Source: a virus
Length of the DNA stretch: 24,090 nt
Strand: one strand, 5' to 3'
IMG/VR virus record: IMGVR_UViG_3300037119_003173
Coordinates: 1-24,090 of that record
Positions 1 through 24,090 of the stretch are shown here, one piece after another (the first letter of the stretch is position 1; each line of letters opens with the position of its first letter). The notes under the pieces are model-generated. The model had not been told where the DNA came from, searched no databases, and saw only the letters and a list, made by a program, of their open reading frames with translations. The translations under genes and the position numbers were made by a program.

Positions 1-582
1 GAGGACGGCACGGGGAATCGTGCGTGATTCACTCAAGAAAAAATGCGCATAATTATTTTTCTCTGCATAATTTGCAGTGATTACATCATTACTTTCTTCC
101 TTCGACTGCATTTCTCTCGAACGATCATCAATCACTTTCGTTTCATCAACAACAATCAACGAACTTGAATCAGTTCGAGACGAACTCGAACTCGAACGAA
201 CTCTTGACCGAGACCTTGACTTCGAACTCTCCAACTGCGGCGAACCAACAACGAACGAACGCGAACTCGACTGCGAACTCGAACCCGAACTCAAACGCGA
301 TTCGTTCTCTTCGAACTTTCTTCCTTTCGCAATCAATTCTCTCTTTCGTTTGTTTCCCAACTGCGAACCATGAACGATGTTGCAGTGCGCATGGGCAGGG
401 CGGGCGTCCTGATCGAGCCCACCCTGGGAGCGTGGCTTCACATGGTCGAGGTGCCATGCCATGTCCGCGGTGACAAGGGCCCCGCACCTCGAGCAAGGGA
501 GCGGCAGGCGCCGTGCCCACATCGCGCGCCGCCTGGCCCACGCCCGAGATTCGTACGCCTCGCCACGGGGTGCCGTCTTCAC
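1..582 (-). CDS. HNH endonuclease with Ser-rich tail, 3' end cut by window edge
   Basis: The frame is open for 194 codons from a GTG at 582 to the window edge, so the C-terminus is missing. The GTG overlaps the stop of the preceding 29-residue gene as GTGA. The core reads as an HNH nuclease: CSRC (Cys30, Cys33), HLDHVKPRSQGG (residues 44-55) and PAHAHCN (62-68, closing Cys67 and Asn68), giving the Cys-pair/HxDH/HxxC layout of zinc-bound HNH enzymes. From residue about 95 the protein becomes low complexity, with runs of Ser and Ser-Arg to about 141, then an acidic/polar stretch. The DNA for this tail (1-370) is AT-rich with TCGAGT/GTTCG repeats, unlike the rest of the phage. In circular order this gene would lie just upstream of the terminase, a common place for phage HNH genes. 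HNH identity is seen in the motifs; a role in packaging or homing is inference. Confidence 0.72.
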   Translation of the reverse strand, partial: MKTAPRGEAYESRAWARRRAMWARRLPLPCSRCGALVTADMAWHLDHVKPRSQGGLDQDARPAHAHCNIVHGSQLGNKRKRELIAKGRKFEENESRLSSGSSSQSSSRSFVVGSPQLESSKSRSRSRVRSSSSSSRTDSSSLIVVDETKVIDDRSREMQSKEESNDVITANYAEKNNYAHFFLSESRTIPRAVL

Positions 583-668
583 AGCGACCGCCACAGTGCC
601 ACGAGAGCGACCACGTCCAGGACGAGCAGGGCGGCGAACATGAGGCGCGTCACCCGGGTGCCCCTCAC
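579..668 (-). CDS. 29-residue single-pass membrane peptide
   Basis: A very short gene fits exactly between its neighbours. Its GTG start (668) overlaps the stop of the beta-helix gene as GTGA, and its TGA overlaps the GTG of the HNH gene in the same way. After a basic N-terminus (RGTRVTR) residues 10-26 are a continuous hydrophobic stretch (MFAALLVLDVVALVALW), which predicts one transmembrane helix with the short basic end in the cytoplasm. The position, after a tailspike-like gene and near a candidate lysin, would fit a holin-like or spanin-like helper, but nothing in so short a sequence proves this. Support comes from the perfect double overlap and the strong hydrophobic segment. Confidence 0.5.
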   Translation of the reverse strand: MRGTRVTRLMFAALLVLDVVALVALWRSL

Positions 669-2122
669 GGGGCGTTCTCGAGCCACGCCATCACCGAGGC
701 GACCCATTCGGCATCCCGGGCCTCGATCGCTGCGGCGATGTCGGGGGTGCCGGGATTCTCGGGATCGGGCGGGGTGCCGCCTTCGGGATCGCCGTACCGT
801 CCGTTGGCCTCCGCGCCCTTGACGCCGATGTCGAACAGCGTGCCCGGCCAGTCGGCCCACGGAACAGCCCCCGCGCCATGCGCGTCGTTGCCGACCACCG
901 TGCCGCCATTCGGGCGCCAGTAGAGGTTGCCGTCGATGGTCGGAGCGTCCGCGCCCGTGGGCAGCGCCTGGCCGCCCGAGCCGACGCGCATGATCGCCCG
1001 GTCGGAGTCCTGGGCGAGCACGAACGTGTTGCCGGTGATGGCCGCCCGCTTGATGCTGCCCGCGTACTGCCCCGAGTCGTTGTAGAGCACCACGAGCTCG
1101 TTGGTGTCGGTGATCTCGAAGGTGCAGTCCTCGAGGCGCCCGTCCTCGAAGTCGCGCAGGAGGACGGTGGGCGATCGCGGCGGGTCCTGCCCGCCCCGGT
1201 TCGATGAGCCGGTGATGGTGCCCCGGCGGATCACGCCGCCGGTGCCGAGGGGCAGGTCGCCGTTGCGGCCGGTCTCGATGCCGCCCTCGTTGTCCCAGAG
1301 CCGGAAGTCCTCGATGACGTAGTCGCGGGCCGCGAACACCTCGAACCCGCCGCCGTCGAAGCCGTAGTCCTTGCTGGCCGCGTAGTTCTCGAAGGCGTCG
1401 AACCGGCGCGCCACGGTGCCCTCGCAGGCGTACAGCGTGAACCCCACCGCGCCGGCATCGCTGCCCTGGCCCCGGTTGTCGAGCATCAGCCGGTGGTGGT
1501 GCGCCCAGAAGTCCTGGAGCACGACCCCCTGGCCTCCGAGCGGCGCGGCAGAGGCCGTGCCCGATGAACGAACCACGACGCCGGTGGCGAGCTCGGTGGT
1601 CTCGAAGTTCTGCGCCGTGATGTCGCGGCAGCCGCGCGCCGCGCCGTGGTTGCCGCCCGGGTAGTCAACGAGGTACAGCCCGATGTCGCTGTTGCCGGCG
1701 AAGCGAAGCAGCCGGTCGGGGCCGCCGTCGAGGAGGATGCCGGTGCAGCCGGTGAGCTGGAGGGTGCCCTTCCAGTACGAGCCGTCGTCGGGCTTGTTCG
1801 GGTTGCCCGGGCCGAAGGTGATGCCGCCCTCGGTGGCGTCGATCATGCCGCCGGTCCAGACCTCGAGCGTCAGCAGCGATCCGCCGGCGCCGGTGTCGGT
1901 GAAGCGCACGAACTCGTCCGCCGCCGCCTTGATCGTGAAGTTCTTCGCCGACCAGATGCCGCCGCCCTTGTAGTCCTTCGGCTCGTCGACGGAGGGCCCG
2001 CCGCGGAAGATGAGCCGCGACCCGGGTGCCGCATTCGACCACTGGCCAAAGGAGTTCCAGGGGCTGCCGTGGCTGCCGCTGCCGCCGTCCGGTGCCGTTA
2101 CGTCGACGTAGTGATCGGTCAT
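665..2122 (-). CDS. Right-handed beta-helix tailspike-like protein
   Basis: This 485-residue protein starts at ATG 2122, which overlaps the stop of the zinc-ribbon gene as ATGA. A longer in-frame extension to 2383 is rejected because it lies antiphase over that gene. The N-terminus (MTDHYVDVTAPDGGSGSHGSPW) and the following GSRLIFRGG, NFTIKAA, GILLDGG, GVVLQDF, YVIEDFRLWDN and GVIRRGTITGSSN segments are typical rungs of parallel beta-helix proteins (pectate-lyase or tailspike fold): short repeated hydrophobic strands with Asn and Gly turns. The C-terminus is a short helical tail (AAAIEARDAEWVASVMAWLENAP). Such proteins usually bind or cut host surface polysaccharide as tailspikes. The polymerase-like active residues cannot be placed, so enzymatic activity is uncertain. 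The similar DAEWVASV and DLEWREWLL tails here and in the peptidase gene may be a shared docking segment. Confidence 0.72.
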   Translation of the reverse strand: MTDHYVDVTAPDGGSGSHGSPWNSFGQWSNAAPGSRLIFRGGPSVDEPKDYKGGGIWSAKNFTIKAAADEFVRFTDTGAGGSLLTLEVWTGGMIDATEGGITFGPGNPNKPDDGSYWKGTLQLTGCTGILLDGGPDRLLRFAGNSDIGLYLVDYPGGNHGAARGCRDITAQNFETTELATGVVVRSSGTASAAPLGGQGVVLQDFWAHHHRLMLDNRGQGSDAGAVGFTLYACEGTVARRFDAFENYAASKDYGFDGGGFEVFAARDYVIEDFRLWDNEGGIETGRNGDLPLGTGGVIRRGTITGSSNRGGQDPPRSPTVLLRDFEDGRLEDCTFEITDTNELVVLYNDSGQYAGSIKRAAITGNTFVLAQDSDRAIMRVGSGGQALPTGADAPTIDGNLYWRPNGGTVVGNDAHGAGAVPWADWPGTLFDIGVKGAEANGRYGDPEGGTPPDPENPGTPDIAAAIEARDAEWVASVMAWLENAP

Positions 2123-2418
2123 GCGCCCGGTGCTCCTTCCGCGGCGGGAATGGGGGTCACCCGTCGCCGTAGTGGCTTCTGGCGCGGGTAGGGCCCCCAC
2201 GCTTTCGGCCAGTCGCGCTCCTGGTTGAGATATTCCGACGGCGGGCGCGCCGGGCAGCTCTTGGGCATCCGCCCGTGGCGCTGCTCGAGGTCGGAGTTGC
2301 GGTACCAGTCGTCGGGCCCCATCCGGCGCAGGCACCACGAGCAGTAGCGGTGCGCGGCCTCCCAGCGCCCGCAGTCGGGGCACATCTGCTCGAGCCGGCC
2401 CTTCAGGAGGTCACTCAC
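2119..2418 (-). CDS. Small zinc-ribbon protein
   Basis: A 99-residue protein starts at GTG 2418, overlapping the stop of the peptidase gene (GTGAGTGA context), and ends in an ATGA overlap with the beta-helix gene. Near the N-terminus lies CPDCGRWEAAHRYCSWC: two CxxC pairs 12 residues apart (residues about 13-16 and 27-30), a classical four-Cys zinc ribbon. The rest is basic and polar with many Pro and Trp residues and no clear second domain. Such small zinc proteins are frequent in actinobacteriophages and mostly of unknown function; some are nucleic-acid or protein adaptors. Tight coupling to the peptidase and tailspike-like genes argues for co-expression late in infection. Confidence 0.68.
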   Translation of the reverse strand: MSDLLKGRLEQMCPDCGRWEAAHRYCSWCLRRMGPDDWYRNSDLEQRHGRMPKSCPARPPSEYLNQERDWPKAWGPYPRQKPLRRRVTPIPAAEGAPGA

Positions 2419-3451
2419 CGGGTGCTCCTTCCAGGAGCCATTCGCGCCACTCGAGGTCGCGCTCGGCGATGATCTCGGCCTCGTTCGAGGGCGGGACCGC
2501 GGTGTACGTGTCGGCGTCGACGGCCGCGACGTAGACGACGCTGGGGCGGACGACCTTGTCGCCGTAGAGGTTGCCGGTGTTCAGGACGACGGCGTATGCC
2601 GCATCGCCCGTCTCGCCGATGGGTGCCGCAACGTAGACGACGTCCGCGTCCGACGACATCGAGCCGCCCCGCCGGGTGAGGTTGCCGTCCTCGTACCAGT
2701 CGACGCCCGCGGCGATGCGCGCCCGGATCGTCGAGACGAGGCCGCCCGCGGCCTGCATCGGCATCTCGCCCCCCCCTTCCTGCGGTGGCACGACATGGGT
2801 GCCGGTTGTCGTGAACATGATCCGGCCCGAGGCGCCCGCGGTGTCTATTGACGGTCTATTGACCGCGGGCAGGTCAGGCGAATAGAGCGTCATTAGCCGC
2901 TTGGCCGCGAGGCGCATGAGGGCCCGCAGTGCCCGCTCGTCGCCCGTCCACCGGAGGCCCGCGGTCGCGCCCGAGTAGCACATGCCACCCCACGTTTCCG
3001 CGCCGGCTTCGAGGAGGGCCTCCTCCCACCAGGTCCACTTCGGCGGCGAGCACCACGGGTCCGATGTCAGCCAGCGCGTGCCCGACTTCTCGGGCGCGAC
3101 GGCGATGGTGTGGCCGTAGTTGCCGGTCCCCGAGAGGCACGGCCCGGCGCACGCGGCCGCCCAGACATCGAGGTGGACCAGGCGCCCGTCCTCGAGGTCG
3201 TGGCGCGCGTCGGCGAAGGTCTCGCCGTCGCGGATCCGCAGCGACTGGCCGTAGGACGCCCACGCCTCGGCCGCGTCGCCCGAGTCGGTGCCGCCACTCT
3301 GGTCCGACTGCCGGGCGCGCATCTCGGCGCCGGTGGAGGTCTGGGCCCCGAGTGTGTGGTAGTCGAGGCCCGCGGCGATGCTAGCGAGCCTACAATTAGC
3401 GTTCTGCAATGCGGACCCGTCTCGCTGACTGATCGGAGCAGCCCTATACAT
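2411..3451 (-). CDS. Papain/C39-like cysteine peptidase, candidate lysin
   Basis: A 346-residue protein. The N-terminal 140 residues look like a C39/papain-fold peptidase: NANCRLASIAAGLDYHTLG places a nucleophile at Cys20 at the head of a helix, NYGHTIAVAPE gives His114, and WLTSDPWC gives Asp131, a plausible Cys-His-Asp triad in the usual order. The remaining 200 residues contain a linker and a beta-rich segment with repeated VVYVAA strands (near residues 267 and 305), perhaps a binding or virion-attachment domain, and a helical tail ending in EIIAERDLEWREWLLEGAPGE. The gene begins a leftward set with the zinc-ribbon and tailspike-like genes. It could be the endolysin or a virion-associated protease; no amidase or muramidase was seen elsewhere in the window. 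The start (ATG) shares the CATG at 3449-3452 with the divergent HNH gene. Confidence 0.66.
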   Translation of the reverse strand: MYRAAPISQRDGSALQNANCRLASIAAGLDYHTLGAQTSTGAEMRARQSDQSGGTDSGDAAEAWASYGQSLRIRDGETFADARHDLEDGRLVHLDVWAAACAGPCLSGTGNYGHTIAVAPEKSGTRWLTSDPWCSPPKWTWWEEALLEAGAETWGGMCYSGATAGLRWTGDERALRALMRLAAKRLMTLYSPDLPAVNRPSIDTAGASGRIMFTTTGTHVVPPQEGGGEMPMQAAGGLVSTIRARIAAGVDWYEDGNLTRRGGSMSSDADVVYVAAPIGETGDAAYAVVLNTGNLYGDKVVRPSVVYVAAVDADTYTAVPPSNEAEIIAERDLEWREWLLEGAPGE

Positions 3452-3914
3452 GGCAATCCCGGCCTACCACCAGATCGGCCCGTGGCAGGAGCGGTTCTGG
3501 GCTCGCGTCGATCGGCGCGGGGATGATGAGTGCTGGCCCTGGATCGGCAGCATCGATGAGTTCGGTTATGGGCGCATGGACTTCCGGCGGCACATGAAGG
3601 TGACCGAGCGCGCCCATCGGCTCGCCTACTTCCTCGCCTACGGGCCCGTCAGGCCGGGCTTTGTCATCGACCATCTCTGCCGCAATCGCGGTTGCGTGAA
3701 CCCGTCCCACCTCGAAGTCGTGACCCGCGGCGAGAACATGCGGCGGGGCGACATCCATGGCGAGGCGAACTATCACGCCCGACTGACGCCCGAGCAGGTG
3801 CGAGAGATTCGGGCGAGCACGCTGCCGAGTCGGCAACTCGCGCCCCTGTACGGGGTCAGCGATGTCTCGATCTGGAAGGTGCGTGCCCGTAAAACGTGGG
3901 CGCACATCGACTGA
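3450..3914 (+). CDS. HNH homing endonuclease with C-terminal HTH
   Basis: One of few rightward genes. The 154-residue product opens with ERFWARVDRRGDDECWPW, a usual beginning of this HNH family, then carries FVIDHLCRNRGCVNPSHLEVVTRGEN (about residues 71-96): Asp-His, two Cys and the closing His form the HNH metal and zinc site. The C-terminal 45 residues (RLTPEQVREIRAS...LAPLYGVSDVSIWKV) are a helix-turn-helix DNA-binding segment of the kind found in intron-encoded or free-standing homing nucleases. A GGAG at 3435-3438 lies 11 bases before the ATG. The gene is divergent from the peptidase with both starts in one CATG, and convergent with the VRR-NUC gene with two bases between stops. It looks like a free-standing homing gene inserted at the join of two leftward units. 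Confidence 0.85.
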   Translation: MAIPAYHQIGPWQERFWARVDRRGDDECWPWIGSIDEFGYGRMDFRRHMKVTERAHRLAYFLAYGPVRPGFVIDHLCRNRGCVNPSHLEVVTRGENMRRGDIHGEANYHARLTPEQVREIRASTLPSRQLAPLYGVSDVSIWKVRARKTWAHID

Positions 3915-3916
3915 GT

Positions 3917-4225
3917 TCACTTCAGCAGCTCGACGATGCGCTCGAAGTCGCTCGGCCGCCACAGGTACGCCTCGACGCCCGGGCACCTGGCGAGGTCGGC
4001 GAGCCACTCGGCCTGCTGCGGGGTGACCTTGCCGTACTCGGACTTGAGTTCCGCGAGCACGAAGCGGGGCGGCCGCACGAGGGCCACGTCGGGCCAGCCG
4101 CGCTCGGACCACTTGGAGAGCTGGGGGTGGTAAAGGCGCCACCGAAAGAGGGTGCCGAGTTCCTTGACCTGGCGCAGGAACTGGGCCTCGGTGACGACGG
4201 GCGCGACGCGGACGGTCACGGTCAT
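3917..4225 (-). CDS. VRR-NUC domain nuclease
   Basis: A 102-residue protein starts at ATG 4225 in an ATGA overlap with the methyltransferase stop. It contains the PD-(D/E)XK-type pattern of VRR-NUC proteins: a helix with FLRQVKELGTLFRWRLYHP, then WPDVALVRPPRFVLAELKSEYGKVTPQQAEWL, in which the Pro-Asp of WPDVAL and the Glu-x-Lys of AELKS are the catalytic acidic/lysine pair, followed by a Gln helix, and a final YLWRPSDF segment. Size and domain order match stand-alone phage VRR-NUC proteins, which are thought to act as structure-specific or Holliday-junction nucleases. Its place at the end of the replication/recombination operon fits this. Translational coupling means the interrupted methylase upstream may affect its expression. 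Confidence 0.85.
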   Translation of the reverse strand: MTVTVRVAPVVTEAQFLRQVKELGTLFRWRLYHPQLSKWSERGWPDVALVRPPRFVLAELKSEYGKVTPQQAEWLADLARCPGVEAYLWRPSDFERIVELLK

Positions 4226-5763
4226 GTCGCGACTCCGAGGGGCATCTGGCGGTTGCGCCCGAGGCACTGCACGAGGTACTCGGGGTTGAGGTCGATGAGC
4301 AGCGCCCGCCGCGACAACGACTGCGCGACGAGGCCCACGGTGCCCGTGCCGGCGAACGGGTCGAGGACGACGCCGCCGACCGGGCTTCCGGCCTTGACGC
4401 AAGGCTCGACCAGCTTCGGCGGGAACGTGGCGAAGTGCGCGCCGGGGTAGGGCGCGGTCGCGATGGTCCAGACCGACCTCAGATTCCTTCCCGACGAAGT
4501 AGTGCGCTTCACGGTATCCTGCTCGTTATGACTGAACTGGAACTCGCCTACCTCGCCGGGATCGTTGACGCGGACGGCTCCATCACCATCGGCGTCGATA
4601 GGTGGCGCGGACCCGAACGAGCGGAGCACTCCGCGCCACGCTTCTTTGAGATCATCGCCGTCCGGCAATGCGACACAGAGGCGGTCCATCTCGCGCAGGA
4701 ACTCTTTGGCGGGAACATCACCATCGGCAAACCGGGCAGCCTCCGCGGTCGCCCGTCGCATGACTGGTACGCCTACAACCGCCGCGCCTGCGCTGCCATC
4801 ACGGCCCTGTTGCCGTACCTCCGCATCAAACGCAAACAGGCCGAGATCGTCCTCTCGCTCCGCGAGATCAAGGACCGCGGACGCGAGGCGAACACCAATC
4901 GCGGCGACGGTCGAACGCGAGTCCTGAAGCCCGAGACGCTGGCCGAGTACAAGCGGCTTACGGTGGCCGTTCGTGCCCTGAACGACTCGCGGCACCGTGA
5001 CCCCTTCGCGGACAGCATCGCTGTCGAAGAAGTAGCGGGCGCTCTTAGCCAGTAGGAAGATCATCTCGTGGGCCTTCGTCGGCCGGTCGGTGACGGACTC
5101 GGGCATGGGGTTGGGCTTCGACCAGATGATGTCGGAGCGCAGGTACCAGCCGTCCGCTTGGAGCGCGAACGCGACCCGCCACGGGATGCCGACGAGGTCT
5201 TTGTGTTTGATGCCGCCGAGTGAGTGCCGATTGTCCCGGCGCTTGTATCCGAGTGCGCCGTCCGCGCCCGTCGCGCCGCCGCGCCGCAATCCGTCCAGCC
5301 CTTCCCCGTTGCGAGACGATCCAGCGTTGTTGTACGAGTCCCCGAGGTTGAGCCAGACCGTGCCGTCGGCGCGCAGGACGCGGCGCACCTCGCGGAACAC
5401 CTCGACCATCGAGGAGACGTACGCCTCGGGCGTGTCCTCGAGGCCGAGCTGCGCGTCGATGCGCCGCGCGCCGCACTTGCCGCAGACCTTGTCGAAGTAG
5501 TAGCCCTCGGTCTTGGTCGCCTCCCGGCTCGGTCGGTTCTCGTTGAACGCCGGGTTGCCGAATGTTTTGGTCCGAGACGGGTCGGCAACGTGGTCGCACC
5601 CCGTATCGCCGCCGTCCCAGGATGCCGTGCCGTAATCGCGCAGGCCCCACTAATACGGCGGGCTGGTGACGACGCAGTGAACACTGTTCGCCTCCATGCC
5701 CGCCAGCACCTCTCTGCAATCGCCACCGTAGATGGTGAGCCAGGGGTCGGTGTGGTGGATCAC
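4222..5763 (-). CDS. Beta-class DNA methyltransferase, interrupted by TAG and by an antisense homing gene
   Basis: Reading from GTG 5763 (GTGA overlap with the 46-residue gene) gives 513 residues if one in-frame TAG (5650-5652) is read through. Motif order is catalytic TSPPY first (residues 33-37), then WGLRDYG, a Cys pair (VCGKCGARR), FREVRRVLRADGTVWLNLGDS, IIWSKPNPMPES, EMIFLLAKSARYFFD and finally the SAM-binding DPFAGTGTVG near the C-terminus. This is the permuted order of beta-class N4-cytosine/N6-adenine methylases (N6_N4_Mtase family). The TAG falls right after TSPPY. Between YFFDSDAVREG and SGRNLRSVWTIAT lies about 150 extra residues, which are the antisense of a LAGLIDADG gene yet stay in frame. 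Without that insert the length, about 360, is normal. The ORF from ATG 5409 alone would lack the catalytic motif. The gene is either decaying or needs readthrough. Confidence 0.78.
4528..5055 (+). CDS. LAGLIDADG homing endonuclease nested antisense in the methyltransferase
   Basis: A 175-residue protein starting at ATG 4528. It has one LAGLIDADG motif near the N-terminus (ELAYLAGIVDADGSITI), followed by FFEIIAVRQCD, the middle segment LAQELFGGNITIGK and ACAAITALLPYLRIKRKQAEIVLSL, the pattern of single-motif enzymes that act as homodimers. Its whole length lies opposite the methyltransferase gene. The last 20-25 codons are antisense to conserved methylase residues (FLLAKSARYFFDSDAVREG), so the homing gene has grown into, or used, host-gene sequence for its 3' end. 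There is no strong ribosome binding site; the bases before the ATG (TATCCTGCTCGTT) are weak. It is not an intein or an ordinary intron ORF, because it runs opposite to its host gene. Confidence 0.88.
   Translation: MTELELAYLAGIVDADGSITIGVDRWRGPERAEHSAPRFFEIIAVRQCDTEAVHLAQELFGGNITIGKPGSLRGRPSHDWYAYNRRACAAITALLPYLRIKRKQAEIVLSLREIKDRGREANTNRGDGRTRVLKPETLAEYKRLTVAVRALNDSRHRDPFADSIAVEEVAGALSQ
5650..5652 (-). other. In-frame amber codon after the catalytic TSPPY motif
   Basis: On the minus strand the codons are CCG TAT TAG TGG GGC CTG, that is PPY-stop-WGLRDYG. Family members normally run PPY-W-G-L-R-D-Y-G or a close variant, so both sides are native methylase and in the same frame. TAG is clearly used as a real stop elsewhere in the window (for example ends at 15455, 15887, 14918, 6363), so a reassigned code is unlikely. 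A point mutation, readthrough or sequence error remain possible. Confidence 0.8.
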
Positions 5764-5900
5764 GCGAACACCCGGCGGGCCCAGTCGATGTGGCGCAGCG
5801 TGCGCTGGTGGTGGCGCACCGCGAGCAGCACCGTCGCCAGGTCGGAGTAGTCGGCCCGCAGCCAGCCGCCGCAGGCACACCGCTCGAGGGTGCCGGTCAA
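5760..5900 (-). CDS. 46-residue protein of unknown function
   Basis: A short gene exactly fills the space between the replication-type protein and the methylase. A TTG start (5900) overlaps the stop of the upstream gene (TTGA), and its TGA overlaps the methylase GTG (GTGA). The peptide starts MTGTLERCACGGWLRADYSD (reading TTG as Met), with a CACGGW Cys pair, and continues LATVLLAVRHHQRTLRHIDWARRVF, an amphipathic helix with several His and Arg residues. It could bind a metal through Cys8/Cys10 and the histidines. I do not recognise a family. The TTG start makes the call less certain than its neighbours, but the frame and both overlaps support it. Confidence 0.5.
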   Translation of the reverse strand: MTGTLERCACGGWLRADYSDLATVLLAVRHHQRTLRHIDWARRVFA

Positions 5901-6373
5901 TGCTCGCGCTCCGCGGGGCGCTTGCCCCCCGCCGCTGCGAGCAGTTCTGTAAAGGTCCGGTCTGACCCTAACGTTACGTTACCTAACGTTACGTTACTGC
6001 CAGTATTTTCTGGGACGGTCTGGACCGATCTGGACACGTGCTTGGAATAGTGCCGGTCGGCCTGGAGGAAGGTCTGCTTGCCGCCGACCCGCTGGTGCCG
6101 TGGCAGGGTCGGGATGTGCCCGCAGCCGCACTCGAGGAGGTGCAGGCGGCCGTTCTCCACGAGCTGGTGGGACCAGACGGTGATGTCAGCCTCGCGGCGG
6201 CGGGCCGTCCGGTAGGGGTAGAGCAGGGCGCCGATCCGCGACGGCCGCCACTCGATCCAGCCCGCATCGTCGGCGATGCACCAGAGGCCCACGTAGAACA
6301 GCCGGGTGGAGTCGGCCAGCGCCGCCAGCGTCTCGTCGGACCAGAACTCGGGGCGGACCTGCCTAATCCGCAT
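5897..6373 (-). CDS. Replication-initiation-like protein (replisome organiser type)
   Basis: A 158-residue protein starting at ATG 6373, overlapping the end of the HNH gene by 11 bases. The N-terminus, RIRQVRPEFWSDETLAALADSTRLFYVGLWCIADDAGWIEW, closely resembles the winged-helix start of phage replication organisers, which bind the origin and recruit the helicase. Then come a strand with Cys/His (LLECGCGHIPTLPRHQR) and a polar linker. Near the C-terminus the sequence repeats NVTLGNVTLG, encoded by a 15-bp DNA repeat. The protein is short compared with full DnaD-like organisers and may need a partner. Its location between recombination genes and a methylase fits a replication block. The family call rests on the N-terminal pattern only. 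Confidence 0.6.
   Translation of the reverse strand: MRIRQVRPEFWSDETLAALADSTRLFYVGLWCIADDAGWIEWRPSRIGALLYPYRTARRREADITVWSHQLVENGRLHLLECGCGHIPTLPRHQRVGGKQTFLQADRHYSKHVSRSVQTVPENTGSNVTLGNVTLGSDRTFTELLAAAGGKRPAEREH
5969..5997. repeat. 14-bp direct repeat, iteron-like
   Basis: The 14-mer TAACGTTACGTTAC occurs twice (5969-5982 and 5984-5997) with a period of 15 bases. Each copy contains the palindrome AACGTT and two GTTAC units. The patch is AT-richer than its surroundings and lies inside the 3' part of the replication-type gene, where it encodes NVTLGNVTLG. Iterons inside or beside an initiator gene are a common origin design, so this is a candidate origin binding site. Confidence 0.55.
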
Positions 6374-6851
6374 CGTAGTAGCCCTGCTGCTCGCGGGCAG
6401 AGCGGCGCATTGAGTGCAGGAGTTCCACCGCGGCCATGTGGAGTTCCTCGCGCGACCCGTAGCTGCCGTCATCCACGATGACGTCGAAGTCCCGATGGTG
6501 CCGCGCACACAGGAGGACGACGTCGGAGGCCGTCAAGTTCTCGGCATCGATGCGCTCGGTGAACGGCGCCATGGGGTAAGTGATGTGTGCCGTGTCCAGG
6601 TGCCCGCCGAGCGCTGCCGCCTTGCCCCGACTCATCCCGCAGACGTAGCAGACGCCGAACATCCTCAACGTCACGTCCCGGATCTTGTTCCTCCACTGGG
6701 GGGCCCGGAGGTAATCGTCATACGACCGGCGGTCACCCCACACCGACGGGGGACTCTCATCGGTCCAGTGGTCGAGCATCGCCTGGCGCTGTTCGTCTCG
6801 CCGCACATCGCCATCTTCCGAAGGCTGAACCAGAGCCAACTTCGGGGACAC
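6363..6851 (-). CDS. HNH endonuclease
   Basis: The start is set at GTG 6851, because GAGGAAGGGG lies six bases upstream; an in-frame ATG at 6908 lies across a hairpin and has no such site. The 162-residue protein has an N-terminal charged segment, YLRAPQWRNKIRDVTLRMFG, then the nuclease core: CYVCG, GHLDTAHITY (first His pair), ENLTASDVVLLCARHHRDFD (closing Cys/His-His). The C-terminus is helical. It leads a small operon with the replication-type gene and is separated from RecT by a hairpin. It may be a homing nuclease or a replication-linked HNH; neighbouring genes of this kind occur in many actinophages. Confidence 0.78.
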   Translation of the reverse strand: MSPKLALVQPSEDGDVRRDEQRQAMLDHWTDESPPSVWGDRRSYDDYLRAPQWRNKIRDVTLRMFGVCYVCGMSRGKAAALGGHLDTAHITYPMAPFTERIDAENLTASDVVLLCARHHRDFDVIVDDGSYGSREELHMAAVELLHSMRRSAREQQGYYDAD

Positions 6852-6888
6852 GCCTAACCCCTTCCTCTCTCTACTAGAGGGCGCCGGT

Positions 6889-6915
6889 CGGCTGGGTGAG
6901 TAGAGCACCCAGCCG
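6889..6915. terminator. Strong hairpin between RecT and HNH genes
   Basis: A perfect 10-bp inverted repeat: CGGCTGGGTG (6889-6898), a 7-base loop, CACCCAGCCG (6906-6915). It lies in the 103-base gap after the RecT stop and before the GTG of the HNH gene. There is no clear U-run in the leftward direction, so it may be a weak terminator, an attenuator or an mRNA-stability element rather than a standard intrinsic terminator. Confidence 0.6.
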
Positions 6916-6954
6916 CCGCGCTATCGGCATCCGTCGATGCGGGTGTCAGATTAC

Positions 6955-7761
6955 CTACTGCCAGGAGCCGTGCTCGGACTTGTGGAACCCCTTGTGCCCG
7001 GGCAGCAGCTCGCAGGTGCCGAGTGCCATCGGGCTCGCATCCTCGTCGCCGCAGACCAGCTCGTCCTCGAGCCCCGACACGAGGTCGGACTCCGGGGTCG
7101 CGACCTCCGCGTCGTAGCGGACCTGCGTCATCCGCTCGACACCCCGGCTCTGGGTGACCTCGGGGTCCTCGTCGGTGGGGGGGGCCGGGTTCACGGGCCG
7201 CCGCTCGGCGACCCGCTCCGCAAGGGTGCGGGGGGGCTGCTGCGGCACGCTGACCGCGTCGACGTCGGCCTGGACCGAGGGCAGGTCCCAGCGCTCGTCG
7301 ATGGTGGGTGCCGAGACGTTGAACGCCCTTCTCAACGCCATCGACTCGCCCCGCGCGATCGCCATCTCGGGCCCGTAGGTCCGGTTCTTGCCGGTAGTGG
7401 GGTAGCGGCCCGGATACACGAACGGCCGCTGCATGTCCCGGCGCCAGACGCTCGCCGTGCAGTGCCAGAACTCGCCGAGGTTCGGGATTTTGACCACCTC
7501 GGGCACCGTCACCTCGATGCCGTCGAGCTGGCCCGACCGGTGCGCGATCCAGAGGAGGCCATCCCGCGATACGTACAACCGGCCCTCGATGATCCTCGCG
7601 TGGCCGAGGAGCAGGTCCAGCTCGTACTTCTTGGCGATCGCCAACGCCAGCTCGCGCTCGGCCTCGGGGAGCTTGTCGAGTCCGATCGCCCGCATCAGTG
7701 CCGCGTTGCGTCGCCGGTCCTCGACCAGTTCGACGGGAATGACTGCCGACTCGTCGTTCAC
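6955..7761 (-). CDS. recT: RecT-family single-strand annealing protein
   Basis: The start is GTG 7761, with AGGAGG nine bases upstream and a GTGA overlap with the endonuclease VII-like gene; the longer frame to 7929 is rejected. The 268-residue protein shows RecT-family features: LALAIAKKYELDLLLGHARIIEGRLYVSRDGLLWIAHRSGQLDG, then EFWHCTASVWRRDMQRPFVYPGRYP and PEMAIARGESMALRRAFNVS. RecT binds single-stranded DNA left by an exonuclease and anneals it to a complementary strand; its partner here is the YqaJ-type exonuclease two genes upstream. Beyond residue about 190 a Pro-rich linker leads to a C-terminal CGDEDASPMALGTCELLPGHKGFHKSEHGSW, a possible Cys2His2 zinc knuckle not found in standard RecT. 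Confidence 0.85.
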   Translation of the reverse strand: MNDESAVIPVELVEDRRRNAALMRAIGLDKLPEAERELALAIAKKYELDLLLGHARIIEGRLYVSRDGLLWIAHRSGQLDGIEVTVPEVVKIPNLGEFWHCTASVWRRDMQRPFVYPGRYPTTGKNRTYGPEMAIARGESMALRRAFNVSAPTIDERWDLPSVQADVDAVSVPQQPPRTLAERVAERRPVNPAPPTDEDPEVTQSRGVERMTQVRYDAEVATPESDLVSGLEDELVCGDEDASPMALGTCELLPGHKGFHKSEHGSWQ

Positions 7762-8261
7762 GACGCCTCCTCCTTGAGGCGCCGCAGTGGCGGATCGCCC
7801 AGATACGCGAGCGCCCGCAGCGCCCAGCTCCCGCCGAACTTCTCGAACGCCCAGAGCGCGCGGTTGCACGCGTTGCAGATCAGTCCACGCCGTTCGCCCG
7901 TGGCGTGGTCGTGGTCGATGTGAAGGCAACCCGGCCCACGCTTGGGCCCCGGCCGCTCGCAGATTGCACAGACCCCGCCCTGCGCCTCGTAGAGGGCGTC
8001 GAGGGTCGACGGCTCCATCCCGTGGTGATAGAGGACGTGACTGTGCGGCGACTTCGCGAACGCCCGGGCTTTGGCCTTGGCGTACAGCTCGGCCTTGTTC
8101 GCCCGGTAATAGGCGGCGTGGTATCTGGCGAAGTACTCGGGATTGGCCGCGTATCTCGCTCGCTGCTGGTCTCGAACCTTCTCGCGATTAGCGGCCCGCC
8201 ACTTACGGTTCCGCTCGACGTCCTTTGCCTTCGTGGCTGGTGAGTCGTCAGCCCTGGCCAT
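7758..8261 (-). CDS. Recombination endonuclease VII-like (HNH) protein
   Basis: The start is ATG 8261, five bases after AAGGAGG; an ATG 15 bases upstream lies before that site. The 167-residue product has a basic, Ala/Arg/Tyr-rich helical N-terminus (about 75 residues of RNRKWRAANREKVRDQQRARY type). The nuclease core follows: GGVCAICE, then LHIDHDHATGERRGLICNACNRALW. Two CxxC pairs form the zinc site and HIDHDHATG is the active-site signature of the T4 endonuclease VII family. That family cuts Holliday junctions and branched DNA before packaging. It lies between the RecT and exonuclease genes, consistent with a recombination role. A free-standing homing function is less likely but possible. 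Confidence 0.87.
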   Translation of the reverse strand: MARADDSPATKAKDVERNRKWRAANREKVRDQQRARYAANPEYFARYHAAYYRANKAELYAKAKARAFAKSPHSHVLYHHGMEPSTLDALYEAQGGVCAICERPGPKRGPGCLHIDHDHATGERRGLICNACNRALWAFEKFGGSWALRALAYLGDPPLRRLKEEAS

Positions 8262-9189
8262 CCATACCTCCTTCAACGACGCGGAACGGTCTAAAACCCG
8301 CCCTGACCATCGTGTGAATCCCGACGATCGCGTCGCGATCTGTCTCGGGTAGTTGCCGCAGTAGCCCGTCCGCCACGCTTTTCCAATCGGTGGTCGTGAC
8401 GTCTTTCGTTCTTCGCCAGGTCACTTTCCAGCCTTGGCCGACGAGCGTCGAGGCCGCCGCCATCGCGGCCTTGATGATGACTTCGAGGCGCTCCTCGTCG
8501 GCCTCGAGCGCCTTGCGCCTCCCGCGCACGTCGATGAGCGTGCGCACCGCGGCGTCGGTCTCTGGGGTGGCGTACAGCTCGCCGCCATCGTCGCCGGGGT
8601 ACCGCCGCTTGAGGGAGTCGAGGGTCTCCGCGAACGGTCCCCCGGCCGCCAGGCGCCCGCGGAAGTCGGCCGCGATGTCGAGCAGGCCCTCGAACAACGC
8701 GTCGTCGTAGCCGACCTCGAACACCTCGAGGCGAGACCCGCCCAGCAGCGCAGCCACGTCGGCCCGCCGTCGCCCGGTCACGCCCATCGCCCACTGCACC
8801 TGCGCCTCCACGTCCTGCGGCAGGCCGTCAGTCCAGCGCCGCGCCAGCGACCACTTGGCCTCGACGAGCCACGGCCGCCCAACGACGGTGTAGTCGGGGG
8901 ACGCGACCGCCCAGTCGATCGTGGGGTGGCGCGCGAGGGTGTGGACGCGCCGCAGCCGCTCGCCCGTCTGGTGCTCGTACTCGGCCCGGATGAGCGGCTC
9001 GAGGGCGAGCCCGATCTTCATCGGCAGGGTCTGCTCGACGGGCTCGATCCAGCCCAGTTTCTCGGCCGCCACGTCCCACTCGGACTTCCAGGGCGAGACG
9101 CCGAGCAGCGCCGGGAGGTCGGTCGAGGACACCGCGGCCTTGCGCGCGGCGTGCCATTCGGGCGAGCCCTGGCGAACGGCGGCGGTCAC
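8248..9189 (-). CDS. YqaJ-type / lambda-exonuclease-like recombinase
   Basis: A 313-residue protein starting at GTG 9189, in GTGA overlap with the gene before. The N-terminal 150 residues give the viral-recombinase nuclease signature: RQGSPEWHAARKAAVSSTDLPALLGVSPW, then GLALEPLIRAEYEHQTGE (conserved Glu), WAVASPDYTV (Asp), PWLVEAKWSLARRW (Glu-x-Lys) and VEAQVQWAMGVTG (Gln helix). These are the catalytic residues of the PD-(D/E)XK family that resects double-stranded ends 5' to 3'. The C-terminal 150 residues include a helical section with KRRKALEADEERL-like coiled coil and end in a WKVTWRRTKDVTTTDWKS strand pair. It works with the RecT protein in a two-component recombination system. RecE/YqaJ identity is well supported by motifs. 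Confidence 0.87.
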   Translation of the reverse strand: MTAAVRQGSPEWHAARKAAVSSTDLPALLGVSPWKSEWDVAAEKLGWIEPVEQTLPMKIGLALEPLIRAEYEHQTGERLRRVHTLARHPTIDWAVASPDYTVVGRPWLVEAKWSLARRWTDGLPQDVEAQVQWAMGVTGRRRADVAALLGGSRLEVFEVGYDDALFEGLLDIAADFRGRLAAGGPFAETLDSLKRRYPGDDGGELYATPETDAAVRTLIDVRGRRKALEADEERLEVIIKAAMAAASTLVGQGWKVTWRRTKDVTTTDWKSVADGLLRQLPETDRDAIVGIHTMVRAGFRPFRVVEGGMDGQG

Positions 9190-9497
9190 GACGCACGCCT
9201 TCGTTCGCGGGCCAGCTTGTCGGACGCTACTCGCCAGCCCTTCTTGACGGCCAGCGCGACATGCTCGGTGAGGTAGGCGCTCCCATTCAGCCGCCAGTGA
9301 GGCCGAAACTCCCCGATGTAGTTCTCGTTCTCGGCCAGGAAATCGGCCATCAAGAACAGCCAGTCCATCGACAGCGGGAGCCACCGTCCGTTGATGTAGG
9401 CCTTCAGCACGAGGTCGTCACCGGGCTTCTCCCCGCGGAACACCCGCAGATCAACCCCTTGGATCGTGAACCTCTCATCAGGCCGGAACCGCCGCAT
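9186..9497 (-). CDS. Conserved-looking protein of unknown function
   Basis: A 103-residue protein from ATG 9497, overlapping the end of the Dam-like gene by 20 bases and coupled to the exonuclease by GTGA. The sequence has FTIQGVDLRVFRGEKPGDDLVLKAYINGRWLPLSMDWLFLMADFLAENENYIG, alternating strands then an amphipathic helix, and ends in a strongly basic tail (RVASDKLARERRRAS). No Cys or His cluster and no membrane segment is present. Its location beside a nuclease-recombinase suggests an accessory factor of that system. I do not recognise a family. Confidence 0.65.
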   Translation of the reverse strand: MRRFRPDERFTIQGVDLRVFRGEKPGDDLVLKAYINGRWLPLSMDWLFLMADFLAENENYIGEFRPHWRLNGSAYLTEHVALAVKKGWRVASDKLARERRRAS

Positions 9498-10035
9498 GCA
9501 TCATCTGGCCGAGGCGGCCGAAGCCATCCTCGAACCGTTCGGGGTGGTCGCCGAAGTAGGCGGCCGCCGAGGAGAACGGCGCGGACTGCTTGTAGCCGCT
9601 GAACCGCAAGCGGCCGCGGATGAAGCAGACATGGGGCGCGCGGAGCTGCTGCCACCACCGGGCGTCGGTGCGCACCGGGAGCAGCGCGATGGCCTCGACG
9701 ACGAAACCGTGGTCGAGTTCGTCGCGCAGCTTCGTCGTCCAGCGCCGGATGGTCAGGCCGTAGGGCGGGTTCATGTACACCTTGCCATGCCACGTCTGCG
9801 CGAGCCCGTTCTCGGCCTCCGTGAAGTGCCGTCCCGCGGGGAAGGACCGCTCGGGTTCGGCGCACGGGTCCAGGTCGACCTTGATGAGCGTTGCCAGTAC
9901 CGCGTCCTTGACGACTTCCGGCGTGTACCACTGCACGCTGTTGCTCGACATCAGCGCGGGGCGCATCCACTTCACCCGGTCCTCGACGGGTGCCGGGAAG
10001 AACAGCGTGAGGTCTGACCGACGTAGTGCGCTCAT
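9478..10035 (-). CDS. Phage Dam-type N6-adenine methyltransferase
   Basis: This 185-residue protein has the phage Dam family pattern: SSNSVQWYTPEVVKDAVLATL, DLDPCAEPERSFPA, then the catalytic VYMNPPYG (NPPY) and AIALLPVRTDARWWQQL, CFIRGRLRFSGYKQSAPFSSAAAYFG. It is likely to methylate adenine and would protect phage DNA or mark replication. Family length (about 160-190) agrees. The frame starts at ATG 10035; an internal ATG (MSSNSVQWYTP, at 9951) matches the usual beginning of the family, and neither has a good Shine-Dalgarno, so the start may be later than given. It is followed, with a 20-bp overlap, by the small unknown gene of the recombination block. Confidence 0.85.
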   Translation of the reverse strand: MSALRRSDLTLFFPAPVEDRVKWMRPALMSSNSVQWYTPEVVKDAVLATLIKVDLDPCAEPERSFPAGRHFTEAENGLAQTWHGKVYMNPPYGLTIRRWTTKLRDELDHGFVVEAIALLPVRTDARWWQQLRAPHVCFIRGRLRFSGYKQSAPFSSAAAYFGDHPERFEDGFGRLGQMMHAAVPA

Positions 10036-10153
10036 GGCCGTGAGTTCCAGGGCCGCTCCCGGTCCGGTCTCACCCTCGCGGAGTCCTGTCCAGCCGCCGG
10101 GACAGCGGGGGCAAGGGCGTGGGCGGCCGGGATGGCAGGAGCGGCCCTGGAAG

Positions 10154-10351
10154 TCACACCGACGGCGCCCCGTCGAGGATCGCCAGCGTCTCGGCGCAGG
10201 CCAATGCCTTCCGCGACTGGCGGTGCTTGTGCGGACAGTCCGCGAGTCGCACGCGCGACCCGTCGGGCATCACCCGCCAGAGCACGCCCCGGAAGGTGTC
10301 GGGCGCGGTGCCCACGGCCGAGGTGAGCAGGCGCGGGTACTGGGCCGTCAT
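10154..10351 (-). CDS. Small protein of unknown function (65 residues)
   Basis: It starts at ATG 10351 in an ATGA overlap with the 45-residue gene before it. The sequence shows a strand pair FRGVLWRVMPDGSRVRLADC, then PHKHRQSRKALACAETLAILDG, a basic helix with Cys and His that may bind metal or nucleic acid. No family recognised. The 118 bases between its stop and the Dam-like start hold no clear gene. Confidence 0.55.
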   Translation of the reverse strand: MTAQYPRLLTSAVGTAPDTFRGVLWRVMPDGSRVRLADCPHKHRQSRKALACAETLAILDGAPSV

Positions 10352-10485
10352 CGGTGGTCCGACCAGTGCCAGATGCAGAAGGGCATCGGGCTCGCCCGGA
10401 ACATGTGGATCGCCTCGCCGTCGAGGTCGCCGTGCCAGGCCGAGATGCCGTGCCGATAGCGGAGGAGGCGTCGGAGGGATGCCAT
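10348..10485 (-). CDS. Small protein of unknown function (45 residues)
   Basis: It starts at ATG 10485, eight bases after the GAGG of the conserved leader. The peptide MASLRRLLRYRHGISAWHGD...HMFRASPMPFCIWHW is basic and aromatic with several His residues and is fairly hydrophobic near the end, but has no clear membrane helix. It opens the leftward early operon that leads to Dam, exonuclease and RecT, and is coupled by ATGA to the next gene. First genes of early operons in such phages are often small host-directed proteins, which is inference here. Confidence 0.6.
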   Translation of the reverse strand: MASLRRLLRYRHGISAWHGDLDGEAIHMFRASPMPFCIWHWSDHR

Positions 10486-10510
10486 GCGGGTATCCTCGTG
10501 CGGGTGTGAC
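10486..10510 (-). promoter_or_regulatory. Conserved leader element with ribosome binding site
   Basis: The 25 bases before ATG 10485 on the minus strand begin GTCACACCCGCACGAGG and then have eight bases to the start. They match the leader of the plus-strand gene at 19344 (19319-19343) at 19 of 25 positions with the same spacing. The element contains the ribosome binding site GAGG but conservation extends well beyond it, as in start-associated sequences of mycobacteriophages. Confidence 0.6.
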
Positions 10511-10551
10511 AACCCGAGCATACGCCCTCGTCCTCGTGGGCGCACGCTCTG

Positions 10552-10590
10552 CGAGACCCGCCCGGGAGCCATGACCTCGGGCGGGTCTCG
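10552..10590. terminator. Strong hairpin ending the tail operon
   Basis: A perfect 13-bp inverted repeat: CGAGACCCGCCCG (10552-10564), 13-base loop, CGGGCGGGTCTCG (10578-10590). It lies seven bases after the TAG of the membrane-protein gene and before the early-operon leader, exactly where the leftward late transcript should end. No U-run follows on either strand, as often with terminators in high-GC phages. Confidence 0.72.
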
Positions 10591-10596
10591 TGTCGT

Positions 10597-10740
10597 CTAC
10601 AGCCGGTCGACGAGGACCGCGAGCGAGATCAGGAACACGGCCCACGCGAGGATCTGCTGGCCCTTGGTCCGGATCAGCTCCACGCCCGCGAGGGTCGCGG
10701 CGATGATCGCGACCACGATCACGACGAGCGGGTCGCTCAC
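10597..10740 (-). CDS. 47-residue two-helix membrane protein, holin-like
   Basis: It starts at GTG 10740 in GTGA overlap with the minor tail gene. The sequence has two hydrophobic segments: PLVVIVVAIIAATLAGVELI (residues 4-23) and ILAWAVFLISLAVLV (30-44), linked by a short basic stretch RTKGQQ. Two helices with a basic turn is a class-II-like holin layout, and the gene is last in the tail operon just before the terminator hairpin. A holin role is plausible but no lysin is adjacent; the candidate peptidase is 7 kb away. It could also be a tail-associated membrane protein. Confidence 0.65.
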   Translation of the reverse strand: MSDPLVVIVVAIIAATLAGVELIRTKGQQILAWAVFLISLAVLVDRL

Positions 10741-12407
10741 TGGTACGTGATCCTCAGGCGCGCGTACTGAAGGATCACGTCCTCCTTCGGGTTGACAGAC
10801 GGCGCCGTGCCCGAGACGGTGCGGCTCGAGACCACGATGAGCTGCGTCGCGCCGCCCTTCACGATCGCCGCGGCCATGCTCACGTCCTCGAACTCCTGGA
10901 GGTTGACGCCGTTCACCGTGCTCCACTTGGCGCGCAGCGGATTGCTGCCGAGACTGGCGCCCGGAATCCAGTCCGCCGCCGCGAGCGTGGGACGCCAGCC
11001 GCCCGAGGGGTAGGAGCGCACCTGGAGGTCGAAGTCGACCCACGTGTCACCCGACCCGGGCGAGTACTGGGGCAGGATGAACGCGGCGAACTTGGCCTTC
11101 GTGATCGTGGCCCCGACCGGGATCGATGACGTGTCGAACCACAGGAACGCCTCGTGGACGCCCCACTCGGGCCCGGCCGCCAGGTACTGGCCCACGGCGA
11201 GCTGGATCAGGCTGGGGCTGCTGGGTTCGACCGTGATCGTGCCGATGCCGGCGCGGGCGTTGGCGTAGCTGACCTCGTTCATGGACAGGAGGGCGCCCGA
11301 CCCCGAGCCCGGCAGGAGATGGGTCACGGGCTTGGGGGTGACCACGTCCTCGGTGACGGCGTCCACCTCGATCGTGCCCGGGCTCACCGACACCGTCATC
11401 CCGAACACCTGGACGACCACGTCGGCCGAGCCCGTGACCTTCACCGTCCAGCGCGACCCGAACTCGGCGGTGGTGACGGTCTTCACCTCGGCGCCCTCGG
11501 GCAGCATCGTGCCCAGCATCGTCAGCACCGGCGGCGGGTTGAGGGCGTCGATGATCGTGTTGGCCCAGAGGTCCCACGGCAACGGCGTGGCGGACCCGCC
11601 GCCGTAGTCGAACTGGAGGAACGCGGGCGTCGTCGTCACCGACCGGTACTCGTCGGGCGGCAGGACGGGGCCGAACTTGCCGTAGCCGCCCGCGATGACG
11701 ACGTGGTTCCGCAGGCGCCCGAGGCCCATCGCCTTCCACATGTCCATGAGGTCGACGCCGGTGCAGTTGACGTTCGCGCTCGATGCCGGCGGGGTCGGCC
11801 CCGCCCGGTCGTGCCAGCCGATCCGGCCATCGCGCATCGGGTAGAGCCGGCCGAGCTCGGCGAACCTGATCTGGTGGAGCCCATCGAGGGCGCTGCCCTC
11901 GATGTAGTGGTTGCCACGCGACACACCGGTGGTGCCGGAGGGGAAGTACCGCTTGGCCGAGGGCCATTCCACCTGGTCCAGCAGGTACTGGGCCTGCGCG
12001 CCCGACGTGGCGGCGACGGGCATCAGCGTCATCCGGTCGGGCAGGGCGCGCACCGAGAGCTGGCCGATCGGGTCGAGGCCGTTGAGGTCCGCGATCTTGC
12101 TGGCCCGGTCCCAGCCCCACGTCTGCAGGACGCCGGTCCAGGCCGGCGCGGCGTCGACGGTGACCCGGAACCCGAGCCCGACCTTGAGCACGCCCAGCAG
12201 CGGGCTCGACGGGTTGTCGGGGTCGTACTTGCGGGTCGGGTCGTACAGCGAGACCCGGAGCGTGCCGCCTTCGCACTCGGTCAGCGGGCCCAGCGCCTCG
12301 GGTGCGCCCCACGTCCACTCGGCCGAGGTGGTGTCGCAGGTGAGCTCCGTCCAGGCGCCCGACAGGTACAGCTCGATCTTGATGTTGGCGCCGCGGATGA
12401 CCGTCAC
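10737..12407 (-). CDS. Minor tail protein with DNRLRE-like C-terminal domain
   Basis: A 556-residue protein starting at GTG 12407, GTGA overlap with the tape measure. The N-terminal part (IKIELYLSGAWTELTCDTTSAEWTWGAPEALGPLTECEGGTLRVSLYDPTRKYDPDNPSSPL) is typical of actinophage minor tail proteins that follow the tape measure and form the distal tail/baseplate hub. The C-terminal 150 residues contain EAFLWFDTSSIPVGATITKAKFAAFI and a following set of strands with WIPGASLG, resembling DNRLRE-type beta-sandwich domains that attach to surfaces. Longer in-frame extension to 13031 is rejected as antiphase over the tape measure. No enzymatic motif was seen. Role as receptor-near tail tip component is inference from position and domain. 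Confidence 0.75.
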   Translation of the reverse strand: MTVIRGANIKIELYLSGAWTELTCDTTSAEWTWGAPEALGPLTECEGGTLRVSLYDPTRKYDPDNPSSPLLGVLKVGLGFRVTVDAAPAWTGVLQTWGWDRASKIADLNGLDPIGQLSVRALPDRMTLMPVAATSGAQAQYLLDQVEWPSAKRYFPSGTTGVSRGNHYIEGSALDGLHQIRFAELGRLYPMRDGRIGWHDRAGPTPPASSANVNCTGVDLMDMWKAMGLGRLRNHVVIAGGYGKFGPVLPPDEYRSVTTTPAFLQFDYGGGSATPLPWDLWANTIIDALNPPPVLTMLGTMLPEGAEVKTVTTAEFGSRWTVKVTGSADVVVQVFGMTVSVSPGTIEVDAVTEDVVTPKPVTHLLPGSGSGALLSMNEVSYANARAGIGTITVEPSSPSLIQLAVGQYLAAGPEWGVHEAFLWFDTSSIPVGATITKAKFAAFILPQYSPGSGDTWVDFDLQVRSYPSGGWRPTLAAADWIPGASLGSNPLRAKWSTVNGVNLQEFEDVSMAAAIVKGGATQLIVVSSRTVSGTAPSVNPKEDVILQYARLRITYQ

Positions 12408-14077
12408 GCCGTGCTCCGGTCGAGACCCCGCGTGAACGGACCGCTGCCGCCGTTGTTGCGCGACCAGCGCCGGATCGCGCGCATGACCTCCTGCGGGTCG
12501 GCGGACTGCACGTTGACGTTGACGGTCGTGCCGCTGCCCCCGTCGCCGGCAGCCCGGCCGCTGCGACGGCCGAGGCCCATGACCGCGACGCCGCGGGTGC
12601 CGCCGGTCGCGGGCGGCGCCACGCTCCAAGGGGTGATCTCGCTGGCCGTCTTCTCGAGGCCCGCGATCGTGTCGCCGATGCCCTTGAGGATGCCGTTGAT
12701 GAAGTCGACGGCGCCCTGGACGATGCCCTTGACCGTCTCCATGATCCGCCGGATCGTCTCCTCGAACGCCTTCCACGGCGCCTCGAGCATCGCCTGGACG
12801 GTCGAGAAGATGAGGGCGATCGCGTCGATGGCGGTCCCGACGGCCTTCGCGACCACGTCGAACACGGTCTCGGCGATCGTCTGGAACGTCTCGAACGGCG
12901 TCTTCAGGAATGCAAGGACGCCGTCGAAGATGATCTTGACCGCGTCGATGCACGTCTCGACGACCTCGAGCACCACGTCCCAGACCGTCTCGGCGATGGC
13001 CTGGAAGGACTCGAACGGCTTGCGGAGCCATTCGAGGATGCCCGCGAAGATGGCCTGCATCGCGTCGATGCTCGTCGTGACGACGAAGTCGATCGCGTCG
13101 AACACCGTCTGCGCGACGCCGCCGAGGATGACGATCGCGTCGCCCATCGTGCCGACGACCTTGGCGCCGATGTCGAAGACCGTCGAGATGATGTCGCGGA
13201 AGAGCTGCGACCGCTGGTACAGCATGATCAGCCCGGCGCCGATCGCGAGGATGGCGAGGATGAACAGCGACACCGGGCTCGTGAGCAGCGCGAGGATGCC
13301 CATCGCGACGTTCACCGCGAGGATCGCGCCGGCGAGGATGCCGAAGAACACCGCCAGCGGCTGGACGATGTCCATGTGCTCGCGCAGGAAGCCGGCAGAC
13401 GCCTGCGCCAGGTCGGTGAGGGTCTGCAAGACAGGGAGAAAGGTCGAGCCTATGGTCTCGCCGAGCTCGAGGTAGGCGTCGCTGACGGCGAGGAGCTGGC
13501 CCGGGGCAGATGCCGCGTAGGTCTCGGCAGCGCCCGCGGCGAGATCGGTCGCGATCGCGATCTGCTCGGTCGGGTCCTTGACCCGCTCCATGCCCGGGAT
13601 CAGCGCCTGGAGCTGGCGGTTCTGGCCCTCGTGCGCCTTCGCCAGTGCGTCGGCCGCGGTCTCGAGGTCGACTCCCGCCAGGCGCGCGATGTCCATCGCG
13701 GGGCCGAGCAGCTCGTTCGCCTTCGCGGCGTCGCCGGTCGCGGTGACCAGCGGCGCGAGGGCGTTGCGGACGGCGGTGTCGGTGAACGCCTTGGCGCGGC
13801 CTGCCTGGACCGCCTCGTTGATCGCGCCGCTGTAGTCCTCGGTGGAACCTGTGGCGTTCTCGTAGACCTTGGCGAGCTTGGCCTGCTCGCCCGCGTCCTT
13901 GGCGGCGGCCACGGTCATGGCGCCGAGGCCGGTGACCACCGTCGCGGCCGGGATGGCCGCCGCCCCGATGGCGGCCTCGAAGCCGCCGGTCTTCTTGCCG
14001 AGCTTGTCGAACTCCTTGATCGCGCCGTTCGCGTCCGCGATGATCTTGATCGCGAGGATCGCGGAGCCGCCGGCCAC
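12404..14077 (-). CDS. Tape measure protein
   Basis: A 557-residue protein from GTG 14077, with two bases between the chaperone stop and this start. Features of a tape measure: Ala/Gly-rich helical N-terminus (residues 30-65), long helical body, a hydrophobic block at 240-285 (LAVFFGILAGAILAV, ALLTSPVSLFILAILAIGAGLIML) that may enter the host membrane, and three 40-residue amphipathic repeats (344-463). The tail is Gly-rich and ends in a polar region (RRWSRNNGGSGPF). It is directly downstream of the chaperone pair, its usual place. At about 0.15 nm per residue, a known rule for such proteins, the tail would be about 80-85 nm: a short siphovirus tail. No peptidase or lysozyme motif was seen. 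Confidence 0.9.
   Translation of the reverse strand: MAGGSAILAIKIIADANGAIKEFDKLGKKTGGFEAAIGAAAIPAATVVTGLGAMTVAAAKDAGEQAKLAKVYENATGSTEDYSGAINEAVQAGRAKAFTDTAVRNALAPLVTATGDAAKANELLGPAMDIARLAGVDLETAADALAKAHEGQNRQLQALIPGMERVKDPTEQIAIATDLAAGAAETYAASAPGQLLAVSDAYLELGETIGSTFLPVLQTLTDLAQASAGFLREHMDIVQPLAVFFGILAGAILAVNVAMGILALLTSPVSLFILAILAIGAGLIMLYQRSQLFRDIISTVFDIGAKVVGTMGDAIVILGGVAQTVFDAIDFVVTTSIDAMQAIFAGILEWLRKPFESFQAIAETVWDVVLEVVETCIDAVKIIFDGVLAFLKTPFETFQTIAETVFDVVAKAVGTAIDAIALIFSTVQAMLEAPWKAFEETIRRIMETVKGIVQGAVDFINGILKGIGDTIAGLEKTASEITPWSVAPPATGGTRGVAVMGLGRRSGRAAGDGGSGTTVNVNVQSADPQEVMRAIRRWSRNNGGSGPFTRGLDRSTA
12689..13048 (-). repeat. Three 40-residue repeats in the tape measure
   Basis: Residues 344-383, 384-423 and 424-463 begin FAGILEWLRKPFESFQAIAE, FDGVLAFLKTPFETFQTIAE and FSTVQAMLEAPWKAFEETIR, and all end in a xxIDAxxxI-like helix end. 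The period is exactly 40 residues (120 bp). Exact periodicity is expected where repeat number sets tail length. Confidence 0.85.
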
Positions 14078-14079
14078 CG

Positions 14080-14525
14080 CTACTTGTCCCTGCTGTGCAG
14101 CTCGATCAGCATCTGGCGCGCGGTCGCGATCGTCGCGTCATCCTCGTCCCACCAGTCGCGGGGCGCGGTTCCGGACGCGAGCGCGAGGTCCACGATCAGC
14201 CAGGCCCGACTGCTGCGAGGGTAGGGTCCACCCCGTTCGACTCGGCCTCCGCGGCGCCCATGCCCTCGAGCTCGACCTGCACCGCCAGGCGGTCGCTGAA
14301 CTCCTCCCACGTCACCGAGGCGTCGATGAGCCCTTCGCGCTTGAGGGCAGACCACGCGAGGAACGTCTGCCACAGGAAGGGCGCCTGGGTGGCGGTCGGC
14401 CAGCCGTGGCGGCTCGCGGTGCGGTCCCACTTGAGGTAGTCGGGGTTGATGACGCGCGCCTCGAGGGTGCGGCCGTCCGCGAGGCGGGCCCGCGCGAGCG
14501 GCGTCGGCAGTCGGAACTCGGACAC
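14080..14525 (-). CDS. Tail assembly chaperone G-T fusion by -1 frameshift
   Basis: The -1 frame continues past the end of the short chaperone to a TAG at 14080-14082 and contributes SSRAWLIVDLALASGTAPRDWWDEDDATIATARQMLIELHS, a compact helical domain with WWDEDDATIATA. A fusion would be about 148 residues. This gene pair, immediately before the tape measure, is the known place for frameshifted chaperones (lambda G/GT). No canonical X XXY YYZ heptamer is obvious; candidate slips are at GGACCCT (14223-14229) and nearby CCT codons. The frame relation and position are seen; that the ribosome really slips is inference. Confidence 0.6.
14196..14525 (-). CDS. Tail assembly chaperone (G)
   Basis: A 109-residue protein from GTG 14525, which directly abuts the TGA of the gp10-like gene. 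The sequence has FRLPTPLARARLADGRTLEARVINPDYLKWDRTA, then helices with FLWQTFLAWSALKREGLIDASVTWEEFSDRL, the usual shape of actinophage tail chaperone N-domains. These proteins bind the tape measure and stop its aggregation until the tail tube is added. It ends at 14196, and the frameshifted form is listed separately. Confidence 0.78.
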   Translation of the reverse strand: MSEFRLPTPLARARLADGRTLEARVINPDYLKWDRTASRHGWPTATQAPFLWQTFLAWSALKREGLIDASVTWEEFSDRLAVQVELEGMGAAEAESNGVDPTLAAVGPG

Positions 14526-14918
14526 TCAGATCCCCTTCACCTTCGACAGCAGCTCGTCGATCTCGTCGTTGTAGGTCTTGAGCCAGGTCGACTCGGTGTC
14601 GTGCGCCGCGGGCCGCAGGTACGGGTTGGGCGGAATGTTGCGCGCCGGCCAGCCGAACTCCTGGACGCCCGCGTAGGGCACCCGCGCGAAGCCGGCCCGG
14701 ATGATCGCCATCGTCTTGGTTGCCCCCGGCCGGATCGTGCCCGCGAGCGTGCCCGTCACGCGCGGCACAGTCGTCTGCGCCCGGTCGGCGACGATCTGGG
14801 CGACCTCGCCGTGGACGGCCTTGAGGTCGTCGAGCCCGCCCTCGACGTTCTTGAGCGTGCGCCGCAGGTTGGCCCCGCCCTTGACCTCGTAGGTGACGCC
14901 CTTGATCTTGCCGGCCAC
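14526..14918 (-). CDS. HK97 gp10-like head-tail connector
   Basis: A 130-residue protein from GTG 14918 whose first base shares the G of the upstream TAG. It shows KIKGVTYEVKGGANLRRTLKNVEGGLDDLKAVHGEVAQIVADRAQTTVPRVTGTLAGTIRPGATK, then VPYAGVQEFGWPARNIPPNPYLRPA. Helix with TGTLAGTIR, and YAGVQEFG followed by NPYLRPA are the signature of the HK97 gp10 family, which completes the tail/head joining. The C-terminus ends in a helix with LLSKVKG. Family assignment is good. Its order after the major tail protein, where most phages have it earlier, is mildly unusual. Confidence 0.82.
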   Translation of the reverse strand: MAGKIKGVTYEVKGGANLRRTLKNVEGGLDDLKAVHGEVAQIVADRAQTTVPRVTGTLAGTIRPGATKTMAIIRAGFARVPYAGVQEFGWPARNIPPNPYLRPAAHDTESTWLKTYNDEIDELLSKVKGI

Positions 14919-15445
14919 TAGGCGGCCCGACGGCTGCGCCCGCTGGTCGTCTCCTCGCCGGTCCCGATGGTCCCCTCGCGGGCGGCGCGTTCGGCCTCGG
15001 CCTGCTCGTCGATCCGGGAGAGTTCCTCCATCGTGGGCGCCACGAGGGTCGGATGGCCGACACACGCCCACTCGAGGTCGCTGGTCATGTTCTGGCCGAC
15101 CTCGTCGCCGCCGACCGAGATCGGGTCGATGACGAGGCTGCCCGTGACCTGCTTGACGCCGATCACGGTCGAGGGCTGGAAGATGAACGTCTGCGTGGTG
15201 CCCTTGTTGGTCCAGGAGAACTCGACGATGCCGGGCGTGGTGCCGAGGTCGTTGAAGATGGTCGCGGTCAGTGTCGCCGAGTAGGTGCGGGCGCCGGGCA
15301 CGCTGTCGCCGCAGAGCGTGAGGATGTCGTCTTCGGCATCCGCGCTCCACTCCACCCTGGCCGCTGTGACCTGGCAGGTGAAGTCGGTCGGGATGGTGCC
15401 CACGGTCAACTTGCCGGGGCCGAGCTTGGTGACCTTCGCGGGCAT
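14918..15445 (-). CDS. Major tail protein
   Basis: A 175-residue protein from ATG 15445, with GGAGGA-type site directly upstream (the stop of the previous gene is part of it). The body is beta-rich: GKLTVGTIPTDFTCQVTAARVEWSADAEDDILTLCGDSVPGARTYSATLTATIFNDLG, then TPGIVEFSWTNKGTTQTFIFQPSTVIG...VTGSLVIDPISVGGDEVGQNMTSDLEWACVG. This pattern (VxFSxxNKG, ISVGGD) is the tail-tube fold of lambda gpV/actinophage type. The C-terminus is an acidic/basic tail after SRIDEQAEAERAAREG. Tail tube length is set by the tape measure two genes downstream. Confidence 0.82.
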   Translation of the reverse strand: MPAKVTKLGPGKLTVGTIPTDFTCQVTAARVEWSADAEDDILTLCGDSVPGARTYSATLTATIFNDLGTTPGIVEFSWTNKGTTQTFIFQPSTVIGVKQVTGSLVIDPISVGGDEVGQNMTSDLEWACVGHPTLVAPTMEELSRIDEQAEAERAAREGTIGTGEETTSGRSRRAA

Positions 15446-15454
15446 GATCTCCTC

Positions 15455-15811
15455 CTAGTCGAACGCAGTGAACCGCAGGACCGGGATGGTCGAGTCGGGG
15501 TGCTGCCAGTTGATGAGCTGGTACGGCTCGGCCATCTCGATGGTGAGCGTCGTCGCGGCGAGCGCGTCGAGGATCGGCTGGATGAGCGATCGAGCCGCGA
15601 CCGGCGGGGCGTTCATGTCGCCACCCGGCATGACGACGTAGACGTACCAGTTGACGCGGGTGACGTGACAGCCGGCGCCGGTGGGCTGGATGTCCGAGTT
15701 GCGCCAGATGGGCCAGCCCTGCCCGACCGACTTGGTGGGCGGCTCGTACGGCTCGCCGGTGATGCCCTCGACGGTCGAGAGCGCGGCGGCGATGTCGTAC
15801 TCGGTGACCAC
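15455..15811 (-). CDS. Tail terminator-like protein
   Basis: A 118-residue protein starting at GTG 15811, whose first base overlaps the TAG of the Pro-Glu peptide. The sequence starts VTEYDIAAALSTVEGITGEPYEPPTKSVGQGWPIW, has VTRVNWYVYVVMPGGD (a strand pair) and IQPILDALAATTLTIEMAEPYQLINWQHPDSTIPVLRFTAF. Helix plus strand-rich C-terminus and location directly before the major tail protein match tail terminator/neck proteins of siphoviruses. No specific motif confirms it. The stop TAG overlaps the next ribosome binding site. Confidence 0.6.
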   Translation of the reverse strand: MVTEYDIAAALSTVEGITGEPYEPPTKSVGQGWPIWRNSDIQPTGAGCHVTRVNWYVYVVMPGGDMNAPPVAARSLIQPILDALAATTLTIEMAEPYQLINWQHPDSTIPVLRFTAFD

Positions 15812-15876
15812 TACGGGGCGGGCTCGGGCTCGGGGTCCGGCTCGGGCTCGGGCTCGGGGGTGGGCTCCTGGATCAT
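15811..15876 (-). CDS. 21-residue Pro-Glu repeat peptide
   Basis: Reading from ATG 15876, with AGGAGG six bases upstream, gives MIQEPTPEPEPEPDPEPEPAP and a TAG that shares its G with the next GTG start. The strong ribosome binding site and exact one-base coupling indicate a translated gene, not just a GGCTCG microsatellite. An extended, acidic, polyproline-II peptide could be a linker, a TonB-like spacer, or just a coupling leader for the tail terminator. No family recognised. Confidence 0.5.
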   Translation of the reverse strand: MIQEPTPEPEPEPDPEPEPAP

Positions 15877-15886
15877 GGTCGACCTC

Positions 15887-16216
15887 CTATGCGACGACGG
15901 GTGACACGTACGCGGCCTCGAGCCGCTCGACCTCGGCCTCCCAGCGCGACAGGCGCACGGTGCCGAACTCGGCGTCGGCGGCCAAGATCCCCAACGGGAT
16001 GTTCTTGGCCGACGCGTGGCGGGCGCAGCGCCGGTAGAAGGCGGCCAGGACGTCGCCCGGGATGTCGCCCGCGCCGAGGTCGAGCCGCGCCTGCTGGGCC
16101 TGCTCGGCGGCCGCGATGACCCCGAGCTCGGAGTCGGGCAGGATCGTGGCGGGCACCTTCATCCACGAGCGCAGCTCGGCGAGGGTGGGGTAGCCGCCGA
16201 CCGGCTGGTAGGTCAT
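15887..16216 (-). CDS. Head-tail connector (gp6-like)
   Basis: A 109-residue all-helical protein from ATG 16216: YPTLAELRSWMKVPATILPDSELGVIAAAEQAQQARLDLGAGDIPGDVLAAFYRRCARHASAKNIPLGILAADAEFGTVRLSRWEAEVERLEAAYVSP. The TLAELRSWMKV start, pairs of helices with regular Asp/Ala, and RHASAKN are typical of small head-tail connectors of the gp6/gp15 type. It is in ATGA overlap with the gene before it, and its TAG is part of the AGGAGG used by the Pro-Glu peptide. Confidence 0.72.
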   Translation of the reverse strand: MTYQPVGGYPTLAELRSWMKVPATILPDSELGVIAAAEQAQQARLDLGAGDIPGDVLAAFYRRCARHASAKNIPLGILAADAEFGTVRLSRWEAEVERLEAAYVSPVVA

Positions 16217-16593
16217 GGCGCCTCCTCGAGGACCGCGTCGGAGATGTCATCCCACTGCTGGAGCACCTGGCGGATGAGGCCGTTCATCTGCTTGGTGAGC
16301 GCCTCGATCTGCGCCCCGTTCTGCGCGTTGGTCGGCGGATCGAGCGCGAGGAATGCCTTGTTCTTGTCGAGCGCCTTCTGGCCCTGCGCGCGCAGCTCCG
16401 CGACGTTCTGGCTGTACTCCCAGTGCTCGTGCGCCGCCGTCTCCTCGGGCGTGGCGGAGCGCTGCTCGTCCATGACGAGGTCGGGCCCGTAGTGGCGGTA
16501 CTCCACCACGTCCGCGATGCGCTCCAGCTCCACCCGCGCGACGAGCGCATCGTCGATGCCGTAGGACTCGATGCGCTGGATCGTCTCGCTCAC
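16213..16593 (-). CDS. Unknown helical protein, fibre-accessory-like
   Basis: A 126-residue protein from GTG 16593 in GTGA overlap with the collagen-like gene. It has two regions: [51 protein letters not shown] (mixed, charged) and a helical C-terminus with [30 protein letters not shown]. The [16 protein letters not shown]...LIR stretch resembles the short accessory proteins that follow fibre genes in Bacillus and actinophages (XkdW type), possibly fibre chaperones. Coupling to the collagen-like gene supports this. Family call is tentative. Confidence 0.5.
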
Positions 16594-17627
16594 GTCGGTG
16601 CGACCTTGCGGCAGACGACGCCCGACATCATCGAGTTGGGCCCATACGCGATGCCCGACCAGGGCGAGGCGGTCGCGGGCAGCGTCCCCCACGCGAACGG
16701 GCGCCAGAACTCGACCGTGTACGGATTGGTCGCGATCGAGGGCCCGACCCCGACGCCGTTCATCGACGCGCCCGTCGTCGTCAGCATTCGGATGATCACG
16801 CTCGCGCTCGCGGTGGCGACCGCCATGAAGCGTCCGGGCGGGATCGTGAGCGAGACGGCCTTGGTCTTGAGGCCCGTGGTCGAGGCGTCGATGGTGCCCG
16901 CGTCGAGCAGCAGCGTGCTGGGCTGCCAGTTCGTATCCGCGTTGTAGATGCCGACCCGGATGAGCGCGCTCGCCAGCGCAGTCGTGACTTCGAGCCCGAG
17001 CTCGTCGATCGGGAACGGGTTGTCGAGGAACCACGGGAAGTGGAACAGGTAGCCCGCCGTCAACTCCCGGACCGTGGTGCCCGGCCAGACGATGTGGTTG
17101 CCGGGGATCGTCCACCACGCGCTGCCCATGCCGTGGATATGGCCTGGGTCGGGAGCGCCACCCGAGCCGGGGGCGCCCGTCGCGCCCGTGTCGCCCTTGG
17201 GGCCCTGCGGGCCCGGATCGCCCTGCGGTCCCGCCGGCCCCGTCGCGCCAGTCGTGCCGGTCGTGCCGGTCGCGCCCGGATCACCCTTGGGACCCTGCGG
17301 GCCCTGCGCCCCCGTCGAGCCAGTCGTGCCGGGCGGGCCCGCCGATCCGCTGTCGCCCTTGGGTCCGGGGTCACCCTGGATGCCCTGCGGCCCCTGCGGG
17401 CCGGTCGTGCCCGGCGGGCCAGGCACGGTCGACGCGGGACCCGTGGCGCCGGTCGGACCCTGCGGACCGGTTGTGCCGGGTGGGCCGGCTGGCCCCGGGA
17501 CGGTGGAGTCGGCGCCGGGCGGCCCCGCGGGTCCGGCTGGACCCTCGGGCCCGGGCAGGCCGCCGGCCGCCGAGATGTCGACGTAGATGGGCGGCGTCTC
17601 GATGACGACGTCGAGGTACGTGGTCAC
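16590..17627 (-). CDS. Collagen-like fibre protein
   Basis: A 345-residue protein from GTG 17627 (GTGA overlap). Residues 23-157 are a nearly pure Gly-X-Y tract ([19 protein letters not shown]... GAPGSGGA) that should fold as a collagen triple helix. It is followed by a 188-residue beta-rich C-terminus: [19 protein letters not shown]..., [41 protein letters not shown]..., [24 protein letters not shown]..., ending [21 protein letters not shown]. The tail is a trimerisation or receptor-binding head. Its place just after the capsid genes and a BppU-like gene, not in the tail-tip cluster, suggests a head fibre or decoration rather than a tail fibre. Function is inferred from fold and position. 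Confidence 0.78.
17157..17561 (-). repeat. Gly-X-Y collagen-like tract
   Basis: About 45 consecutive Gly-X-Y triplets, with frequent GPx and GPP, GTTG and GPKGD variations. Coding repeats are GGxCCxGCC-type 9- to 18-mers such as GGCCCGCAGGG. Such tracts vary in length between related phages by slippage or recombination. Confidence 0.9.
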
Positions 17628-17953
17628 GGGGTGACGTCGTCCTGGACGGCGACCGGGCCCGCGAGGATCGTCATGACCCGGCCGTCCGACCAGGTGAGCT
17701 GGAGGTCCCAGCGGTCGAGCAGGAGCGTCCCGTTCCAGCCCTCCGCCGGGAGGTTGACGTCGATGAGGTTGGGCGGCGTGACCGCGCAGTCGAGTGCGAT
17801 CGCGCCGCCCGGACCATCGATCTGCGCGGCCGCTACGACGCCCGCGAGGTCGGTCGGTTGGGTGTGGGCCTCGTCGGCCCAGACCCTCACCTGCCAGGCA
17901 TACGAGTCACCCCGATAGAGCCGGAGCGGCATCGTCCCGGGGTGTCCTGCCAT
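17624..17953 (-). CDS. BppU-like Ig-fold protein
   Basis: A 109-residue protein from ATG 17953. The sequence [41 protein letters not shown]..., [45 protein letters not shown] has the RGDS...RVW start, a Thr-Asp-Leu-x-Gly loop and alternating strands of BppU N-domain (upper baseplate/head-fibre stalk) families. It follows the capsid gene and precedes the collagen-like gene, so it may anchor that fibre. No catalytic motif. The family name is from pattern, not search. Confidence 0.6.
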
Positions 17954-17954
17954 G

Positions 17955-19124
17955 TCAGGCGGCCGCGGTCTCGGCGAGCGCCAGCGGGTCCGTGATGGCC
18001 GACTTGACCCGCGTCTCCGCCAAGATCACGAGGATGTTGTTGATGAACAGCGAGGCGTGGGAGTCGGTCACGAACACGTCGGCGACCCCGCGGTCGAACA
18101 GCGTGACGCCCTCGGACAGGTCGCCCACGATCGCCACGCCGGCGGTGAGGCCCGGGACCGCGACGGCCGTGAGGCCCCAGTACGTGTTGCGGCGGTCGGG
18201 ACCCGTGCCGTAGCCCGCGGTCGTGCCCGCGGCGATGTCGATGGCCGCAAAGTCGGCGGGGTTGAGCAGGACCGCGTTGGGGTTGTAGCCGTTGCCCTCG
18301 ACGAGGGCGATGCCCTTGCGGATGGCCTTGGTCATGTCGGCGTCGACGGCGGACTGCAGGGTCGCGCCGTTGAGCAGCGTGGCGAGGTCGGCCTGGATCT
18401 TGCGGGCGAGGCCGTTGCGGAGCTTGCCCTCGATGAGGCTGCGCATGTAGGGCGCGTCGGCGAGGGCCTGGCGCGTGATCTGAATCCAGTGCGCCAGGGT
18501 GTCGAGGGTGCTGGTCTTGGGCGTGACCGTCAGGGCCGCCTCCGGCTTGGCCGTGCCTTCCGCAACGACCGCGGCCACGGGGTCGGGGCCGACCTCGACC
18601 CACTCCACGACGCCCGAGGACACGCGGACGTGGTTGACGAGGTTGAGCAGCGGCATCGGCGGCTGGTTGATGGTGTTGTTCCAGACAAACGGCTGGATCG
18701 CGAGCTGGGCCGTGGTGATGACGGCGCGCTGCTCGAGGCCGACGTAGTCGGTGACCTCGACGGGCATCATCTGGCCGCGCCCGCTGTAGTTCTGGAACGC
18801 CGTGGACTCGGTGACGAGCTGGCCCGCGCTGCGCTGCTCCTGCGGGCGGCCCGGGGCCGACCGGGTCACGGTCGCATCGCTCGTCCGCTCGCGGCCGGCC
18901 TCGATCCGGGCCTGCAACTCGGCAAACGCCCGAGCCGAGCTGCTCTGCGCCTCGTGCTCGGTCAGCAGGCCGTCGACGACGACGCACCGCTCCTGGAGCC
19001 GAGCCACTTCTGATCGTTCGCCGTCGGTGAGGTCGCGCCCTTCGGACGCGGCACGCTCGCCGAGGCCGGTGATGACGCCCGTGAGGCTGATGCGCTCGTC
19101 GAGCAATCGATCGAGGTAATGCAC
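17955..19124 (-). CDS. Major capsid protein, HK97 fold
   Basis: A 389-residue protein from GTG 19124, with GGAGGACGG about ten bases upstream. Residues 1-100 form a charged helical delta domain (LDERISLTGVITGLGERAASEGRDLTDGERSEVARL...) that acts as internal scaffold and is removed by the protease. The coat domain then shows VEVTDYVGLEQRAVITTAQLAIQPFVWNNTINQPP, VSSGVVEWVEVGPDPVAAVVAEGTAKPEAALTVTPKTSTLDTLAHWIQITRQALADAPYM (HK97 spine/E-loop region), IQADLATLLNG, GIALVEGNGYNPNAVLLNPADFAAIDI and VADVFVTDSHASLFINNILVILAETRV. All order as in HK97 coats. The protease lies further right, with the plus-strand island between them. Confidence 0.92.
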   Translation of the reverse strand: MHYLDRLLDERISLTGVITGLGERAASEGRDLTDGERSEVARLQERCVVVDGLLTEHEAQSSSARAFAELQARIEAGRERTSDATVTRSAPGRPQEQRSAGQLVTESTAFQNYSGRGQMMPVEVTDYVGLEQRAVITTAQLAIQPFVWNNTINQPPMPLLNLVNHVRVSSGVVEWVEVGPDPVAAVVAEGTAKPEAALTVTPKTSTLDTLAHWIQITRQALADAPYMRSLIEGKLRNGLARKIQADLATLLNGATLQSAVDADMTKAIRKGIALVEGNGYNPNAVLLNPADFAAIDIAAGTTAGYGTGPDRRNTYWGLTAVAVPGLTAGVAIVGDLSEGVTLFDRGVADVFVTDSHASLFINNILVILAETRVKSAITDPLALAETAAA

Positions 19125-19139
19125 TGGGACCGTCCTCCG

Positions 19140-19219
19140 GTAAACACGCTGAAATCACCTGTCCGGTGTTTCTCCGTGTTTCCGGCTTGCTGGGCGGGTC
19201 GGTCGCGACCGAGTGTTTC
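19140..19219. promoter_or_regulatory. Operator-like cluster of GTGTTTC sites
   Basis: In the 219-base gap before the island, GTGTTTC occurs at 19166-19172, 19176-19182 and 19213-19219; an inverted relative (GTAAACAC) is at 19140-19147. The first two are ten bases apart, one helical turn. A perfect palindrome TCGGTCGCGACCGA (19199-19212) lies between. This combination is typical of operators for a small DNA-binding protein, and the island encodes one. Confidence 0.5.
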
Positions 19220-19282
19220 CAGCGGCCCGGGCGAGTGAGGCGGGCGGACTACGTCCGCGACTGTACTACGCCATTCGTACCA

Positions 19283-19312
19283 TTGCACCTTGTCTCTACG
19301 GTCGCGTAGAGT
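19283..19312 (+). promoter_or_regulatory. Candidate sigma70-type promoter of the plus-strand island
   Basis: TTGCAC (19283-19288) and TAGAGT (19307-19312) are separated by 18 bases, each matching four of six consensus positions. A 7-bp hairpin, CTCTACG/CGTAGAG with GTCG loop (19294-19311), covers the -10 area, so the same bases could also form an RNA structure if transcription starts earlier. It is located about 30 bases before the ATG of the first island gene. Confidence 0.45.
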
Positions 19313-19318
19313 GGGTGA

Positions 19319-19343
19319 GTCACATCCACACGAGGACACCACG
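19319..19343 (+). promoter_or_regulatory. Conserved leader element with ribosome binding site
   Basis: GTCACATCCACACGAGG followed by eight bases and ATG 19344. It is the plus-strand copy of the element at 10486-10510 (19 of 25 identical, same spacing). A weaker relative (CACGAGG seven bases before ATG) precedes the gene at 22429. Confidence 0.6.
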
Positions 19344-19613
19344 ATGACCCCATCGATCTGCCGGCGCTGCCGACGACCCTACGGCCTCCGGTCGTGCCGC
19401 CCCTCCCCCAACGTCTACGCCCAGGGCGAGGAGGAGTTCGACTGGCTGTCCGAGGAAGAGCGCGGTCTCCCCTGCGGTGACTGCGGCGTCGAGCGGGGCG
19501 GCACCCACCACGCCTTCTGCGACATGGCCTTCTGCAAGGCGCACGGCTTGCAACTGCTCATGATGGCGTGCGCCTGCACGGAGACGAAGGCCGGCCGCGT
19601 GGCCGTCCCGTGA
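19344..19613 (+). CDS. Zinc-binding protein, first gene of plus-strand island
   Basis: An 89-residue Cys-rich protein starting at ATG 19344, eight bases after GAGG. It has CRRCRRPYGLRSC near the start, then CGDCGVERGGTHHAFCDMAFCKAHGLQLLMMACAC. The GGTHHxxCDxxxCxxxxxQLxxCxC pattern is widespread in small proteins of actinobacteria and their phages and has Cys/His spacing of a zinc ribbon. The middle is acidic (EEEFDWLSEEERG). Function of the family is not known to me. It overlaps the next gene by GTGA. Confidence 0.68.
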   Translation: MTPSICRRCRRPYGLRSCRPSPNVYAQGEEEFDWLSEEERGLPCGDCGVERGGTHHAFCDMAFCKAHGLQLLMMACACTETKAGRVAVP

Positions 19614-19813
19614 CCCTCATCGAGGCCGCCGCGCTCCTCGGCCTGGAGCCCGCGACCCTGCGCCAGCAGATCGCCAACGGGCGCCTCAAGGCGCGCAAGG
19701 TCGGCCGCGACTGGACCGTGACGCGCCGCGAGGTCGAGCGTTACCGCTCCGAGTCGCGCCGCCAGGGCGAGGTCAAGAAGTTCCGCGCAGTCGACCGCGC
19801 GGGGGAGTTCTAG
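19610..19813 (+). CDS. Excisionase-like helix-turn-helix protein
   Basis: A 67-residue protein from GTG 19610 (GTGA overlap with the zinc protein). TLIEAAALLGLEPATLRQQIANGRLKARKVGRDWTVTRREVERYRSESRRQ is a textbook MerR/excisionase HTH: helix, turn, recognition helix, then wing (KARKVGRDWTVTRREVERY). Such small proteins bind operators and switch promoters; here the GTGTTTC cluster before the island is an obvious candidate site. No integrase is present in the window, so classical excision is doubtful. Confidence 0.82.
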   Translation: MTLIEAAALLGLEPATLRQQIANGRLKARKVGRDWTVTRREVERYRSESRRQGEVKKFRAVDRAGEF

Positions 19814-19815
19814 TC

Positions 19816-20040
19816 ATGGCCGAGCGCATTCCGACCGACTCCGAGTGGACCCTCATTGCCCAGATCGACGACGAGGCCCACCGTGCCGGCAACGCCGCGT
19901 GGACCCGTGCTTTCAACGAGGCGCGGCTCGTCCATCCCGGTGACCAGTCGACGCTCATCCGCATCGCCGACGACGCGCGACGGGCAGCCCGCAACGCCTA
20001 CCGCGTCGAGTCGCCCGTCGGCTGGTACTGGACCGACTAG
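19816..20040 (+). CDS. Small helical protein of unknown function, last gene of island
   Basis: A 74-residue protein from ATG 19816, two bases after the TAG of the HTH gene. TDSEWTLIAQIDDEAHRAGNAAWTRAFNEARLVHPGDQSTLIRIADDARRAARNAYRVESPVGWYW is mostly helical and charged with aromatic ends. It could be a partner of the HTH protein. Its TAG stop (20038-20040) overlaps the TAG stop of the protease gene on the opposite strand in one CTAG. Confidence 0.6.
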   Translation: MAERIPTDSEWTLIAQIDDEAHRAGNAAWTRAFNEARLVHPGDQSTLIRIADDARRAARNAYRVESPVGWYWTD

Positions 20041-20624
20041 GGCCGTCTCCACTGCCGAAGGTCGGGCAGCGGCGACCGATTGACCTCGGGCACGGGGTGC
20101 GCGTCGAGCCACGCCCGGAGGTCGGCGGCGCCGAACGTCGGGGCGCGGACCTCGAGGACCCGGGCCCCGTCGTAGGCCCCGGTCGGCAGCAGCGTCACCT
20201 CGCCCAGCTCGGCCTCGACGATCTCGCGGGCACCGTCGGCGCCGCGCTGGGCCCGGACGGTGCGGAACCCGACGCTGAACGAGTCCAGCAGGCCCTCGCG
20301 GACCTCCTCGAGGGTCTGGTCGCCGGTCGGGGTGTTGGCGATGCGCCAGGTGGTGTAGAGGCCGTCCGGGTGGCGGGCGTCGAGGCTGACCGCCCGCCCC
20401 ACCGGAACCATGTCATGGCCGTGGTTGCCCCTGAACAGCTTGAGCCGGTCGCCCCGGGCCTTCACGGATCGAGTGAGAGACCCGGCGAGGAACCTCTCGC
20501 CCGCGGGGTCCGGGGTCAACCGGCTCGTTTCGTTCCAGGGGACCGCGATGCCGCCGACGATGCGCTCGTCGGTCGAGACCGGCGCCCGCCAGTCGATCGT
20601 GAACGCGAGCGAGGTCGTTTCCAT
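20037..20624 (-). CDS. HK97-family prohead protease
   Basis: A 195-residue protein starting at ATG 20624 (TGATG overlap with the HNH stop; AGGAC-type site GGAGGACCG before it). It shows FTIDWRAPVSTDERIVGGIAVPWNETSRLTPD..., FLAGSLTRSVKARGDRLKLFRGNHGHDMVPVGRAVSLDARHPDGLYTTWRIANT, then EVREGLLDSFSVGFRTVRAQRG and GEVTLLPTGAYDGARVLEVR. His68/His70 and Ser115/Ser117 in SFSVGF are the catalytic type of the HK97 prohead protease (U35). It cleaves the capsid delta domain. The HNH gene lies between it and the portal. Confidence 0.9.
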   Translation of the reverse strand: METTSLAFTIDWRAPVSTDERIVGGIAVPWNETSRLTPDPAGERFLAGSLTRSVKARGDRLKLFRGNHGHDMVPVGRAVSLDARHPDGLYTTWRIANTPTGDQTLEEVREGLLDSFSVGFRTVRAQRGADGAREIVEAELGEVTLLPTGAYDGARVLEVRAPTFGAADLRAWLDAHPVPEVNRSPLPDLRQWRRP

Positions 20625-20992
20625 CACACGGTCCTCCGTTTGCGGTATTCGGCGGAGTACCGCGAGGCGCAGACCCGGCACCAACGCCCGCCATCGGGTC
20701 GGCGATGAGTATTCGCAGGCGTGAACTCGTGACCGTGGACACACGCCGTCCGTGACCTCCGCCATCCGGCGGCGCGTCGCGTGTTCTCGGCGCGCGTGAC
20801 GACCTCGAGATGGTCGGGGTTCACGCACGCACGGACGCGGCAGAGATGATCGATCTCCATGCCGTCCGGGATCGGTCCGCGGGCCGCTTCATACGCCACC
20901 CGATGCGCGAGGGCACTTGGCCGCCCCGGGATCGCCCGTCGCCCGTATCCATCCCGGTCGATGTAGCCCGTGGACAGGATGCAGTCGCTCAT
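20624..20992 (-). CDS. HNH endonuclease between portal and protease
   Basis: A 122-residue protein from ATG 20992 (ATGA overlap with the portal stop). It has GYGRRAIPGRPSALAHRVAYEAARGPIPDG, MEIDHLCRVRACVNPDHLEVVTRAEN, a family core close to the HNH at 3450 (DHLCxxxxCVNPxHLEVVTRxEN), and then a C-terminal CVHGHEFTPANT...RWCRVCASRYSAEYRKRR, a second Cys/His zinc segment. Likely a free-standing homing nuclease inserted in the head operon without breaking coupling. The neighbouring portal has an AT-rich patch about 250-350 bases away. Confidence 0.87.
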   Translation of the reverse strand: MSDCILSTGYIDRDGYGRRAIPGRPSALAHRVAYEAARGPIPDGMEIDHLCRVRACVNPDHLEVVTRAENTRRAAGWRRSRTACVHGHEFTPANTHRRPDGGRWCRVCASRYSAEYRKRRTV

Positions 20993-22230
20993 ACGGTTGC
21001 TTGCTGGGGGACGAGGTCCGCGGGTGGCAGGTCCTCGGTCTCGCGGACTTCCTCGGGCAGCTTCCAGCCGGCCGCGATGGCCGACGCGTGGGCCTCGTAC
21101 CGGTCCTTGGTCGTGCCCCGCAGCAGCGCGTCGAGGGTGACCTTGAGTTCGACGCCCCGGGGGAACTGGGCGTCGAGCACGGCCTCGATGCGGCTGGTCC
21201 AGGGGAGCAGCGTGAACATGACCAAATCTTGTCGCCGCGTCTCTAAATTCGCATAAGTGTTGGGATCAGTGCCCCCAGCCCCAATAAAATAACCGGGGAC
21301 ACCAAATGCATTTGCGATCTCATTTAATGAAGCCTGCATGACTTCTTTAAGGGCGGCGTCGACGGGGCTCCACGTCAACGCGGTGTACTCGGTCGTCGAG
21401 TTCAGGACCGCGGTGCGGCGGTTGCCGGTGCCGTGCTTGGCGTCCCAGCGCGCCGACAGCTCGTCGGCCTTGTCCTGTGTCAGCCCCTCCTTGGTCACGC
21501 GCAAATAACCACTTGGCACTCCGGACCTGAAGATCGAGTGGGCGTAATCCTTGATGGTCAGGGCGTAGCCGAGTTCCGCGCCGAACCGCTGGAACGCGCC
21601 CACGCCGCGGCGCCCGACGATGGGCCCGGGGCCGCGCAGGTGGATCAGCTCGGTCGCCGGGAGGTAGCGGTCGCCCGCGTAGTAGGCGCCCTCGCGGAAC
21701 TGCCAGTCGAAGGGGTGGATGAGGGCCATCGGCGGCCGCGGCGCGCCGTTGCTATCCCGGGAGGGGGCCCAGATCAGGCCGTCGCCCCACCACAGGGCGT
21801 CGGTCAGCCAGGACGACCAGAAGTCGACGTGGGACAGCGGCGCGAACGGCACCGAGGCGGGATCGACGACGCGGCCGTCGAGGCGGAGCGCCTGGGGGTC
21901 GGTGATCCAGTCCGGGGTCTCGAGCTGGTCCCGGCCGCGGTAGACCTTCCAGGGCGTCGCGCCCGAGAGGGAGTCCACGATGATCGAGGTGCAGCGCGCC
22001 ACGGACGGGATGCTGCCGAGCTGCGACCCCTCCATCGCGCCCGGGATCGGGTTGCCGATCGTGAACGGGCCGCCGATGGTCGGCATGCTCCACAGGTGCG
22101 GCTGCTCCACGGCCCAGCCGTCGGGCGGCCCGTTCCAGAGCACGTCTCGGACCGGCCCCGTCGCCGTCAGGATGTTGGAACTGATCCGGCGCTGCTCGAG
22201 TGCGGTGCGGACGCCGGTGAGGAACCCCAC
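20989..22230 (-). CDS. Portal protein, HK97 type
   Basis: A 413-residue protein from GTG 22230. Portal features: SVARCTSIIVDSLSGATPWKVYRG, LSHVDFWSSWLTDALWWGDGLIWAPSRD, MALIHPFDWQFREGAYYAG..., ELIHLRGPGPIVGRRGVGAFQRFGAELGYALTIKDYAHSIFRSGVPSGYLRV, LSARWDAKHGTGNRRTAVLNSTTEYTALTWSPVDAALKEVMQASLNEIANAFGVPGYFIGAGGTDPNTYANLETRRQDLVMFTLLPWTSRIEAVLDAQF. It forms the dodecameric entry ring for DNA. Residues encoded at 21236-21345 use AT-rich codons unlike the rest, although the amino acids are conserved family residues. Confidence 0.92.
   Translation of the reverse strand: MGFLTGVRTALEQRRISSNILTATGPVRDVLWNGPPDGWAVEQPHLWSMPTIGGPFTIGNPIPGAMEGSQLGSIPSVARCTSIIVDSLSGATPWKVYRGRDQLETPDWITDPQALRLDGRVVDPASVPFAPLSHVDFWSSWLTDALWWGDGLIWAPSRDSNGAPRPPMALIHPFDWQFREGAYYAGDRYLPATELIHLRGPGPIVGRRGVGAFQRFGAELGYALTIKDYAHSIFRSGVPSGYLRVTKEGLTQDKADELSARWDAKHGTGNRRTAVLNSTTEYTALTWSPVDAALKEVMQASLNEIANAFGVPGYFIGAGGTDPNTYANLETRRQDLVMFTLLPWTSRIEAVLDAQFPRGVELKVTLDALLRGTTKDRYEAHASAIAAGWKLPEEVRETEDLPPADLVPQQATV
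21236..21345 (-). other. Low-GC patch inside portal gene
   Basis: Here codons such as TTA, AAT, ATT, TTT and TAT replace the CTC/GAC/GTC types used elsewhere. A smaller similar spot is at 21495-21530. The encoded amino acids (SLNEIANAFGVPGYFIGAGGTDPNTYANLE) are ordinary portal. Foreign DNA by gene conversion, or a protected endonuclease site, could explain it. Confidence 0.7.
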
Positions 22231-22231
22231 G

Positions 22232-22429
22232 TCAGGCCTTGGCCTTGCCCTCGCGAGTCACGGGGCCGCCGCCCCCGGAGGTCTGCGCCTCGCCGAGGAC
22301 GACCGTCTCGCCCGACGTGACGCCGTTCTCCTCGATGCCCTCGATCTGCGGCTTGCCGAGGAACCGGTTCCGCTCGGCCTGCGTCGAGCGGCGTCGCCGC
22401 GTGTACTGCCCGAGTGAATTGCGCGCCAT
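22232..22429 (-). CDS. Small basic protein of unknown function
   Basis: A 65-residue protein from ATG 22429 (GAGGTG five to six bases upstream). It begins MARNSLGQYTRRRRSTQAERNRFLGKP (strongly basic) and continues IEGIEENGVTSGETVVLGEAQTSGGGGPVTREGKAKA, polar and probably disordered. It lies between terminase and portal with one base before the portal start. In some phages small proteins there modulate packaging or head assembly. I do not recognise a family. The 90 bases between it and the terminase stop hold only a possible leader. Confidence 0.6.
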   Translation of the reverse strand: MARNSLGQYTRRRRSTQAERNRFLGKPQIEGIEENGVTSGETVVLGEAQTSGGGGPVTREGKAKA

Positions 22430-22519
22430 CGCCCCACCTCGTGTCACAACGCTGTCACGCGCACTATGCGCCACTCGCCATCAGATGACTAGACCGAGGA
22501 CCTCCTGTAGGGCGTCACG

Positions 22520-24090
22520 TCAGAAGATCGCCGGCTCTTCCTCGGGCACGGGCAGCCGCACGGCGACGGCGAGCGCCCATGCCGCGGCGCGCAGGAGGTC
22601 GGTCCTCGCGGGCCCGGGGGCGACCTGGAGGCCGCCGGTGCGCGACTCGACGACCCGCGCCTGCTCGACCTGCTGGGCGAGTTCCTGCCCGCCGTCGTGG
22701 GCCAGGCGGCCCGCGGCCACCAGCTCGCGCAGCATCGGCAGCGCGCTCCGGGTCTCGGCCTGGCCCGCCAGTTCGCGGACCTCGGCCTCGATGGCCGCGG
22801 CGTCGGGGTCGTGCTCGAGGCTCGCGCCCAGGACGAGGGTGGAGCCGGGATGGGCCGCCACGATGCCCTGGAGCCACCCACAAGCCACGCTGCGCCGCGG
22901 ATGGAGCATTCCCCACACGAAGAGGCGCCCGTCGGGCAATCGCCCCGCCACGGCCGTCGCAGCGCCCTGTCCGAACCAGTCCTCGAGGCCGAGCACGAGA
23001 GCGCCCGACGGAACGCTCCCGAACTCGACGAGGGCGGCCCATTGACCCTCGTTCAATAGCGGCTGGTCGCGGTCGTTCGAGGCCACGACCCGGGCCGGCC
23101 AGATGTTCAGCCACTGGCTGCGGAACGACGCCAGCGGGTCGGGCTCGTCGGGGTCCTGCGGCGCCACGCCGTCGACCGCGCGCCGGTGCTGCGCCTCGAC
23201 CAGCCGCTCGCGCCGGTCGGACCAGTGCGGGCTCGCCCTGCGCCAGGCGTCGCGGTCACCGATGTCGGCGTGCGCCGGCGCCGACCACTCGAGGAGCAGC
23301 GTGTCGCGCGGGTCGTCGAGCTGCTCGATCGCCGTCTGGCGCCTTGACTGCATCAGCCCGGTCGCGAACCGGTGCGCGGTGGAGATGAGGGCGATCTGGC
23401 TGCTGACGCGCTCGGCCATCGTGGGCTCGAGGCCGTCCTCGACCACCTCGGGCAGGACTCCCCACGCCTCGTCCACGACGGCCATTGACGCGGAGTAGCC
23501 GTAGATGGAGCCCCGGCCGCGGATCATCCAGCGCCCGCCGTCGGGCGTCTGAATCTCCTCCTGACCGTTCTGCTCGCGGACCACGTAGCCGTCGTCCTTG
23601 AGCCGGTGCGCCCACGCCCGGGCGCTGCGCTGGACCTCCTTGGCGACGGGCAGGTCCTTGGCGGTGTGCAACACGAGCTGCGGCTCGCCGAACCGCTCGG
23701 ACTGGTGGATGCGCCAGAGCATCAGCTCGCGCAGCGCCCACGACTTGCCGAGCTGGCGGCTGAGGGTCCAGAGCGCGAACGGGAACACGAGGCCGAGGTC
23801 GCCGTACTCGAGGGTCCGCTGGAACGCGAGCCGCTGCCACCAGCGCAGGGGCTTGCCGAGCCGCTGCTCGGACCACGCGATGGCCTCGGCGCCCCAGGAG
23901 CCGGTTGCGGACGGGTGCGGGCGCGTCATCAGCCGCGGCCAGGTCGCGTTCTCGGGCACGGCGCGCAGATCGTCGAGCCACGGCGCGGAGTCCCAGCAGG
24001 AGTCGCCGGGACCCGGGGTGAATGCCTCGGAATCCGCCGGGATCGGGGTAGTCGGGCGGGTATCGGGTAATGCGGCACGGGTTCTTCCTC
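22520..24090 (-). CDS. Terminase large subunit, 5' end cut by window edge
   Basis: The frame is open to the right edge; the first in-frame GTG is at 23959, but the preceding codons encode SCWDSAPWLDDLRAVPENATWPRLMTRPHP, which is typical terminase sequence, so the true start lies upstream of 23959 and probably outside. From 23959: SRQLGKSW (residues 67-74) is a Walker A with Arg-Gln, MAVVDEAW (159-166) Walker B with DE, then ALISTAHRFATG (coupling motif). The C-terminal nuclease starts LVLGLEDWFGQGAAT and contains later acidic residues. The usual first Asp of the RNase H-like site reads Glu-Asp. This protein cuts and pumps genome DNA into the portal two genes downstream. Confidence 0.92.
   Translation of the reverse strand, partial: GRTRAALPDTRPTTPIPADSEAFTPGPGDSCWDSAPWLDDLRAVPENATWPRLMTRPHPSATGSWGAEAIAWSEQRLGKPLRWWQRLAFQRTLEYGDLGLVFPFALWTLSRQLGKSWALRELMLWRIHQSERFGEPQLVLHTAKDLPVAKEVQRSARAWAHRLKDDGYVVREQNGQEEIQTPDGGRWMIRGRGSIYGYSASMAVVDEAWGVLPEVVEDGLEPTMAERVSSQIALISTAHRFATGLMQSRRQTAIEQLDDPRDTLLLEWSAPAHADIGDRDAWRRASPHWSDRRERLVEAQHRRAVDGVAPQDPDEPDPLASFRSQWLNIWPARVVASNDRDQPLLNEGQWAALVEFGSVPSGALVLGLEDWFGQGAATAVAGRLPDGRLFVWGMLHPRRSVACGWLQGIVAAHPGSTLVLGASLEHDPDAAAIEAEVRELAGQAETRSALPMLRELVAAGRLAHDGGQELAQQVEQARVVESRTGGLQVAPGPARTDLLRAAAWALAVAVRLPVPEEEPAIF

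Follow-up and report, generated by a model that had tools for sequence, protein, structure and literature searches.

A predicted HNH-TerL fusion gene with a proposed cos site in its linker in a small tailed phage

Introduction

The HNH protein gp74 promotes cos cleavage in HK97, a phage with 3′ overhangs, and the interplay of HNH and TerL at cos in HK97-type packaging was left unresolved (PMC9410871). HNH homing genes also cluster near phage terminases (PMC10448857). No report of an HNH-TerL fusion, or of a cos within a terminase gene, was found in the literature (Kala et al., 2014 was outside the scope), and this absence is not proof of novelty.

The window analyzed here is an entire linear IMG/VR record, IMGVR_UViG_3300037119_003173 (24,090 nt). 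The best joint explanation, held at a probability of roughly 0.8, is that the window holds essentially the whole linear genome (about 24.07 kb) of a small tailed phage with cos-type ends, that it carries an HNH-TerL fusion with cos in the linker, and that virion DNA carries this gene split. The host is probably a member of the Actinobacteria. Related loci or contigs are given L-numbers and related genomes G-numbers; L005 and L012 are one contig, 3300037119_003408.

Results

Ends of the virion DNA

Six contigs (the window, L002, L003, L004, L005, and L007) shared a single start base, each behind a different purine-only tag, in keeping with the fixed physical ends of cos-type packaging. The window and L002 were identical over 8590 nt save the tag, with no other mismatch. 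All end tags were composed of purines only or pyrimidines only. A low-complexity Adaptase tail is present in those JGI viromes that were made with Accel-NGS 1S (Plus) (PMC6612421, PMC6511391), and on this basis the tags are most likely markers of genuine 3′ ends of the DNA. The two window edges resemble genuine ends of virion DNA.

Inside the short low-complexity tags, the 9-base sequence CCCGTGCCG occurred as a direct repeat at both window ends, and the relative L005/L012 carried CCCGTGTCT at both of its ends. A short sequence that is common to both ends and changes together between phages has the appearance of a cos overhang. Its presence at both ends would make the overhang 3′, provided that the tags were added at 3′ ends. 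A terminal 9-mer repeat was seen in these two phages only; most other contigs gave no terminal repeat when their far ends were checked, apparently owing to incompleteness. A junction pattern scan recovered 0 window-clade contigs spanning a joined cos. Separately, the ends of L047 (G010) overlapped by 153 nt at 99% identity, and this contig is probably a closed circle of ~20.4 kb that was not flagged as circular.

The HNH frame and the low-GC left end

A minus-strand frame (594..1) was open to the window edge and continuous with an HNH domain. The PF01844 match covered residues 34-72 and scored 22.6 bits against a cutoff of 21.4, and the CSRC, HLDH, and HCN residues were present, making this a predicted nuclease. 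The GTG at 582 is the likely start codon, overlapping the stop of the upstream ORF as GTGA; a GTGA also stood at the equivalent place in L012.

GC content was 0.432 within 15-366 and 0.700 in the remaining record, where the lowest value among 5833 other 352-nt windows was 0.577. The pentamer CGAAC was observed 15 times vs. 2.5 expected, with no more than 10 in any of 3000 dinucleotide resamplings, and CGAACT nine times vs. 0.8 expected. Of 21 TCG triplets, 15 were in codon phase. No Rfam match was obtained within 1-2400, and no tRNA was found. Coordinates of these and other features are collected in Table 1.

Table 1. Features of the window, with the predicted junction formed by its ends.
Feature	Position	Strand	Remarks
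Pyrimidine tag TCCTC (minus strand) at DNA 3′ end	1..5	-	Probably derives from the library (Adaptase tail) and not from the phage
Proposed cos cohesive-end sequence 5′-CCCGTGCCG-3′, HNH-end copy	6..14	-	9-nt direct repeat at both ends
5′ part of fused HNH-TerL ORF, open to cos end	6..582	-	GTG start at 582
Low-GC (43%) region, mostly Ser-rich linker	15..366	-	AGTTCG/TTCGAG hexamers (about 117-317)
T6 run, left part of proposed bipartite cos motif	38..43	-	T-runs in relatives
HNH endonuclease domain (PF01844)	379..495	-	Pfam profile match
DNA methyltransferase (N6_N4_Mtase)	4222-5409	-	In a 24-kb phage
15-bp tandem repeat CCTAACGTTACGTTA	5967-5997		
RecE-like exonuclease	8248-9384	-	phrog_434
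120-bp repeats	12821-13110		Inside tape-measure-like ORF region
Collagen-like repeat region	16590-17627	-	9-nt period at 17173-17378; possibly virion fibre
Free-standing HNH homing-type endonuclease	20624-20992	-	phrog_826, E 8e-45; between portal and protease
80-aa ORF between TerL and portal	22232-22474	-	No PHROG match
3′ part of fused ORF: linker end, then TerL	22520..24081	-	TerL conserved from about 24001
GATACCC, right part of proposed cos motif	24058..24064	-	GATCTCTCC-like in relatives
Proposed cos cohesive-end sequence 5′-CCCGTGCCG-3′, TerL-end copy	24073..24081	-	Same repeat; five other contigs begin here
Purine tag GAGGAAGAA (minus strand)	24082..24090	-	Probably library artefact; L002 has GAGAAAGGAA here
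Predicted junction after end joining: ...ATTCCCCGTGCCG/CATTACCC			

The joined HNH-TerL reading frame

At the right edge, no start codon lay between cos and the conserved core of TerL; the first possible start was the GTG at 23959, and the TerL residues upstream of it were conserved in five phages. Joining the window ends on the 9-mer put the HNH frame in phase with TerL, giving one ORF of ~709 aa (713 codons from the first GTG and 709 from the GTG at 582). L012/L005 joined on its own 9-mer likewise yielded one ORF, of 661 codons. The joined window linker (408 nt) contained no stops in the HNH frame and six and nine stops in the other two sense frames, and the probability that the HNH frame would be open was 0.008 under a dinucleotide model. 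After in silico joining, HNH and TerL thus lie in the same ORF, and the HNH is not a separate gene of the HK97 gp74 type.

The window TerL was 59% identical to that of L018 and matched phrog_9 at 3e-26. It encoded Walker A (SRQLGKSW) and Walker B (MAVVDEAW) motifs in which GKS and DE were invariant. In an AlphaFold model of the L018 fusion the HNH domain was confident at about residues 20-80, the linker (81-136) was disordered with pLDDT <50, and TerL was mostly >90. Foldseek with this model gave HK97 TerL (6z6d) as the best match (E 5.9e-22), followed by Sf6 gp2 and T4 gp17. Together, the L018 model and the alignment gave an HK97-like TerL fold with an ATPase and an RNase H-like nuclease. Sequence profile matches were 5h0m and 4h9d for the HNH domain and 6z6d for TerL. 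No small terminase was identified in the window; the 80-aa ORF at 22232-22474, which lacks a PHROG match, is a candidate TerS.

These results bear on the original prediction, which described an AT-rich, repetitive left end with a minus-strand frame open to the edge and joined to an HNH domain; the GC content, the CGAAC excess, and the PF01844 match bear this out. The repeat that it extended over 1-370 is present, yet is confined to about 117-317, and bases 1-5 are probably a library tag. Its Ser-rich tail is real as an in-frame, low-GC, terminase-adjacent continuation of the HNH protein. As the C-terminal end of a stand-alone enzyme it did not hold up: the tail is better read as a linker that connects HNH to TerL within a single ORF crossing the genome ends.

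Occurrence of the fusion in related loci

A TerL-alignment scan returned 80 viral loci and one prophage-like locus in Kribbella jiaozuonensis. Of 41 related loci with upstream DNA, 39, including the Kribbella prophage, encoded TerL and an HNH-like zinc motif in a single ORF; the 41 include several near-duplicates, and the independent number is lower. In the 240 nt preceding TerL no stop interrupted the fusion frame in any of the 23 loci checked, nearly all of which had stops in another sense frame. Relatives with as little as about 37% identity in TerL still carried the fusion, its domain order unchanged.

Among the uninterrupted fusions, L119, found by HNH scan, encoded a continuous 679-aa fusion with a cos-like motif in the linker, and K. 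jiaozuonensis (L093/L094) encoded one of 614 aa, the same 17-kb prophage-like stretch occurring on two scaffolds. In four further genomes, G012 (L059) and three added by the HNH scan (G422, G424, and G426), HNH and TerL lay at opposite ends and each frame was open to the edge; two of the four had a low-GC tail with a T6-7 run. In-frame joining is a candidate reading for these four, whose exact ends are imprecise. In L124 (G423) the HNH stopped after 117 aa and TerL was a separate 606-aa ORF; the fusion, as judged from these loci, is therefore common and not universal.

Among 394 genomes of the Kribbella class, only the Kribbella genome contained the fusion, and among 50,697 phage records no single match covered 80% of any of three fusion queries. 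A first HNH scan of viral contigs with exact peptide patterns from a single protein returned nothing because the patterns were too exact, and later alignments did find matches.

A recurrent DNA motif at the proposed cos

A DNA motif recurred among the loci: a T-run, then 33-45 nt, then GATCTCTCC or a GATACCC-like variant. It fell in the linker of seven loci (the window, L005/L012, L018, L024, L029, L093, and L119) and upstream of HNH in six (L025, L033, L037, L039, L048, and L055). T-runs upstream of cos were present in L012, L018, L024, L029, L119, L121, and L125. As the codon phase of the T-run varied between loci, the motif is conserved as DNA and not as protein. Other contig starts fell at the motif when compared with joined relatives (L042/L039, L034/L037, and L028/L029). 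A strict bipartite regular expression matched 9 of 35 vs. 0.065 expected, a descriptive statistic, the expression having been written after examples were seen; it missed the window and L005, which have GATACCC/AATACCC in place of CTCTCC. The motif is proposed to mark cos inside or just upstream of the fused gene.

Base composition and hexamers of the linker

The AT shift began inside the peptide QLGNxRKRELIAKG, which is shared with L012. Since the same peptide uses GC-rich codons in the relative and AT-rich synonymous codons in the window, the composition appears to have shifted over an old protein, and the low-GC stretch reads as native DNA and not as foreign DNA. This runs counter to the recent acquisition put forward in the original prediction. 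Its concern over assembly chimerism was likewise not borne out, as the independent contig 3300037119_003408 ended with the same HNH and low-GC, Ser-rich open tail.

GC was low just before cos in four genomes (the window, L012, L121, and L125), and the linkers of L018, L024, and L029 were not low in GC. The low-GC repeats would be cos-flanking linker DNA. The stretch may be a binding array, DNA that is bent or melts readily, or a linker expanded by slippage. That the hexamers are neutral products of slippage with no role at the DNA level is a considerable possibility, somewhat under even odds, and one compatible with the fusion: the units differ (AGTTCG in the window vs. CAATCG/CATTCG in L012), three relatives have linkers of ordinary composition, and a disordered tether tolerates expansion. 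The shared drop in GC before cos in four genomes and the reach of AT-shifted synonymous codons into conserved protein argue against neutrality.

Discussion

Alternative explanations

TerL could cross cos and still be translated alone from a start inside the low-GC tail, leaving HNH as a separate product. Within the window linker there are in-frame ATG (at EMQSKEES) and TTG (next to cos) codons, low GC could favor initiation, and L124 offers a precedent for separate ORFs. This reading is nevertheless unlikely, given that the frame ran without a stop from HNH into TerL in 39 relatives as well as in the window and L012/L005, that the ATG was not conserved in L012 and lacked a spaced Shine-Dalgarno sequence, and that no sigma-70-like promoter was found within 1-700. 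Less probable still is a homing origin, in which an HNH homing endonuclease would have invaded the terminase gene beside cos, leaving the fusion as a by-product without a packaging role. The clustering of homing genes near terminases and a second HNH gene in the window, apparently inserted between portal and protease, speak for such an invasion; recurrence of the fusion with one domain order across distant relatives and a cos-proximal position paralleling that of HK97 gp74 speak against it. No close relative lacking the HNH and having an intact end was found as an empty-site counterpart to the fusion.

An assembly chimera or a foreign low-GC insert at the contig edge, suggested by the sharp composition step near 366 and the nearby record edge, was rejected as very improbable. 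Both versions are largely refuted by L012/L118, L121, and L125, which are independent cases of an HNH leading, at the contig's own end, into an open low-GC tail that contains a T6-7 run, and by a composition shift that starts within protein conserved with L012.

As to the free-standing HNH gene itself, close relatives had nothing that aligned with about 20,633-21,023, a gap that suggests it was inserted recently, and an 88-nt piece of this locus matched a different HNH gene in L012 near 11,833.

Proposed mechanism and significance

Under the preferred reading of an HNH-TerL fusion with cos in the linker, the ORF in circular or concatemeric cell DNA would consist of the HNH domain, a flexible Ser-rich low-GC linker containing cos, and the TerL ATPase and nuclease. 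Translated as one protein, the fusion would bring the HNH nicking domain and TerL to cos together, in the way that gp74 and TerL, as separate proteins, do in HK97. Cleavage would then create 9-nt 3′ overhangs and cut the terminase gene itself, and packaged DNA would have the gene in two pieces. Annealing and ligation of the ends after injection would restore the full gene. Because the gene would be whole only after end ligation, new terminase could be made only from circularized or concatemeric DNA. The linker DNA would serve two purposes: it would encode a disordered tether, in which nearly any sequence is tolerated, and it would hold cos with its flanking recognition sequence. The hexamer array could be a binding array.

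The full form of this proposal is tentative and falls just short of an even chance: that the HNH-TerL gene of this lineage contains its own cleavage site, that packaged terminase genes are broken, that production needs end joining while each cut removes a template, and that the Ser-linker DNA is a recognition array. If cos does lie inside the terminase gene, the arrangement would be an unusual self-limiting circuit. A natural covalent fusion would fix a 1:1 stoichiometry and provide a single polypeptide for structural and in vitro cleavage work. On linear virion contigs, gene prediction would yield a truncated HNH ORF together with a TerL that lacks its N-terminus, and fusions of this kind may therefore be widely overlooked.

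Comparison with known systems

Homing HNH endonucleases near phage terminases (PMC10448857) share the HNH fold and the terminase-adjacent location. In the diverse group to which the window belongs, by contrast, the HNH forms part of the TerL ORF, and the proposed cos lies within or next to that ORF.

The Arthrobacter phages BlueFeather, Whytu, and Yavru (15-16 kb) also have an HNH near the right end and a terminase first at the left end, and their HNH proteins were about 49-51% identical to that of the window over 51-53 residues. In these phages, however, a separate 342-nt gene encodes the HNH, two or three small ORFs lie between it and the end, and in BlueFeather and Whytu the terminase has its own start at 75-77.

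The packaging module of HK97, like that of the window, places an HNH beside cos and combines an HK97-like TerL fold (6z6d) with cos ends bearing a short overhang, 3′ in HK97 and presumably 3′ in the window. The window HNH may work like gp74. Unlike gp74, which in HK97 is a protein distinct from TerL, it is joined to TerL in silico, in one ORF that contains the proposed cos.
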